Part shown: piece by piece, positions 1-64,000 of the stretch
How positions within the stretch are numbered: the first letter of the stretch is position 1
Layout: the number at the start of each line of letters is the position of its first letter
Assembly (NCBI RefSeq): GCF_000305775.1
Contig: NC_018866.1
Span: 1,860,001-1,924,000, forward strand
Direction: 5' to 3'
From: Dehalobacter sp. DCA
Lineage (GTDB): Bacteria > Bacillota > Desulfitobacteriia > Desulfitobacteriales > Syntrophobotulaceae
Length of the DNA stretch: 64,000 nt
Notes under the pieces: model-generated
Told to the model about the DNA's origin: nothing
Databases searched by the model: none
The model's input: the letters and a program-made list of their open reading frames with translations, nothing else
Translations under genes and position numbers: made by a program

Positions 1-2
1 TA

Positions 3-227
3 TCGTTTCATCAGGTGGGCATTCTGGAAGTTCTTGCACTGGCGGACATTCTGGGAAATACTCCCCAAACCCTGATCTACGGTGTTCAGCCGAAGAGTCT
101 TGAATGGGGCATGGACCTGTCCGAGGAGATTAAGGCGGTTTTCCCGCGACTCAAGGAACAAATGTTCAAGGAATTCGCCCAGATCAATGCCGCATCCAGC
201 TTCCTGGATATTCCGCATGCCGAATAG
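3..227 (+). CDS. Hydrogenase maturation protease, C-terminal part (5' end outside window)
   Basis: This is the tail of a HyaD/HybD/HycI-type endopeptidase, which trims the C-terminus of the [NiFe]-hydrogenase large subunit after nickel insertion. The reading frame is open from the window edge and ends with TAG. The visible residues begin SFHQVGILEVLALA, followed by GVQPKSLEWGMDLS. The His in SFHQ fits the conserved metal-binding His of HybD, and the QPxSLEWG block is typical of the family's C-terminus. The GTG at 15 is only an internal codon. A hairpin at 260-304 probably ends the transcript. No hydrogenase structural gene is visible, so the partner is unknown. Confidence 0.85.
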   Translation, partial: SFHQVGILEVLALADILGNTPQTLIYGVQPKSLEWGMDLSEEIKAVFPRLKEQMFKEFAQINAASSFLDIPHAE

Positions 228-259
228 GCATAAAGAGCTTCAAGCGTAACTTTAAATCT

Positions 260-304
260 AAAAAGATACTGCTAATAGTGTTATACTATTGGCAGTATCT
301 TTTT
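260..304 (+). terminator. Strong hairpin terminator after the hydrogenase protease gene
   Basis: The arms AAAAAGATACTGC/GCAGTATCTTTTT extend inward through AATAGT/ACTATT with one G-T wobble, giving a stem of about 20 bp around a GTTAT loop. A T-run ends the right arm and an A-run starts the left arm, so it could work on both strands. Confidence 0.85.
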
Positions 305-367
305 GTGGCTCTATGTCAAATGTTGGGGTAAACCCCTAGACAAGAGTCAGTCTAAACCGATATGACG

Positions 368-403
368 CTGATAATAGCTTTAGACTGTTATCAGCATGTT
401 TTT
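368..403 (+). terminator. Second hairpin terminator candidate
   Basis: GCTGATAA (368-375) pairs with TTATCAGC (388-395), followed by ATGTTTTT. It lies about 60 bp after the first terminator. Confidence 0.5.
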
Positions 404-404
404 G

Positions 405-552
405 AGCTAAGCTGAGGTTGACGACATTGTGCCATCCGAAACGACGGCTTGCAGTAAGGTGGGATTCCTGTCAGCAACAGTCCACTGAACTGTTACTCCG
501 CGAAAACGTGTGAACGGAGTATCTGTGCGAGGCTACAGACACCCAAAAAAGA
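405..552. other. Structured intergenic stretch, possible RNA element or intron remnant
   Basis: No credible ORF is present. On the plus strand successive arms can pair: AACAGT with ACTGTT, ACTCCG with CGGAGT around a GCGAAAACGTGTGA loop, and TCTGT with ACAGA, all possibly enclosed by GGG...CCC. The style of the loops recalls group II intron domain fragments, but I cannot confirm a family. It lies just beyond the 3' end of the aminotransferase gene on the other strand. Confidence 0.35.
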
Positions 553-565
553 AAACACCTCACTA

Positions 566-1756
566 TTATTTCAGCTTATCCAGAAAACGATGCAGCCTTC
601 TCATACCTTCGGTTATCTGTTCCGGAGAACTCGCATAGGATATCCGTAAATATCCCGGCGCCAGGAAAGCACTGCCGGGTACGACGGCAACCAGTTCGGA
701 ATCAAGCAGCCTATTACAGAATCCGATATCATCTTTGATCTTCTGTCCTTCAAAGGACCTTTCGATACAGTTCTTAATGTTTACAAAAACATAAAAGGCA
801 CCTTCTGGTTCCGGAAAGGAGATATGCGGCATTTCACGCAAAAGTCCGCAGATCAGATCCCGTCTGTCACTAAAAGCTGCCTTCATTCTCAGCACATCTT
901 CCCTGCTTTCCCGCATCGCCCCGACCGCGGCCCATTGGGCAATGGAGCAGGCATTGGAGGTAAGATGGCTTTGAAATGAATTGATCTTGGAAGATAACTC
1001 GAGAGGGGCAATCGAATAACCGATCCGCCAGCCTGTCATCGCATAGGCTTTGCTCACCCCGTTAATGATAATTGTCCGGGAAGCCAGCTCCGGCATAAGC
1101 TGCAGCGGATTAATATGTTTGTTCTGACCGTAAACTAACTTCTCATAAATCTCATCCCAAATCAGCCAGAGATCATGCTTCTGGGCGATCTCAGCAAGGC
1201 CTCTAACGGTCTTCTCGTCAAATAGGACCCCTGTCGGATTGGATGGGGAGTTCAGCAAAAGTGCGATAGTTCTGTCCGTAATTGCGGCTTCCACGCGGTC
1301 CAATCTTGGTACAAAACCACTATCTTCTGTTTCCACGATCACCGATTTCCCATCTACAAGATGGATCTGTTCAATATAGCTTACCCAAGCCGGCGCAAGC
1401 AGGACAATCTCATCCCCTGGATCAACAATCGCTGCCAGCGCTTCATATATGCAAGGTTTGGCTCCCGGGCCAACAACTACCTGTCCCGGATCAAATTCCA
1501 GACCAAATTCCTTTTGGTAATACGTACAAATTTCCTTACGAAGCTCAGGTATCCCAGGTGTTGATGTGTAATGAGTTTTCCCTTTTTCCATCGCTTCCGC
1601 TGCATACTTGAAAGCGGACGGCGGGGACACGAAATCTGGTTCCCCGGATCCAAACGAAATAACATTCTTCCCCTGACTCTTTAGTTCTTTGGCTTTGGCA
1701 TCAACAGCCAACGTAGCAGACGGCTTCATGCCCAGAATGCGCTGGGACAGCTTCAT
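566..1756 (-). CDS. Pyridoxal-phosphate class I aminotransferase (aspartate aminotransferase type)
   Basis: A cytosolic PLP enzyme of fold type I, probably transferring amino groups between aspartate or a similar amino acid and 2-oxoglutarate. Residues run from KLSQRILGMKPSATLAV at the N-terminus, through NSPSNPTG, to SKAYAMTGWRIGY, whose Lys (about residue 236) should form the Schiff base. The 396-aa length is normal for the family. The ATG at 1756 is preferred over an in-frame GTG at 1774 because AAAGGA lies about 9 nt before it and homologues begin at MKLSxR. A small palindrome, ATGATG-caga-CATCAT (about 1791-1806), lies in its leader. Substrate specificity cannot be read from the sequence. 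Confidence 0.88.
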   Translation of the reverse strand: MKLSQRILGMKPSATLAVDAKAKELKSQGKNVISFGSGEPDFVSPPSAFKYAAEAMEKGKTHYTSTPGIPELRKEICTYYQKEFGLEFDPGQVVVGPGAKPCIYEALAAIVDPGDEIVLLAPAWVSYIEQIHLVDGKSVIVETEDSGFVPRLDRVEAAITDRTIALLLNSPSNPTGVLFDEKTVRGLAEIAQKHDLWLIWDEIYEKLVYGQNKHINPLQLMPELASRTIIINGVSKAYAMTGWRIGYSIAPLELSSKINSFQSHLTSNACSIAQWAAVGAMRESREDVLRMKAAFSDRRDLICGLLREMPHISFPEPEGAFYVFVNIKNCIERSFEGQKIKDDIGFCNRLLDSELVAVVPGSAFLAPGYLRISYASSPEQITEGMRRLHRFLDKLK

Positions 1757-1903
1757 ACTTTCAAATCCTTTCACCTATGGCGTTCTGTATATGATGCAGA
1801 CATCATGATTGCAGGCATTATTATTGAAACTATTTATTATCATATCGTAAACAATCAAAAATTTCATCATATTTCTGCCATTTTGGCAAGATTTTCGACA
1901 CTT

Positions 1904-2284
1904 TTAGCTCTGATCTTTTCTTTTGGATTCATAGTCTTCGATAGCTTTTTTCAGGGCCTGGGGACCCAGCACGGAACAATGGACTTTACTTGCCGGCAGG
2001 CCATCCAGCGCGTCGAAAACGTCTCTGCCGCCTATGTTTAAAGCCTCCTCAATACTTCTCCCTTTGACTAAAACCGTAAACATGCTGCTTGCTGCTACAG
2101 CCGCGGCACAGCCAAACACCAGGTAACTGATATCCGTCAGGATACCATCCTTTACTTTCAGATAGATCGTCAGTGAATCTCCGCAGGACACATCCCCAAA
2201 GATTCCTTCGCCATCTGCATCAGGCATGCTGCCCACATTTTGTGGGCACATAAAATGTTCAATAACTTTATCCGAATAATCCAC
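1904..2284 (-). CDS. NifU/IscU-like iron-sulfur cluster scaffold protein
   Basis: A 126-aa protein matching the NifU N-terminal (IscU) domain, which assembles Fe-S clusters on three cysteines and passes them to target proteins. The three expected cysteines are visible in GDVSCGD, VFGCAAAVAASS and KVHCSVLGPQAL. The start is GTG with GGAGG 7 nt upstream. It precedes the aminotransferase on the same strand with a 147-bp gap. No cysteine desulfurase is seen nearby, so its sulfur donor must be encoded elsewhere. The family is clear; whether it serves general or hydrogenase-specific assembly is not. Confidence 0.85.
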   Translation of the reverse strand: MDYSDKVIEHFMCPQNVGSMPDADGEGIFGDVSCGDSLTIYLKVKDGILTDISYLVFGCAAAVAASSMFTVLVKGRSIEEALNIGGRDVFDALDGLPASKVHCSVLGPQALKKAIEDYESKRKDQS

Positions 2285-2532
2285 ATTTCTTCCTCCGGTC
2301 TAATCCCAATCTGTTTTCTCCAGAATCATTCCAACCCTTTCGACCTTTATCTTTAATAGTCTACAACCAAAATTCTTTTTTCTCAAATCTAAACGAGCGT
2401 GGTCTAAAAAAGAGTGTTCTTGCATAAACATAGTATGGCGTGCAGCGGCACAGGCAGCTGCAAATCCGTCAACGAGTTCTGCATCCATAAAAAGGATATT
2501 TGTCAGATGTATAGAATTATCGATTAATTACG

Positions 2533-2595
2533 TCTAATATGTTGTTAAACACTTCTAATCTGTTATCAGATACTTCTAATAGGATATTAAACTGA
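2533..2595 (+). repeat. Three 21-bp direct repeats upstream of the macroglobulin gene
   Basis: TCTAAT recurs at 2533, 2554 and 2575, exactly 21 bp apart, each followed by a similar TGTTnTnAnAnACT-like tail. A weaker fourth unit may start at 2512. Part of the 348-bp gap between divergent genes (2285-2632). The rest of that gap shows no convincing gene. Confidence 0.7.
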
Positions 2596-2612
2596 CAATA
2601 CCATCGTATTGT
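2595..2612 (+). promoter_or_regulatory. Palindrome just before the macroglobulin ribosome binding site
   Basis: ACAATAC (2595-2601) and GTATTGT (2606-2612) form perfect 7-bp arms around CATC. The AAGGATGG ribosome binding site follows at once, so this could be an operator or an mRNA hairpin controlling translation. Confidence 0.4.
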
Positions 2613-2632
2613 GTCGAAAGGATGGTTAATTC

Positions 2633-5600
2633 ATGGCGAAGAATTTCAGGAACTTGATGAGTTGGAAAAATTCAATCGGCATCGCCTTAGTTCTTGTAAT
2701 GGCTATCAGCATTTTTTACGGATTTGACTTTTTCCATCTGACTGACAGGACAGTTTTGGCTTCGGATATCGCCATTAAAGCAGTTGACTTGGATCAGCTC
2801 GGGGTTGATACCACGACGACCTTTTTACTGACCAGCAAAGAAAGCCTGACTGAAAAAACAGTGAAGGCATCGCTCAAACTTCGTCCGAAATTTTCCTACA
2901 CCTTGGATAAACAGAATAACGGCAAGAGCTATAAAATTATTCCCGAGGAAGAATTAGCACCGAATACGATTTATCGTCTGGCCTTTGATCCGGAAGCATC
3001 GGGAAAGGAAAACCTCAGCTGGGCCTTCCAGACCAAAGCAGCCTTTCAGGTGCTTCGTTCCCTTCCCGGAGATAAAAGCACCTCTGTTCCGGTAGACACA
3101 GGAATTGAATTGACTTTCTCTTCCGACAACTATGAAATTAGCAGCCTGAAGGATTATTTCAGTATCTCACCCGAGGTGAAGGGGGCTTTCGAAAAGCACA
3201 AAAAAACTCTGGTATTTACGCCGGAAGCACTGCAACCGGCCACCGTCTATACGGTCACGCTCAAAAAAGGCTTTGTACTCCCCGGTACGACGGAAACCCT
3301 GTTCGAAGACTATCGTTTCAGCTTTGAGACCGGGACGGTTGAACAGAACAATCCTCCTTTTACGTTTGATCTGAACACAAGTCTGACCGAATTCAGCACC
3401 AGTGAGCAGCCTGCATTTTCCGTATATTTCACCAACAATACGTATTCGGGAGGTCAAATCATAGACACGCCTCCGCTTCATATCAACCTTTACCGCTATC
3501 CGGATCACCAAATCTTTCAAGCCTCTCTCTCGAAACGGGATGTGCTGCCTGATTGGTCCTACTATACCTGGAACCATTATCTCGAAAAATTACCGTCAGC
3601 CTACATACTGGCTGAATATGACACCGAATTTCTGAAGACAGACCCTTACAATCAATACATCATGCTACCAGAAACGCTTGAAGCAGGGTACTATTCCGCA
3701 GAATTCCAGGCAGACGAATCCGTCAGGCAAGTCTGGTTCCAGGTAACCGATCTTGCCGTCTACCTTGCCCAGGGACAGGATGAAAGCCTCTTTTGGGTTA
3801 ATGACCTGCAGACCAAAACATCCGTTGCTGAAGCCACTGTCAGTCTTGAAAATAAGAAGATTACTGCCAATACGGATAAATCCGGTACGGTTCTGATCAA
3901 GCAAAAGCTGTCCGGCGAGCAGAGAAGCTATGCCTGGATCCGGCAGGGAGGCAAAGAAATCCTTGTCCCTATAGAGGCCTGGTATGAAGAAAGTAACACC
4001 GGCCAGATCAATCCGTCGGATTACTGGAAGTATCTCTATTTGGACCGAGCACTTTATAAGCCTGGGGATACGTTGAACTTCTGGGGAATCTCTGCACCGC
4101 GGTCCGGGAACAGTGCGCAGGGCAGCCGGATTGAACCGCTTCGTGATCTCACGATTGAAGTGTATGGTTATGACGGCGCCTACTACCCTGGGGGTGAGAT
4201 TTCTCCGGTCCTGACCCAGGAGACCGCAGTAAAAGATGATTGTTTTCAGGGTCAAATCAAACTTCCCGTTCTAAAACCCGGTTACTATGAACTGCAGGTT
4301 AAATCTGGCGATGTTCAGCTGCTCTCACGAAGCTTTTCCGTGGAAAACTACCAAAAACCGGCCTATCAAGTAACATTGGCTCAAGATAAGAAAGCAATCT
4401 TCGCTGGAGAGAAGGTGAATTTTCGGTTCTCAGCCGCCTTCTTTGAAAGCACGCCTGTCCCAAGTCTGTCTTTGCACTACTTTTTGTCTGATCAGGAAGG
4501 TGACCTGACTACCGATGCCAAAGGAACGGCGGTACTTTCCTATACCGGCAAGGCTCACGCAGAGAATTATACGGACTATGATTTCCAGACATGTGCGGCC
4601 AACGCCACCCTTCCCGAAGCAGGTGAAATCTACAATTACGCTGAATTGCTTGTCTTTAAGAGCAAAGTCTACATCAACGGCCAAGCGATCCGCCAGAAAG
4701 ATACCTATGCCCTCTCCGCCAAATTATCATCTGTTGATTTGACCAAGCTAAACAATGGAGAATTTGCTTCTGAAGAGAACTATCTTCAGGGGCCGGTTGC
4801 CAATGCCCCGGTGAAAGCTAAGCTCTACCAGGAAGTCGTTACAAGAACCGAAACAGGTCAGTACTATGATTTCATCAGTAAAAAAGTAGTCAAATCTTAT
4901 AATTATGACTATGCCACAAAACTGGTCAGTGAGTTTGCACTAACAACAGCTTCTGACGGAGCGCTGAAATATACAGGTCAAATTGATCCGAAGGAATCCT
5001 ACAATCTCTATCTTACAGCACAGGACAGTGACGGCCGATCCTTTACAAGACAATTAACTATCAGCAAACAGGATCCTCAGCCGGATAACGCTTATTACTT
5101 CCTGCAGGGAACACCTGGTATTGACGGTTATAATCCTGGGGACCAAGTTCAGGTGTCCATGATGGTCAATAGCCAAGTTTTAAATCCTGCCGGAAGAAAT
5201 ATTTTATTCTACCACGGTCAAAAAGTCATTGATGCCTACCAGGTAAGCACCACCCCTAAGTACAGCTTTTTGTTTACCGATTCATACATTCCGAATGTTA
5301 CCGTAGGCGGGGTCTACTTCGACGGGAACAGCTACTATGAAGCGAGCAGCGTCATGATATCGTTTGCAAGTCAAACAAAAAAACTGAATGTCGCGGTACA
5401 ATCAGATAAGACTGAATATCGGCCCGGCGATAAAGTTCACTTAAGCCTTAAGGTGACCGACAGCAACAATGCCCCTGTTAAAAGGGCCCAGATCAATCTG
5501 AATCTTGTTGATGAAGCCTTATTCAGCCTGCAAAACCAGAGTGTGGATCTTTTGAACAGCCTCTATGGCGATAATCAGTATCTGACACTGATAACCAGAA

Positions 5601-7600
5601 AGTCCCATTATCACCCTGGTTTTTATGGTTTTGCCGAGTCTGGCGGGGAGGGCGGTTCGGGACGCAGTGATTTTCGGGATACCGTACTCTTCACCACGCT
5701 GCAAACCGACAGTGACGGGAATGCCTCAATGGACTTTACCCTGCCGGACAATCTGACATCCTGGCGGGTTACCTACCAGGCTTTTACTCAGAATCTTCAG
5801 GCTGGCAGCGGTACCTCGCAGCTTCCGGTACGTCTGCCGTTCTTTGTCGAAGTGACACTGAACAGCCATTATCTCACTGGAGACTCTCCAGTCGTCCTTA
5901 CACGCTCTTATGGTGAAAAACTCAAAAGCAACCAAAATGTTTCTTATACCATGAAACTAACCAGTCCCAGCGGGAAGGAACAGACCTGGCGTCAAAGCGA
6001 TACAGCATTTTCTGCTGCAGATTGGAAGCTGCCGGCCCTCGAAGCAGGTACTTACCGTCTGACCGTATCCGGCAGTCAGAATGGCCTTACTGACACACTG
6101 ACCAAGGAATTTACCGCAGTGAAATCGTTTCAGCAAAGGATTGTATCGGACCGAAATCTTTTAACGGAAGGCCAGGGACTCAAGGGTTCTTCTGAAGAAC
6201 CAACGACAGTGATCTTCAGTGATTCTGAGAAGAGCCAGTACCTCCGGGGTCTTTACCAGCTGATCTGGAATAATGGAAGCCGCCTCGAGCAAAAGCTTGC
6301 CGCCCAGGAAGCCGCCAGGCTTTTGGAAAAGTATTTCTCCGACAGTCCCGAATCTAATATCCCTTTAGTTGGAGATAGGGGGGATCGGGATTCTCTGCTC
6401 CTTTACCAGCGGTTCGACGGTGGAATCAGCATCCTTTCTTATGGAGAAAGTGATCCGGCCTTGTCCGCAATGGTCGCTTCCGCTGCCCCAGGTGTCTTTG
6501 ATGATCAGGCCTTAATCCGCTATTTTTACAGAATTCTGGAAGCTGAAGACGCAGGAGAATCAGGAAAAGAGGGAGATCAAGGGAATCAGGGAAGTCAGAC
6601 ACCTGCAGCAGACGATGAAAGTATGATTCTTCTCGGGCTCGCTTCCCTGGGAGAGCCTGTTCTTCTGCAAATTGACAGCTATATGCAGAAGGAAGATCTG
6701 TCTGCGGAAGAAAAGATCAACCTGGCTCTGGCTCTGCTGGAAACCGGAGATGGAGCCTACGCCAAGCAGGTTTATCAGGAACTTCTCAGCACTTATCAGA
6801 AAGACCTCGGTTCTGTGCTGCGAATCAACGTAGGAAGCGATCAGGATGATATTATTCTGGCTACAACCCGGATGGCACTTCTGGCAGCGCGCCTGGACCA
6901 GCCGGAGAAAAACAAGCTTTACCAGTACCTGCTTGAGAATCCTGGCAAAGATATTTTGAATACGCTCGAGCAGCTGGAAATACTCCGCTATAACCTTCAG
7001 TATATGGCCTCTTCGCCGGTAAGCTTTACCTATGAACTAAACGGAAAAAAAGAGACCAAAATCTTAAAAAATATGAACTTCTTTAAACTGACCATTCTTC
7101 CTGAGGATTTGACGGAGATATCATTCACCAGGATCAAAGGCAAGGTTGGCATGGTGAGCTACTACAACGTTCCGATTCAGTCCGGAGAAGGATCAGAAAA
7201 TACCGATCTTGACATCAGTCGTACCTACCGCGTCGGCAGTACGGAGACAAATACCTTCAATCGCCAGAACCTCGTCCAGGTCGTGTTAAGCTATAACATC
7301 GGCGATAAAGCGCCCCAGGGGCTTTATGAAATTGTGGATGTGCTTCCTGCCGGTCTTGCTCTTATCCCACGTCCCGAAAATTACAATGAAGACCCAACTG
7401 CCAAAAATCACTGGGATTATCCGACAGAAGTCAATGGACAAAAGCTGGTCTTCCACGTCGGCAAGGACAAAGGCACGATTACTTATCTGGCACGAGTCAT
7501 CTCACCTGGTGAATTCAACTGCGAAGCACCCGTTTTGAGCAACATTAAGAACAGTATTGTTTACACAAGCGGCAGCCAATCCAGGATTGTGATCAAATAA
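2633..7600 (+). CDS. Alpha-2-macroglobulin-like protein lacking the thioester
   Basis: A 1655-aa exported protein of the bacterial alpha-2-macroglobulin family, thought to trap proteases or guard the cell envelope. One hydrophobic segment (about residues 13-30) has no lipobox Cys, suggesting a membrane anchor or uncleaved signal. An Ig-like region lies around residues 140-235. The macroglobulin hallmark LYLDRALYKPGDTLNFWG begins near 468, and the A2M domain (LPDNLTSWRVTYQAF) lies near 1040-1055. Where families with a thioester carry GCxEQ, this protein has GSRLEQ at 1215-1220, so the covalent trapping chemistry is absent. A low-complexity Gly/Gln/Glu stretch lies near 1306-1322. ATG is preceded by AAGGATGG. 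The Memo-family lipoprotein follows 61 bp later and may be co-expressed. Confidence 0.85.
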   Translation: MAKNFRNLMSWKNSIGIALVLVMAISIFYGFDFFHLTDRTVLASDIAIKAVDLDQLGVDTTTTFLLTSKESLTEKTVKASLKLRPKFSYTLDKQNNGKSYKIIPEEELAPNTIYRLAFDPEASGKENLSWAFQTKAAFQVLRSLPGDKSTSVPVDTGIELTFSSDNYEISSLKDYFSISPEVKGAFEKHKKTLVFTPEALQPATVYTVTLKKGFVLPGTTETLFEDYRFSFETGTVEQNNPPFTFDLNTSLTEFSTSEQPAFSVYFTNNTYSGGQIIDTPPLHINLYRYPDHQIFQASLSKRDVLPDWSYYTWNHYLEKLPSAYILAEYDTEFLKTDPYNQYIMLPETLEAGYYSAEFQADESVRQVWFQVTDLAVYLAQGQDESLFWVNDLQTKTSVAEATVSLENKKITANTDKSGTVLIKQKLSGEQRSYAWIRQGGKEILVPIEAWYEESNTGQINPSDYWKYLYLDRALYKPGDTLNFWGISAPRSGNSAQGSRIEPLRDLTIEVYGYDGAYYPGGEISPVLTQETAVKDDCFQGQIKLPVLKPGYYELQVKSGDVQLLSRSFSVENYQKPAYQVTLAQDKKAIFAGEKVNFRFSAAFFESTPVPSLSLHYFLSDQEGDLTTDAKGTAVLSYTGKAHAENYTDYDFQTCAANATLPEAGEIYNYAELLVFKSKVYINGQAIRQKDTYALSAKLSSVDLTKLNNGEFASEENYLQGPVANAPVKAKLYQEVVTRTETGQYYDFISKKVVKSYNYDYATKLVSEFALTTASDGALKYTGQIDPKESYNLYLTAQDSDGRSFTRQLTISKQDPQPDNAYYFLQGTPGIDGYNPGDQVQVSMMVNSQVLNPAGRNILFYHGQKVIDAYQVSTTPKYSFLFTDSYIPNVTVGGVYFDGNSYYEASSVMISFASQTKKLNVAVQSDKTEYRPGDKVHLSLKVTDSNNAPVKRAQINLNLVDEALFSLQNQSVDLLNSLYGDNQYLTLITRKSHYHPGFYGFAESGGEGGSGRSDFRDTVLFTTLQTDSDGNASMDFTLPDNLTSWRVTYQAFTQNLQAGSGTSQLPVRLPFFVEVTLNSHYLTGDSPVVLTRSYGEKLKSNQNVSYTMKLTSPSGKEQTWRQSDTAFSAADWKLPALEAGTYRLTVSGSQNGLTDTLTKEFTAVKSFQQRIVSDRNLLTEGQGLKGSSEEPTTVIFSDSEKSQYLRGLYQLIWNNGSRLEQKLAAQEAARLLEKYFSDSPESNIPLVGDRGDRDSLLLYQRFDGGISILSYGESDPALSAMVASAAPGVFDDQALIRYFYRILEAEDAGESGKEGDQGNQGSQTPAADDESMILLGLASLGEPVLLQIDSYMQKEDLSAEEKINLALALLETGDGAYAKQVYQELLSTYQKDLGSVLRINVGSDQDDIILATTRMALLAARLDQPEKNKLYQYLLENPGKDILNTLEQLEILRYNLQYMASSPVSFTYELNGKKETKILKNMNFFKLTILPEDLTEISFTRIKGKVGMVSYYNVPIQSGEGSENTDLDISRTYRVGSTETNTFNRQNLVQVVLSYNIGDKAPQGLYEIVDVLPAGLALIPRPENYNEDPTAKNHWDYPTEVNGQKLVFHVGKDKGTITYLARVISPGEFNCEAPVLSNIKNSIVYTSGSQSRIVIK

Positions 7601-7661
7601 AATGGGGGCATGACTTATTACGAATATTCGCTGCTTCGTTTTATGTAAAACCGTCTTAAAC

Positions 7662-8558
7662 ATGACTGCCTTACTATTATTATGCTTTTCTTTCTTACTC
7701 CTGTCCGGATGCGGCGGAATAAGCCTAACGGAAAAATCCTCCGGCGAAGACGGCGGGATATCCGTTTCCTCCCCCTCCCATCCCGGTTTTATCACCCGGG
7801 AGGAATTAAATGCTATCCTGGCCGACCAGCCTGCTGTACCGTCCAAAGCAGATAAGAGAATAGTAAGTGCCGTGATGCCTCATCATCTGACAGCTGCCCG
7901 CCTAATTAACGATCTGATGCAAATACTTGCCGCGCAGGAGCCAGGCCTAATCATCCTGGTGGGTCCAAACCATCTTAACAACGGGAACCGGATTATTACA
8001 GGTCTGGATAACTGGGAGACTCCTGAAGGCCTTGTCGAAACGGATCAGCCGACGGTCAACCTTCTGCTTAAAAACAGCCTGGCAAGCAGAGATGAGGGAA
8101 CCCTCTCTTCGGAACATTCCATTGGCTCTCTGGCACCGCTTATTAAGCATTATCTTCCCAAAGCAAAGATTGTACCGCTCATTCTGCATCATGATGTCAC
8201 CCTTCAGGAAGTCAATACGCTGCTTGCCGGACTAGAGCCCTGTCTGAATGAACATACGGTTCTGATCTCATCGGTTGACTTTTCGCATTATCTGACCCGG
8301 GTCGAGGCCCAGGGTAAAGACCGCGAAACCTTGAAATATATGCAGGAATTCGATTATCCTGCCCTCTTCAGGCTGGGCAATGATTACCTGGATTCCCCCG
8401 CATCGCTTGCCGCATCTTTCCGACTGGCTGAGAAGCAAGGAATCCGGGCTTTTCACGTTTTGGGCAACACAAATTCCGGTATACTCCTGCAAAACGATAT
8501 GATTCAGACAACCAGCTATTTTACGCTAGTGTTCTACGCTGATACAGATAGTGATTAA
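7662..8558 (+). CDS. Memo-family (AmmeMemoRadiSam system protein B) lipoprotein
   Basis: A MEMO1-like protein related to extradiol dioxygenase LigB folds. Candidate metal-ligand His motifs are MPHHLT, GPNHLN and SSVDFSHYL. The N-terminus ends in the lipobox LLSGC, so it should be a lipid-anchored surface protein. The ATG used here has no ribosome binding site, and the signal peptide from it has no basic residue. The frame is open back to 7614, and an ATT at 7617 sits 8 nt after GGGGG and would add Arg and Lys to the signal. The usual AMMECR1 and radical SAM partners are absent; it follows the macroglobulin gene instead. Molecular function is uncertain. Confidence 0.8.
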   Translation: MTALLLLCFSFLLLSGCGGISLTEKSSGEDGGISVSSPSHPGFITREELNAILADQPAVPSKADKRIVSAVMPHHLTAARLINDLMQILAAQEPGLIILVGPNHLNNGNRIITGLDNWETPEGLVETDQPTVNLLLKNSLASRDEGTLSSEHSIGSLAPLIKHYLPKAKIVPLILHHDVTLQEVNTLLAGLEPCLNEHTVLISSVDFSHYLTRVEAQGKDRETLKYMQEFDYPALFRLGNDYLDSPASLAASFRLAEKQGIRAFHVLGNTNSGILLQNDMIQTTSYFTLVFYADTDSD

Positions 8559-8764
8559 CCTTTGAGAATTAACGTCTTCTATTTAACTAGTGTAATTACA
8601 ACAGTCTTAAACCTAAACAAAGGGGCTGTAACTGAACTCAGGCTACCAAGAGCGAGTCTCCAATATCTGAAGTAATTAATAGGGATATGGGTAACTCTGG
8701 GAAATAGAATCGGTTTAACGTTCCCTTTAAGTATCGACAGCTTGATCCCTAAAAATCATAAAAA

Positions 8765-8807
8765 GGAGGGCGTAACGGAACTTTGATAGAGTTTGGTTAC
8801 GCCCTCC
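8765..8807 (-). terminator. Terminator of the arg operon
   Basis: GGAGGGCGTAAC/GTTACGCCCTCC is a perfect 12-bp stem (8765-8776 with 8796-8807), followed on the minus strand by TTTTTATGATTTTT. The other 200 bp of the 8559-8848 gap shows no gene. Confidence 0.9.
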
Positions 8808-8848
8808 CTTTACATTCATTTTAATCTGTTGGTTTTTATTATCTGTTC

Positions 8849-10072
8849 TTACTTCACGCCAAAGCTCCTTTGAAAGGCCTGCTCCAGAATCTCCATCGCC
8901 TGGTCAATTTCGTCAAACGTGACTGTAAGCGGCGGCAGGAAACGCAGGGTCTTGCCTCCGACACAGTTGATCAGCAGTCCGTTTGCACAGCAGTCGCTCA
9001 CAATCTCGGGTCCTTTTTCTTCAACAGGCAGGCCGACCATCAGCCCGAGCCCCCTGACCTTACCGGGCAAATCAAATTTTTCAGCAAGCTTCTGCAGCTT
9101 ATCCTGGAAATAATACCCCTTGTTCTCGACCCCGGTCAGAAAATCTTCCCGGGTCATAATCTCCATCACTTTGCAGCCGACAGCCGAGACAAGATGGTTA
9201 CCTCCGAAAGTCGAAGCATGGTCTCCCGGCTGGAAAGAAGCAGCTACGTTGTCTGTTGCGAGCATCGCACCAATCGGCACACCATTGCCCAGTGCTTTGG
9301 CCAGTGTCAGGATATCCGGCTTTACGCCGGACCACTCGTAGGCAAATAGTTTCCCGGTCCTGCCCAGCCCACACTGGACTTCGTCAAAAATCAGCAGCGC
9401 CCCGTACTTATCGCATAATTCCCTGGCTTTTTGCAGAAACTCACGTGAAACAGGGTGCACACCGCCTTCCCCTTGCACAGGTTCGATCATTACAGCCGCA
9501 GTCTCCTCATTAATGACGCCTTCCAGTTCACTCAAATCATTCATCGTGGTATAGGAGAATCCTTCCGGCAGCGGCTCATATCCCTTCTGGTACTTGGCCT
9601 GGCCTGTGGCTGTTATCGTTGCCAGCGTCCTACCATGGAACGAATTCTTCAGGGATACGATCTGAATTTTCTCAGCCCCAAAGTGTTCCTTGGCATACTT
9701 CCTCACCAGTTTGATGGCAGCTTCATTGGCCTCCGCTCCGCTGTTGCAGAAGAATACTTTATTCGCGAACGAATTGTCCGTTAGCATCTTTGCGAGTTTG
9801 ACCTGACCAGGGATCCAGTACAGATTGGAAGTATGCAGGATCTCTCCGGCCTGTTCGCGGATAGTTTCCACGATCTCCGGATTGGCATGCCCGAGTGAGG
9901 TTACAGCCAGACCTGCGACAAAGTCCAGATATTGCTTGCCGTCACTGTCCCAGACCAGCGATCCGGATCCTTTGACTAACGCCATTGGCAAACGGCCATA
10001 CGTATTCATAACATTTTCTTTGCCCATCGCGATCATTTGTTCCGTATTCAGCTCTATATTCATATCGACCAT
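8849..10072 (-). CDS. argD: Acetylornithine aminotransferase
   Basis: A PLP enzyme converting N-acetylglutamate semialdehyde to N-acetylornithine in arginine synthesis. Class III aminotransferase features are visible: FCNSGAEANEAAIKL, SFHGRTLATITATGQ, IFDEVQCGLGRTGK and LTLAKALGNGVPIGA, whose Lys should bind PLP. It is the last gene of argCJBD and lies 43 bp after argB. AAAGG lies 3 nt before ATG 10072 and 12 nt before ATG 10063, so the start is uncertain by 3 codons. Context supports acetylornithine over ornithine as the substrate. Confidence 0.95.
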   Translation of the reverse strand: MVDMNIELNTEQMIAMGKENVMNTYGRLPMALVKGSGSLVWDSDGKQYLDFVAGLAVTSLGHANPEIVETIREQAGEILHTSNLYWIPGQVKLAKMLTDNSFANKVFFCNSGAEANEAAIKLVRKYAKEHFGAEKIQIVSLKNSFHGRTLATITATGQAKYQKGYEPLPEGFSYTTMNDLSELEGVINEETAAVMIEPVQGEGGVHPVSREFLQKARELCDKYGALLIFDEVQCGLGRTGKLFAYEWSGVKPDILTLAKALGNGVPIGAMLATDNVAASFQPGDHASTFGGNHLVSAVGCKVMEIMTREDFLTGVENKGYYFQDKLQKLAEKFDLPGKVRGLGLMVGLPVEEKGPEIVSDCCANGLLINCVGGKTLRFLPPLTVTFDEIDQAMEILEQAFQRSFGVK

Positions 10073-10115
10073 CGACCTTTCTTCTCTACAATACAATTTA
10101 TTGAATATTCTCCGT

Positions 10116-11018
10116 TTATTTAATCATCGTCCCGATCCCACCGTCAGTAAACAACTCCAATAAAATCGCATGCGACTGTCTGCCGTCCAGGATATGAACG
10201 GTACCTGTTCCCTGTTCCAGCGCGTTTACTGCACATTCTACTTTCGGTATCATTCCACCTTTAAAGATCCCTTCCGTCATCATTGCCGGTACATCTTCCT
10301 TCGGGATGACGGAAATAAGAGACTCCGGATCATTGATATCTTTCATAATTCCCTTGACATCGGTCAAAAGCAGGAATTTGTCAGCTTTTAAGGATCCGGC
10401 GATGGTTCCGGCAGCCGTATCGGCATTTACATTATAGCTTTCACCATCATCTCCACCGGCCAGCGGTGAAATAATCGGAATATATCCCTGATCCAAAAGG
10501 CTGGTAATGATCCCCGGCGTAACCTTCTTGATCTCACCAACATACCCAAGATCGATTTCCTCGACCAATCCTTGTTCATTGGCCAATTGCATCGGTTTCT
10601 TCTCGGCGACGAGCAGTTTGGCATCCTGGCCGTTCAGCCCTACTGCCTTTCCGCCAAAGCTGTTTAGCATCGAAACAATCTCCGTGTTCAGCTTTCCGAC
10701 CAGGACCATCGCTGCAATTTCCATGGTCTCTTTATCCGTAACCCTTAAGCCCTGCACAAACGTGCTTTCTTTGCCGACACGCTTCAGCATCGTATTGATT
10801 TCCGGTCCCCCTCCGTGAACAATAACCGGACGGATACCAACCGTATGCAGCAGCAGGATATCGAGCATGACCTTTTCTTTAAGCTCCTGATCAATCATGG
10901 CATGCCCGCCATATTTGATCACAACGGTAGACCCGGAGAATTTTTGAATATACGGCAAGGCTTCGATCAGAATATTGGCCTTATCCAGATTGCTGATCTT
11001 CACACTGAAATCTTCCAT
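10116..11018 (-). CDS. argB: Acetylglutamate kinase
   Basis: Phosphorylates N-acetylglutamate, the second step of the acetylated arginine pathway; the cytosolic enzyme is often feedback-inhibited by arginine. Amino acid kinase motifs are VIKYGGHAM (phosphate binding), [11 protein letters not shown] (acetylglutamate site) and [10 protein letters not shown]. The length of 300 aa with an N-terminal helix (residues 1-25) is the form usually seen in arginine-sensitive hexameric enzymes. ATG follows AAAGGAGG closely. It lies between argJ and argD. Confidence 0.96.
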
Positions 11019-11146
11019 TTTGATGCGCCTCCTTTACTCCTCTTCATAAGGTGTCTCAAAAAAACTCAAATACTCAAATGATTTAAACAGATAATTACCA
11101 GTAACTAACATTTATATTTAATAGTCACTCAATTACGCTGACATTA

Positions 11147-12394
11147 TTACGTCCGGTAATCAGCGTTGATGTCAATATACTTATGTGTAAGATCACAGCC
11201 CCAGGCTACAGCCTGTTCATTTCCGTCACCCAGAACGACGTCGACCTTGATGTCTGTATTCTTCAGCAAAACCGAAGCTTCCGTCTCGGAAAATGGCAGG
11301 CCCTGTCCGTGTGCAGCGACCTGCAGTCCGTTCAGGTAGATATCCGCTTTATTCGGATCAAAGCTGGCTCCGGAGTATCCCGCTGCAGCCAGGATTCTTC
11401 CCCAGTTGGCATCTTCGCCATACATAGCCGATTTCACCAAATTAGAGGAACAGACACTGCGAGCAATCATTCTAGCTGCTTCCAATGATGCGGCCCCTGC
11501 AACTTTCACTTCCAGGAACTTGCTGGCCCCTTCGCCGTCTCTTGCAATCGCTTTGGCCATCGTACAGCAGGCTTCCCGGACCATGGCAGAAAAGTTCTCC
11601 CATTCCTGACCTTCCGGCGCAACTTCCGATAATCCGTTGGCCAAGATCACGACCATATCGTTCGTACTGGTATCGCCATCCACGGTTACCATATTAAAGC
11701 TTTCATCCGTTGCCGCCTTCAGCAGCCCTTTCAGCTTATCCTGCGCAACCTGCGCATCCGTCGTGATAAAACAAAGCATCGTTCCCATATTAGGATGGAT
11801 CATGCCCGAGCCTTTGGCCATGATACCAAGTTTTATAGTGCCCTGGACGCACTGCAGTTCCAAAGCAAGTTCTTTGCAAACCATGTCTGTGGTCATTATA
11901 GCCGACGCCGCCTGGTGGGCGTATTCAGTTTTTTCACTTGCGGAGACTTTTCCCTTAAGTGCCTGAATTTCCTTTGCGGCCGTCCTGATTCCTGCGATGA
12001 CTTTAGCCAGCGGCAGTTCCTGTCCGATTACCCCTGTGGACGATACCAGGATATCTTCCGGAGCAAGAGCAAGCTCTTCTGCGGTCACCCTGGCCATCTC
12101 CGTGGCAGCGTTGTCACCAATCTCGCCCATACAGGCATTGGCATTACCGCTGTTGACAATAACAGCCTGCGCTTTGCCGTCTGCAAGATGTTTCTCGGTG
12201 AGTATCAGCGGATGGGCCTTCACGACATTGCGCGTGAACATCCCTGCCGCACTGGCCGGGATCTCAGATAAGATCAGCGCCAGATCGTATTTGTCTTTAT
12301 GTTTTATGCCCGCTTTGACCCCGCAGGCATAAAATCCAAGCGGTGCGGAAATCCCGCCATTTATTTCTTGCCAAGGATACAATTTATCCATCAT
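11147..12394 (-). CDS. argJ: Bifunctional glutamate N-acetyltransferase / ornithine acetyltransferase
   Basis: Transfers acetyl from N-acetylornithine to glutamate, recycling the acetyl group; bifunctional forms also use acetyl-CoA. The precursor cleaves itself before the nucleophilic Thr, and the site is visible as IHPNMGTMLCFITTDA, with Gly instead of the common Ala before Thr. KGSGMIHPNMG and the C-terminal DLTHKYIDINADYRT are typical. The 415-aa length is normal. ATG lies 7 nt after GGAGG. No separate argA or argE is visible, consistent with a cyclic pathway. Confidence 0.95.
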   Translation of the reverse strand: MMDKLYPWQEINGGISAPLGFYACGVKAGIKHKDKYDLALILSEIPASAAGMFTRNVVKAHPLILTEKHLADGKAQAVIVNSGNANACMGEIGDNAATEMARVTAEELALAPEDILVSSTGVIGQELPLAKVIAGIRTAAKEIQALKGKVSASEKTEYAHQAASAIMTTDMVCKELALELQCVQGTIKLGIMAKGSGMIHPNMGTMLCFITTDAQVAQDKLKGLLKAATDESFNMVTVDGDTSTNDMVVILANGLSEVAPEGQEWENFSAMVREACCTMAKAIARDGEGASKFLEVKVAGAASLEAARMIARSVCSSNLVKSAMYGEDANWGRILAAAGYSGASFDPNKADIYLNGLQVAAHGQGLPFSETEASVLLKNTDIKVDVVLGDGNEQAVAWGCDLTHKYIDINADYRT

Positions 12395-12461
12395 TTCTAT
12401 TCCTCCTTAGATCGTTTCTGTGTCTGTGTGTTTGGGGACAAAAAAACGTCCATTTGTCTTC

Positions 12462-13490
12462 CTATGGCCAGAGCGCGGTGGTTTGAAGCCCAGTCGTTTC
12501 CGGCAGATCAAACAGGATGTTCATATTCTGGATGGCCTGGCCGGATGCTCCTTTGACCAAATTGTCAATGACGGAAACCAGGACGACCCTGCCGGTCCGC
12601 TGGTCATATCTTAGCTGAAGGAATGCGTGGTTGCTCCCATACGTATATTTCGTCTGGGGCCACTCTCTTTCCGGCATCACATGAATAAACGGTTCCTTCT
12701 CGTAAGCTTGCTGCCAGCAATCCCACAGTTCCTGCTCCGTTATGCCACTCTTGACACCGGCATAGATGGTAGCCAGTATGCCTCGGGTCATTGGCACGAG
12801 ATGTGGGGTAAAACTAATCACGACTTTCGCATCCGCCGCACCGCTTAGCTGCTGCTCGATCTCCGGTGTGTGGCGATGCACACCAACACCGTAAGCTTTA
12901 AAATTCTCATTCACTTCGGAATAATGAAGGTTCTGGACAATCCCTCGGCCTGCTCCTGAGACACCCGACTTGGCATCGATGATGATGCCGGTCGGATCAA
13001 GCAGTCCTGTCCGGAGTAGCGGCACCAGCGCTAGCTGGGATGCTGTGGGATAACAGCCCGGATTCGCCACAAGGGCTTTCCCCGCAATTTCATTTCTATA
13101 TAGTTCAGGCAGTCCATAGACAGCCTCTGGCAGCAAAGCTGGATCAGCATGCTTAACCTTATACCAATTTTCATACTCCTGGACGTCTTTAAGTCTGAAG
13201 TCTGCTCCAAGATCCACGATTTTTATGCCGCGTTCCATCAATTCCCTGGCTCTGGCCGCTGCTATGCCATGCGGCAGCGCCATAAACACCACGTCGACAT
13301 CAGGTATCTCCTCTGTCTCCAGCACGTTTTCCAGACTTTCCTGAAGGTGAGGGCAAATATCTGAAATACGCTTTCCCGCAGATGTAGAAGAGCCTAAATA
13401 CGCCAGCGTGACCTCCGGATGGTTATTTAATAAACGAAGCAGTTCCTGCCCTGTATAGCCGGTTGCTCCAAGAATTCCAACTTTAATCAT
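12462..13490 (-). CDS. argC: N-acetyl-gamma-glutamyl-phosphate reductase
   Basis: Reduces N-acetylglutamyl phosphate to the semialdehyde with NADPH. The Rossmann motif GATGYTGQELLRLL starts at residue 9, and the catalytic Cys is in NPGCYPTASQLAL. Further family signatures are SGVSGAGR and HRHTPEIEQQL. It is the first gene of argCJBD; ATG follows GGAGGGATATGG. The promoter and two ARG boxes lie 40-75 bp upstream, so the operon should be shut down by ArgR with arginine. Confidence 0.96.
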   Translation of the reverse strand: MIKVGILGATGYTGQELLRLLNNHPEVTLAYLGSSTSAGKRISDICPHLQESLENVLETEEIPDVDVVFMALPHGIAAARARELMERGIKIVDLGADFRLKDVQEYENWYKVKHADPALLPEAVYGLPELYRNEIAGKALVANPGCYPTASQLALVPLLRTGLLDPTGIIIDAKSGVSGAGRGIVQNLHYSEVNENFKAYGVGVHRHTPEIEQQLSGAADAKVVISFTPHLVPMTRGILATIYAGVKSGITEQELWDCWQQAYEKEPFIHVMPEREWPQTKYTYGSNHAFLQLRYDQRTGRVVLVSVIDNLVKGASGQAIQNMNILFDLPETTGLQTTALWP

Positions 13491-13529
13491 CCATATCCCT
13501 CCTGTAACGGTAATGCAGCGTTTAGTTTA

Positions 13530-13567
13530 TTTAATAATTATACACACAGACGAATAATTATTCAATA
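13530..13567 (-). promoter_or_regulatory. argC promoter with two overlapping ARG boxes
   Basis: Minus-strand promoter TTGAAT (13560-13565), 17-bp spacer, TATAAT (13537-13542). The palindromic core AATAATTATT centred at 13557.5 and a second core ATAATTAT centred at 13537.5 match the ArgR/AhrC box (TGAATWWWWATTCA). Their centres are 20 bp apart, the usual arrangement for hexameric ArgR. Each box covers one promoter hexamer. Confidence 0.85.
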
Positions 13568-13677
13568 CCTAAGCCATTTATTTTTGCTTTTCTCCAATCC
13601 TTCTTTTAAATTATTCTGATCAATTCTCTATCTATTCTCTCAGTTTATCTTACTATACATTCCGTCTTTTTCCAAAA

Positions 13678-13710
13678 AAAAATACTCTCCGTTATGCGAA
13701 AAGTATTTTT
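13678..13710 (-). terminator. Terminator after the L,D-transpeptidase gene
   Basis: AAAAATACT (13678-13686) pairs with AGTATTTTT (13702-13710). On the minus strand a run of nine T follows. Confidence 0.8.
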
Positions 13711-13749
13711 CATGAGACCTTACAACAGTATTTCGGCATCATAATAACA

Positions 13750-14424
13750 TTAATGAATATGCACCTTCGTCCCCTGCGGAATGTTGTCATAAATCCATTT
13801 GGCGTTTTCCACTTCGAGCCTGATACAGCCATGAGAAGCCGATGTACCAAGTTTGGCCGCTTCTTCGGCAATCATTTTTTTCTGTTTATCCATCGGGACG
13901 GAATGGAAAAGGTACACACCCCAGTCTTTGAAAGAGACCCAGTATTTGGCGCCCTGCTGGTATTTTTCGGAGAAAAACCATTCGCCGCGGTTTTCAATTT
14001 CAAAATCCCCCAGCGGAGTCAAATTATTGACGCCTGTCGACGCTGTAAATTGTTTGATTTCAGAATCCCGATAATAGATCCGGACAATTTGTTCGGTCAC
14101 ATCAACATCAATCCGGTAGTCGCTTTGCTGTGTTTCCTGAGAGTTGGCCGTTTCCTGCTGTCTGTTCGCGGATTCCTGCTGTTGTGCTTCAGCATTCTGA
14201 TTGTCTTCTTTACCCTGGTTATTCCCACCGCTGTTTTCAGCCGTTCCATTCTTTTGGTTATGATAAGAAGTCTGGTTATCTTGTGGGGTTGTCTGGTCCT
14301 GATTAGAATTGTACCGAGAAAACACACTGACTACTTCAGATCCGCCCAGAAAGCTCATTAACCCGGCAACAATAAATAATATAACTACCGTGGCAAGTGC
14401 GATTTTAGATTGTTTTCTTTTCAA
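13750..14424 (-). CDS. L,D-transpeptidase (YkuD domain), membrane-anchored
   Basis: A 224-aa cell wall cross-linking enzyme that joins peptidoglycan stems by 3-3 bonds or attaches proteins. From the N-terminus it has a basic start and one membrane helix (about residues 8-28), a Gln/Asn-rich linker of some 65 residues, then a YkuD domain. The catalytic signature is intact: His in YLFHSVPM and SASHGCIRL with the Cys nucleophile. I chose the TTG at 14424 because AAAGGAAG lies 8 nt upstream and the frame before it overlaps the regulator gene. It is the last gene of a six-gene envelope module. Confidence 0.88.
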   Translation of the reverse strand: MKRKQSKIALATVVILFIVAGLMSFLGGSEVVSVFSRYNSNQDQTTPQDNQTSYHNQKNGTAENSGGNNQGKEDNQNAEAQQQESANRQQETANSQETQQSDYRIDVDVTEQIVRIYYRDSEIKQFTASTGVNNLTPLGDFEIENRGEWFFSEKYQQGAKYWVSFKDWGVYLFHSVPMDKQKKMIAEEAAKLGTSASHGCIRLEVENAKWIYDNIPQGTKVHIH

Positions 14425-14473
14425 AATGATCTTCTTCCTTTGCTGCGTAATGGATTCATTTCTGATGTTCTTA

Positions 14474-15172
14474 TTAAACCCTGAACCGATAGCCCGCTCC
14501 CCAAACCGTTTCGATATATTGCGGGTTGGAAGGGTCGCTTTCAATTTTATCGCGCAGCCGGGCGATATGAACCGTGACCGTAGCGGAATCACCGAGCGCC
14601 TCAAGTCCCCAGACCTTTTCGAATAATTCGTCTCTGCCGAATACCCGGTTGGGATGCTTGGCCAGATATAAAAGCAGCTCAAATTCTTTCTGGGCGAGAT
14701 TGGCTTCCTTGTCATGGATATAGACTCTGCGGGCTTCTTTCTCGATCCTGAGTCCACGAATCACAACAGCGTTGTTCCTTATCTGCTTTTCGCTGAATTT
14801 CTTCTTCAGTTTTTCATAATTCTGCAGATGAGCTTTGACCCTGGCGACGAGTTCACCCGGGCTGAAAGGTTTCGTGATATAATCATCCGCTCCGAGATTA
14901 AAGCCTTTGATTTTGTCGATTTCCTCTTTTTTAGCGGATACCAGAATCACAGGAACCTCTTTTTCATCTCTTAGACTACGCAGAATCTCCAAACCATCCA
15001 GACCCGGGAGCATGATATCAAGGATTAGGAGATCATAGCCGTTTTCCTGGAACTGCTTCAGACCGGCAGAACCATCCGCACAAATATCGGCTGCAAAACC
15101 TTCCACTTCCAGGTAATCTTGTTGCAGTTCCGCAATATTCAGATCGTCTTCAATAATCAAAATTTTTTTCAT
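14474..15172 (-). CDS. OmpR/PhoB-family response regulator
   Basis: A 232-aa two-component regulator. The receiver domain has acidic residues IIEDD (8-10), the phosphoacceptor Asp52 in LILDIMLPG and the conserved Lys in DYITKPFSP. The C-terminal winged-helix domain ends in the typical IETVWGAGYRFRV. ATG at 15172 is favoured by GAGG 6 nt upstream and by the usual MKKILIIEDD start. It follows the kinase gene by 28 bp and the L,D-transpeptidase follows it. The three 11-bp-spaced repeats ahead of the module (19650-19678) are a likely target. Confidence 0.93.
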   Translation of the reverse strand: MKKILIIEDDLNIAELQQDYLEVEGFAADICADGSAGLKQFQENGYDLLILDIMLPGLDGLEILRSLRDEKEVPVILVSAKKEEIDKIKGFNLGADDYITKPFSPGELVARVKAHLQNYEKLKKKFSEKQIRNNAVVIRGLRIEKEARRVYIHDKEANLAQKEFELLLYLAKHPNRVFGRDELFEKVWGLEALGDSATVTVHIARLRDKIESDPSNPQYIETVWGAGYRFRV

Positions 15173-15200
15173 AACAGTCCTCGTTTTTGGATGGTTTTCT

Positions 15201-16676
15201 TCATGTAGATTTAGCGTTGGCATGGTACTCGTCTTTAAGGTAGGCCAGTGAAATCAGAATACTCATTCCTTCCTTGCCGTGGGACATTGCCCAGATAATA
15301 CCCTGATGCCCCACAACGACCTGTTTGGCAATCGCGAGTCCGAGGCCGCTTCCCTCAATCCCAGTTCTGGCCTGATCGGAACGGTAAAATCGGTCAAAAA
15401 TATGCGGCAAATCCTTTTCACTGACTCCACACCCATTGTCCTGAAACTCCATAATAATACTGGAAGGAGTCTCCCTGAGCAGAACCCTTATTATTGCCTC
15501 GCCTTTGTCCATATACTTGCGGGAGTTGTCCAGGATATTTATTACAACTCTTTTCATTCGTTCCCGATCAAGAGAAACGCAGCGCTTTTGGGTCAGGTCG
15601 CTGAACATTTCCGTGTGTATTCCATTGTTTTCGAGCTCAGGTTCACTTTCCAGCAAGCAGCTTCTAATGAATTCCTGAACATCGGTCCTTTCAAAATTAA
15701 ACGGAATCTGGTTTAGATCAAGTTTGGCGTAGAGCAGCAAATCATCAATCATCTTATCAACCTGCTCAGCCTTTACATAGATGGTTTTCAAATATTTCTC
15801 CGTTTTTTCCGGGGTATTCGCAACGCCATCCAAAATGCCTTCAACGTAACCTTTAATCGACGTAACCGGAGTCTTTAGATCGTGGGATATGCTGGATATC
15901 AGCATTTTTCTGTTGTCTTCGTATTTCAGCTGGGTATGGATCGATTCCTTGAGCTTAAGGCGCATAAGTTCAAGGTCCCGGCACAATGCTTCAATCTCCT
16001 GGTCACCTTCTTCGGCAATCTGGCAGTCCAAATTGCCGGTCCGGATCTCATCTGCAGCATGCTGTAGATGATTCAGTGGCTGCAAAACCACCCGTGAAAA
16101 CTGATAGGAGATCAGGATGTTCGTAACAATGAAAGAGCAAAGGAACGTCAGGCCGATCACAATGAGAAATTGAATCAGGCCGTTAGCTGCCTGATCCGGC
16201 GGAACGAGCAGCAGCACGGTTCCTCCAGCAGTATCTGCGGGATCCTGCTCAATAATTTGAACCGTAAAGGACTGACCACTGATCACAATGGTTTCCTTGC
16301 CAGGCTTGTTTTGTCCTGCTTCCTTGGCCTTAGCCAACTCAATTTTGCCAATTCCCGATGCATCCAGCGAGGCATAGATCATGTTGTCATCCTTCAGAAT
16401 GATCAGTTCGCCTCCGATTTCAGCTATTTTTTGGCGCAACAGCTGCTGGAACTTTTCATCGGCAATCGCATCAGGACTCTCCTGATGGATCAGTCTCTCT
16501 GTATCCATCAGTACTGCTTCAACCTGAGAGGCCCGCTGGTAGTTTTCCCAGGAATATATATTGCCATATAGTTTACTGTATATAAACAGATAAGCCATGG
16601 CGACCAGTGCTGTAATCAGCACCGGAATCGCCACGGTAGCTGCATTTGCTGCAATTAAACGCTTCTTAAGATTCAT
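15201..16676 (-). CDS. Membrane sensor histidine kinase
   Basis: A 491-aa kinase, partner of the regulator downstream. It has a membrane helix at about residues 12-34, an extracytoplasmic sensor of about 130 residues, a second helix at about 167-190, HAMP to about 245, and a HisKA domain with phospho-acceptor His265 in SSISHDLKTPVTS. The HATPase domain shows NILDNSRKY, DNGCGVSEKDLPHIFDRFYR and GSGLGLAIAK. All catalytic motifs are intact. The sensor domain has no motif I recognise; its position after an ABC transporter suggests an envelope or antibiotic stress signal. Confidence 0.93.
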   Translation of the reverse strand: MNLKKRLIAANAATVAIPVLITALVAMAYLFIYSKLYGNIYSWENYQRASQVEAVLMDTERLIHQESPDAIADEKFQQLLRQKIAEIGGELIILKDDNMIYASLDASGIGKIELAKAKEAGQNKPGKETIVISGQSFTVQIIEQDPADTAGGTVLLLVPPDQAANGLIQFLIVIGLTFLCSFIVTNILISYQFSRVVLQPLNHLQHAADEIRTGNLDCQIAEEGDQEIEALCRDLELMRLKLKESIHTQLKYEDNRKMLISSISHDLKTPVTSIKGYVEGILDGVANTPEKTEKYLKTIYVKAEQVDKMIDDLLLYAKLDLNQIPFNFERTDVQEFIRSCLLESEPELENNGIHTEMFSDLTQKRCVSLDRERMKRVVINILDNSRKYMDKGEAIIRVLLRETPSSIIMEFQDNGCGVSEKDLPHIFDRFYRSDQARTGIEGSGLGLAIAKQVVVGHQGIIWAMSHGKEGMSILISLAYLKDEYHANAKST

Positions 16677-16729
16677 TGCCGGTCCTCTTATTTAGTCATT
16701 TAGCATCATTTTCAAGCAAATTCTGAGAT

Positions 16730-17482
16730 CTAGAACTCTTTTTTATCAAACAAATAAAACCCCGCTGTAAAAAACATCAGCGCGTAGCCAAGCATCAGAC
16801 AAAACTCCCGGCCAATCTTCGCCAGCGGAAAAGAATTGGCCAACCACAAATTGTACCAGTCAAGCTGCGTAGTAATCAGCAGGCTTGTGTACTCGGAAAA
16901 GAAAATGCCAAAAGCCTTGATGGCCAGAAAAGCAATAACCGCAATAAAAAATACCGAAGTGCCACTTTTAAATATATTGGTCAGAAGCACAATCCCCAAA
17001 GCCAATGTAAACAGTGGAAACAGACTGATCACATAAGCAAGCATCGTTCGCGCCACAGCGGCAAAAGTAGCGGAATTGGCATTAAATAGAAAACCGGCTA
17101 GCATTGAGAAGGCCATTAAGATCAGCAGGTTGGCTAGAATAAAGACCGCAATGGCCGTGACTTTGGCCATAAATACTTTCAGCCTGCTGACCGGCCTGGT
17201 CAGCGTGACGCGCATCAGGTTATGGGAGAACTCCCCGGAAAAACAGTCAATGGCAACGAGCGCTGTAAACAGCGGCAGGATCGTATTGACGACGACCGAC
17301 AAAACTAGTACGGGAAATTCCACGCTGCCGGTGCCTCTTACGCCAAAGCCGGTTCTAACACCAACGACGGCCAGCTGCCCCAGTACAATCACAACCAGTG
17401 AGATAATCAGCGCAACCAGGGCTTTTTTCTTTTTGTACAGCTTTTCAATTTCATTGATCAAAGCAGCTTTATACGCGGCCAT
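16730..17482 (-). CDS. ABC-2 type transporter permease
   Basis: A 250-aa membrane protein with about six hydrophobic helices, beginning MAAYKAALINEIEKLYKKKK with a basic cytoplasmic N-terminus. The layout fits ABC-2 permeases of the bacitracin/antimicrobial-export or NatB type. The start at 17482 overlaps the ATPase stop by 14 bp and has GAGGTGG upstream, a translationally coupled pair. A longer frame exists upstream but runs inside the ATPase gene. Substrate is unknown. Confidence 0.85.
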   Translation of the reverse strand: MAAYKAALINEIEKLYKKKKALVALIISLVVIVLGQLAVVGVRTGFGVRGTGSVEFPVLVLSVVVNTILPLFTALVAIDCFSGEFSHNLMRVTLTRPVSRLKVFMAKVTAIAVFILANLLILMAFSMLAGFLFNANSATFAAVARTMLAYVISLFPLFTLALGIVLLTNIFKSGTSVFFIAVIAFLAIKAFGIFFSEYTSLLITTQLDWYNLWLANSFPLAKIGREFCLMLGYALMFFTAGFYLFDKKEF

Positions 17483-18194
17483 TGCGTTCCACCTCACTGA
17501 CAAAGTAATTCTCCAACGTGGCGTAATTTTGCAGAATCTTTTCCGTGCTGTCCACATTGAGCATCTTTCCGTTGACGATGACCCCGATCCTGCTGCAGGT
17601 AAGTTCAACATCATGGATCAGATGGCTTGAAATAAAAAAGGTGGTTCCTTCCTGTTCAGCCATCTGCTTAATGAGATTACGGACATCAATCATCCCCTCG
17701 ACATCGAGTCCGTTCAACGGCTCATCCAGGATCAAAACTTTGGGCCTGGCCAGAATAGCCGCAGCTAAACCCAAGCGTTGCTTCATGCCTAGGGAAAACT
17801 TCCTGGGTTTTTCCTGTTTGTATTTGATCATACCGGTAAGCTCCAGAACCTCATCAATTCTGTGGTCATCGACTCCCGGGTAACACCGGGCACGCTGCCT
17901 TAAGTTTTCATAAGCGGTCAAGAACGGATAAGAGTCAGCAATTTCAATAATACAGCCAACTTCCGCCATGGCCTTCTCATATGATTCGGTAATACTATGC
18001 CCGAAAATCCTGACGTCACCGCGGTCCGGCCGGATCAATCCGGTCATGATCTTCATTGCCGTTGTTTTTCCTGCACCGTTTGGCCCAAGAAAACCAAAAA
18101 TATCCCCCTGATCAATTTCCAGATTGATATCGTCAATGCCCCGGCCGTTTTTATACAGTTTGGTCAGGCTGCATATTTCAATCACTTTTTCCAT
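17469..18194 (-). CDS. ABC transporter ATP-binding protein
   Basis: A 241-aa ATPase that energises the adjacent permease. Walker A GPNGAGKTTAMK, signature FSLGMKQRLGLA, Walker B VLILDEPLNGLD and the switch His in TTFFISSHLIHD are all present. It resembles the DrrA/CcmA/BcrA group. ATG at 18194 has GGGGG 7 nt upstream; a longer in-frame extension lacks such support. It is the second gene of the envelope module, after the secreted protein. Confidence 0.93.
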   Translation of the reverse strand: MEKVIEICSLTKLYKNGRGIDDINLEIDQGDIFGFLGPNGAGKTTAMKIMTGLIRPDRGDVRIFGHSITESYEKAMAEVGCIIEIADSYPFLTAYENLRQRARCYPGVDDHRIDEVLELTGMIKYKQEKPRKFSLGMKQRLGLAAAILARPKVLILDEPLNGLDVEGMIDVRNLIKQMAEQEGTTFFISSHLIHDVELTCSRIGVIVNGKMLNVDSTEKILQNYATLENYFVSEVERNGRV

Positions 18195-18258
18195 ATAATT
18201 GCCCCCATTGTGCACTGCAAGGAGCCTGCCGGGATTCCCCGGCAGCTCCAATTTAAAG

Positions 18259-18314
18259 TTATTGCTATTTGTTATTCGTTTTGTTACTTGTTATTCGTTA
18301 TCTATCATCTAACT
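18259..18314. repeat. Degenerate heptamer tandem repeat, AT-rich (tract A)
   Basis: Eight consecutive 7-mers in phase: TTATTGC, TATTTGT, TATTCGT, TTTGTTA, CTTGTTA, TTCGTTA, TCTATCA, TCTAACT. It fills the gap between the secreted protein gene and the ABC ATPase gene. Confidence 0.6.
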
Positions 18315-18324
18315 TTGCATCTGT

Positions 18325-19578
18325 TCATTCCAGAACAGGCGAGAAGACGGAATCGTAAGACCCGCTGGACATGTTCAAGTTGAAATACACCTTGGCATTT
18401 GCTTCATCCAGATAGATGCTTCCGGACCGGTTCGATCCGTCATTATCTCTGAATTCAAACATGGCATCCGATTTTGTCTGATTGGAAGTTGTGGCGTCAA
18501 ACGTAAAGGTCAGGGCATTCTGAGCATACGTCTCAAAGCCTTCTCTGTATTTCTCGGAATATTCTCCGGCAATATTTGCGCTCTCAACATGGGCAATTTT
18601 CAGAATGCGTTCGCCAATCTTGACAAATTTACCTTCTTGCTCAATGATAATATCGTTTTTAAATGTCCCGATAAACTTTTCAGGATTGGAGATCTGAGGT
18701 CCGGCGCTGGTTCTTTCTGTTGTTCTCTGAACTTTTTTGCCGCTAAGGTCCGGCTTCTGAACAATTGTTTCATTGATATCCGTTAATTTAACAAGCGTTT
18801 CCATCGTAATTTCATGGACCTGTTCCTGTGCGTCCTTTCCGGATAATATCACTGTTGCCAGAATATAATCCAAGAGACCGTCGGAATTAACTGTGGCCGA
18901 CCCTTCAATTTGTTTCACATAGATATCCTGCGTTAGTACAGGGATTCTGGCGCTATAGCTGTTTTGTCCCGAAAGAGCCTGTTTGACCTGAAGGGAAGCC
19001 ACCGCGTTGACCAAAGCCGGAATCTGTACTTCAGACAGGGAACCCGAAAGCGCTTTGCTGCCATCGGCATTTTCCTGAACGACCACATGGTCCTTCAAAC
19101 TGCCGACAACCGCATCCACGATCTTCTCAACATCTTCGGCTTCATCTTGTTTAAAAGGATTGTCAAATACATCCGTTTCGCGCTCCTGGGTATATTCGGT
19201 ATAGTAATAGGCTTCATTGCCGGTGCCGATATCCGTACCATTGATCCAGGTGTTCTTATCCGTATAGTAATAAGAATCGGAAACCTTTCCGTCCGGACTC
19301 AGACTGCGGGAGCTGTCCTCGGTCGCCCCATTCAGCCGGTCAAATTTTTTGACATCGTTCTGGGAACTGATGATTTCACCGTTATACTTTATGGCAAATG
19401 AATAATCCAGGGTAAAGTTGTTAAATTTCTCTGAACAGCTCGCTGCGCTTTGCTTCAAGCCGTCCTTAAGCGTATCATAGCCACTTTTGCTGACAATGTC
19501 CGCCAGTGCAGTCGTCGCAAACAACAGAATCCCGACGGTAAAGACTACCGGCAGCACCGCTTTTTTAGATATTCTCAT
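18325..19578 (-). CDS. Secreted protein of unknown function heading the envelope module
   Basis: I do not recognise a family. The 417-aa product starts with a clear signal peptide (RISKK, then a hydrophobic core to TTALA, cleavage near residue 27). The mature part is polar, rich in Asp, Ser, Thr and Tyr, with one Cys (in ASCSEKF) and no other membrane segment, so it should lie outside the membrane. ATG at 19578 is chosen because AGGAG lies 9 nt upstream; a GTG two codons earlier is too close. Being first in an operon with an ABC exporter, a kinase/regulator pair and an L,D-transpeptidase, it may be a sensor accessory or wall-associated factor; this is inference. Confidence 0.75.
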   Translation of the reverse strand: MRISKKAVLPVVFTVGILLFATTALADIVSKSGYDTLKDGLKQSAASCSEKFNNFTLDYSFAIKYNGEIISSQNDVKKFDRLNGATEDSSRSLSPDGKVSDSYYYTDKNTWINGTDIGTGNEAYYYTEYTQERETDVFDNPFKQDEAEDVEKIVDAVVGSLKDHVVVQENADGSKALSGSLSEVQIPALVNAVASLQVKQALSGQNSYSARIPVLTQDIYVKQIEGSATVNSDGLLDYILATVILSGKDAQEQVHEITMETLVKLTDINETIVQKPDLSGKKVQRTTERTSAGPQISNPEKFIGTFKNDIIIEQEGKFVKIGERILKIAHVESANIAGEYSEKYREGFETYAQNALTFTFDATTSNQTKSDAMFEFRDNDGSNRSGSIYLDEANAKVYFNLNMSSGSYDSVFSPVLE

Positions 19579-19621
19579 CTTCACTTACTCCTTTTCAAAT
19601 ATTGGAAAGCTTCCTGATCTT

Positions 19622-19678
19622 ATTTTACTCCCAATATCTTGAATATCTGTAAACAGAATCTAAACAATTTATAAACAA
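19622..19678 (-). promoter_or_regulatory. Promoter with three 11-bp-spaced repeats, probable response-regulator box
   Basis: On the plus strand TAAACAG (19650), TAAACAA (19661) and TAAACAA (19672) recur exactly every 11 bp. A minus-strand -10 candidate TAAAAT lies at 19622-19627, and the repeats replace a good -35. OmpR/PhoB-type regulators commonly bind such 11-bp direct repeats upstream of class II promoters. The rest of the gap (19679-19859) shows no gene. Confidence 0.6.
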
Positions 19679-19859
19679 TGCTTCCGGGCAAAATAGACAA
19701 TTCTTCTTTCAGTTTTTTACTCTTTGAAATAGATTTGAAATGGCGTTAAGCACGAGATTGAAAGGTCAGGTGCGCTGCAGCTTCCAAAGTGATTATCTGA
19801 TATATTCGGGATTAATTATGTATCTTCCTTTATTTATTGTTAAGATGATGATTTCAGGA

Positions 19860-20639
19860 TTAATCGGCTGCCGCCACCGGCTGTTCCTTGGCCAGATAAT
19901 TGCCCACTCCTTCGAAAATAGCCATGGCCAGCTGCTGTTGATAAGCACTTTCGTTTAATTTCTTTTCTTCTTCCGGATTGGACAGAAAACCGACTTCAAT
20001 CGTCACGGCCACCATATCCGTATTCTTGAGGATAAAATAGCTTTGGTTCGCTTTTGCTTCCCGTTTTTTTGTTCCGACTTTATTCAGACTTTGCTGGATA
20101 CTTTCAGCCAGCAGTTTTCCTCCCTCGGATTCCGGATGGTAAAACACTTGCGGGCCATGCTGTCTTTGATCGGAAAAACTATTGGCGTGAATGCTCAGAT
20201 ATATTTTAGCCTGGGATTCCATAGCGGTTTGAATCCGGTAGGCCAAGTCCTCTCTTTTGCGTTGAAGCAGGCTTAAAGAAGTTCCAAAATCCCGGTCCTG
20301 CTCCCTTAGCATCACAACTTTGCTTCCGGCCTGGGTGAACAGTACCTGCAGCCTTTTAGAAACCTGCAGGTTCACATCCTTCTCCAGGGTTTTATTGACG
20401 CCAACAGCTCCAGGGTCAACCCCACCATGACCGGCATCAATCGAAATGGTTACCCCGCCGAGTATCCAGCTCCATCCCGGAACATTCTTGGCGGTATGCA
20501 CTGCTGTTTTCTGGCCGAGAAAAATACCGGTTACGGCCAGAAGAACGAGAATGCTTGATGCCAGTATAATCTTTGGTCTTGGCATTATCTGTCCGTGCAT
20601 CAGTCCACTGATCCGTGAATAATTCAGGTGTTTGGCCAT
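19860..20639 (-). CDS. cwlD: N-acetylmuramoyl-L-alanine amidase, CwlD type
   Basis: A 259-aa zinc amidase of the Amidase_3 family. In spore formers CwlD helps make muramic-delta-lactam in spore cortex, needed for germination. One membrane helix (about residues 25-43) is followed by the catalytic domain: IDAGHGGVDPGA (zinc His and Glu region), LSIHANSF, and VEVGFLSNPEEEKKL. ATG at 20639 follows GAGGGGGGAAACC. Its place after rplM-rpsI matches Bacillus subtilis, where cwlD lies near rpsI. Whether this organism sporulates cannot be told from the window. Confidence 0.85.
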   Translation of the reverse strand: MAKHLNYSRISGLMHGQIMPRPKIILASSILVLLAVTGIFLGQKTAVHTAKNVPGWSWILGGVTISIDAGHGGVDPGAVGVNKTLEKDVNLQVSKRLQVLFTQAGSKVVMLREQDRDFGTSLSLLQRKREDLAYRIQTAMESQAKIYLSIHANSFSDQRQHGPQVFYHPESEGGKLLAESIQQSLNKVGTKKREAKANQSYFILKNTDMVAVTIEVGFLSNPEEEKKLNESAYQQQLAMAIFEGVGNYLAKEQPVAAAD

Positions 20640-20783
20640 GGTTTCCCCCCTCTCACCTATATCTATGGTGAAGGGCAGTGAATTATTCAAAAGGGAATGA
20701 TTTCAGTGACCTTTGATCGGATATCAATAATTTTTCAATTCAATTAATAAGTATAGAAAGGTAAAAAATGAGAAAAACAAAAA

Positions 20784-20810
20784 AATCCCCCAACCTTTAG
20801 TTGAGGGATT
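20784..20810 (-). terminator. Terminator after rpsI
   Basis: Minus strand AATCCC-t-CAAC-taaag-GTTG-g-GGGATT is followed by TTTTTTTGTTTTT. It ends the ribosomal superoperon before cwlD. Confidence 0.85.
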
Positions 20811-20826
20811 CGCTGTTTCTTGGATA

Positions 20827-21222
20827 TTAACGTTTGGAGAACTGAGGCGCTTTGCGGGCTTTTTTAAGTCCGTATTTGCGACGCTCTTTCATACGCGGGT
20901 CACGGGTAAGAAAACCTGCGCGTTTTAAAGCCGGACGAAGACTTTCATCTGCTTTAAGCAAAGCTCTGGCAATACCCATTCTGAGGGCACCGGCCTGGCC
21001 GGTTGTACCGCCGCCGTGAACTCTGGCAATTAAATCGTATTTCCCTAAAGTTTCAGTAACTTCTAAGGGCTGCTGAACAATCATCTCTAAAGTTTTCTTG
21101 CCGAAGTATTCACTTAGGTCTCTGTCGTTAATCGTATATTTTCCGTTACCGGCCAGAAGTCTGACCCGGGCAACTGCATTTTTCCTTCTGCCTGTACCTT
21201 GATACTGAAGCTGTGCTGACAT
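20827..21222 (-). CDS. rpsI: 30S ribosomal protein S9
   Basis: A 131-aa small-subunit protein whose C-terminal tail contacts P-site tRNA. The N-terminus [16 protein letters not shown] and the tail ending [12 protein letters not shown] are diagnostic. ATG at 21222 has AGGAGG 7 nt upstream. It is the distal gene of the rplM-rpsI pair, 18 bp after rplM. Confidence 0.97.
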
Positions 21223-21240
21223 GCTTTTACCTCCTTCCAA

Positions 21241-21675
21241 CTATTTCATATTCCATACTTCTGCTTTTTGGGCCTGATGCGGATGTTCCGGTCCCGAGTA
21301 TACTTTAAGTTTCTTATACATCTGTGCACCAAGTTTGTTGTGAGGAAGCATTCCTTTTACAGCATGTTCCATAGCTTTTTCGGGGGCTTTGCTCATCAGC
21401 ACTCGGTAGGTCATTTCTTTCAGTCCGCCTGGATAACCGGTGTGCCAGCGATACATTTTCTTATCCAGTTTATTGCCGGTAATCAATGTTTTATCTGCAT
21501 TGACGATAATGACAAAATCACCCGTGTCAACGTTCGGGGTAAATATCGGCTTATGTTTTCCTCTGAGCAAGCGGGCGGCTTCAGCTGCCACTCTTCCCAA
21601 AGAAACACCGGCTGCGTCAATGACTAACCATTTACGGTCCACCTCATGGGCTTTCGCAAATTGCGTGGTGGTCAT
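21241..21675 (-). CDS. rplM: 50S ribosomal protein L13
   Basis: A 144-aa early assembly protein of the large subunit. Diagnostic segments are [29 protein letters not shown] and [14 protein letters not shown] at 21675 has GGAGGGA upstream; an earlier in-frame ATG at 21690 lies upstream of this site. A hairpin leader (21695-21725) precedes it. Confidence 0.97.
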
Positions 21676-21694
21676 GTTGGTTCCCTCCATTTTT

Positions 21695-21725
21695 AATCGC
21701 GTCCATCATGTTTTCATGTGCGATT
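21695..21725 (-). promoter_or_regulatory. Hairpin leader of rplM, L13-leader candidate
   Basis: On the minus strand AATCGC...GCGATT encloses CATG-aaaa-CATG, ending just before the rplM ribosome binding site. Firmicutes rplM mRNAs are known to carry a short autoregulatory L13 leader; I cannot align to the family model here. Confidence 0.5.
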
Positions 21726-21840
21726 TTTGAGTTCGTTATATCATCACCGGACGTGACGGGCTCATTCACGTTTCGGTAAAAGACTACTTAAAAAGTTTAA
21801 CTAAAATAACGTCTTTCGTCAACCTATGGTTTCCTATTTC

Positions 21841-22617
21841 TTAAAGTTCCGGAAAGATTTCACCGGGACTGGATGCGTCATAATTGACATGGGTCAAGGT
21901 GAGTCCTCTGGCCGGAGCAGTTTCACCTGCTTTGGTTCGATCCCTGGACGCTAGTACTTCAGGGATTTCTTCCGGCTGTGTTCGGCCTTTACCCGCATCC
22001 ATCAAGGTACCGGCAATAATTCTTACCATGTTATATAGAAACCCGTCACCAATACAGGTAACAACGATTTGTTCATCCAGCCAACATACTTTACAGCGGT
22101 ACAGTGTCCGGACAAAACTTTTAGCCGAAGACCCGGCAGCGGCAAATGCACTGAAGTCATGTTTCCCTTCAAGCTGGGAAGCAGCCATTTGCATGGCGCT
22201 GACATTCAGCTGCAACGGCTCATGGAGAGAATACAGTCTTCTGAATACGTCAGGAATTCGTCCGTTATCGATTCTGTAATCGTATCTCTTCCACTTGGCG
22301 CTTTTCCTGGCACTAAAATCTTCAGGCATATCCCTGGCCTCGCGTATTCTGATATCATACGGCAGAATACTGTTCATGGCCTTAGGAATCTTCTCCTGCG
22401 GAATACGCGCTTCTGAGCAGAAATTAATCACTTGGCCGGCAGCGTGTACACCAGTATCCGTCCTGCCTGCTGTTGTGATTTTTATTTCTTCGGCAAAAAG
22501 CTTCTTCCAGACCTTTTCCAGTTCTCCCTGGATAGTTTGTCCATGTTCCTCTGGCTGGCGCTGGAATCCGTGGTAGTTTGTACCATCATAGGCTAATCGC
22601 AGAAGGATGTTGCGCAT
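21841..22617 (-). CDS. truA: tRNA pseudouridine(38-40) synthase
   Basis: Isomerises uridines 38-40 in the anticodon arm of many tRNAs. The catalytic Asp is in AGRTDTGVHAAGQV; the N-terminal LRLAYDGTNYHGFQRQ and FLYNMVRIIAGTLMDAGKG are typical. The length is 258 aa. ATG at 22617 has GGAG 6 nt upstream. It lies between rplQ and rplM as in many Firmicutes, but the ECF transporter genes usually found between rplQ and truA are missing. Confidence 0.96.
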   Translation of the reverse strand: MRNILLRLAYDGTNYHGFQRQPEEHGQTIQGELEKVWKKLFAEEIKITTAGRTDTGVHAAGQVINFCSEARIPQEKIPKAMNSILPYDIRIREARDMPEDFSARKSAKWKRYDYRIDNGRIPDVFRRLYSLHEPLQLNVSAMQMAASQLEGKHDFSAFAAAGSSAKSFVRTLYRCKVCWLDEQIVVTCIGDGFLYNMVRIIAGTLMDAGKGRTQPEEIPEVLASRDRTKAGETAPARGLTLTHVNYDASSPGEIFPEL

Positions 22618-22740
22618 TTTTTTCTCCAGCAAACTTATAATATTGAACTGGACGGTATGCTTGTTTTCAAAAGAGCCAACAGGAAGTTCGAAGCTGAACA
22701 TGTGTCAATGTTCAGAGGTACGATTCATGTGTGTGATTAA

Positions 22741-22852
22741 TGGTTATCGATACGCTTATTTGGTTTCGTTACCCGGTATCAATCAATTCCTGGTATCCGG
22801 TTTCCGTTATCTGCAATCGAACACCGAACCTCGAACTTCGAACTTCAAAATT
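22741..22852. repeat. Degenerate heptamer tandem repeat between rplQ and truA (tract B)
   Basis: The clearest units are CGAACAC, CGAACCT, CGAACTT, CGAACTT (22818-22845). Looser 7-mers such as TGGTATC, CGGTTTC, CGTTATC lie upstream. No ORF fits the 22618-22863 gap. Confidence 0.6.
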
Positions 22853-22863
22853 AGGCCTTCATC

Positions 22864-23205
22864 TTAGTCCACAAGCTCAACTAAAACCATTTCGGCAGCA
22901 TCTCCACGACGATAGCCATTTTTCATGATTCTGGTGTAGCCACCCTGCCTATCGGCATATTTCGGAGCTATTGTATCAAAAAGCTCTTTTACTACCGTCT
23001 CATCCAGCAAAAATTCCATCGCCTGACGTCTGGCAGCCAGGTCACCCCTTTTGCCTAGGGTAATCATTTTCTCTGCCAGGGAATTCAGTTCTTTTGCTCT
23101 TGCTTCTGTTGTCTCAATCTTTCCATGCTTCAGCAAGGAAGTTACAATATTTCTTAACATAGCCCTTCTGCGGCTCATGTTAACTCCAAGCTTACGGTAT
23201 GCCAA
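22864..23205 (-). CDS. rplQ: 50S ribosomal protein L17
   Basis: A 113-aa large-subunit protein near the exit tunnel. The N-terminal block [19 protein letters not shown] is diagnostic. The start is TTG (minus strand TTGGCATACCG) with a run of six G about 8 nt upstream. It follows rpoA by 20 bp and is the last gene of the alpha operon. Confidence 0.97.
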
Positions 23206-23225
23206 CTGTGATCCCCCCTTTAGGT

Positions 23226-24173
23226 TTAATCTTCCGGAGTACGGAATCCCAGCCCAAGTTCTCTGAGCTTGTGTTCGACTTCTTCCAGAGATTTGCGCCC
23301 AAGATTGCGTACTTTGATCATATCTTCTTCAGTTCTTTGTGTCAGTTCTTCAACGCTGTTTATGCCGGCGCGTTTCAGGCAATTATAAGATCTTACGGAA
23401 AGATCCAGTTCTTCAATGGTCATTTCCAGAATCTTATCTTTGGCCTCTTCTTCTTTTTCCACCATGATTTCAACATTACCCAGATTATCGTTCAGTCCGA
23501 TAAAGAGCCTCAAATGTTCGCTCAAAATCTTGGCTGCGAGACTAGTTGCCTCTTTCGGGGTAATACTGCCGTTAGACCATACTTCCAGGGTAAGCTTGTC
23601 AAAGTCAGTCATCATACCGACCCGGGTATCTTCTACAGCATAGTTGACTTTATAAATTGGGGTAAAGATGGAATCGACAGGAATAACGCCGATTACCTGA
23701 TCTGCTTTTTTATTCTTCTCAGCTGAGACATAGCCGCGGGAACGTTCGACGTTCATTTCCATGAAGAGACGCCCGTCTTTATCCAACGTGGCGATCTTCA
23801 AATCTGGATTGAGAATCTCAATATCGGGACCGGTGATAATGTCTCTTGCGGTAACAACCCGTTCCCCTTCACATTCCAAACGCAGAACGCGTGGTTCATC
23901 CGTATGGCCTTTGAGAGCGAGGGATTTAATATTGAGAATGATCTCAGTTACGTCTTCCAAGACTCCTGGAATGGTTGAGAATTCGTGTAGTACGCCTTCT
24001 ATTTTTACTGAAGTAACCGCGGACCCGGGTAGAGAAGAAAGCAGGATACGACGCAGGGAATTCCCCAAGGTAATGCCATAGCCTCTCTCTAAGGGTTCAA
24101 TAATGAATTTGGCATAGGTATTATCTTCAGATCTCTCAACACATTCAATATTGGGCTTTTCGATTTCAAGCAT
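23226..24173 (-). CDS. rpoA: RNA polymerase alpha subunit
   Basis: A 315-aa protein that dimerises to nucleate RNA polymerase. The N-terminal domain contains [19 protein letters not shown]. The C-terminal domain (about residues 245-315) contains [19 protein letters not shown] and [12 protein letters not shown], the DNA- and activator-binding surface. The length is normal. It lies between rpsD and rplQ. Confidence 0.98.
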
Positions 24174-24203
24174 CGGAATGCACCCCTTCTTTCCCGGAAA
24201 AGT

Positions 24204-24833
24204 TTAACGAGAATATTTCTCTACGATAAGATGTTCTTCAATCGGAATCTGAATATCTTCACGGGTTGGCATGTTGATGACAGTCCCTGTGATGCTATTG
24301 ATATCCAGGCTTAACCATGCAGGAACGGCACGATCCTTTAAGGATTCGGCCATTTCCTTGATTCTATTGTTGTCTCTGCTGCTTTCTTTAATCGAAATTG
24401 CTTCGCCAGTGCTGACGAGATAAGATGCAATATCGACGCGTTTGCCATTGATTGTGATATGACCATGTGTCACAAGCTGACGTGCTTCGGGTCTGGATGA
24501 AGCAAAGCCAAGTCTGAAAACAACATTATCCAAACGGCGTTCCAATAAACGGAGAAGATTTTCCCCGGTCATACCTTTTTGACGGGCAGCTTTGTCGAAA
24601 TATCCACGGAACTGTTTCTCAAGAACGCCGTAGATCCTCCGAACTTTCTGCTTTTCTCTGAGCTGAATGCCGTACTCAGTCGGTTTTTTGCCTCTAGCCT
24701 GTCCGTGCATGCCCGGAGCATACGCCCGACGGTCCACAGCACATTTATTGGTATAGCAGCGATCCCCTTTCAGGAATAACTTCTGACCCTCACGCCGGCA
24801 CAGACGACATACTGATTCTGTATATTTAGCCAT
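24204..24833 (-). CDS. rpsD: 30S ribosomal protein S4, zinc-binding form
   Basis: A 209-aa primary 16S rRNA-binding protein, which in many bacteria also represses translation of its own operon. The four N-terminal cysteines C9, C12, C26 and C31 make a zinc-binding form. The S4 domain follows [19 protein letters not shown]. Its place between rpsK and rpoA is the clostridial arrangement; in Bacillus subtilis rpsD lies elsewhere. Confidence 0.97.
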
Positions 24834-24845
24834 GTTTTACACCCC

Positions 24846-25235
24846 CTATACTCTTCTGCGTTTGGGCGGCCGACATCCGTTATGCGGTACCGGAGTTACG
24901 TCCCGAATAAGGTTCACTTCCAGACCTGCCGCCTGCAATGCTCTGATTGCGGCTTCACGGCCTGATCCTGGACCTTTGACAAAACATTCAACAATTTTGA
25001 GCCCATGCTCCATTGCTGCTTTGGCAGCTGTCTCTGCAGCCATCTGCGCAGCAAAAGGTGTGCTTTTACGTGATCCTTTGAAACCCAAAGAACCGGAACT
25101 GGACCAGGAAAGTGCGTTTCCGGTCGTGTCTGTAATGGTGACAATCGTATTATTAAAAGTCGACTTAATATGTGCTATGCCGCTTTCAACATTTTTACGT
25201 TCTCTTTTTCTGGTACGAACAACTTTACGAGCCAT
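24846..25235 (-). CDS. rpsK: 30S ribosomal protein S11
   Basis: A 129-aa platform protein. [18 protein letters not shown] near the N-terminus and [18 protein letters not shown] at the end are diagnostic. It lies 16 bp downstream of rpsM and 12 bp before rpsD. Confidence 0.97.
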
Positions 25236-25251
25236 GCTTCAATGCCCCCCT

Positions 25252-25623
25252 TTACTTTTTCTTCTTTCCGCCAATTGCTCTTGCGGGACCTTTGCGTGTA
25301 CGGGCATTGGTTTTGGTCCGCTGTCCGCGCACAGGTAGTCCACGACGATGGCGAAGGCCACGATAACTGCCGATTTCCATCAGTCTTTTAATGTTAAGGG
25401 ACACTTCCCGACGTAGATCGCCTTCGACCTTGTATTCTTTATCAATTGTTTCCCTGATCTTGGCGACTTCGTCGTCTGTAAGATCTTTGACCCTGGTGTC
25501 AGGGTTAATCTGTGTTTTTGTCAGGATTTTTTTGGATTGAGAATTGCCGATACCATAGATGTAGGTAAGTGCAACCTCAACACGTTTGTCCCGAGGTATA
25601 TCCACCCCTGCGATACGTGCCAT
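25252..25623 (-). CDS. rpsM: 30S ribosomal protein S13
   Basis: A 123-aa head protein contacting P-site tRNA and 23S r[23 protein letters not shown] and the basic tail [19 protein letters not shown] are diagnostic. The gap to rpmJ upstream is unusually large (205 bp) and filled by a heptamer repeat tract. Confidence 0.97.
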
Positions 25624-25741
25624 CTAAATTTCACACCCCCATGTTCGATAATTAGTTCCAGTTACTTGATTTTCATATTTAGCGTCCGACTTTGTTAGTG
25701 TTAATCCGGTCCAAAGGCGACAACCCGCACATATTGCTAAT

Positions 25742-25825
25742 CGATGTTCTAAGTTCGTTGTCCGGTATTGTCTGCTAGATCTTTGATGCATAATCATCGA
25801 TCTTCGAACCTCGAACTTCATCCTC
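25742..25825. repeat. Degenerate heptamer tandem repeat between rpmJ and rpsM (tract C)
   Basis: Twelve 7-mers in one phase: CGATGTT, CTAAGTT, CGTTGTC, CGGTATT, GTCTGCT, AGATCTT, TGATGCA, TAATCAT, CGATCTT, CGAACCT, CGAACTT, CATCCTC. Looser 7-mers may extend it to about 25640. It shares CGAACCT-CGAACTT with tract B. Confidence 0.65.
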
Positions 25826-25828
25826 GAT

Positions 25829-25942
25829 TTAGCCCTGGCGTTGCTTATGTTTCGGATTTTCGCAAATAACCATTACTTTTCCGTGCCGTCTAATAATTTT
25901 ACACTTTTCACAAATCGGTTTCACAGAAGGTCTTACTTTCAC
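25829..25942 (-). CDS. rpmJ: 50S ribosomal protein L36
   Basis: A 37-aa zinc ribbon protein, [15 protein letters not shown]..., with C11, C14, C27 and H32 as zinc ligands, the C+ type. The start is GTG, 8 nt after GGAGG. It follows infA by 20 bp. Confidence 0.96.
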
Positions 25943-25962
25943 CTGTGATTCCTCCCTTGTCC

Positions 25963-26181
25963 TTACTTAAATCTGTATACAATTCTTCCTCTGGTCAAGT
26001 CATAGGGAGAAAGCTCCACCGTGACCCGATCTCCAGGCAAAATTCTGATAAAATGCATCCGAATCTTGCCGGAGACATGCGCCAGTACCTTATGACCATT
26101 GTTTAATTCTACCGTAAACATTGCGTTCGGCAATGGTTCCAGTACTTTGCCTTCGACCTCAATCACATCTTCTTTTGACAT
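25963..26181 (-). CDS. infA: Translation initiation factor IF-1
   Basis: A 72-aa S1/OB-fold protein that occupies the A site during initiation. [32 protein letters not shown] and [14 protein letters not shown] are diagnostic. It follows map by 38 bp; that gap is too short for the KOW-domain gene often found here in Firmicutes. Confidence 0.97.
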
Positions 26182-26219
26182 TTGCGCCTATCCCTCCTTT
26201 GACATTTATTTACCGGTCT

Positions 26220-26972
26220 TCAGCCTTCAATTCGAGTTAGTATTTCCGGGCCATTTTCAGTGATGGCCACTGTGTGTTCAAAATGCGCCGATGCTCGGCG
26301 ATCTTTCGTTACTACAGTCCACTGGTTCTCAAGAGTCTCAACCTGATAGCCTCCTAAGTTGACCATTGGTTCTATCGCCAGGACCATTCCTACCTCGAGT
26401 CTCGGCCCCCTGCCGGGTTTGCCAAAATTGGGTACTTGAGGTTCTTCATGCATTTTTCTGCCGATTCCGTGACCTACATAGTCCCGAACGACCGACATTG
26501 TATTCTCTTCTACATACGTCTGAATAGCGTAGGATATATCAAACAGCCGGTTACCTTTGAGTGCCTGGGCAATTCCACACCTGAGAGATTCTTCAGTCAC
26601 TGCCAGCAGATTTTGAAGTTCCCTGCTGATTTCTCCTACCGGCAGTGTGATCGCAGAATCACCGACGTATCCGTCAATGATTGCCCCGCAATCAATACTG
26701 ATAATATCTCCACTTTTCAGGGCCCTTAAACCCGGGATCCCATGCACCACTTCTTCATTAATCGAAGTACATAGTGTTGCGGGGAAGCCGTTATATCCTT
26801 TGAAGGCAGGAATCGCATTGCATTTGCCAATGTAATCTTCCGCCGCTCTGTCCAGTTGTTCCGTAGTTACTCCCGGGGCAACCATTTTCCGCATCAGTTC
26901 CAGAGTTTCTGCCACGATCCGGCCAGCTTTCCGCATGCGGCCAAGCTGTTCCTTACTCTTCAGTTCAATCAT
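26220..26972 (-). CDS. map: Methionine aminopeptidase type I
   Basis: Removes the initiator Met from nascent proteins using two metal ions. The 250-aa protein shows ligand segments ISIDCGAIIDGYVGDSA (two Asp), YVGHGIGRKMHEEP (His) and a Glu in LAIEPMV, with the last Glu in LENQWTVV. There is no N-terminal zinc extension. It lies 6 bp downstream of adk. Confidence 0.96.
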   Translation of the reverse strand: MIELKSKEQLGRMRKAGRIVAETLELMRKMVAPGVTTEQLDRAAEDYIGKCNAIPAFKGYNGFPATLCTSINEEVVHGIPGLRALKSGDIISIDCGAIIDGYVGDSAITLPVGEISRELQNLLAVTEESLRCGIAQALKGNRLFDISYAIQTYVEENTMSVVRDYVGHGIGRKMHEEPQVPNFGKPGRGPRLEVGMVLAIEPMVNLGGYQVETLENQWTVVTKDRRASAHFEHTVAITENGPEILTRIEG

Positions 26973-26978
26973 GGCTTC

Positions 26979-27620
26979 TTACTCCAACACGCTGAGAACA
27001 TCGCTGAAAACCTGCTTAATTTCTTTATCCCCTTGAATTCTCTTGAGCAAGCCTTGGTTGTTATAATATGCAATCAGGGGTTCAGTCTGTGTATTATATA
27101 CCTTCAGCCGATTTTGTGCTGTTTCAAGTGTGTCATCGCTTCTCTGGTAGAGTGCACCACCGCACTTGTCACAAACGTCCTGTTGTTTAGGAGCGTTGAA
27201 GACAGTATGGAAGGTTGCACCGCACTGTTTGCAGACTCTTCTTCCGGTGAGCCGTTCCAAGAGATCTGCTTCGCCCAGTTCAATGTTGATAACTCCGTCC
27301 AGAGCAATTTTCATGTCGCTTAAGATTTTCGCCAATGCATCCGCCTGGGCAGCCGTACGGGGAAACCCGTCCAGAAGGAAACCATTTTGACAATCAGCCT
27401 GAGCCAATCTGTCGGCTACAATCCCAATCGTTACTTCATCCGGGACAAGGCCACCCGCATCCATGTATTCTTTGGCCTTCATTCCCAGGGCAGTCTGTTC
27501 CTTGATTGCGGCTCTGAACATGTCCCCAGTTGAAATGTGGGGTATATGATAATGCTCAATGAGCAAATCGGCTTGTGTTCCTTTTCCTGCTCCAGGAGGA
27601 CCCATGAGTATCATTCTCAT
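26979..27620 (-). CDS. adk: Adenylate kinase, zinc-lid form
   Basis: Interconverts ATP + AMP and 2 ADP. The P-loop is [10 protein letters not shown]. The lid carries [11 protein letters not shown]...CDKCGG, a four-Cys zinc site of Gram-positive long adenylate kinases. [15 protein letters not shown] is the AMP/ATP-binding signature. The length is 213 aa. It lies between secY and map, 12 bp after secY. Confidence 0.97.
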
Positions 27621-27632
27621 CTCGATCGCCTC

Positions 27633-28922
27633 CTACTTTAAAAATCCTTGATAGTGACGCTGCATCAGCTGATTCTCCATCTGTTTCATCGTATCAAGAG
27701 CAACGCTGACCACAATCAGCAGGGATGTTCCACCTAAATAGATGTTATCTATTCCGGTGAATCCCATGATCAGACTGGGGAGAACAGCAATCAGTGCCAG
27801 GAATATCCCACCTGCCAAAGTCACTCTGCTCAGGATTTTAAACAAATAATCTGAAGTCGGACGACCCGGACGAATTCCGGGTATAAAACCGCCGTACTTT
27901 TTAAGATTATCCGCGACATCTACAGGATTAAAGGTAATTCCTGTATAGAAATAGGTAAAGAAAATAATGAGCAATGCATACATGATCAAGTACGGTATTG
28001 AATAGGCTGAGCCGTTCATTTGCAGCCATTTCTGGGCAAAAAGAGCGAAGGCTGAGTCCTGTGGGAGCCAGGTCGCAATGGTTGCCGGAAAGGCCATTAA
28101 GGAAATACCGAAAATAATCGGAATAACGCCCGCCTGATTAACTTTTAACGGAATATGAGAGCTCTGTCCACCGTATTGCTTGCGGCCGACGACTCTTTTG
28201 GCATATTGAACCGGAATTCTTCTTTGGCCCTCCTGGATAAATACAACAGCGGCAATAATCAGCGCTGCAATAACCACTAAGCCTACGATTGATATCCAAC
28301 CGATTTCGCCAACCTGCAGCAGCCCAACCAAGTACTTGATTGCATCTGGAATCCCAGCAACAATACCGGCAAAGATAATGAGTGAGATGCCATTGCCAAT
28401 GCCTTTTTCGGTGATCTGTTCGCCCAGCCACATCAGAAAAGCTGTACCTGCGGTCAGTACGATTGCAATCATAATGTAAATTAGAATCCTAAGCGACTCT
28501 TGAGGAATCGTAAGCGCACCTCTTAAGCCGATGGTCAGTCCAAAACCGTTGATGAAGCCAAGTACAACAGTACCATAGCGGGTATACTGAACAATCTTTT
28601 TTCTGCCCTGATCGCCCTCTTTTGATAGTCTTTCCAGATAAGGAATGACGACCGTTAAGAGCTGAATAATGATGGAGGCAGTGATATAGGGCATGATACT
28701 TAATGAGAATACAGAGAAGCGTTTCAGGGAGCCACCAGAGAATGTGTTGAAGAAATCAAACAATCCTCCACTGCCCATCATGTTTTGAAGCACTTCACGA
28801 TCCATAAACGGAATCGGGATGTGAGACCCAATCCTAAAGATCAGAAGCATAAGCAAGGTGAACCCTATTTTCTTTCTAATGCTCGGAACTTTCCAGGCAT
28901 CCTTCAGGGTTTCAAGTATCAA
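27633..28922 (-). CDS. secY: Protein translocase subunit SecY
   Basis: The 429-aa channel subunit of the Sec translocon with about ten membrane helices; its partner SecE is encoded at 53737-53988. GGSLKRFSVFSLSIMPYITA and GIRPGRPTSDYL are family signatures. The start is TTG (minus strand TTGATACTTG) with GAGGTGG 6 nt upstream. The start lies 1 bp after the rplO stop codon. Confidence 0.97.
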   Translation of the reverse strand: MILETLKDAWKVPSIRKKIGFTLLMLLIFRIGSHIPIPFMDREVLQNMMGSGGLFDFFNTFSGGSLKRFSVFSLSIMPYITASIIIQLLTVVIPYLERLSKEGDQGRKKIVQYTRYGTVVLGFINGFGLTIGLRGALTIPQESLRILIYIMIAIVLTAGTAFLMWLGEQITEKGIGNGISLIIFAGIVAGIPDAIKYLVGLLQVGEIGWISIVGLVVIAALIIAAVVFIQEGQRRIPVQYAKRVVGRKQYGGQSSHIPLKVNQAGVIPIIFGISLMAFPATIATWLPQDSAFALFAQKWLQMNGSAYSIPYLIMYALLIIFFTYFYTGITFNPVDVADNLKKYGGFIPGIRPGRPTSDYLFKILSRVTLAGGIFLALIAVLPSLIMGFTGIDNIYLGGTSLLIVVSVALDTMKQMENQLMQRHYQGFLK

Positions 28923-28923
28923 T

Positions 28924-29367
28924 TTATTCCACCTCTACTTTTCCACCGGCAGCAGTAATCTTCTCTGCTGCTGTTTTGCTTACCTTATGAACTTTTACGG
29001 TTAATGATTTGGTCAATTCCCCGTCTCCGAGTACTTTGACACCATCCTTGACTTTATTGATGAGTCCAGTCTCAAATAAAGCTTCAATGGTAACTTCTTC
29101 ACCATTTTCAAATCTTTCTTCAAGATCGGATACATTGATGACCTCATATTCTTTTCTAAAATTATTTGTAAAACCGCGTTTCGGAAGTCTGCGGGTAATG
29201 GGCATTTGGCCACCTTCGAATCCGGGACGGACACCGCCGCCGGAACGGGCTTTCTGACCCTTGCTACCACGGCCGGCTGTATTTCCAAGTCCCGAGCCGT
29301 TGCCTCTTCCAACACGTTTGCGTGATTTGGTCGAACCTTCTGCAGGTTTGAGTTCATGGAGTTTCAA
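28924..29367 (-). CDS. rplO: 50S ribosomal protein L15
   Basis: A 147-aa large-subunit assembly protein beginning [21 protein letters not shown] place the start at the TTG at 29367, 8 nt after AAGGAGG; an in-frame GTG at 29376 overlaps the ribosome binding site. It is preceded directly by rpsE, with no rpmD in the 38-bp gap. Confidence 0.96.
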
Positions 29368-29405
29368 TATGGACACCTCCTTACTTGGTGCTTCGATACA
29401 TTATT

Positions 29406-29903
29406 TTAGAGTATTTCTTCCACTGCCTTGCCGCGGGCTTTGGCAACGTCGACGTCGCGCTTCAGCGCCTTGAGGCCGGCCATCGTTGCATTGACAACGT
29501 TATGAGCATTGGAAGATCCCAGTGATTTTGTGAGTATATCTTTAACCCCTGCTACTTCGAGTACAGCACGCACCGGACCACCGGCAATAACTCCGGTACC
29601 TTTGGCAGCGGGTTTCAGCAGAACCTCGCCGGCACCAAATTGGCCGAGAATCGGATGCGGGATCGATGTTCCTTTTAAAGGTACAGCAATCAGATTCTTT
29701 TTAGCATCTTCTACGCCTTTACGAATAGCCTCCGGAACTTCGGTTGCTTTTCCGAGTCCTGCGCCGACAATACCATTGCCGTCGCCGACGACAACCAGAG
29801 CACTGAAGCTGAAACGTCTTCCGCCTTTGACAACTTTAGCAACACGGGCAATGTGTACAATTTTCTCGGTGAGCTCCAGTTTACTAGGATCGATATTTGA
29901 CAA
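29406..29903 (-). CDS. rpsE: 30S ribosomal protein S5
   Basis: A 165-aa protein with the double-stranded RNA-binding-like N domain. [19 protein letters not shown] (residues about 24-42) and [16 protein letters not shown] are diagnostic. The start is TTG with GGAGG 8 nt upstream. Usually rpmD (L30) follows; here rplO follows. Confidence 0.97.
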
Positions 29904-29927
29904 TGATTTTCCCTCCTTTTCTAAAGA

Positions 29928-30296
29928 TTAGAAGTCAAGTCCTGCTTCTCTAGCGGCTTCGGCCAGAGCTGCAACTCTACCGTGATATAGGCTGCCGCCG
30001 CGGTCATAGACCACTTTGGTGATTCCTTTATCCAGCGCTTTTTTCGCAATGAGTTCGCCAACTTTTTTAGCTCCCTCAACGCTTCCTCCGGACAGTTCTG
30101 CTGCTTTAAACTCAGCATCGAGAGAAGAAGCTGCAGCCAGGGTGATTCCAAGGTCATCGTTGATAACCTGGGCATAAATATGATTTAAGCTTCTAAATAC
30201 TGCTATACGCGGTCTTCCGGCTGTGCCCTGGATTCTTTTGCGGACACTTTTATGCTTATGTTTTAAAATTTGTCTGCGGTCACTCTTTTTAATCAA
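29928..30296 (-). CDS. rplR: 50S ribosomal protein L18
   Basis: A 122-aa 5S rRNA-binding protein. [22 protein letters not shown] and [21 protein letters not shown] are diagnostic. The start is TTG, 7 nt after AAAGGATG. It lies 43 bp after rplF. Confidence 0.97.
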
Positions 30297-30339
30297 GCTT
30301 TTTCATCCTTTCTACGCGGCAAGAGATTTTGCCCTTACC

Positions 30340-30882
30340 TTATTTCTTACCGCCGGTTTTACCTTCCTTGCGGCGGATGACTTCTTTTTCGTACCTAATC
30401 CCTTTACCTTTATACGGTTCCGGTTCACGTTGCTTACGAACATCTGCAGCAAAATTACCGACTTGTTCCTTATCGATTCCTTTAATGATCACCTTGTTCG
30501 GTGCAGGAACTTCGATTTCAATCCCTTCATAGGGTTCCATTTCAACCGGATGAGATTTGCCGACAGTAAGCACAAGTTTTTTACCTGAAAGAGCAGCACG
30601 ATAGCCTACTCCGACAAGGTCCAAATTCTTGCTAAACCCGTTCGATACGCCTTCCACCATATTGGCAAGAAGGGTGCGGGTCAGTCCGTGAAGCGAACGG
30701 TAGAAAGGTTCGTCGTTGGGACGGGTAACGCTGATTGTATTTTCTTCTACTTGAATACCGATTTCAGGCCGGAATTCTCTGGTAAGCGTTCCTTTGGGGC
30801 CTTTAACGGTAACGACCTGACCTTCTTGTTTAACTTCCACCCCGCCTGGAATGGTGATTGCTTTTCTACCAATTCGAGACAT
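30340..30882 (-). CDS. rplF: 50S ribosomal protein L6
   Basis: A 180-aa protein with two related domains, near the elongation factor site. [16 protein letters not shown] at the N-terminus and [20 protein letters not shown] at the C-terminus are diagnostic. Confidence 0.97.
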
Positions 30883-30900
30883 ATTCTACACCTCCATCCT

Positions 30901-31302
30901 TTACCAAATATAGCAGATAACTTCTCCACCCAAACCTTCACTGCGTGCTTGTCTGTCAGGCATGATGCCTTTGGAGGTAGATATCACAGCAACGCCCAAG
31001 CCTCCTAAAACCTTAGGAATCTGGTCTTTTTTTGCATAAACTCTTAAACCGGGACGACTGATACGTTTCAAACCGGTAATGACTCTTTCCCGGTTAGGGC
31101 CGTACTTGAGGTATAATCTCAAGACCCCCTGTTTATTGTCATCAATATATTCATAATCCTTGATAAAGCCTTCCTGTTTCAGCAGTTCGGCCAGAGCCTT
31201 CTTGATGCTTGAAGCAGGGATTTCTACTTTATCGTGGTAAACCATCCCGGCATTCCGGATCCGTGTCAGGAAATCGGCAATAGGATCTGATGTTGTTGAC
31301 AC
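30901..31302 (-). CDS. rpsH: 30S ribosomal protein S8
   Basis: A 133-aa 16S rRNA-binding protein that in Escherichia coli represses the spc operon. [19 protein letters not shown] and [20 protein letters not shown] are diagnostic. The start is GTG, 8 nt after GGGGG. rplF follows it. Confidence 0.97.
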
Positions 31303-31330
31303 TTTTATTTCCCCCTTTCTCCAATAATGC

Positions 31331-31510
31331 TTACCAACTAGCCTTCGTTACACCAGGCAGTTCGCCTTTATAAGCCAGTTCTCTGAAGCATATCCTGCAT
31401 ATTCCAAATTTCCTCATATAAGCATGCGGGCGGCCACATATTTTGCAGCGGTTATGCACACGTACAGAATATTTTGGTTGGTGACGAACAATCATCGACG
31501 TCTTGGCCAT
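31331..31510 (-). CDS. rpsN: 30S ribosomal protein S14, zinc form (type Z)
   Basis: A 59-aa protein with C22, C25, C38 and C41 forming a zinc ribbon (RCKICGRP and [18 protein letters not shown]). It is two residues shorter than the common 61-aa form, in the loop after IVRHQP. ATG lies at 31510, between rplE and rpsH. Confidence 0.95.
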
Positions 31511-31530
31511 ATCTTAAGCCTCCTTCATAT

Positions 31531-32070
31531 CTAGTCCTTAAACGGCATTCTGAATGCTTTAAGCAGCTCTTTTGCTTCTTCATCCGTATTGGCCGTTGTT
31601 ACAAAGACGATATCCATACCTCTAATTTTATCAATTTTGTCAAAGTTAATTTCCGGGAAAATGAGCTGCTCTTTAATGCCGAGGGTATAATTGCCTCTGC
31701 CGTCAAATGCCTTGGCGGATACTCCCTGAAAATCTCTGACACGAGGAAGCGCTACGTTCAGCAGCCTGTCAACAAACTCATACATCCGGTCACCTCTTAA
31801 AGTAACCTTCACGCCAATCGGCATGCCTGCACGAAGCTTAAATGCTGCGATCGACTTCTTCGCCCGTGTTACGACCGGTTTCTGACCCGTAATCGTCATG
31901 AGATCATCTACAGCGGAATCAATGGCTTTCGGATTTTGAATCGCTTCTCCCAAACCTATATTGATAACCACTTTTTCCAAACGCGGTGTTTGCATAATAT
32001 TCTTATAATCAAATTTTTTCTGCAGAGCCGGGGTTATCTCATTTTTATAATAATCTCTTAAGCGAGCCAC
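31531..32070 (-). CDS. rplE: 50S ribosomal protein L5
   Basis: A 179-aa 5S rRNA-binding protein. [20 protein letters not shown] and [18 protein letters not shown] are diagnostic. The start is GTG, 7 nt after GGAGG. It lies 21 bp after rplX. Confidence 0.97.
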
Positions 32071-32091
32071 CAGAGTACCTCCCTTCCAGAA

Positions 32092-32436
32092 TTACTTCTT
32101 ATTTTCTTCCGGCAAATTGTGTCCGCAATTCTTGCAGACTCTAACTTTACCTTCTCCAGTAATCTTAACACTCTTCCTGGTGACAGAATTACATTCTGTG
32201 CAAAACAGCATCACATTGGAGCTGTGAATCGGAGCTTCTTTATCGACAATTCCACCTTGGGGCATATCTTTGGTCGGTTTCTGATGTTTCTTTACAACGT
32301 TGACCTTCTCGACCACAACTCTGCCCTTCTGGGTTAGAACTTCAAGAACCTTGCCTTTTTTTCCGGCGTCCTTGCCGGTTATCACCATGACCATATCGCC
32401 TTTTCTGACGTTTACTTTTGTTCTTTCGGCGGACAT
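32092..32436 (-). CDS. rplX: 50S ribosomal protein L24 with four cysteines
   Basis: A 114-aa assembly initiator with the KOW segment VRKGDMVMVITGKDAGKKG. The C-terminal part carries FCTECNS and RVCKNCGH, two CxxC pairs that could hold zinc. Such pairs are common in the L24 of clostridia. Confidence 0.96.
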   Translation of the reverse strand: MSAERTKVNVRKGDMVMVITGKDAGKKGKVLEVLTQKGRVVVEKVNVVKKHQKPTKDMPQGGIVDKEAPIHSSNVMLFCTECNSVTRKSVKITGEGKVRVCKNCGHNLPEENKK

Positions 32437-32463
32437 TATTTATTCACCTCCGTCCGGTTTTTT

Positions 32464-32832
32464 CTATAGTACTTCCGGTGCCAGCGAAACGATTTTCATG
32501 TAATCTTTTTCTCTGAGTTCACGGGCAACAGGTCCAAAAATACGCGTTCCTTTCGGACTCTTGTCATCTTTGATAATAACTGCCGCATTTTCGGAGAATC
32601 GAATATATGAACCGTCTGGTCTTTTAATTTCTTTGGTAGTACGGACAACAACAGCTTTGACAACATCACCTTTTTTGACAACGCCGCCTGGTGTTGCTTC
32701 TTTAACCGCAGCAACGATGATATCACCAATTGATGCGTAACGACGTTTAGAACCACCCAACACACGGATACATAAAAGTTTTTTTGCTCCGGTATTATCT
32801 CCCACTTTAAGGGTTGATTCAGCCTGAATCAT
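32464..32832 (-). CDS. rplN: 50S ribosomal protein L14
   Basis: A 122-aa intersubunit protein. [30 protein letters not shown] and the C-terminal [10 protein letters not shown] are diagnostic. It lies between rpsQ and rplX. Confidence 0.97.
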
Positions 32833-32874
32833 TGGGCGGAACCTCCTTTCTTAGCTGCTTGATATTTCCTTGGC

Positions 32875-33135
32875 TTAGAGAATAACCGCTTTTTCAACAA
32901 CTTTGACCAGTCTCCAGTTCTTTTCTTTGCTTAACGGTCTGGTCTCCATAATCAGGACGGTATCCCCTAGTCTAGCCTCGTTATTCTCATCATGCGCCTT
33001 ATATTTTTTGGTAACCTTTACTGTTTTATGATAGATTGGATGTTTTTTTCTGGTTTCAATTGCAACAACAATCGTTTTATCCATTTTATCGCTGACAACT
33101 TTGCCATATTGCGTTTTGCGCATTGTTCTTTCCAA
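32875..33135 (-). CDS. rpsQ: 30S ribosomal protein S17
   Basis: An 86-aa OB-fold protein. [20 protein letters not shown] and [20 protein letters not shown] are diagnostic. The start is the TTG at 33135 with GGAGG 8 nt upstream; a longer frame upstream runs through rpmC. Confidence 0.95.
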
Positions 33136-33157
33136 TGTTTTTGCCTCCTTTCCTACC

Positions 33158-33358
33158 TTAAGCACGTTTGAGCTCGCGCTCACGGAGAATGGTTTTGCCT
33201 CTCGCGATCCCTTTACGGACCTCTTTGATCCGCATCGGGTTATCAAGTTGTCCGGTAGCTAATTGGAAACGCAAATTGAATAATTCCGTTTTGAGCCCGT
33301 CAATCTGTTTCAGGAGCTCTTCATCGGTCATATCAGGGAAATTCTTATTCTTCGCCAT
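33158..33358 (-). CDS. rpmC: 50S ribosomal protein L29
   Basis: A 66-aa two-helix protein near the tunnel exit. [20 protein letters not shown] and [16 protein letters not shown] are diagnostic. ATG at 33358 follows GGAGG by 8 nt and overlaps the rplP end by 14 bp. Confidence 0.96.
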
Positions 33359-33797
33359 CTGCGCCACCTCCAACCTGTTCTTCAGCCTGATCCTCTTTGC
33401 GGACAAACTTGCATTTAATCGGAAGTTTATGAGCTGCGAGCCTTAACGCTTCGCGGGCAACTTCCTCAGAAACACCGGCCAGTTCAAACATGACTCTGTT
33501 GGGTTTGATAACAGCAATCCAGTATTCCGGAGTACCTTTACCACTACCCATTCTGGTCTCAGCCGGTTTTGCAGTTATCGGCCTGTCAGGAAAGATATTT
33601 ATCCATACTTTACCGCCACGCTTAATGTAACGGGTCATTGCAATACGAGCTGCCTCAATCTGCCGGTTGGTAACCCAGGCATTCTCGAGCGCCATAAGTC
33701 CATATTCACCGTAAACTACTTTAGTACCTCTCTGAGCCTTTCCTTTAAGGCTCGGACGATGTTGTTTACGATGCTTCACCCTGGTTGGTACTAACAT
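33345..33797 (-). CDS. rplP: 50S ribosomal protein L16
   Basis: A 150-aa protein close to the A-site t[22 protein letters not shown] and [20 protein letters not shown] are diagnostic. ATG at 33797 has GGAGG upstream, inside the end of rpsC. A Glu/Gly-rich C-terminal tail ([12 protein letters not shown]) extends beyond the usual end. Confidence 0.96.
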
Positions 33798-33798
33798 T

Positions 33799-34458
33799 TT
33801 ATAATCCTCCTTCCTCCTGAACGGACTTCTTGGTCGGAAGAACTTCTCCACGGTAAATCCATACTTTTACGCCGATTTTACCATACGTTGTATTGGCTTC
33901 GGAAAATCCGTAGTCAATGTCTGCGCGCAGCGTATGAAGAGGAACTTTTCCCTCGTTATACCATTCTGTACGGGCAATTTCAGCTCCACCCAGACGTCCG
34001 CTGCATGAAATCTTGATCCCTTGGGCGCCTGCACGCATGGTGCGGCCTACGGTCTGTTTCATCGCTCTCCGGAAGGAAATACGTTTTTCAAGTTGCTGAG
34101 CGACACTGTCAGCCACCAGCTTGGCATCCAGTTCAGGCTTTTTAATTTCAACAATATTAACTGCAACCTGTTTGCCGGTCATTGTTTCTAATGCCTTGCG
34201 CAGGTTCTCGACTTCAGCGCCACCGCGGCCAATTACGATCCCGGGTTTTGCGGCATGAACAGATACTTTGACCCGGTTTGCAGCGCGCTCTATTTCAACT
34301 TTAGGAACTCCGGCTTGTTGGAGTTTGTTGGTTACAAATTTACGGATTTTTAAGTCTTCGTGGAGGAGCTCCCTGTAGTTCTTATCAGCATACCAACGGC
34401 CTTCCCACGAACGGATAATGCCAATACGAAGACCTTTGGGGTTAACTTTTTGACCCAT
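33799..34458 (-). CDS. rpsC: 30S ribosomal protein S3
   Basis: A 219-aa head protein with a KH domain at the mRNA entry site. [19 protein letters not shown] and [19 protein letters not shown] are diagnostic. ATG at 34458 lies after AAGGAGG. Confidence 0.97.
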
Positions 34459-34465
34459 GCTTTGC

Positions 34466-34807
34466 CTATTCCTCCTTCTTATTCCCGACGACAACGGTAA
34501 TGTGACTGGTCCGTTTGCGGATCCTGTCAGCTCTTCCTTGCGCCCGAGGCATGATACGCTTTAAGGTTGGTCCTTGATCAACGAATACTTTGGTAACATA
34601 CAGATCATCCGGACTCATTTCCAGGTTGTGTTCCGCGTTTGCTACTGCTGACTTCAGCACCTTGCCAACCGGTTCAGCAGATATATTCGGCGTAAATTTC
34701 AAGATCGCCATCGCTTCTTCAACTTTCTTACCGCGAATCAGATCTACAACCAGGCGCACCTTGCGAGGAGAGATACGGATAAATTTAGCAACTGCTTTTG
34801 TTTCCAT
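34466..34807 (-). CDS. rplV: 50S ribosomal protein L22
   Basis: A 113-aa protein lining the exit tunnel. [20 protein letters not shown] and [20 protein letters not shown] are diagnostic. Confidence 0.97.
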
Positions 34808-34827
34808 TTTTCTTTACCTCCTCTCAA

Positions 34828-35109
34828 CTAGCGTAAGCCGCTCGATTTTTCACTTCCGGCATGTCCTTTGAAAGTCCGGGTCAGTGCAAATTCACCAAGT
34901 TTATGCCCAACCATATCTTCTGTAATATAAACAGGTACATGCTTGCGTCCGTCATGGACGGCAATCGTATGACCAATCATCTGCGGGAAAATGGTGGATC
35001 GTCTGGACCAAGTCTTCAATACTCTCTTCTCGCCGTTTTTATTCATATCTTCCACCCGTTCTAACAAACGAGCGCTGACATAAGGTCCCTTTTTTAGAGA
35101 TCTGCCCAT
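34828..35109 (-). CDS. rpsS: 30S ribosomal protein S19
   Basis: A 93-aa head protein. [20 protein letters not shown] and [20 protein letters not shown] are diagnostic. It lies between rplB and rplV. Confidence 0.97.
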
Positions 35110-35127
35110 TATGAGGTCTCCTTTCGC

Positions 35128-35958
35128 TTACTTCTTATCTCTACGCTTGACAATGAACTTATTGCTTTGGTTCTTCTTTTTCCTGGTCTTGGCGCCAAGG
35201 GCGGGTTTACCCCAAGGAGTGACAGGATTACGTCCAATCGGGTTACGTCCTTCACCACCGCCGTGGGGGTGATCACACGGGTTCATGACTGAACCACGGA
35301 CTGTCGGACGAATCCCAAGCCAACGGGATCTTCCGGCTTTACCGATCGTCACGTTTTCATAATCCAAGTTCCCGACCTGGCCAATCGTGGCCCGGCACTC
35401 GATGTGGATCATTCTCATTTCTCCCGACGGGAGTCTGAGCGTTGCATAACTGCCTTCTTTGGCCATCAACTGAGCTGATCCACCAGCTGAACGGACTAAC
35501 TGGCCGCCTTTGCCGGGTTTCATCTCAATATTATGAATCAGTGTTCCGACCGGAATATTCTTAAGCTTTAACGTATTGCCGACTTTAATATCGGCCTGTT
35601 CGCCGCTTACAATTTCCTGGCCCACCTTAAGTCCATTGGGAGCAATAATGTAACTTTTAAAGCCGTCAGCATAGTTCAGAAGAGCGATGTTAGCAGAACG
35701 GTTCGGATCATATTCAATGCTAGCAACCTTGGCAGGAACGCCATCTTTGATTCTTTTAAAATCTATCAGACGATAACGTCTCTTATGACCGCCGCCTTGG
35801 TGACGGACTGTCAAACGTCCTGTATTATTCCTTCCAGCCTTCTTGCGCAGGGGGGCGATAAGGGAACGTTCAGGCTCATTCCTGGTAATCTCATCGAAAT
35901 TCAGTACAGTCATCTGTCTGCGTCCCGGAGATGTTGGTTTGTACGATCTAATTGGCAT
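35128..35958 (-). CDS. rplB: 50S ribosomal protein L2
   Basis: A 276-aa core protein close to the peptidyl transferase centre. [20 protein letters not shown] and [19 protein letters not shown], including the His critical for peptidyl transfer, are diagnostic. Confidence 0.98.
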
Positions 35959-35984
35959 TTTTTTCTACCTCCTTTGCCTTAAAA

Positions 35985-36272
35985 CTACAGACCTGCAAAT
36001 CCTTCAATTTTGTCGCCGGCCTTCAGGGTTACGATAGCTTTCTTCCTGGTAGGTGTCATGCCCGAATAACGGCCCTGGCGTTTTTCTTTTCCTTTAACCT
36101 TCATGGTGCGAACGTCATCAACTTTAACTTTGAACATTTTCTCTACAGCTGATTTGATTTCAATCTTATTAGCTGCAGTGCTAACCCAGAAGGAGTATTT
36201 GTTTTCCTCTACCAATCCGACCGATTTTTCAGAAATGACCGGTCGAATCAGCACGTCACGAGCATCACGCAT
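35985..36272 (-). CDS. rplW: 50S ribosomal protein L23
   Basis: A 95-aa exit-tunnel protein and docking site for trigger factor and [23 protein letters not shown] and [18 protein letters not shown] are diagnostic. It overlaps the rplD end by 8 bp. Confidence 0.97.
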
Positions 36273-36897
36273 TGCTCAGCACCTCCTCAGTCCTCATCAC
36301 AGCTGCCTTGGTAAATACCACAAAATCATATTTTAAAAGATCTATAACATTTAAGGCATCTGCTCTTGAGGTAAGCACTCCCTGAATGTTGCGCGCAGAG
36401 ACCAGAACGTTATTATCGTCATTGTTCTCGACAACGAGAAGCGCTTTTTTATCAATTTTCAGAGCTTCCAGAAGTTTAACCATTTCTTTGGTTTTTGGCT
36501 GCTCAAAGCTGATTTGATCAACTACGATCAGACTGTTGTCAATCACTTTGCTGGAAAGTGCCGAGCACAGAGCCAGTCTCTTGACTTTCTTAGGAAGCTT
36601 TTTACTATAGTCTCTTGGTTTTGGTCCAAATACGATGCCGCCGCCTCTCCAGAGCGGTGAACGGATCGTGCCGGCTCTGGCCCGACCTGTTCCTTTTTGT
36701 TTCCAAGGCTTGCGACCACCGCCTCTGACTTCGCTCCGACCTAATGTAGAATGGGTGCCGACTCTGGCGTTGGCCAGCTGGGCTACAACAGCGGAATGCA
36801 TAACATGGGTATTAGGCTCTATTCCAAATATCGTCTCATTTAATTCCATTTCTCCAACCGGAGATCCTTGCATATTTACAACCTGTACCTTAGGCAT
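36265..36897 (-). CDS. rplD: 50S ribosomal protein L4
   Basis: A 210-aa protein; in Escherichia coli L4 also represses the S10 operon. [39 protein letters not shown] and [20 protein letters not shown] are diagnostic. It lies 25 bp after rplC. Confidence 0.97.
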
Positions 36898-36922
36898 TGC
36901 TTTATCCTCCTTTCCTCACGGA

Positions 36923-37552
36923 TTATTTCGCTTTAACCGATTCTTTCAGTATCAGCAGGCTTTTTTTAGCACCAGGTACGCATCCTCGAATAAGGATGTA
37001 GTTTTTATCAGTATCAACCCTTACAACTTCAAGGTTTTGAACCGTAACTCTTTCTCCGCCCATCCGTCCAGGTAAATTTCTTCCCTTGAAAACACGAGCC
37101 GGCCCTTTCGCGCCCATGGAACCTGTACGATGATGATATTTTGATCCATGACCCATGGGTCCGCGGCGGGCTCCATGACGCTTATGCATACCAGCAAAGC
37201 CCTTACCTTTGGAAGTTCCGACTACATCAACTTTGTCACCGGCTGCGAAGATATCTGCTTTGATTTCCTGACCAACTTCAAAGGAATCTGCCTCAGCAGT
37301 TCTAAATTCCTTGATGAAGCGCATGAATTTGACACCGGATTTTTTGAAATGACCTTTTTCAGGTTTAGTTGCAAGATTTTCTCTTTTCTCATCAAAACCA
37401 ACCTGAATTGCATTATAACCGTCTGAAGCTTCAGTTTTTTTCTGCAGGACATAACAAGGACCGGCCTGAACAACAGTCACCGGAATCACTTTTCCATCTT
37501 CTGCAAAAATTTGGGTCATACCCACTTTTTTACCCAGAATTCCTCTAGACAC
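36923..37552 (-). CDS. rplC: 50S ribosomal protein L3
   Basis: A 209-aa early assembly protein. [20 protein letters not shown] and [20 protein letters not shown] are diagnostic. The start is GTG at 37552 with GGAGG 6 nt upstream; the longer open frame is leader sequence. A 179-bp gap with hairpins separates it from rpsJ. Confidence 0.96.
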
Positions 37553-37561
37553 GACGCCACC

Positions 37562-37700
37562 TCCTGTACACTTTGAAGTGCACCGTCTGAAACGGGGCAC
37601 GAGAGTGTAATCAATTAATATATTATATGCGTTTAGCAACACTTACCCCAAAGGCGTTCCACACCTCCGGGTGTTTCGTGTCACAAACATATCTATTCTA
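37562..37700 (-). promoter_or_regulatory. Structured leader and possible promoter ahead of rplC
   Basis: Minus strand: a hairpin ACACC-cgga-GGTGT, a promoter-like TTGGGG with 18-bp spacer and TATAAT (37622-37627), then a hairpin GTGCACTT-ca-AAGTGTAC directly before the ribosome binding site. A leader inside the S10 cluster, not before rpsJ, suggests separate control of rplC onward. Confidence 0.4.
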
Positions 37701-37731
37701 CCACATATTCTAAAAAAACGCCAGCCTCTAA

Positions 37732-38037
37732 TTATAATTTAATTTCGATATCTACACCGGAAGGCAGATCCAGTCTCATCAGTGCATCCACTGTTTTCGA
37801 GGTAGGATCAATAATATCGATCAATCTCTTGTGCGTTCTCATTTCAAACTGTTCACGGGAATCCTTGTTGACATGCGGAGAACGTAAAATAGTGTAAATA
37901 CTCTTTTCGGTCGGAAGGGGTATTGGCCCATTGACGCTCGCACCGGTTCTTTTCGCAGTATCAACAATTCTTTCTGCCGACTGATCAAGCGTTTTGTGGT
38001 CAAAGGCCTTCAGCCGAATTCTAATCTTTTGGTTCAT
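37732..38037 (-). CDS. rpsJ: 30S ribosomal protein S10
   Basis: A 101-aa head protein, also the partner of NusB in antitermination. [20 protein letters not shown] and [20 protein letters not shown] are diagnostic. It lies between tuf and rplC, with gaps of 162 and 179 bp on its two sides. Confidence 0.97.
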
Positions 38038-38081
38038 TTCTTTACCTCCTAAATATATCGCCTGTTAAACAGGACTATTGG

Positions 38082-38182
38082 CGCAAAAATTCCCTGCCTT
38101 ACGGCGGAGTCACCGAAGACAGCAACCTTTTGCGTAGAGAGTTTATCAGGGAAGCTGTGCAGACAATCTCTGGCAGCTTCCC
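38082..38182 (-). promoter_or_regulatory. Two folded segments between tuf and rpsJ
   Basis: The first (38082-38134) has outer arms CGCAAAA/TTTTGCG enclosing GCC-gtaa-GGC and a GTC-ttcggt-GAC loop. The second (38149-38182) is a 9-bp stem GGGAAGCTG/CAGCTTCCC without a T-run. They may be an rpsJ leader and an mRNA processing or stabilising hairpin. No known riboswitch is recognised. Confidence 0.4.
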
Positions 38183-38199
38183 TTAATATCAGCAGCTAA

Positions 38200-39402
38200 T
38201 TATTCGACAACTTTGGCTACAACGCCGGACCCAACAGTACGTCCGCCTTCACGGATAGCGAAGCGGAGTCCCTCTTCCATAGCAATGGGGGTGATCAATT
38301 CGCACTCGATGGATACGCGGTCACCAGGCATAATCATTTCTGTGCCTTCTGGGAGTTTGATTACACCAGTAACGTCGGTTGTTCTGAAGTAGAACTGAGG
38401 ACGGTAGTTGTTGAAGAACGGCGTATGACGTCCGCCTTCTTCTTTACTCAGAATGTAAACTTCACCGCTAAACTTCGTATGCGGTTTAATACTTCCTGGT
38501 TTAGCCAGAACCTGTCCGCGCTCAATGTCTTTGCGCTCAACACCACGCAGCAGAGCGCCGATATTGTCACCGGCCTGAGCCTGATCGAGCAGTTTACGGA
38601 ACATTTCAACGCCTGTGCAAACACTCTTACGCGGTTTTTCAGAAAGACCAACGATTTCAATTTCATCGCCGACTTTAAGGACACCACGCTCTACACGGCC
38701 GGTAGCAACAGTACCACGACCAGTGATCGTGAAGACATCTTCTACAGGCATCAGGAACGGTTTGTCTACAGCACGTTCCGGTTGAGGAATATAGCTGTCA
38801 ACAGCATCCATCAGATTCCAGATTTTGCCGCACCATTCGCAGTCTCTCTGTCCGCATCCGCACTCCAGAGCTTTGAGTCCGGAGCCGGGAATAACAGGGA
38901 TATCATCGCCGGGAAATTCATATTCACTTAACAGCTCACGAACTTCCATTTCAACCAGTTCGAGAAGTTCAGGATCATCAACCATGTCAACTTTGTTCAG
39001 CCATACAACGATGTAAGGCACACCTACCTGACGGGCAAGAAGGATGTGTTCACGCGTCTGAGGCATCGGGCCGTCAGCAGCGGATACAACCAGGATGGCA
39101 CCGTCCATCTGAGCAGCACCGGTGATCATGTTTTTAACATAGTCAGCATGGCCTGGGCAGTCAACGTGCGCATAGTGACGGTTTGCCGTTTCATACTCAA
39201 CGTGAGCTGTAGAAATCGTAATTCCGCGTTCACGCTCTTCAGGCGCTTTGTCGATCTGATCAAATGCAGTTGCAACAGCACCGCCGACCTTGGACAAAAC
39301 AAATGTAATCGCAGCAGTCGTTGTCGTTTTACCATGGTCAACGTGGCCAATTGTACCTACGTTAACGTGCGGCTTGGAACGGTCAAATTTTTGTTTACCC
39401 AT
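38200..39402 (-). CDS. tuf: Elongation factor Tu
   Basis: A 400-aa GTPase delivering aminoacyl-tRNA. Nucleotide motifs are [10 protein letters not shown] (19-28), DCPGHADY (81-88) and NKVD (136-139). Domains 2 and 3 follow from about residue 210. Between GSGLKALE and the helix KIWNLMDAV lies C181-x-C183-x4-C188-x2-C191 ([14 protein letters not shown]), a cysteine cluster absent from the common Escherichia coli form. It follows fusA by 58 bp. Confidence 0.98.
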
Positions 39403-39460
39403 TTAAGTTTCACTCCTTAAAAAAATTTAAAATGTTATTTTTTGCAGTTAATTTCTATAA

Positions 39461-41539
39461 TTAAGCCCCCTGCCGCTTGGCAATGATGCCTTCGGCAATA
39501 TTTTTGGGCACTTCCTCATAATGATCAAACTGCATTGAATATACGCCCCTGCCCTGAGTACGGGAACGGAGCTCTGTAGCATAACCGAACATCTCTGAAA
39601 GCGGCACAAAGCCGCGGATAATCTGGGCACCCGAACGAGCTTCCATACCTTCGATTCTGCCTCGGCGCGAGTTCAAATCTCCGATGACATCGCCCATATA
39701 TTCTTCCGGCACGGTGACTTCCACCTTCATCATCGGCTCCAGAATTGCGGGGTCTGCTTTCGCAGCCGCTGCTTTGAAAGCCATTGAACCGGCAATTTTG
39801 AAGGCCATTTCAGAGGAGTCGACATCATGGTAGGATCCGTCAACGACGGTCGCCTTGATATCCAGAACCGGATATCCGGCCAGGATACCATTTTGAAGGG
39901 CTTCTTCGATACCAGCACCGATCGGCGATATATATTCTTTAGGAATAACGCCACCGACAATCTTGCTTTCAAATACAAAGCCAGTGCCCTGTTCGAGCGG
40001 TTCGAATTGAACCCAGCAGTGACCATACTGTCCACGTCCACCAGACTGCCGAACATATTTTCCTTCTGCTTTGACATGCTTGCGGATCGTTTCCTTATAG
40101 GCTACCTGTGGACGACCCACATTACAGTCCACTTTAAACTCTCGCATCAACCTGTCAACAATGATTTCCAGGTGAAGTTCTCCCATCCCTGAAATAATGG
40201 TTTGTCCGGTTTCTTCATCCGTACGCATCTTAAAGGTAGGATCTTCTTCAGCAAGCTTTGCGAGTGATCCGCCAAGCTTTTCCTGGTCAGCCTTTGTTTT
40301 AGGTTCAATTGCAATATGAATAACCGGTTCGGGGAATACCATCGATTCGAGAATAACGCGGTTCTTTTCATCGCATAACGTATCCCCTGTGCTGACATCT
40401 TTGATGCCGACAGCTGCAGCGATATCCCCAGCGCGGATTTCATCGACATCTTCGCGGTGATTGGCGTGCATCCGAAGAATACGGCCAATTCTTTCCTTCT
40501 TGCCCTTGGTCGAGTTCGTGATATAGGAACCCGCACTGAGCGTTCCGGAATAAACGCGGAAGAAGGTCAATTTTCCAACATAAGGATCCGACATAATTTT
40601 AAATGCCAATGCTGAAAAAGGTGCGTTGTCATCGGAATGACGGACGTCTTCCTCACCGGTATCCGGATTGACACCCTGGATAGCCGGCACATCAAGAGGC
40701 GACGGCATATAATCGACGACAGCATCAAGCAAAGGCTGAACCCCTTTGTTCTTAAAGGATGATCCGCATAAAACCGGAATGAATTTTAAGCTAATCGTGC
40801 CTTTGCGGATCGCCTGCTTGATTTCCTGTTCGGAGATCTCTGCGCCCTCCAGATATTTCATCATCAATTCTTCATCGACATCTGAGACAGCTTCCAGTAA
40901 TTTCTCACGGTATTCCTGCGCCAATTCCATCAGGTCTGCAGGAATATCGGAAACATCACTTGCTGTGCCGAGGTCATCTGTGTATACTGTTGCTTTCATG
41001 GTAACCAAATCCACAATCCCGCTAAATTTGTCTTCAGTTCCAATCGGAAGCTGAATAGGAACAGGATTTGATCCCAGGCGGTCAACAATCATGGAAACTC
41101 CACGGAAAAAATCCGCACCGACTCTGTCCATCTTATTTATATAAGCGATACGAGGTACACCGTATTTGTCGGCCTGGCGCCAAACTGTTTCCGACTGAGG
41201 CTCAACACCGCCAACTGAACAGAACACCGCTACAGCGCCGTCCAGTACACGCAGAGAGCGCTCGACCTCAACGGTAAAATCAACGTGCCCGGGTGTGTCG
41301 ATGATATTAACATTGTGCCCTTTCCATTGACAGGTGGTAGCTGCAGAAGTAATGGTAATCCCACGCTCCTGCTCCTGAACCATCCAATCCATCGTGGCAG
41401 CACCATCATGCACTTCACCGATTTTATGAACACGGCCAGTGTAAAATAAGATGCGCTCTGTGGTTGTGGTCTTTCCAGCATCAATATGCGCCATGATGCC
41501 GATATTCCGAGTTTTCTCCAAGGGAACTTGCCTTGCCAC
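39461..41539 (-). CDS. fusA: Elongation factor G
   Basis: A 692-aa translocation GTPase. [16 protein letters not shown] (P-loop), [20 protein letters not shown] and [10 protein letters not shown] are in the G domain; [11 protein letters not shown] and [14 protein letters not shown] mark domains IV-V. The start is GTG with AAAGG upstream. Normal length, no sign of a divergent copy. Confidence 0.98.
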
Positions 41540-41602
41540 TTATTATCAGCCTTTCTATCCAGATAAATAAACTCTAAAGTAACCCCAAGCTAATCATTGT
41601 GA

Positions 41603-42088
<486 letters not shown>

Positions 42089-42157
42089 CTAAAAACACTG
42101 CAATAAAATTAGAGTGCAGCCAAAATATAACATATTTTAGGCTACGATACTTATACA

Positions 42158-42577
42158 TTATTTTTTCTTAGGTCTCTTGGCCCCATACTTGGAACGAGCC
42201 TGACTACGGTTTTGAACACCGGTTGTATCCAATGCCCCACGAACGATATGATAACGTACGCCCGGAAGATCCTTAACACGGCCTCCACGAACCAGAACTA
42301 CGGAGTGTTCCTGAAGGTTGTGGCCGATTCCAGGAATATACGTGGTTATTTCAATGCCATTGGTCAGGCGGACACGGGCTACCTTTCTCAGAGCAGAATT
42401 CGGTTTTTTAGGTGTTGTGGTATACACTCTCGTACATACCCCTCTCTTTTGCGGAGAACCACCCGAAGGAAAATCCTTGCGTTTCAGTGAATTATGTCCC
42501 CATTGCAGAGCAGGAGCGGTCGATTTTGCAATAACCTTTTCTCTCCCTTTGCGGATAAGCTGATGAATTGTCGGCAT
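42158..42577 (-). CDS. rpsL: 30S ribosomal protein S12
   Basis: A 139-aa decoding-centre protein. [33 protein letters not shown] and [19 protein letters not shown] are diagnostic. The Lys residues whose change gives streptomycin resistance are the wild-type Lys in TPKKPNS and GRVKDLP. Confidence 0.97.
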
Positions 42578-42657
42578 AACTGCACCTCCTTCCTGTAATA
42601 ATTATTCTACAAAAATCAGATGGTTTTTGGCAACCAAGAAAGCTGTTTATAGGAACC

Positions 42658-42909
42658 CTAGTCATTCAGAATGGCTGCGACTGCAGCACCCACTTTAATA
42701 CCACAGGCTTTACCCAATTCAGTCATCGTAGGAACTTCCTTGATTTCAATTTGTCTGACAGCACACATCTCCAGGATCGGGCGAAGAAGCTTTTGATCTG
42801 CATCCTTGGCAAGATAAATACTGCCGACTTCGCCTTTCTCCAGCGCCCGGCTGGTTTGTTTAAAACCAACCACAACTCTTTGCGTTTTTTTTATAGATTC
42901 ATCAAGCAT
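42658..42909 (-). CDS. L7Ae-family ribosomal protein (YbxF-like)
   Basis: An 83-aa L7Ae/L30e/S12e-like K-turn RNA-binding protein of the Firmicutes YbxF type. GFKQTSRALEKGEVGSIYLA and VPTMTELGKACGIKVGAAV are recognisable. It occupies the usual place between rpoC and rpsL and is the first gene after a strong promoter (42952-42980). Confidence 0.92.
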   Translation of the reverse strand: MLDESIKKTQRVVVGFKQTSRALEKGEVGSIYLAKDADQKLLRPILEMCAVRQIEIKEVPTMTELGKACGIKVGAAVAAILND

Positions 42910-42951
42910 TTTAAAATGCTCTCCTCCCCTATCCTAAAATCAGACTATATT

Positions 42952-42980
42952 ATTTTAGCAGTCACCTATATTCGTGTCAA
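42952..42980 (-). promoter_or_regulatory. Strong sigma-A promoter of the L7Ae-rpsL-rpsG-fusA unit
   Basis: Minus strand TTGACA (42975-42980), 17-bp spacer, TAAAAT (42952-42957), about 40 bp before the start codon. Confidence 0.85.
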
Positions 42981-43028
42981 GAATACAATTATGCTAGTAC
43001 CTTGTTAACTCTGAAATTGTAATATAAT

Positions 43029-43122
43029 GGTGAGCAGATTTCTTGTAAGACAAGACGGAGGATTGAGGCATACTAGCGTATACCGATTGATGACAACGCA
43101 GTATTACAAGAAATCTGCCGCC
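43029..43122. repeat. 94-bp imperfect palindrome between rpoC and the L7Ae gene
   Basis: GCAGATTTCTTGTAA (43034-43048) is repeated inverted as TTACAAGAAATCTGC (43104-43118). The stem extends outward by four pairs with one bulge. An inner hairpin ATAC-tagc-GTAT lies at the centre. No T-run follows on either strand, so it is not a simple terminator. It looks like an interspersed hairpin element. Confidence 0.7.
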
Positions 43123-43153
43123 AGGATATACAAGATTTAGGGTTGACATGGTA

Positions 43154-46100
43154 CTACACTTCAGTCCTGGACTGAAGTGCCCCGCTGTCTGTGACTTTCA
43201 GGGTGCGGTATTTGGACATCCCGGTACCGGCAGGGATTAGTTTTCCGATGATGACATTCTCTTTCAGGCCAATCAACGGATCGACTTTTCCTTTAATAGC
43301 AGCTTCCGTGAGTACTCTGGTTGTCTCCTGGAAGGATGCTGCCGAGAGGAAGGAATCGGTAGCGAGAGAAGCCTTGGTAATTCCGAGCAGAACCGGACGG
43401 CATTCAGCAGGTTCTCCGCCTTCCTGCAAGACTTTCGCGTTTTCCTCCTCAAACTCGAAGATATCGATCAGTCCGCCGGGTAGAAGGCTGGTGTCTCCGG
43501 CTTCTTCTATCTTAACTTTTCTGAGCATCTGCCGGACCATCACCTCGATATGCTTGTCATTGATATCAACGCCCTGCAGACGGTATACCCGCTGCACTTC
43601 TCCGAGCAGATAGACCTGTACACCGATTATTCCCTTAATCTTCAGCGTATCATGAGGATTAATGCTGCCTTCAGTCAATTCGTCACCAGGGGAAATGACC
43701 TGGCCATTCTTGACTTTGAGGCGGGAACCAAACGGTATGGTATAGATTCCTTGTTCCCCGGTTTCGCTCGTGACTTCCACTTCTCTGCGGCCTTTGACTT
43801 CTCTGATCGTAATTGTGCCACTGATTTCGGAGATAATCGCCTGGCCTTTGGGCTTGCGTGCTTCAAACAGTTCCTCTACCCTCGGCAGACCCTGAGTAAT
43901 GTCGTCTCCGGCAACACCACCGGTGTGGAAAGTACGCATCGTAAGCTGGGTTCCAGGTTCACCGATAGATTGGGCAGCGATAATGCCGACTGCTTCACCG
44001 ATTTCAACCTGACGTCCGGTGGCAAGGTTTCTGCCGTAGCATTTCTTGCAAACGCCGTAACGGGTCTTACAGTTCAGCACGGACCTTATCTCAACTTTGT
44101 CATAAACATCAGCAATCGCTTTAGCTTGTTCTTCACTGATTTCGTAATCGGGAGAAGCCAGCAGTTCGCCTGTTTCAGGATGACGGATCTCTCTTACCAG
44201 GAAGCGTCCTACCAGACGTTCTTCCAGTTTTTCGATCATTTCACTGCCTTCCTTGATGTCTTCGACCATAATGCCTTTATCGGAGCCGCAATCATCCTCC
44301 CGGACAATGACATCCTGGGATACATCGACGAGTCTGCGGGTCAGATACCCGGAGTCGGCAGTTCTGAGTGCGGTGTCAGCCAAACCTTTACGCGCACCGT
44401 GCGAAGAGATAAAGTACTCCAACACAGTCAGGCCTTCACGGAAGTTGGCTTTAATAGGCAGTTCAATCGTTCGGCCTGACGGGTCTGCCATCAGTCCGCG
44501 CATCCCTGCCAGCTGACGCAGCTGCTGAATATTACCACGCGCTCCGGAATTGGCCATCATATAAACCGGATTAAACTTATCCAGTGATTCCATCAAAGCT
44601 TTCGTTACGGAATCATTGGCTTTAGTCCAGATTTCGATAACAAGGATCTTGCGCTCTTCATCGGTAATGAGACCGCGTCGGTACTGCTGTTCGGTCTTGG
44701 CAACAGCAATATCCGCCTCGGCCAGAATCGTTCTCTTGACTTCGGGAACCTGGATATCGTCAATACCGACCGTGACTCCGGCTCGTGTCGAAAACTTAAA
44801 GCCTAGATTTTTTATTCCGTCCAGCAATAAGGCTGTCTTCTCGTAACCGCAAAAACGGTAAGTCTTGGCAACAATTTTATCTAAAGACTTCTTAGTGACC
44901 ATTTCGTTTATATAACCGGCTTCTTCAGGAATAACGGTATTGAAAATGAGTCTTCCTGTCGTTGTCTCCAGAAGTTCTCCATCCTTGCGCACCTTGATCA
45001 AGGCTTGAAGATGGACAGCTTTGGAATTGTACGCCAGAACCGCTTCATCCAGATCCTTGAAGATCTTGCCTTCACCAAGGGCTCCAGGTCTTTCCATTGT
45101 CAGATAGTAGCAGCCCAGAACCATATCTTTGGTTGGTGAAGCTACCGGGCGTCCGTCTTTCGGGTTCAGGATATTGTGCGCGGACAGCATCAGCAGCCGA
45201 GCTTCAGACTGGGCCTCAGCGGAAAGCGGCACGTGAACCGCCATCTGGTCCCCATCGAAGTCGGCATTGTAAGCCGTACAAACGAGCGGGTGAATCTGCA
45301 GGGCCTTACCTTCGACAAGGATAGGCTCAAAAGCCTGAATTCCAAGTCTGTGCAGCGTTGGGGCACGGTTCAGAAGCACTGGATGCTCAGCAATGACTTT
45401 TTCCAGGACATCCCATACTTCCGGTCTTACCCTTTCCACCATTCGCTTGGCGCTTTTAATATTATGAGCATAACCCTCATTAACTAAGTTTTTCATCACG
45501 AAAGGTTTAAACAGCTCAATCGCCATCTCTTTCGGCAACCCGCACTGGGAAAGCTTCAGTGTCGGCCCTACAACGATAACAGAACGTCCGGAATAGTCAA
45601 CACGTTTTCCTAAAAGGTTCTGACGGAATCTTCCCTGCTTACCTTTCAGCATATCACTCAACGATTTTAGCGGCCTGTTGCCAGGTCCGGTAACCGGCCG
45701 TCCGCGACGGCCATTGTCAATCAGTGCGTCAACAGCTTCTTGAAGCATTCTTTTTTCGTTCCGGACAATAATATCCGGAGCGCCAAGGTCAAGAAGCTTT
45801 TTCAGCCTGTTATTTCTATTAATAACCCTGCGGTACAGATCATTCAGGTCGGAGGTTGCAAACCTTCCGCCATCCAGCTGAACCATCGGCCGCAGTTCTG
45901 GCGGAATAACCGGGATCGCATCAAGAACCATCCATTCCGGACTGTTTCCGGACTGTTTAAATGCTTCGACAACTTCCAGCCGTCTGATCGCCCTGATTTT
46001 TCGCTGACCGGACACTTCCTTAAGCTCGGTGCGAAGTTCTTCGTTCAGTTTATCTAGATCAATCTCGGCCAATAACGCCTTGATGGCCTCAGCACCCATC

Positions 46101-46606
46101 TCTGCCTTGAAGCCACTGCCGTATTTTTCCCTGGCCTCCCGGTATTCTGTCTCGGTAAGAAGCTGTTTTTTCATCAGGGAGGTATCCTTTGGATCAACAA
46201 CGATATACGCGACAAAATATAGAACTTTTTCCAGAGAACGCGGTGACATGTCCAGCAGAAGCCCCATTCTGCTCGGAATCCCTTTGAAGTACCAGATATG
46301 GGAAACCGGCGCAGCCAGCTCAATATGTCCCATTCTCTCGCGGCGGACTTTAGACCTCGTTACTTCAACACCGCATCGGTCACAAATAATGCCTTTATAA
46401 CGGACTCTCTTATATTTACCGCAGTGGCACTCCCAGTCACGGGTAGGGCCAAATATTTTTTCACAGAAAAGACCTTCTCTTTCGGGCTTTAAGGTGCGGT
46501 AATTAATGGTTTCAGGTTTTTTTACTTCCCCATAGGACCATTTGCGGATCATCTCCGGAGAAGCCAACCCGATACGCATCCTCTCAAAATTATTCACATC
46601 AAGCAC
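43154..46606 (-). CDS. rpoC: RNA polymerase beta' subunit
   Basis: A 1150-aa catalytic subunit. The N-terminal zinc site includes [10 protein letters not shown] and CDRCGVEV; the catalytic Mg motif is [12 protein letters not shown]; the second zinc site is [13 protein letters not shown]. Bridge helix and trigger loop segments such as [18 protein letters not shown] are intact. The start is GTG, 7 nt after GGAGA. It follows rpoB by 49 bp. The length suits a clostridial form without large insertions. Confidence 0.98.
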
Positions 46607-46655
46607 GGTATTCTCTCCTTTCGCCCATCAAGCTTTCTCGATCTAAACGGACACT

Positions 46656-49600
46656 TTACTTGTAATCTGGATCAAAATCGTCATCCATGTTGTCGCTGAA
46701 ATCATTGTCCAGATCATTAACAAGATCATTACCAAGGTCAGACTCGGGAACACTCAGGACAGGGAAATCTTCAGTTTTGTCATTCAAATCGCCATCCAAA
46801 TCTTCATCAAGAGTCTCATCTTCATTATCATAGCCAATGCCGCTTTCGTCATTGGCATCAATCACGGAATACTGATCATCCATTCCCAGTTCATGGGCAA
46901 CTTCTGTGACATCATCATCCAGATCCTTAATTTCAATTTCCTGATCTTCTTCCGAAAGTACGGAAACATCAAGTCCAAGGCTCTGCAATTCCTTGATGAG
47001 TACCTTAAACGATTCTGGCACGCCCGGCTCAGGAATATTCTCACCTTTGACAATTGCTTCATAGGTCTTGACCCTACCTACCACATCATCGGATTTAACG
47101 GTAAGTATCTCCTGCAGCGTAAACGATGCACCATAAGCTTCAAGTGCCCAAACTTCCATCTCTCCGAAGCGTTGACCGCCGAACTGCGCTTTACCGCCGA
47201 GCGGCTGCTGGGTGACCAGCGAGTACGGACCTGTAGAACGGGCATGGATCTTGTCATCAACAAGATGGTGAAGTTTCAGCATATACATGTAGCCAACAGT
47301 AACTTCATTATCAAAAGGCTCACCGGTACGGCCGTCATAAAGAACGGATTTTCCATGTCCGGGAAGTCCGGCCTTTCTCAAGGTATCAAAGACATCATCT
47401 TCTCTGGCTCCGTCAAAAACCGGTGTGGCAATATACATGCCCAGTGCTTTCGCCGCCCAACCAAGATGGGTCTCCAGAACCTGTCCGATATTCATACGAG
47501 ATGGAACACCGAGCGGATTCAGAACGATTTCAATCGGCGTGCCGTCCGGCATGAAAGGCATATCCTCCTGGCGCATAATTCTGGAAATAACCCCTTTGTT
47601 TCCGTGTCTTCCAGCCATTTTATCGCCGACGGATATCTTACGTTTCTGGGCAATATAGACTCTTACGAGTTGGTTGACCCCAGGGGCCAGTTCATCGCCG
47701 TTCTCGCGCTTAAATACTTTAACATCAACAACTTTTCCGGCCTCGCCATGCGGAACACGTAAAGAAGTATCCCTGACTTCTCTGGCTTTCTCACCAAAGA
47801 TTGCTCTTAGCAGGCGTTCTTCAGCCGTAAGCTCTGTTTCCCCTTTCGGAGTAACCTTGCCCACTAAGATATCTCCAGGGCGCACTTCGGCACCGATCCG
47901 GATAATACCACGTTCGTCAAGATCTTTCAAAACATCTTCTCCGACGTTTGGAATATCTCTGGTAATCTCTTCAGGCCCAAGTTTGGTATCCCGGGCATCT
48001 GCTTCGTATTCCTCAATATGAATGGACGTAAAATAATCTTCTTTCACCAGCTTCTCGCTGATCAGAATAGCATCCTCATAGTTGTATCCTTCCCAGGGCA
48101 TAAACGCTACCAGAACGTTTCGCCCGAGGGCAAGTTCTCCGTTATCTGTTGACGGGCCGTCGGCAATTACCTGACCAGCATCGATTCTCTGGCCTTTGAC
48201 AACAATCGGTTTCTGATTGATACAGGTTCCCTGGTTGCTGCGCGTGTATTTCAAAAGTCTATTCCGGGTTGTTGTACCGTCATTGTTTTGAATGATGATC
48301 TCATCGGAAGTAACCCGTAAAGCAGTTCCTTCTTTTGGAGAAACCAGACAAACACCGGAATCAACAGCAGCCTTATACTCCATGCCGGTGCCAATATACG
48401 GTGCATCTGTTCTGAGTAGAGGCACAGCCTGACGCTGCATGTTGGAACCCATCAGAGCACGGTTAGCATCGTCATGCTCGAGGAATGGAATCAAGGCGGT
48501 CGCAATCGATACCATCTGCTTCGGCGAAACGTCCATATACTGAATGTTTACCGGCGGAACCAGGACGAAATCTTCACCGTGGCGCGCTTCGATCTTTTCG
48601 CTTAAAAACTCCCCATTTTCACCAACAGCGGCATTGGCCTGGGCAATAATATATTTTTCCTCTTCATCAGCTGTTAAGTAATGGATCTCATCCGTCACTT
48701 TGCCATTTTCTACTTTGCGGTAAGGTGCCTCAATAAAGCCATACTCATTAATGCGTCCATATGTGCTGAGTGAACCAATCAAACCAATGTTCGGACCCTC
48801 AGGCGTTTCAATCGGGCACATCCGGCCATAGTGGGAATGATGCACGTCACGCACTTCAAATCCGGCTCTCTCTCTGCTTAAACCACCAGGTCCCAGCGCG
48901 CTGAGACGGCGTTTATGCGTAAGCTCGGCCAGCGGATTGGTCTGGTCCATAAACTGTGATAACTGGCTGCTTCCAAAAAACTCTTTAATTGCGGCCACGA
49001 CTGGACGTATATTGATCAGCACCTGAGGTGTAATCCCCTCAATGTCCTGAATCGTCATTCTCTCTCTCACCACTCTCTCCATACGGGAGAGACCGATTCT
49101 GAACTGATTCTGAAGAAGCTCGCCAACCGAACGCAAACGTCTGTTGCCAAGGTGATCAATATCATCAATATGTCCTTCACCATTAATTATTTTAAGCATC
49201 CGAGAAATCGATGCGATGATGTCCTCGGATGTTAAATGCCGTATGTTCTTGGGAATATCCAGACCCAGTTTGTTGTTCAGCTTATAACGGCCTACTTTTG
49301 CCAGATCATATCTTCTGGGATCAAAGAACAAGGATTCCAGAAGACTGCGGGCACTCTCCACCGTAGGCGGTTCTCCAGGACGAAGACGTTTATAAATCTC
49401 AACCAGCGCTTCTTCCGTTGATTCCGTATTGTCTCTTTCCAGCGTAATTTTAACGTTCTCATTGTCATCGAACGCTTCGAGGATCCGGCCATTGGTTGAA
49501 TAGCCAAGGGCTCTGACCAGTACAGTAGCCGGTAGTTTACGGGTTCTGTCAACCCGGACAAAAATATTATCATTAATATCTGTCTCAAATTCCAGCCAGG

Positions 49601-50096
49601 CACCACGGTTCGGAATAATTGTTGCGCCGTAAAGCTTTTTACCGCTGGTGTCGATTGTTTCAGAATAATAAACGCCGGGCGATCTTACCAACTGACTGAC
49701 AATAACACGTTCCGCACCATTAATAATGAAGGTGCCTTTATCGGTCATCAGGGGAAAGTCCCCCATGAACACTTCCTGCTCCTTAACCTCTCCTGTTTCC
49801 TTATTAATAAGGCGTACTTTGACTCTGAGAGGCGCTGCAAACGTAACGTCACGTTCTTTGCATTCCTCGACCTCATATTTTGGATCGCCGAGGCTGTAGT
49901 CTATGAATTCCAAAACCAGATTTCCGGTAAAATCCTGAATCGGGGAAATGTCGCGAAACATTTCGCGAAGCCCTTCCTTCAGAAACCACTCGTAGGAATT
50001 CTGTTGAATTTCGATTAAGTTGGGCATATCCAGAACTTCCCGAAGCCTCGCATAACTTGCCCGTTCTCTTGTTCCAACTTTGATAGGATTCACCAT
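46656..50096 (-). CDS. rpoB: RNA polymerase beta subunit, with long acidic tail
   Basis: A 1146-aa catalytic subunit. The rifampicin region shows [20 protein letters not shown] and LSALGPGG, the sensitive sequence type. [12 protein letters not shown] and [13 protein letters not shown] are conserved core motifs. After the usual end (near [17 protein letters not shown]), about 80 further residues form an Asp/Asn/Glu-rich low-complexity tail ending [14 protein letters not shown] at 50096 has AGGGTG about 8 nt upstream. It has its own promoter. Confidence 0.98.
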
Positions 50097-50249
50097 GCCG
50101 TTTCACCCTTCCAGTGTTTTTTCCTGATCGTTCCAACAGAAAACTAGATAATCAAGAAATAATTATAATTGTTTGCGAATACCTTAATACAAATATCCAT
50201 TACTATCCAAACACCAAAAAGCAAAGAGCAGATAGGCATAAACAACCAA

Positions 50250-50280
50250 AAGCAAGGCTTTTTGGGAAAAAACCTCGCTT
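50250..50280 (-). promoter_or_regulatory. Hairpin in the rpoB leader
   Basis: Minus strand AAGCGAGG (50280-50273) pairs with CCTTGCTT (50257-50250) with one G-U pair, followed by TTGGTTGTTT. It could act as an attenuator between the rpoB promoter and gene. The rest of 50097-50600 is AT-rich with no gene. Confidence 0.3.
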
Positions 50281-50382
50281 CAATGTTTATGGAGCTGCCT
50301 CACATGAGATGCAATACATCCACACTATTATCTCCCAACTTTATTGGTTTGTCTTAGCTTAAGATCACAGTGACAGTTATTA

Positions 50383-50411
50383 ATCCTAACAAGTATACCG
50401 ATATTTGTCAA
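50383..50411 (-). promoter_or_regulatory. Sigma-A promoter for rpoBC
   Basis: Minus strand TTGACA (50406-50411), 17-bp spacer, TAGGAT (50383-50388). The resulting leader before rpoB would be about 280 nt. Confidence 0.65.
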
Positions 50412-50600
50412 GTATATTTTATTTACTAATCATCATCCCTGTAACATTTTTCTGACATTAAAGGTTAAATATCTATTATTATATATTAAATTCCAAAAAG
50501 TTAAAGGCATTTAGATATTTTTTGCCTGTTTCTACTCAATATTCCATTAGCCTGGTTCAGAACACATTTGACATCCATGAGCACCCGGCATCAAATAAAA

Positions 50601-50631
50601 ACTGAACCGGCTTAAGCATGGCCGGTTCAGT
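50601..50631 (-). terminator. Terminator after rplL
   Basis: ACTGAACCGGC pairs with GCCGGTTCAGT (11 bp), followed on the minus strand by TTTTTATTT. It would reduce read-through from rplJL into rpoBC. Confidence 0.85.
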
Positions 50632-50654
50632 CTGCGGTACATTTTTCGTTTAGA

Positions 50655-51032
50655 TTATTTTACGTCTACGCCGGCACCAGCTTCAACAAGTTTAGCTTTG
50701 ATGGCTTCAGCTTCTTCTTTGGTAATTTTTTCTTTGACAGATTTCGGTGCGCCGTCAACAAGATCTTTAGCTTCTTTTAAGCCCAGGCCAGTGATTTCAC
50801 GGACAACTTTGATGACGTTGATCTTTGCAGCACCAGCGCTGGTCAGGATAACATCAAATTCTGTTTGCTCTTCAGCAACAGGAGCAGCAGCGCCAGCTGC
50901 CGGGGCAGCCATAACAGCTGCGGGAGCAGCAGCGCTTACACCAAACTCTTCTTCGAAAGCTTTAACGAGCTCAGCAAGCTCAAGAACGGTCATACCTTTT
51001 ACGGCTTCTAAAATTTCAGCAGTTTTGGACAT
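50655..51032 (-). CDS. rplL: 50S ribosomal protein L7/L12
   Basis: A 125-aa stalk protein. N-terminal dimerisation helices ([20 protein letters not shown]) are followed by an Ala/Pro-rich hinge (about residues 35-55) and the factor-binding domain with [23 protein letters not shown] at 51032 has AAGGAGG 8 nt upstream. The 161-bp gap after rplJ is long for this pair. Confidence 0.97.
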
Positions 51033-51155
51033 TAGAATATCCTCCTTAAAATAATTCACATATTTTTCATTTTTGTTTTGACCATCATTAGATCTGTTAA
51101 CATCCGGCACCGTCCAAACCTTCGTGTCAGATGTTGGATAGTCCCAGAGTCTGCG

Positions 51156-51193
51156 CATGCATCGGGCCTCGGGCATCGAATCCCGTGCCTCGA
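51156..51193. repeat. Degenerate heptamer tandem repeat between rplJ and rplL, GC-rich (tract D)
   Basis: In-phase 7-mers CATGCAT, CGGGCCT, CGGGCAT, CGAATCC, CGTGCCT end against the rplJ stop codon. Looser units may extend back to about 51065. Confidence 0.55.
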
Positions 51194-51718
51194 CTATGCC
51201 TGGGCTTCTTTAAGTTTACGAACTTCTTCCAAAGCATAACCAAATTTGCGGATAGGCCCTTGCAGAACATTGACCATTCCTTGAAGCGGGCCTTGCATTC
51301 CAGCAAGTACCTGGGAAAGAAGAACTTCTCTGGACGGAAGATTTGCGAGATCTTTTACTTTTTCAGCGTTAATGACCTTGCCGTCAAGAACCCCGGCCTT
51401 AATGGTCAGGCTCTTGTTTTTCTTGCTGAATTCACTGAGAATCTTCGCAGGAGCAACAGGATCTGTAGAAAAGGCTAAAGCAGTAGGACCTTCCAGAAAT
51501 TCATCCAAACCGGTAATCCCGATTTCATCTGCAGCCCGGCGAACCATTGTATTTTTCAATACGCGGTATTCAATACCAGCCTGGCGCAGTTCCACTCTCA
51601 AATTGGTCACCTGCGATACCGTCAGACCTCTGTAGTCTGCCAGAATCACTCCGTTTGCACCTTCAAACTTCTGTTTGATATCTTCAACAACTTTTTGCTT
51701 CTCTTCAAAATTTGGCAT
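51194..51718 (-). CDS. rplJ: 50S ribosomal protein L10
   Basis: A 174-aa stalk base protein that anchors L7/L12 dimers. [20 protein letters not shown] and [20 protein letters not shown] are diagnostic. ATG at 51718 follows GGAGG; the longer open frame is leader sequence. A structured L10 leader precedes it. Confidence 0.96.
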
Positions 51719-51925
51719 ACACACACCTCCTTCCGAACGCACACTGTCGTATGCGTTTCGTTGCCATCCATGGCTGTCAATAAACAAGCCTCTGCTGGGC
51801 GCAGAGGCAAGATTATTAATGTCTTTCATGTCTTCAAAAGACGATCTTGTCTCCACCTCGGCAGGATATTAAGCTTAATAAAGCGCCTGCTTTCTACAGC
51901 GGAAAATGTTATAATTTTTTTCAGT
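51719..51925 (-). promoter_or_regulatory. L10 leader upstream of rplJ
   Basis: Minus strand: GCAGG...CCTGC arms with the CCTGCCGAGGTGGAGAC segment typical of L10-binding leaders, then CAAGAT...ATCTTG arms, then GCCTCTGC-gccca-GCAGAGGC (51788-51808) followed by TTGTTTATT, an attenuator-type terminator. L10(L12)4 is known to bind this leader in Firmicutes and repress rplJL. Confidence 0.8.
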
Positions 51926-51957
51926 CAAGTCGGTATATCTCAGCCCTTAAAAAGTCT

Positions 51958-52650
51958 TTAGACAATTTTCAAAGGATTGATTTTCACTCCTGGTCCCATG
52001 GTGGAAGATACCGTTACGCTACGGACATACTGTCCTTTGGCAGCTGCAGGTTTTGCTTTTGTGACAACTTCGGCAATGGTCTTGTAGTTGTCCATCAGCT
52101 TATCCTGATCAAAAGAAACCTTGCCGATCGGTACATGGATAATACCGGCTTTATCAGCCCTGTATTCCACTTTACCGGCTTTAATTTCTTTAACTGCTCT
52201 TTCGACATCAAACGATACAGTTCCGGTCTTCGGGTTCGGCATGAGGCCCTTAGGTCCCAAAAGCTTACCCAGCTTACCGACAGTACCCATCATATCCGGT
52301 GTCGCTACAGCAACGTCAAAACCAAACCAGCCCTGTTGGATTTTCTCAACCATTTCTTCAGCTCCGACAAAATCAGCGCCGGCAGCTTCGGCTTCTTTGG
52401 CTTTGTCTCCCTTGGCAAAAACAAGTACACTTAAAGTTTTGCCTGTTCCATGTGGAAGAACAACCGCTCCGCGGATCTGCTGATCAGCATGGCGGGTATC
52501 GATTCCTAATTTGAAAGCAACTTCAACTGTCTCATCAAATTTTGCTTTGGCATTGGTTTTTACAACACCAATTGCTTCGGCCGGCTCAAACACAGCCTGA
52601 TTATCAAATGCTTTTAAAGCATCAAGGTATTTCTTACCTCTTTTTGGCAT
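51958..52650 (-). CDS. rplA: 50S ribosomal protein L1
   Basis: A 230-aa L1-stalk protein controlling E-site tRNA release, an autoregulator in many bacteria. [36 protein letters not shown] and [13 protein letters not shown] are diagnostic. Confidence 0.97.
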
Positions 52651-52707
52651 CTTTCTTTAACCTCCTTGTGGTCTTCGGGCCAAACCCTCCCACATTGTTC
52701 AACGGAA

Positions 52708-53130
52708 TCAAACAATATCGATCCCCATACTGCGTGCAGTACCTTCGACCATACGCATTGCAGCTTCAATGCTTGCTGCATTTAAGTCTTTCATCTTTTG
52801 TTCAGCAATTTCCCTAACCTGATCTTTGGTCACTTTTGCAACCTTTTGCTTGTTCGGAACAGCGGAACCAGACGGAATGTTGGCTGCCTTCTTAAGCAAT
52901 ACGGATGCCGGCGGAGTCTTCAGAACAAAAGTAAAGGAACGGTCTTCATAAATCGTAATCTCTGCAGGAATGATCAGTCCAGCCTGATCCTTTGTTCTTT
53001 CATTGTATTCTTTACAGAAGCCCATGATATTAACACCGTGCTGACCCAAAGCAGGACCAACCGGAGGTGCCGGATTTGCCTTACCTGCGGTGATTGCCAA
53101 TTTTACCAGCCCAATAACTTTCTTTGCCAT
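52708..53130 (-). CDS. rplK: 50S ribosomal protein L11
   Basis: A 140-aa GTPase-centre protein needed for RelA-type stringent signalling. [20 protein letters not shown] and [18 protein letters not shown] are diagnostic. It lies between nusG and rplA. Confidence 0.97.
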
Positions 53131-53160
53131 AATTACACCTCCTTGCTGTGGAATATCTAT

Positions 53161-53688
53161 TTAGTCAAGCTTTTCCACTTGCCCAAACTCGAGTTCGACC
53201 GGCGTCTCTCTCCCAAACATGGAAACCGAGACCCTGACTTTTTGCTTTTCTTCGAGGACTTCTTTCACAACACCAATAAAGTCTTTGAACGGACCGGAAA
53301 TGACCCGGACAGACTGCCCGACAACAACGTCAATCTTGGTGCGGATTTTCTCGAGTCCCATTTGGCGTAAAATAACAGCGACCTCTTGATCCAGAAGCGG
53401 AATCGGTTTGCTGCCACTTCCTACAAACCCGGTCACCCCAGGTGTATTGCGGACCACATACCAAGAGTCGTCAGTCATGTCCATCTCCACTAGAACGTAA
53501 CCTGGAAACACCTTGCGTTTGGAGATTTTTTTCTTGCCGTTTTTTATTTCGATCTCGTCTTCCATAGGAACTAAAACGCGAAAAATTTTATCCTCCATAT
53601 TCATGGATTCCACGCGTTTTTCCAGATTTGTTTTCACCTTGTTCTCATATCCGGAATAAGTGTGAATAACATACCAGTTCTTCGTCAT
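53161..53688 (-). CDS. nusG: Transcription termination/antitermination factor NusG
   Basis: A 175-aa protein. The NGN domain starts KNWYVIHTYSGYENKVKTNL, with FPGYVLVEMDM and NTPGVTGFVGSGSKPIPL; the C-terminal KOW domain shows GQSVRVISGPFKDFIGVVKE. ATG at 53688 has AGGAGG 10 nt upstream. It follows secE by 48 bp. Confidence 0.97.
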   Translation of the reverse strand: MTKNWYVIHTYSGYENKVKTNLEKRVESMNMEDKIFRVLVPMEDEIEIKNGKKKISKRKVFPGYVLVEMDMTDDSWYVVRNTPGVTGFVGSGSKPIPLLDQEVAVILRQMGLEKIRTKIDVVVGQSVRVISGPFKDFIGVVKEVLEEKQKVRVSVSMFGRETPVELEFGQVEKLD

Positions 53689-53736
53689 TAACCGAAAGCC
53701 TCCTAAGAAAGATTCATCCAATTGTTAAATGAATTG

Positions 53737-53988
53737 TTAAATACCAAGCAGGTTGGTCATTGCGTACGTCAGGCCACTGTCTACAATCCAAATCAACAAA
53801 GCAACAATTGCCACAGAAACAAGCACGACACCAGTATACGTCAGCAACGTCTGACGAGTCGGCCAATGTACTTTTTTCAGCTCAAGCCCAACCTCACGAA
53901 AAAAAGCAAACCGTTTTCCGGGGTTCTTAAACCTATTAAGAAAGCCGCCTTTTGCACCTGTGGTATCTGCTTTCTTTGCCACTGCCAT
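53737..53988 (-). CDS. secE: Preprotein translocase subunit SecE
   Basis: An 83-aa single-span subunit that clamps SecY. A basic N-terminus is followed by FFREVGLELKKVHWPTRQTL (the conserved amphipathic segment) and one membrane helix at about residues 53-75. It lies between rpmG and nusG. Confidence 0.95.
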   Translation of the reverse strand: MAVAKKADTTGAKGGFLNRFKNPGKRFAFFREVGLELKKVHWPTRQTLLTYTGVVLVSVAIVALLIWIVDSGLTYAMTNLLGI

Positions 53989-54026
53989 ATCTTCACATCC
54001 TTAACGGAATATTCTTCCGGTTCGTA

Positions 54027-54176
54027 CTATTTTGTTTCCTTATGAACAGTATGAGCTTTGCAAGTTCTGCAATATTTTTTAATCTCTATACGATCTGGGT
54101 CATTTTTCTTATTCTTATTGGACTGATAATTTCTGTTTTTGCACTCAGTACAAGCCAATGTAATTGCAACACGCAT
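54027..54176 (-). CDS. rpmG: 50S ribosomal protein L33, zinc form
   Basis: A 49-aa protein with C9, C12, C36 and C39 ([10 protein letters not shown] and [15 protein letters not shown]). ATG at 54176 lies 8 nt after GGGGGG. It is the first gene of the rpmG-secE-nusG-rplK run, after a strong promoter. Confidence 0.96.
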
Positions 54177-54234
54177 TCGGAACACCCCCCCGGCAATGGC
54201 ATTAAACTGCATATTTTACAAGTCGCACAGAATA

Positions 54235-54263
54235 ATTTAACACAATAATAAAGTCTTTGTCAA
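54235..54263 (-). promoter_or_regulatory. Sigma-A promoter of rpmG-secE-nusG
   Basis: Minus strand TTGACA (54258-54263), 17-bp spacer, TTAAAT (54235-54240), about 60 bp before rpmG. Confidence 0.75.
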
Positions 54264-54409
54264 GGAAGATTCCTTTGTATGCCGCAAATAAACTGTGAAA
54301 TTCTCTTGCCAAAATAGGCAGAACGAATTAGGATTGTATTATTGTCGATATTTATTCATTATATCATAACTGTGCTTAGAAAATAAAAAAAGAATTAGAG
54401 GTCTGTCTT

Positions 54410-55225
54410 ATGTCCAATCCAGATTATCCAAACATTTTTGATGCCCATGCCCATATTTTTCCGCAAAAAGTAGCTCCCAGGGCAGTCGATTCCATCTTGT
54501 CCTTCTACGACGAACTTATTCAAGATATGGAGCCTGGAAAAGGAACCGCCTCCGATCTGATCGCTTCCGGCGCAGGCATCGGGATCAACCGCTTTTTGAT
54601 TTCCTCCACCGCTACGAGAACAGAACAAGTCGAGTCAATCAACGATTTCATTGCCGGTGTTTGCACCGATTCGCGGTTCGTCGGCTTCGGCACCATGCAT
54701 CCTGAATTTCCTAATCCTCAACTGGAAATCGAGCGGGTACTTTCACTCGGTTTAAAAGGTTTAAAGCTTCACCCGGATTTTCAGGAATATAACATTGACG
54801 ATCCATCTTTATTTCCTATATACGAGGCAGCAGAAGGCAAATTGCCTATCCTTTTTCATGTCGGAGATACGCGCACGGATTACTCCAATCCGCACAGACT
54901 TGCCCACATTCTGAAAATGTTTCCCGATTTGGTGGTCATTGCAGCCCATCTGGGCGGCTGGAGTCTGTGGGATGATTTTGACCACAGCCTGTTTGAGCAA
55001 AATGTCTACATCGACACGTCCAGCTCTCTGATGTTAATAGAAAAAGAAACAGCTGTTGATATTATTCGCTCCCATGGCATTGATAAAGTACTGTTTGGCA
55101 CGGATTACCCAATGTGGTCACCCGAAGCCGAACTTGAGCGTTTCCTATCACTTGGCCTGACGAAAGAGGAAAACCAGAAAATCCTCTGGGAAAACGGCAG
55201 AAAACTGTTTGGCCTGCAGCCGTAA
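54410..55225 (+). CDS. Amidohydrolase-family metal-dependent hydrolase
   Basis: A 271-aa TIM-barrel hydrolase of the amidohydrolase-2 type. Metal-binding His residues are in FDAHAHIFP, GLKLHPDFQ, LFHVGDTR and IAAHLGGWS, and the catalytic Asp is in LFGTDYPMWSPE. No signal peptide. ATG lies 8 nt after GAGG. It stands alone on the plus strand between the rpmG promoter and a convergent membrane protein gene. The substrate cannot be predicted; decarboxylases and lactonases share this fold. Confidence 0.85.
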   Translation: MSNPDYPNIFDAHAHIFPQKVAPRAVDSILSFYDELIQDMEPGKGTASDLIASGAGIGINRFLISSTATRTEQVESINDFIAGVCTDSRFVGFGTMHPEFPNPQLEIERVLSLGLKGLKLHPDFQEYNIDDPSLFPIYEAAEGKLPILFHVGDTRTDYSNPHRLAHILKMFPDLVVIAAHLGGWSLWDDFDHSLFEQNVYIDTSSSLMLIEKETAVDIIRSHGIDKVLFGTDYPMWSPEAELERFLSLGLTKEENQKILWENGRKLFGLQP

Positions 55226-55265
55226 ACCCTACAATACTATGAAATCAAGCTGCATCTAGTCTTCT

Positions 55266-56351
55266 TCAGACACTCATTTCCGTCTCCAGATTCAGCAGCC
55301 GGGAGGATTCCTTCGCAAACCAGCGAATGCTGTAGGTGACAACAGACAATTCAATCAGCGCATGATAGTAAAAGCTTGTCGAGGGTGTATTCTCCTGCCA
55401 TTCATTCAGAATAGCGTGCAGTTTGCTCCAGACACGCAATTCGGGAAACTGAGCTGCCTCTTCCCCCTTGACTTTTTTCTGAAGCTGCAGATTGTAGCTT
55501 GTCGCACTGAACATCACATTGTGCAGCATTTCAAAAACATGTTCAAATTCAGGACTCACCGCCGGATCATTGGCTTCCTCCCGGCGGGTTTTTCGTTCTG
55601 CGGCAAGAAAAAGCAAGTCCTGTGATCTTTGCCAGAGGCCCCGGCTGTAATTTAAATATTCCTTATATAATGGTTTACGGGCCTTGGGATCTTTCTTGTT
55701 TTTACCGAACCACAAGACGTTCCACTCTTTGCGGTATAAATCATACAAATTCTCAGCTTCCTGAAACAAGCTGTTGAATTCCGCTTTATTTTTACGCATT
55801 TCTTCTTCCGGAGCCAGATTCAGGTACAGATACCGGTTCACTGCATCGACAAACATCCGGACAGCAAAATTATTTAGTTCAATCAATTTATCCTCAAGCA
55901 CTTTTTGGTAACGCGGAGGTGCGATCGTCAAATTGATCACATTTGCAGTCACCATACCAATCAGGATAGCCAGTGACCGTGAAACCGCGTGGGACAAAAA
56001 CTGCTCCTGCGGTGAAGCCAGGATAAAAATGGCTGAGATCACTGCAAGAACGATCTGATTCGGCACTTTGATCACTTTGGTGAAAATAATAATCAGGATA
56101 ATCGTTGCAAGTGCCATACTCAGAAACTGCAGCGGTATGGCCAGTCCGATCGCCACAGCCACAATAATTGCAATGATGTTTACTATAATTTCTTCCAGCG
56201 CATTTCGAAAACTTCTGCCGAGAGATTGCTGCATACAGACCACTGCCGATGTCGCAGCAAACAAAGACGGCTCAATATCCAAAAGGATACAGATATAAAC
56301 ACTGACCGCCACAGCGAGACCTGTCTTTAACGTCCTGGCTCCGATATTCAT
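55266..56351 (-). CDS. FUSC-like / aromatic acid exporter family membrane protein
   Basis: A 361-aa protein with about six hydrophobic helices in the first 155 residues (GARTLKTGLAVAVSVYICIL onward), then a hydrophilic helical C-terminal half. This is the layout of the DUF939/ArAE_1 group in Gram-positives. ATG follows AAGGAG by 7 nt. It converges with the amidohydrolase and diverges from the GH18 gene. Transport of aromatic acids is known only for distant relatives; here it is inference. Confidence 0.8.
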   Translation of the reverse strand: MNIGARTLKTGLAVAVSVYICILLDIEPSLFAATSAVVCMQQSLGRSFRNALEEIIVNIIAIIVAVAIGLAIPLQFLSMALATIILIIIFTKVIKVPNQIVLAVISAIFILASPQEQFLSHAVSRSLAILIGMVTANVINLTIAPPRYQKVLEDKLIELNNFAVRMFVDAVNRYLYLNLAPEEEMRKNKAEFNSLFQEAENLYDLYRKEWNVLWFGKNKKDPKARKPLYKEYLNYSRGLWQRSQDLLFLAAERKTRREEANDPAVSPEFEHVFEMLHNVMFSATSYNLQLQKKVKGEEAAQFPELRVWSKLHAILNEWQENTPSTSFYYHALIELSVVTYSIRWFAKESSRLLNLETEMSV

Positions 56352-56484
56352 TCCACAGCTCCTTAAGGTTTATTCTTTATGTTTATTGTCTTATGATAAC
56401 ACAACCCATCCCGAATAATAAACCCGCACTCCAAACACTTCTTTTTTCTCTGAAGCATACAGTATGAAAAAGGAAGTGTGTTTC

Positions 56485-57765
56485 TTGAAAATTCATGTTG
56501 TGAGCTCAGGACAGAGCATCTATTCCATTGCTCGCAAATACGGGGTCTCACCCCAGAAAATGATTGCAGATAATGAACTGACCAATCCAAGCCAGCTAGT
56601 TGTCGGGCAGACGCTGGTCATTCTGGAAAGTAGCGGAACACATACTGTTGCCGCCGGTGAGTCGCTTTATCTGATTGCCCAAAAACACGGAGTAACTGTG
56701 AATGCTTTACTCGCCGCCAATCCTCGGATAACAGATCCGAGCCGTATCTATGCTGGTCAGACTATTGCCATTCCGGCAGCGGCTGCCAGCTATGGAACGA
56801 TAGAAGTGAACGGGTATGCCTTTCCGAATATTAACAGAGACATTCTCCGAAAAAGTCTTCGCCATCTTACATATCTTAGTATCTTCAGTTATCAGGTCAA
56901 CGCGGATGGCACCCTGAATACGATTCCGGATGAACCGCTGATTCAGGCAGCGAGAGAAGCCCGGACAGCTCCGCTAATGGTCATCACGAATATCCAGCAG
57001 GGCGGAAGCTTCAACAGTACGCTGGCCAGATCCATCCTGACGAACCAGACTGCTCAGAATACTTTAATCAGTCAGGTTATCAGAACGCTGAGAGAAAAAA
57101 ACTATTACGGCCTCGATATTGATTTTGAATATATCTATCCATCCGACCGGGAAAACTATAACAACTTTCTCCGAAGGATCGTTAATACGCTCCGCCCTTT
57201 AGGCTATCCTGTGACGACAGCTCTCGCTCCTAAGCTGACTGCCGATCAAAAAGGTCTGCTATACGAAGCCCATGACTATCCTGTTCACGGGGCTCTGGCC
57301 AACCACGTCATCCTAATGACCTATGAATGGGGTTACACCTACAGCCCACCCAAAGCAGTCGCTCCTGTAAATGAAGTGCGCAAAGTATTGACCTATGCGG
57401 TGTCGGCTATTCCGAGACAGAAAATCTTTATGGGTATCCCCAATTATGGCTATGACTGGACCCTTCCATACGTTTCCGGTACTGCCGCCAGAACAGTCTC
57501 CAACAGCGGGGCGGTAGATCTGGCCAGAACTGAAAAGACAGCAATCCAGTATGATTCAACAGCGCAGTCTCCGTATTTCACCTACTACGACGATGCCGGC
57601 AAAAAGCACGAAGTATGGTTTGAAGATGCCCGAAGCATCTATGCCAAACTGACCCTGGCCAAAGAATTTCGGGTTGGGGGCATAAGCTATTGGACGATTG
57701 GAAGATATTTTCCCCAGAACTGGCTTGTTTTGAGGTCTTTATACAGTATAAAGAAACTGCTTTAA
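56485..57765 (+). CDS. LysM-GH18 spore-type glycosidase (SleL/YaaH-like)
   Basis: A 426-aa protein with two LysM domains (about residues 1-50 and 52-95; GQSIYSIARKYGVSPQKMI and GESLYLIAQKHGVTVNALL), then a GH18 catalytic domain with GLDIDFEYIYPSD, containing the DxxDxE motif. Relatives are spore cortex fragment-degrading enzymes used in germination. There is no signal peptide, as for SleL. The TTG at 56485 is preferred over ATG 56464 because AAAGGAAG lies 8 nt upstream and relatives start MKIHVV-like. CATACAGT just upstream fits a sigma-E -10, but no good -35 is seen. Confidence 0.87.
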   Translation: MKIHVVSSGQSIYSIARKYGVSPQKMIADNELTNPSQLVVGQTLVILESSGTHTVAAGESLYLIAQKHGVTVNALLAANPRITDPSRIYAGQTIAIPAAAASYGTIEVNGYAFPNINRDILRKSLRHLTYLSIFSYQVNADGTLNTIPDEPLIQAAREARTAPLMVITNIQQGGSFNSTLARSILTNQTAQNTLISQVIRTLREKNYYGLDIDFEYIYPSDRENYNNFLRRIVNTLRPLGYPVTTALAPKLTADQKGLLYEAHDYPVHGALANHVILMTYEWGYTYSPPKAVAPVNEVRKVLTYAVSAIPRQKIFMGIPNYGYDWTLPYVSGTAARTVSNSGAVDLARTEKTAIQYDSTAQSPYFTYYDDAGKKHEVWFEDARSIYAKLTLAKEFRVGGISYWTIGRYFPQNWLVLRSLYSIKKLL

Positions 57766-57853
57766 AATTTTATGGTATAAGACTTGTTCACTCCTCAAAC
57801 AATATACTGAAACAAATTCTTTTCAAGTGCAGACCAAAGGAGGAACAGTATTC

Positions 57854-58081
57854 ATGAAACACAATCCGGATGACCGCAGAGATAATGTCGACAGAATCCA
57901 AAAAAATATTAATCACACGATCCAAAATATGGAGCTTGCTGATGAAATGATTGCGAAAACTGATGATCCTAAAAGTAAGAAAGATTTGAAAGGAAAGAAT
58001 GAACGGAGGCATGATGCGCTAAACGGAATGAGGGCGGAAATCCGGGACGAAGCCCTGGATAAAAAAAGAGAGTATGAATAG
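57854..58081 (+). CDS. tlp: Small acid-soluble spore protein Tlp
   Basis: A 75-aa highly charged helical protein of the Tlp family. KHNPDDRRDNVDRIQKNINH at the N-terminus and KNERRHDALNGMRAEIRDEA are diagnostic. In Bacillus, Tlp is made in the forespore. ATG at 57854 lies after AAAGGAGG; an upstream in-frame ATG at 57827 has no ribosome binding site. It follows the spore-type glycosidase by 88 bp. Confidence 0.88.
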   Translation: MKHNPDDRRDNVDRIQKNINHTIQNMELADEMIAKTDDPKSKKDLKGKNERRHDALNGMRAEIRDEALDKKREYE

Positions 58082-58095
58082 ATCCAAAAAATAGC

Positions 58096-58124
58096 AGCCA
58101 GGCAACAGCCTGGCTTTGTTTTTG
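58096..58124 (+). terminator. Terminator after tlp
   Basis: AGCCAGGC-aaca-GCCTGGCT is followed by TTGTTTTTG. Confidence 0.9.
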
Positions 58125-58197
58125 AATTAGACCTGTTAAATTTGTTCTATTTATTGATAACCCCATATCAATGATAGCAATCCCAAAAATTACTTGC

Positions 58198-58203
58198 TAT
58201 AAT
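58198..58203 (+). promoter_or_regulatory. Extended -10 promoter of the CheX-type operon
   Basis: TGCTATAAT is an extended -10 with a poor -35 (TAGCAA at 17 bp). Downstream lies a palindrome AGTACC-tt-GGTACT (about 58221-58234), a possible operator. Confidence 0.55.
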
Positions 58204-58261
58204 TTAGAGTGCATATTGACTAGTACCTTGGTACTGGCATTGAATGGGGGTAATCCGAAAA

Positions 58262-59125
58262 ATGAGTGCAATAAAAGTAATGGTCGTTGACGACTCTCTG
58301 TTTTCAAGAACACTCATTGTGGAAATACTTCGCGACAGCGGCTTGGAAGTTGTTGGCGAAGCTGATTCCTACGACAGCTTAATCGAAACATATGACAGGT
58401 GCAAACCCGATATCGTAACTATGGATATTGTTATGCCGGATATGGACGGATTTGAGTGCAGCCGTGCCCTTTTTGTAAAAGACCCTAATGCAAAGATTAT
58501 TCTTGTCAGCTCGATGAAAGATGAAGAATCGGAAGCTGAAGCGCGCCGCATCGGGATTTCCGGATACATTCAAAAACCTGTTGACAGCGACTACCTGGTC
58601 CAGATGATCAACAACGTTATAGCACCGGATATTCATTATGACCATCTACTCGCCTATGGTCTGGAAACCTTTAAGGAATCTCTAACCCAGAATATTGCCC
58701 GGATGACCAAATCACCCGTTTCTTTTGCTTCATACGAAAATTTTGGAGACCATTACTTATCCCAGGGAATTACAGCTGTTATCGGGCTGATCGGCCGCCA
58801 CTCCGGATCTATGATCTTAGATATGTCGATGGAGACAGCGGAAAGAATTGTTGAGATGCTTCTGAAACGCGCTCATAGAAACCGCGAAGAGGTATTGGCT
58901 ATGGTTGCCGAATTGGCCAATATTATTGCCGGAGTTGCCTGCTCGATGCTGAATAAGTCCGATAAAACTTATAGTCTGAGCGTTTCTCCACCCAGTCTCT
59001 TTTACGGTACCGGGACCGAAATTATGAGTCCGAATCTTAAAATGGATGCCGTGACAGCAGAAACCAACTTCGGGAATATTTTCCTGGGTGTTGGTTTTAA
59101 GAAGGGGTCGAGTATATGGATGTAA
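58262..59125 (+). CDS. Response regulator with CheX-like output domain
   Basis: A 287-aa protein. The receiver domain (residues about 4-120) has VVDD near the start, the phosphoacceptor Asp in IVTMDIVMPDMDG and Lys in GYIQKPVDS. The C-terminal domain (about 135-287) resembles CheC/CheX, with the ELANIIAG helix similar to the E-x2-N phosphatase signature. ATG at 58262 has GGGGG 11 nt upstream; an earlier ATG at 58244 lacks a ribosome binding site. Its last 10 bp overlap the cheX-like gene, implying coupled synthesis. CheX proteins dephosphorylate CheY-P, so a self-contained phosphatase role is possible. Confidence 0.82.
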   Translation: MSAIKVMVVDDSLFSRTLIVEILRDSGLEVVGEADSYDSLIETYDRCKPDIVTMDIVMPDMDGFECSRALFVKDPNAKIILVSSMKDEESEAEARRIGISGYIQKPVDSDYLVQMINNVIAPDIHYDHLLAYGLETFKESLTQNIARMTKSPVSFASYENFGDHYLSQGITAVIGLIGRHSGSMILDMSMETAERIVEMLLKRAHRNREEVLAMVAELANIIAGVACSMLNKSDKTYSLSVSPPSLFYGTGTEIMSPNLKMDAVTAETNFGNIFLGVGFKKGSSIWM

Positions 59126-59583
59126 GTATCATTAATCCTCTTCTGACTGCTTTTACAGAAGTTCTGCCGCAGCTCGGCTTCCAGTCGGTCGAACGGCGCA
59201 AGGTGTCCAAAATAGAAGCGGCCTTTCAGTACAACGGTATTCTTCTGAATATCTCACTTTTCGGAACAGTGAAAGGCGCGATCCTATTCGGGATGGATAT
59301 TGAAGCTGCCAAAAAGTTTGCCTCGAAAATGATGATGGGTATGCCGGTGGCTGAACTGGATGCTATGGCCAGAAGTGCAATTTCTGAAATGGGAAATATG
59401 GTCTGTGCTAATACGTGCACGCAGTTCACAAAAATTGGTATCACTGATCTGGATATCTCGCCTCCGACCCTTATGATCAGTGAGAACGGTGAGGCGACCC
59501 TACCCGTGCCGAAATCGATTGTCGTAAATTTCCTGATTGATGATATTGAACTGAGTGCCTATGTAAGTCTGATGAATAAATAA
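59116..59583 (+). CDS. CheX-like chemotaxis phosphatase
   Basis: A 155-aa CheX-family protein. The active helix is ARSAISEMGNMVCANTCTQF, with the expected Glu and Asn of the E-x2-N motif. Family members dimerise and dephosphorylate CheY-P. It overlaps the response regulator-CheX fusion gene upstream. No CheA, CheW or receptor gene is in the window, so the phosphorelay partner is unknown. Confidence 0.85.
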   Translation: MDVSIINPLLTAFTEVLPQLGFQSVERRKVSKIEAAFQYNGILLNISLFGTVKGAILFGMDIEAAKKFASKMMMGMPVAELDAMARSAISEMGNMVCANTCTQFTKIGITDLDISPPTLMISENGEATLPVPKSIVVNFLIDDIELSAYVSLMNK

Positions 59584-59598
59584 AGGGGGAACAAGAAA

Positions 59599-59786
59599 AT
59601 GGGTCTTTGTTTGACCACGGTCAACGTTAACAACCTGGAGGAATCTTTAAAATTTTATCAGGAAGTTGTTGGATTGCCCTTGGTTCAAAGACTCCATCCA
59701 GACCCGAGCACTGAGATTTGCTTTTCACGTTTCTCTTTATCCTTGATCCCAATGGTTTAAAAATTCAGTTTGTAGAGAATCACTAG
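59599..59786 (+). pseudogene. Broken VOC/glyoxalase-family gene
   Basis: A good start (AGGGGG, 8 nt, ATG) opens MGLCLTTVNVNNLEESLKFY and continues QEVVGLPLVQRL, a typical VOC N-terminus, but stops after 53 codons. In the next frame FILDPNGLKIQFVENH, a typical VOC C-terminus, ends at 59786. About 60 central residues are missing and the frame shifts near 59736, so an internal deletion inactivated it. It was probably the third gene of the CheX operon. Confidence 0.8.
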
Positions 59787-59799
59787 GATACAATACACA

Positions 59800-59827
59800 A
59801 AAGCCTTAGACATTTGTCTAAGGCTTT
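59800..59827. terminator. Bidirectional terminator between the VOC remnant and the tRNAs
   Basis: AAAGCCTTAGAC/GTCTAAGGCTTT is a perfect 12-bp stem around a 4-nt loop, serving the plus-strand operon and the minus-strand tRNA operon. Confidence 0.85.
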
Positions 59828-59836
59828 AACTTTCTT

Positions 59837-59911
<75 letters not shown>

Positions 59912-59953
59912 ATGTTAAATTAACGTTCCAGCTCGATATCTCCAATTATAGAA

Positions 59954-60037
59954 TGGTGGGCAGGGATGGATTCGAACCACCGTACCTTTCGGAACAGATT
60001 TACAGTCTGCCGCCTTTAACCACTCGGCCACCTACCC
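59954..60037 (-). tRNA. tRNA-Tyr (GTA)
   Basis: Acceptor GGGTAGG/CCTGCCC, anticodon GTA in CAGACTGTAAATCTG, long variable arm, encoded CCA. Confidence 0.95.
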
Positions 60038-60045
60038 ATTTCAAT

Positions 60046-60121
60046 TGGAGCCGACGATGGGACTCGAACCCGCAACCTGCTGATTACAAATCAGCTGCTC
60101 TACCAATTGAGCTACATCGGC
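60046..60121 (-). tRNA. tRNA-Thr (TGT)
   Basis: Acceptor GCCGATG/CGTCGGC, anticodon TGT in CTGATTTGTAATCAG, encoded CCA. It is the first tRNA after the promoter. Confidence 0.95.
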
Positions 60122-60136
60122 ATTGGACACCAACGT

Positions 60137-60166
60137 ATTGTATCAAAGATTACGGCCACTTGTCAA
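60137..60166 (-). promoter_or_regulatory. Sigma-A promoter of the Thr-Tyr-fMet tRNA operon
   Basis: Minus strand TTGACA (60161-60166), 18-bp spacer, TACAAT (60137-60142), about 15 bp before the tRNA-Thr gene. Confidence 0.85.
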
Positions 60167-60240
60167 CAATAAAAGTCATTTTTTTTCTGGAAGAATTTGC
60201 AAAACAGAGTGGTCTGATTTTATTCATATTGTATGGAATT

Positions 60241-60894
60241 TTAGGCCCCTCTGTGCTCCAGATACCTTTCCAACTTTCGCTTGACCCGCTGCAGTGCATT
60301 GTCAATGGATTTGACATGCCTGTCGAGATCAACGGCAATCTCCTGATAAGATTTGCCTTCAAGATAGGACATCAGCACTTCCCATTCGAGCGAACTTAAA
60401 ATTTCGCCCATCTTTTCTTCAATATCGTCAAATTCTTCCCTGCTGATGATCAGTTCCTCGGGATCCGTGATCTTATTTCCAGAAATAACATCCAAGAGCG
60501 TCCTGTCGGAATCCTCATCGTAAATAGGTTTGTTCAGCGATACGTACGAATTGAGCGGAATATGCTTTTGTCTGGTAGCCGTCTTGATCGCTGTAATAAT
60601 CTGCCGAGTTATGCATAACTCGGCAAATGTTCTGAAAGAGGAGAGCTTGTCCCCACGAAAGTCACGAATTGCTTTATACAGTCCAATCATGCCTTCTTGA
60701 ATGATATCTTCCCTATCCGCACCGATCAAGAAATACGATCTGGCTTTTGCTCTGACAAAATTCTTGTACTTATTGATCAAGTACTCCTGAGCTTCTGCGT
60801 CACCGATCTTTGCTAACTCAACTAGTTCTTCATCCGCTATGTATTCATTAGCCTCGAATTCTTCTGGAATCTCTGTCTGGATACCGTAAGTCAA
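60241..60894 (-). CDS. sigH: RNA polymerase sigma-H factor (Spo0H)
   Basis: A 217-aa sigma-70 family factor for the transition to stationary phase and sporulation. Region 2 shows GADREDIIQEGMIGLYKAIR and FRTFAELCITRQIITAIKTA; region 4 shows EVLMSYLEGKSYQEIAVDL and VDNAL-like KSIDNALQRVKRKLE. I favour the TTG at 60894, 7 nt after GGAGG, because the in-frame ATG at 60900 sits only 1 nt from it. It lies between rlmB and the tRNAs, with its own promoter. Confidence 0.95.
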   Translation of the reverse strand: MTYGIQTEIPEEFEANEYIADEELVELAKIGDAEAQEYLINKYKNFVRAKARSYFLIGADREDIIQEGMIGLYKAIRDFRGDKLSSFRTFAELCITRQIITAIKTATRQKHIPLNSYVSLNKPIYDEDSDRTLLDVISGNKITDPEELIISREEFDDIEEKMGEILSSLEWEVLMSYLEGKSYQEIAVDLDRHVKSIDNALQRVKRKLERYLEHRGA

Positions 60895-60963
60895 GTCCAT
60901 CCCTCCCGAAACCGATTCACGAAGGTAACGCTGAAGCCTCCATTATATGCTTATAACAAAATA

Positions 60964-60993
60964 ATTATACCTGAAATGCACAAATAGCGTCAA
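60964..60993 (-). promoter_or_regulatory. Sigma-A promoter of sigH
   Basis: Minus strand TTGACG (60988-60993), 18-bp spacer, TATAAT (60964-60969). Confidence 0.8.
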
Positions 60994-61019
60994 GATGAAG
61001 ATTGGCGGGATATGGCAGA

Positions 61020-61757
61020 TTAAGTCTGATTTCTCTGTCTCCGTACCTCATACATGATGATGGATCCGGCTACGCTGGCATTCAAAGATGAAATTCTGCC
61101 ATACATTGGCAAGGATATAATTTCATCGCAGGTTTCCCGGATCAGTCTCCCGAGTCCCTTATCCTCTCCGCCAATGACGATGACCCTTGGCCCTTTCAGT
61201 TCCGCCTGATAGATATCTTTGCCGCCTGCTTCCGCACCGGATACCCAGCAGCCCTCTTCTTTGAGATATTTAAGTGTCTGGACAAGGTTGCTTACCCTGG
61301 CCACAGGCACATATTCCACAGCTCCGGCCGACGTTCTGCCGACAGCTGGCGTGAGTGCGGCACTTCTTCTTTTGGGAATGATCACCCCATGAACACCCGC
61401 TGCATCGGCAGTTCGAAGAAGAGCCCCTAAATTATGCGGATCCTCGATCTCATCCAGAACAAGGATAAATGGATCTTCCCCTGTGTGCCTTGCTATCTCC
61501 AAAATATCGGATGGTTCTGCATATTCTTTGGCAGCAGCAAATGCCACCACTCCCTGATGCTTTTCTCCGGCAGTATATTTGTCCAGGACAGTATTCTCCA
61601 CAAATTGGTACGGTATGCCGTGCGCTTTAAGTAGATGCAGTATGTCCGAATTTCTTCCCTGCCCCTTTTCATTTTTGATCAGCACTTTATTCACCGGATT
61701 CCCGGATTTGATCAGTTCGGTCACAGCGTTGCGCCCGCACACAATATTTTCTTCCAA
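61020..61757 (-). CDS. rlmB: 23S rRNA (guanosine-2'-O-)-methyltransferase RlmB family
   Basis: A 245-aa SpoU/TrmH knotted methyltransferase. The N-terminal substrate domain (about residues 1-75) is followed by LDEIEDPHNLGALLRTADAA, VIGGEDKGLGRLI and LPMYGRISSLNASVAGSIIM, the knot motifs. The start is TTG, 9 nt after AAGGGG. Gene order rlmB-sigH matches Bacillus. Assignment to G2251 is by family only. Confidence 0.93.
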   Translation of the reverse strand: MEENIVCGRNAVTELIKSGNPVNKVLIKNEKGQGRNSDILHLLKAHGIPYQFVENTVLDKYTAGEKHQGVVAFAAAKEYAEPSDILEIARHTGEDPFILVLDEIEDPHNLGALLRTADAAGVHGVIIPKRRSAALTPAVGRTSAGAVEYVPVARVSNLVQTLKYLKEEGCWVSGAEAGGKDIYQAELKGPRVIVIGGEDKGLGRLIRETCDEIISLPMYGRISSLNASVAGSIIMYEVRRQRNQT

Positions 61758-61823
61758 TGCCGGTTTCCCCTTCCGAAAGTTTATCGTAGCATACTAACCT
61801 TTAAAATTTGTATATTACGACGT

Positions 61824-62312
61824 TCACTTTCTTACATATTTTACAACACTGTACTGAATGTCATTATAAGTTTGCAATTCACCTTCAGACTCAACTTTCC
61901 AGTTGTCATCTTCATCGACATTCCTAAGATGCTTATCCGCAGGGAATGTGTGCCTGATTTTTGTTACATACAGTTCATTCAGATAGGGCATGAGCAGCTG
62001 AAAAAGTGATTCTCCGCCAATCACACAGATATCGTCCGAAGGGTATTCTTTCAGCTCCTGAAGCAGGTCCTCCAGAGAATGACAGATAATAAATCTTTCA
62101 TCCTGAAAATCCCTGTTTGTGCTCAGGACAATATTCGTTCTGTCCTTCAAGGGCTCTTTTCCCGGCAATGATTCATAGGTTCCTCTGCCCATGACCACGA
62201 CCTTGCCAACAGTCATCTGCTTAAAAAACTTCATATCTTCCGGAATTTTCAGCAGCAGGTCGCCTTTATAGCCAATGCCCCAGTTTTGATCTACCGAAAC
62301 GATTGCTTTCAT
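61824..62312 (-). CDS. folA: Dihydrofolate reductase
   Basis: A 162-aa enzyme reducing dihydrofolate with NADPH. VSVDQNWGIGYKGDLLLKIP (substrate loop), VVMGRGTYESLPG (cofactor site) and VIGGESLFQLLMPYLNELYV are diagnostic. ATG lies 6 nt after GGGGGC. It follows thyX by 81 bp, an unusual pairing since ThyX does not generate dihydrofolate. Confidence 0.94.
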   Translation of the reverse strand: MKAIVSVDQNWGIGYKGDLLLKIPEDMKFFKQMTVGKVVVMGRGTYESLPGKEPLKDRTNIVLSTNRDFQDERFIICHSLEDLLQELKEYPSDDICVIGGESLFQLLMPYLNELYVTKIRHTFPADKHLRNVDEDDNWKVESEGELQTYNDIQYSVVKYVRK

Positions 62313-62393
62313 TCATTAGCCCCCTAAAAAATTTTCAGAACAACGCGGCAAATCCTCTGAAGATAATAAAATGCTGCATGTAGTGCGCAGCCG

Positions 62394-63728
62394 TTACTTT
62401 TGCCTGTAATAGAACAGATCTCTTACTTCCTGCTGTTTGCCGCAGGTCATCTTCCCTTCATGGCATTTGCTGACCAGACAGGGCGGCAGTGCTTTTTCAT
62501 AGAGTACACCGGAGAATTCTCTGAGGATCTTCAGTTTCTTGACTGCGAGCTTTCTGATTTCCCACTGGGCGTTTAGGCAGGTCCTTTCTGAGAGCATCTG
62601 ATTGTCTATCCTCGCATTTGTGGACATAATCATTTTTAAAAGCTGGCAGTTCAGGATAAACGGCATAGCTTTGCCCAGCCCCAATTTTTGATAAATCTCC
62701 CTGGAAAATGTCCGATAGGCTTCCGTCAGATTTAAGAACTCCTCCAAAAACGGAGAATTGCGAATGCTATCCGGAACGATTACCGGTCTTTCTGTGTCGC
62801 TGAAAAGGTTACTGAAGTCTTCCCGGAACATTTCCGGCAGACGATGACGGACCTGCTGGTGATACGTCACCAAGGAACACATCATCCCAAAAGTGGTCCG
62901 GACCTGTTCGGCAATACTTTCATGACCGTAACCAAGTACTCTCCGAACAATTTCTTTCGCCTTGACCGGGGCTTCCTCCCCCCAGGATAGCAAAACCTCG
63001 GAAGACGCCCTGCTTTGGGTGCTGGCGAGAGCTCCCAGGCCAGCCTTAATATCCGGGTCCTGACAACTGGACAATAAGATAAGGTCATCTTCGGGACTGA
63101 TTTTCGCCAAATCTGTCTGATAGAAGTCCTCAATGATTGCCAATTCTGCCGTACTATCATAGTCGCGAGGGAACAGTGCGCATAATTCAACCGGAAGAAA
63201 GGCTTCCAGCTCATTTTTCAGGGTCTCGAATATCCCTTCATATTTCCTGTCATTGAATAAAAGAAAGAGATCCCACAGCTTGTCTCCGGACATCGAAACG
63301 GAGAGATTCGTCTTTGCCGAGAGCGGCAGGATATAGCGGGCATCTTCAATCGGAATTGTGTAAAGGTAATGCTCCGGCTTAGGTCTCCCTTTAAACCCGC
63401 CTTCCTTCAGCGTACACATTTTTGCATACAGATTCAAAGCCTGCTGCCCGAGTTCCTCGGCTCTGCGGCTATCTTCAGGCGGCAGGTCCGGGAAAGCAAA
63501 AGCGTCCTGATCAAGCGCCACATATCTTTGACTTTGTTGGACATAGGATGCTTTCAGCTCGCAGAGCAGCATACTCTGGACCCGGTTAATGCCGTCAGCA
63601 ACAAAGAAAATGTTAATTGTTTTCAGAACTTCCTTCAGCTCCGTGCAAGATATCTCGCTTAAGTGGTTCCGTCTAATCCAAGCTGCAATCCGGTCCAGTC
63701 CGGTATGTTCAAAGTTTGTGATCTTCAT
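62394..63728 (-). CDS. thyX: Double-domain flavin-dependent thymidylate synthase (ThyX-like)
   Basis: A 444-aa protein, about twice the 210-250 aa of typical ThyX, which methylates dUMP with methylenetetrahydrofolate and FAD. Two ThyX-like halves are visible. The N-half has ASYVQQSQRYV (61-70) where ThyX has the end of its signature, but CEL instead of RHR. The C-half has GHESIAEQ, QQVRHRLPEM (RHR at 294-296) and LNAQWEIRKLA, but lacks the SQRY part. The signature is therefore split between halves. A C-terminal C417/C422/C429 cluster could bind metal. ATG at 63728 follows GGGGGAG and overlaps mrnC by 20 bp. Confidence 0.85.
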   Translation of the reverse strand: MKITNFEHTGLDRIAAWIRRNHLSEISCTELKEVLKTINIFFVADGINRVQSMLLCELKASYVQQSQRYVALDQDAFAFPDLPPEDSRRAEELGQQALNLYAKMCTLKEGGFKGRPKPEHYLYTIPIEDARYILPLSAKTNLSVSMSGDKLWDLFLLFNDRKYEGIFETLKNELEAFLPVELCALFPRDYDSTAELAIIEDFYQTDLAKISPEDDLILLSSCQDPDIKAGLGALASTQSRASSEVLLSWGEEAPVKAKEIVRRVLGYGHESIAEQVRTTFGMMCSLVTYHQQVRHRLPEMFREDFSNLFSDTERPVIVPDSIRNSPFLEEFLNLTEAYRTFSREIYQKLGLGKAMPFILNCQLLKMIMSTNARIDNQMLSERTCLNAQWEIRKLAVKKLKILREFSGVLYEKALPPCLVSKCHEGKMTCGKQQEVRDLFYYRQK

Positions 63729-64000
63729 GTTTCGACTCCCCCCGTTTTCCGGTTTCTTCGGGTAAAGTACCTCTTTCTGTTTTCTTGCTATTTTCTGTCG
63801 CCATTGTCTCAAGAATCCCGTCTATGTTGTTTAGAACCGCGCCCATCCGAGTATTTTTGCCAGTAATATGCCAGTAGCCGATAAGCGCTTCGAATGCTGT
63901 AGAATGCCTGTAGGTGACAACATCAACACTACGTGGATAGTGGCCCTTCGCATTCCGACCCCTCAGAACAACCTCTGTTTCCGTTTCATCCAGTTCGTTC
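63709..64000 (-). CDS. mrnC: Mini-ribonuclease III, C-terminal part (5' end outside window)
   Basis: An RNase III-like catalytic domain without the dsRNA-binding domain; in Bacillus it matures 23S rRNA. The visible frame enters at 63999 and reads NELDETETEVVLRGRNAKGH, then VTYRHSTAFEALIGYWHITG, matching the conserved RGRNA and ATxxEALIGYL segments. It ends with TGA inside thyX. Its usual neighbour is rlmB; here thyX and folA lie between them. The charged C-terminal tail (KKTERGTLPEETGKRGE) is longer than I expect. Confidence 0.88.
   Translation of the reverse strand, partial: NELDETETEVVLRGRNAKGHYPRSVDVVTYRHSTAFEALIGYWHITGKNTRMGAVLNNIDGILETMATENSKKTERGTLPEETGKRGESKHEDHKL

Follow-up and report, generated by a model that had tools for sequence, protein, structure and literature searches.

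A heptad repeat element between rpmJ and rpsM

The 205-bp gap between rpmJ and rpsM in Dehalobacter sp. DCA is, on balance, best explained as a worn repeat element, in which arrays of the heptamer TTCGADR form two facing arms around a variable core and take up the space from the rpmJ stop codon to the rpsM Shine-Dalgarno sequence. The gap lies at 25624..25828 (minus strand) of the window, by which we mean the whole 64-kb stretch of DNA analyzed, and the neighboring genes infA, rpmJ and rpsM are all on the minus strand. It shows both direct and inverted 7-periodicity (z 5.8 and 5.0, respectively), neither of which was equaled in any of 500 controls. At k = 5, 6, 8, 9 and 10, no periodicity was detected in the gap, direct or inverted.

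The forward arm (25793..25828, minus strand) is flush with the rpmJ stop codon and reads ATCGAGG ATGAAG TTCGAGG TTCGAAG ATCGATG, the second unit (ATGAAG) being one base short; it contains a model match at genome positions 1885795-1885819 (E 5e-4). The inverted arm (25740..25762, plus strand) consists of ATCGATG TTCTAAG TTCGTTG, which on the gene strand becomes CAACGAACTTAGAACATCGAT (CAACGAA CTTAGAA CATCGAT), and has a model match at 1885741-1885768 (E 0.07). The two arms are separated by a loop (25763..25792, minus strand), whose heptamers GGTATTG, TCTGCTA, GATCTTT and GATGCAT resemble each other only weakly in phase. From the intact outer arms at the corresponding place in the related genomes G002, G004 and G021, we infer that 25642..25651 (plus strand; TTATCGAACATGGGGG on the gene strand), which adjoins the rpsM Shine-Dalgarno sequence, is probably the final unit of an outer inverted arm that has decayed.

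The first-pass annotation had described 25742-25825 as twelve successive heptamers in one phase. The 7-bp period is real: there are 40 matches out of 77 at lag 7, compared with 21.0 ± 4.2 expected, a count that none of 20,000 first-order Markov controls reached, and lag 7 ranks first among the short lags, with lag 14 as the runner-up (35 matches). The single run, however, resolves into two opposing arms, and the heptamers in its middle belong to the weakly phased loop. A coding reading of the 65-aa open reading frame at 25624-25821 was rejected; it has no NCBIfam match, and the gap in G003 is 204 bp long with a one-base deletion that shifts the frame. Rfam searches of the 64-kb window at gathering score returned only tRNAs and an L10 leader, none of them in the element, and searches of 20 element loci returned only tRNAs.

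When lags were scanned over the 64 kb, the best lag-7 windows were located at 22790 (41/63), 18244 (36/63) and 25746 (33/63). The maxima for lag 9 (37) and lag 12 (38) both fall in coding DNA, and lags 4 and 6 reach 32. Since other lags attain similar maxima within 64 kb, a value of 33/63 is unremarkable when taken alone, and the window statistic would be weak evidence; it is the family in related genomes that makes the rpmJ-rpsM tract convincing.

For the genome as a whole (G000, a single contig of 3,069,953 bases), the periodicity figures rest on 464 kb of stretches. Intergenic DNA in this sample shows no general rise at lag 7. Strong lag-7 segments number 6, compared with 0.15 expected, and lags 8, 10, 11 and 14 exceed their expectation as well. 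The intergenic lag-7 excess on which the first-pass annotation had let its case depend is therefore narrow in Dehalobacter sp. DCA; it is clear in the related genome G045.

Similar 7-bp tracts had been proposed elsewhere in the window, and the one near 22741-22852 is well supported. It lies in the 162-bp rplQ-truA gap (22702..22863, minus strand), which has direct and inverted 7-periodicity (z 6.2 and 5.2) and a forward arm (22817..22848, minus strand) that reads TTTGAAG TTCGAAG TTCGAGG TTCGGTG TTCGA (model E 3.7e-8). Two further tracts are tentative members: a GTTATTC-type heptad tract just 5' of an ABC-transporter ATPase gene (18259..18315, plus strand), and a short tract between rplJ and rplL, proposed to start at 51156, which runs from the rplJ stop codon as TCGAGGC ACGGGAT TCGATGC CCGAGGC CCGATGC (51158..51193, minus strand). 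Both fit the family by position, but neither gap reaches significance on its own (P 0.10 and 0.21, respectively). The open reading frame at 50655-51176 has its start called some 50 codons upstream of where rplL should begin, as its match to L7/L12 begins at residue 51.

A family of arrays with a shared unit grammar

The proposal of a family of heptamer tracts is borne out in related genomes. Four tandem TTCGANN units with up to two mismatches occur in 14 of the 25 genomes of the family and, with one mismatch, in 48 of the 74 genomes of the order, identified from its genomes as Desulfitobacteriales, where the reversed pattern is near zero. Mismatch-free runs of five GANRYNN units are present in 52 of the 83 class genomes surveyed and absent from all nine surveyed genomes of the sister family f4. 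For this pattern, the reversed control gives counts that are low overall, but not zero, and high counts in a small number of genomes (for example, G018). Outside the class, exact TTCGANN arrays of four units are present in 11 of 299 genomes of the phylum in all, distributed over scattered families.

The motifs TCAGAAG, CAGAAGY, TCGGAGG, CACGAGG and TTCGAGG have the looser rule GADRYNN in common, and one array sometimes mixes cores. The first-pass annotation had noted a constant period with a sequence that differs from site to site. Both are seen, but the variation is not free, since the units obey GADRYNN. Among arrays that were found by their period and then oriented by the consensus, neighboring units disagree least at G4 (mismatch 0.18) and most at position 6 (0.50).

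In G045, period 7 alone exceeds controls, in direct as well as inverted orientation, with elevated values at lags 7, 14 and 21; the size of this effect is biased upward, because the stretches were picked on array-bearing contigs. G025 was considered as a second genome with genome-wide periodicity and is not used as support, since its mean is driven by a single 424-bp array. That array occupies a gap near 1010078-1010501 of its contig C1 (L269) and consists almost entirely of GAAGTCA and GAAGTCG heptads. A sample from G033 (L275), a genome otherwise poor in heptad arrays, holds a clean AAGAGTA array of about nine units.

The rpmJ-rpsM gap itself contains the intact plan in G002, G004 and G021, with a forward arm directly after the rpmJ stop codon, an inverted arm that reaches up to the rpsM Shine-Dalgarno sequence, and a total length of 153 to 272 bp. 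The element is decayed in G000, G001 and G003, G006 has a forward arm only, and G009 retains a remnant of the inverted arm. No heptads were found in this gap in G005, G007, G010 and G011, nor in the Desulfosporosinus-like genomes. Gaps that lack heptads or retain no more than a remnant measure 52-131 bp, with one exception of 194 bp. The cores of the rpmJ-rpsM elements do not align with each other; rpmJ and rpsM are approximately 87% identical among members of the genus. In the Desulfosporosinus-like genomes (genus g15, which we take to be Desulfosporosinus), the gap is 92-95 bp long and well conserved (L319, L327), with a small hairpin, TTGGAG...CTCCAA, and an AT-rich stretch, and it might serve as a promoter or as a leader.

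Placement and orientation of the arrays

Arrays of at least three units, surveyed in 11 genomes, were present in 61 of 639 co-directional gaps, 4 of 106 divergent gaps and 0 of 90 convergent gaps, although most of the stretches were chosen because they hold arrays, which affects these densities and not the orientations. The difference between co-directional and convergent gaps is significant (Fisher P 3.6e-4), with similar median gap lengths (163 and 158 bp). Of the arrays in co-directional gaps, 68 are oriented outward with respect to the nearest gene and 13 face it, and wherever a gap holds both directions, the forward array comes first (13/13).

The same polarity is seen in G045, in which 15 of 18 forward arrays are near the upstream stop codon (median 18.5 bp past it), 14 of 19 inverted arrays are near the downstream start (median 23 bp before it), and the forward array precedes the inverted one in all five gaps that have both. 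Inverted arm pairs lie directly against stop codons, Shine-Dalgarno sites and tRNA ends, and the spacers between tRNA genes share the plan. The earlier view of single runs had overlooked these pairs at gene ends, which are almost confined to co-directional gaps. The arms within one element share the motif class, with CAGA in one arm and TCTG in the other.

Turnover and proposed origin

The arrays change between close relatives. The tRNA-Val/tRNA-Asp spacer of Dehalobacter sp. DCA is longer than that of four other genomes of the genus, G001, G002 and G003 among them, by exactly 14 bp, or two units. This single case supports the earlier suggestion that slippage takes part. The rplQ-truA gap is approximately 162 bp long and contains heptads in G000, G001 and G003, and is approximately 13 bp long in G002 (rplQ 92% identical), while G004 and L018 carry other heptad versions. 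The suggestion had been slippage followed by drift, and only its first half agrees with the data as it stands: even drift predicts equal decay at all positions of the unit, and the uneven mismatch profile makes slippage with even drift an incomplete account.

Directly observed are a family of arrays with a 7-bp period, inverted pairs of consistent polarity, a preference for co-directional gaps, one length change by two units, and one difference in presence or absence within a genus. We consider it moderately probable that these belong to a heptad repeat element that grows by slippage, acquires an inverted second arm, decays and persists near neutrality. Arrays would arise and change length mainly through 7-bp slippage. 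The opposing arm may originate from an inverted duplication or from a template switch through a hairpin. Arrays would later decay, and the rpmJ-rpsM copy would be what remains of one. They would persist in co-directional gaps because they do little harm there, and the arms could base-pair in the transcript to form a long hairpin, with the additional spacer looped out.

Besides the uneven mismatch profile, further observations argue against this account. The better pairing of an element's own arms, which would favor it, depends on the CAGA elements. The absence of arrays from all 90 convergent gaps is avoidance beyond what a neutral element needs. In addition, slippage alone does not predict that GADRYNN is shared by arrays with different cores, or that TTCGADR occurs in scattered families outside the class.

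Alternative explanations

It is possible, but in our view unlikely, that the elements are selected intercistronic RNA hairpins, the arms of which pair in the mRNA or tRNA precursor and join a stop codon with a Shine-Dalgarno site or two tRNA ends, and which act through RNase III cleavage, transcript stabilization or translational coupling. The co-directional bias and the position of the arms, flush at stop codons, Shine-Dalgarno sites and tRNA ends, agree with such a role. The predicted stems are strong, for example -71 kcal/mol in G002 and -79 kcal/mol in G004, and elements fold more stably than control gaps (mean z -2.9 versus -1.4). However, the margin by which the gene strand folds better than its complement (-3.3 kcal/mol per 100 nt) does not exceed that in control gaps (-4.3).

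The arms of an element pair better with each other than with swapped arms (19 pairs; P 0.003, and 0.011 within genomes), but when the three CAGA elements are left out and five elements of the Dehalobacter family are included, significance is lost (P 0.17). The arms thus share the motif class, and finer covariation within the TCGA class is unsupported. Many relatives also lack the element in the very same conserved gaps. Selection on an RNA hairpin was thus sought in the strand-folding and arm-swap tests and not found. The earlier idea that a protein or RNA reads the period has so far gained no support.

A mobile miniature inverted-repeat element, with terminal heptad arms as the putative binding sites of a trans-acting transposase, appears rather improbable. 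REP- and MITE-type elements resemble the heptad elements in their inverted arms, intergenic and transcribed position, and repetition of one core, and differ from them in that heptad arms are tandem and of variable length and their cores mostly unique. Inverted arms do flank a core here, and 17 of 74 genomes carry one and the same core between heptad arms, in as many as 13 copies. Many loci share an identical order of units, for example TTCGATATTCGTGGTTCGA, and the rplQ-truA gap shows presence and absence. Most cores differ, however, and orthologous elements carry unrelated ones. Single arms occur (G006), the arms, although inverted, vary in length, and the copies of the recurring core are mostly situated in one operon region per genome rather than dispersed. 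An unsystematic look identified no target duplication.

The recurring core (L373, L374, L375) is 83 bp long, GAATTCGATTCTGCGAATCGAAG...GTTCGCTTCGATTCGAA, and the 17 genomes that have it between heptad arms are Desulfosporosinus-like (g15); by eye, the proteins encoded around it in G047 and G048 look like those of an mre-min-rod operon. At two loci of G053:C15 (L369/L370), the palindromic repeat TTCTgAGcacAGCGAAGAATCTT ... AGATTCTTCACTTCGTTCAGAATGA lies beside heptad arms; it looks like a widespread small repeat.

A dedicated process might write or keep heptad arrays with the fixed grammar GADRYNN, directed away from gene ends and independent of the exact motif, in several unrelated bacterial families. 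We regard this as improbable. If true, the heptamers of Xanthomonas and Nostoc and those of Beggiatoaceae would be products of that process, and not of quadruplex formation or local regulation.

The grammar and orientation might instead be kept by selection for a putative DNA- or RNA-binding protein that reads GADRYNN at 7-bp spacing. The uneven conservation across unit positions, the grammar common to different motifs and the orientation of arrays away from the nearest gene would suit such a protein. Seven base pairs are not the helical repeat, so that successive units face different sides of the DNA, and the number of arrays varies among related genomes from a handful to many tens, and we therefore consider a protein-binding array very unlikely. 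Chance periodicity selected by eye is scarcely credible, and for the rpmJ-rpsM and rplQ-truA tracts it has been disproved, because the equally high maxima at other lags in the 64 kb and the two of four listed tracts without significance of their own are outweighed by family-wide arrays with near-zero controls and by opposing arms in the rpmJ-rpsM gap of three related lineages.

Comparison with known heptamer systems

Bacterial heptamers have so far been explained case by case, by G-quadruplexes, translation control or slippage. In Xanthomonas and Nostoc, the heptamers GGGNATC and GGGGA(C/T)T occur singly or as inverted pairs; repeats on the coding strand lie near stops, those on the other strand upstream of starts, and divergent gaps rarely hold them (Rehm et al., 2015, PMC4692102). 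The arrays described here are likewise intergenic, degenerate heptads, single or in inverted pairs and rare between divergent genes, and corresponding gaps in relatives carry repeats of variable length. Unlike the G-run units of Xanthomonas and Nostoc, TTCGADR and the consensus TTCGARG have no G run, which leaves no G-quadruplex explanation; the arrays also extend to tRNA spacers and are found in an order of Bacillota. The polarity and placement known from Xanthomonas and Nostoc, combined with a unit that is not quadruplex-forming, make the quadruplex unlikely as a general cause.

TAACTGA direct repeats have been described upstream of starts in Beggiatoaceae, Cyanobacteria and Bacteroidetes (MacGregor, 2015, PMC4679880). 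They resemble the present arrays as intergenic heptamers of two to six units, sometimes many more, that occur in ribosomal protein operons and are patchy in distant groups. The TAACTGA unit is nearly invariant, directed at start codons and free of inverted pairing, in contrast to the degenerate, oppositely paired units found here. As cited in these two papers, heptanucleotides are the most common unit of long bacterial simple sequence repeats, for which polymerase slippage was proposed (Mrazek et al., 2007); most of our arrays would be too degenerate to count in that survey of clean repeats, as far as the citing papers describe it. With the heptameric repeats of the kind reported by Rehm et al. 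and Mrazek et al., the arrays share an excess of period 7, which in Dehalobacter sp. DCA itself holds for a few tracts only, the polarity towards stops and starts, and variation by unit lengths (one case).

In the open-access papers searched, we did not come across a description of these repeats for either Desulfosporosinus or Dehalobacter. The ribosomal-protein and tRNA operon spacers of the organohalide-respiring Dehalobacter emerge as sites of fast spacer turnover, and the origin of period 7 becomes testable in culturable organisms that are rich in arrays. The best reading is that the arrays are a variant of the known degenerate intergenic heptanucleotide repeats, for which we found no description from Clostridia. 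As far as the open-access literature shows, what sets this variant apart is the bacterial group, the non-G unit, the grammar common to different motifs, and the inverted arms that lie flush with gene ends in ribosomal and tRNA operons.
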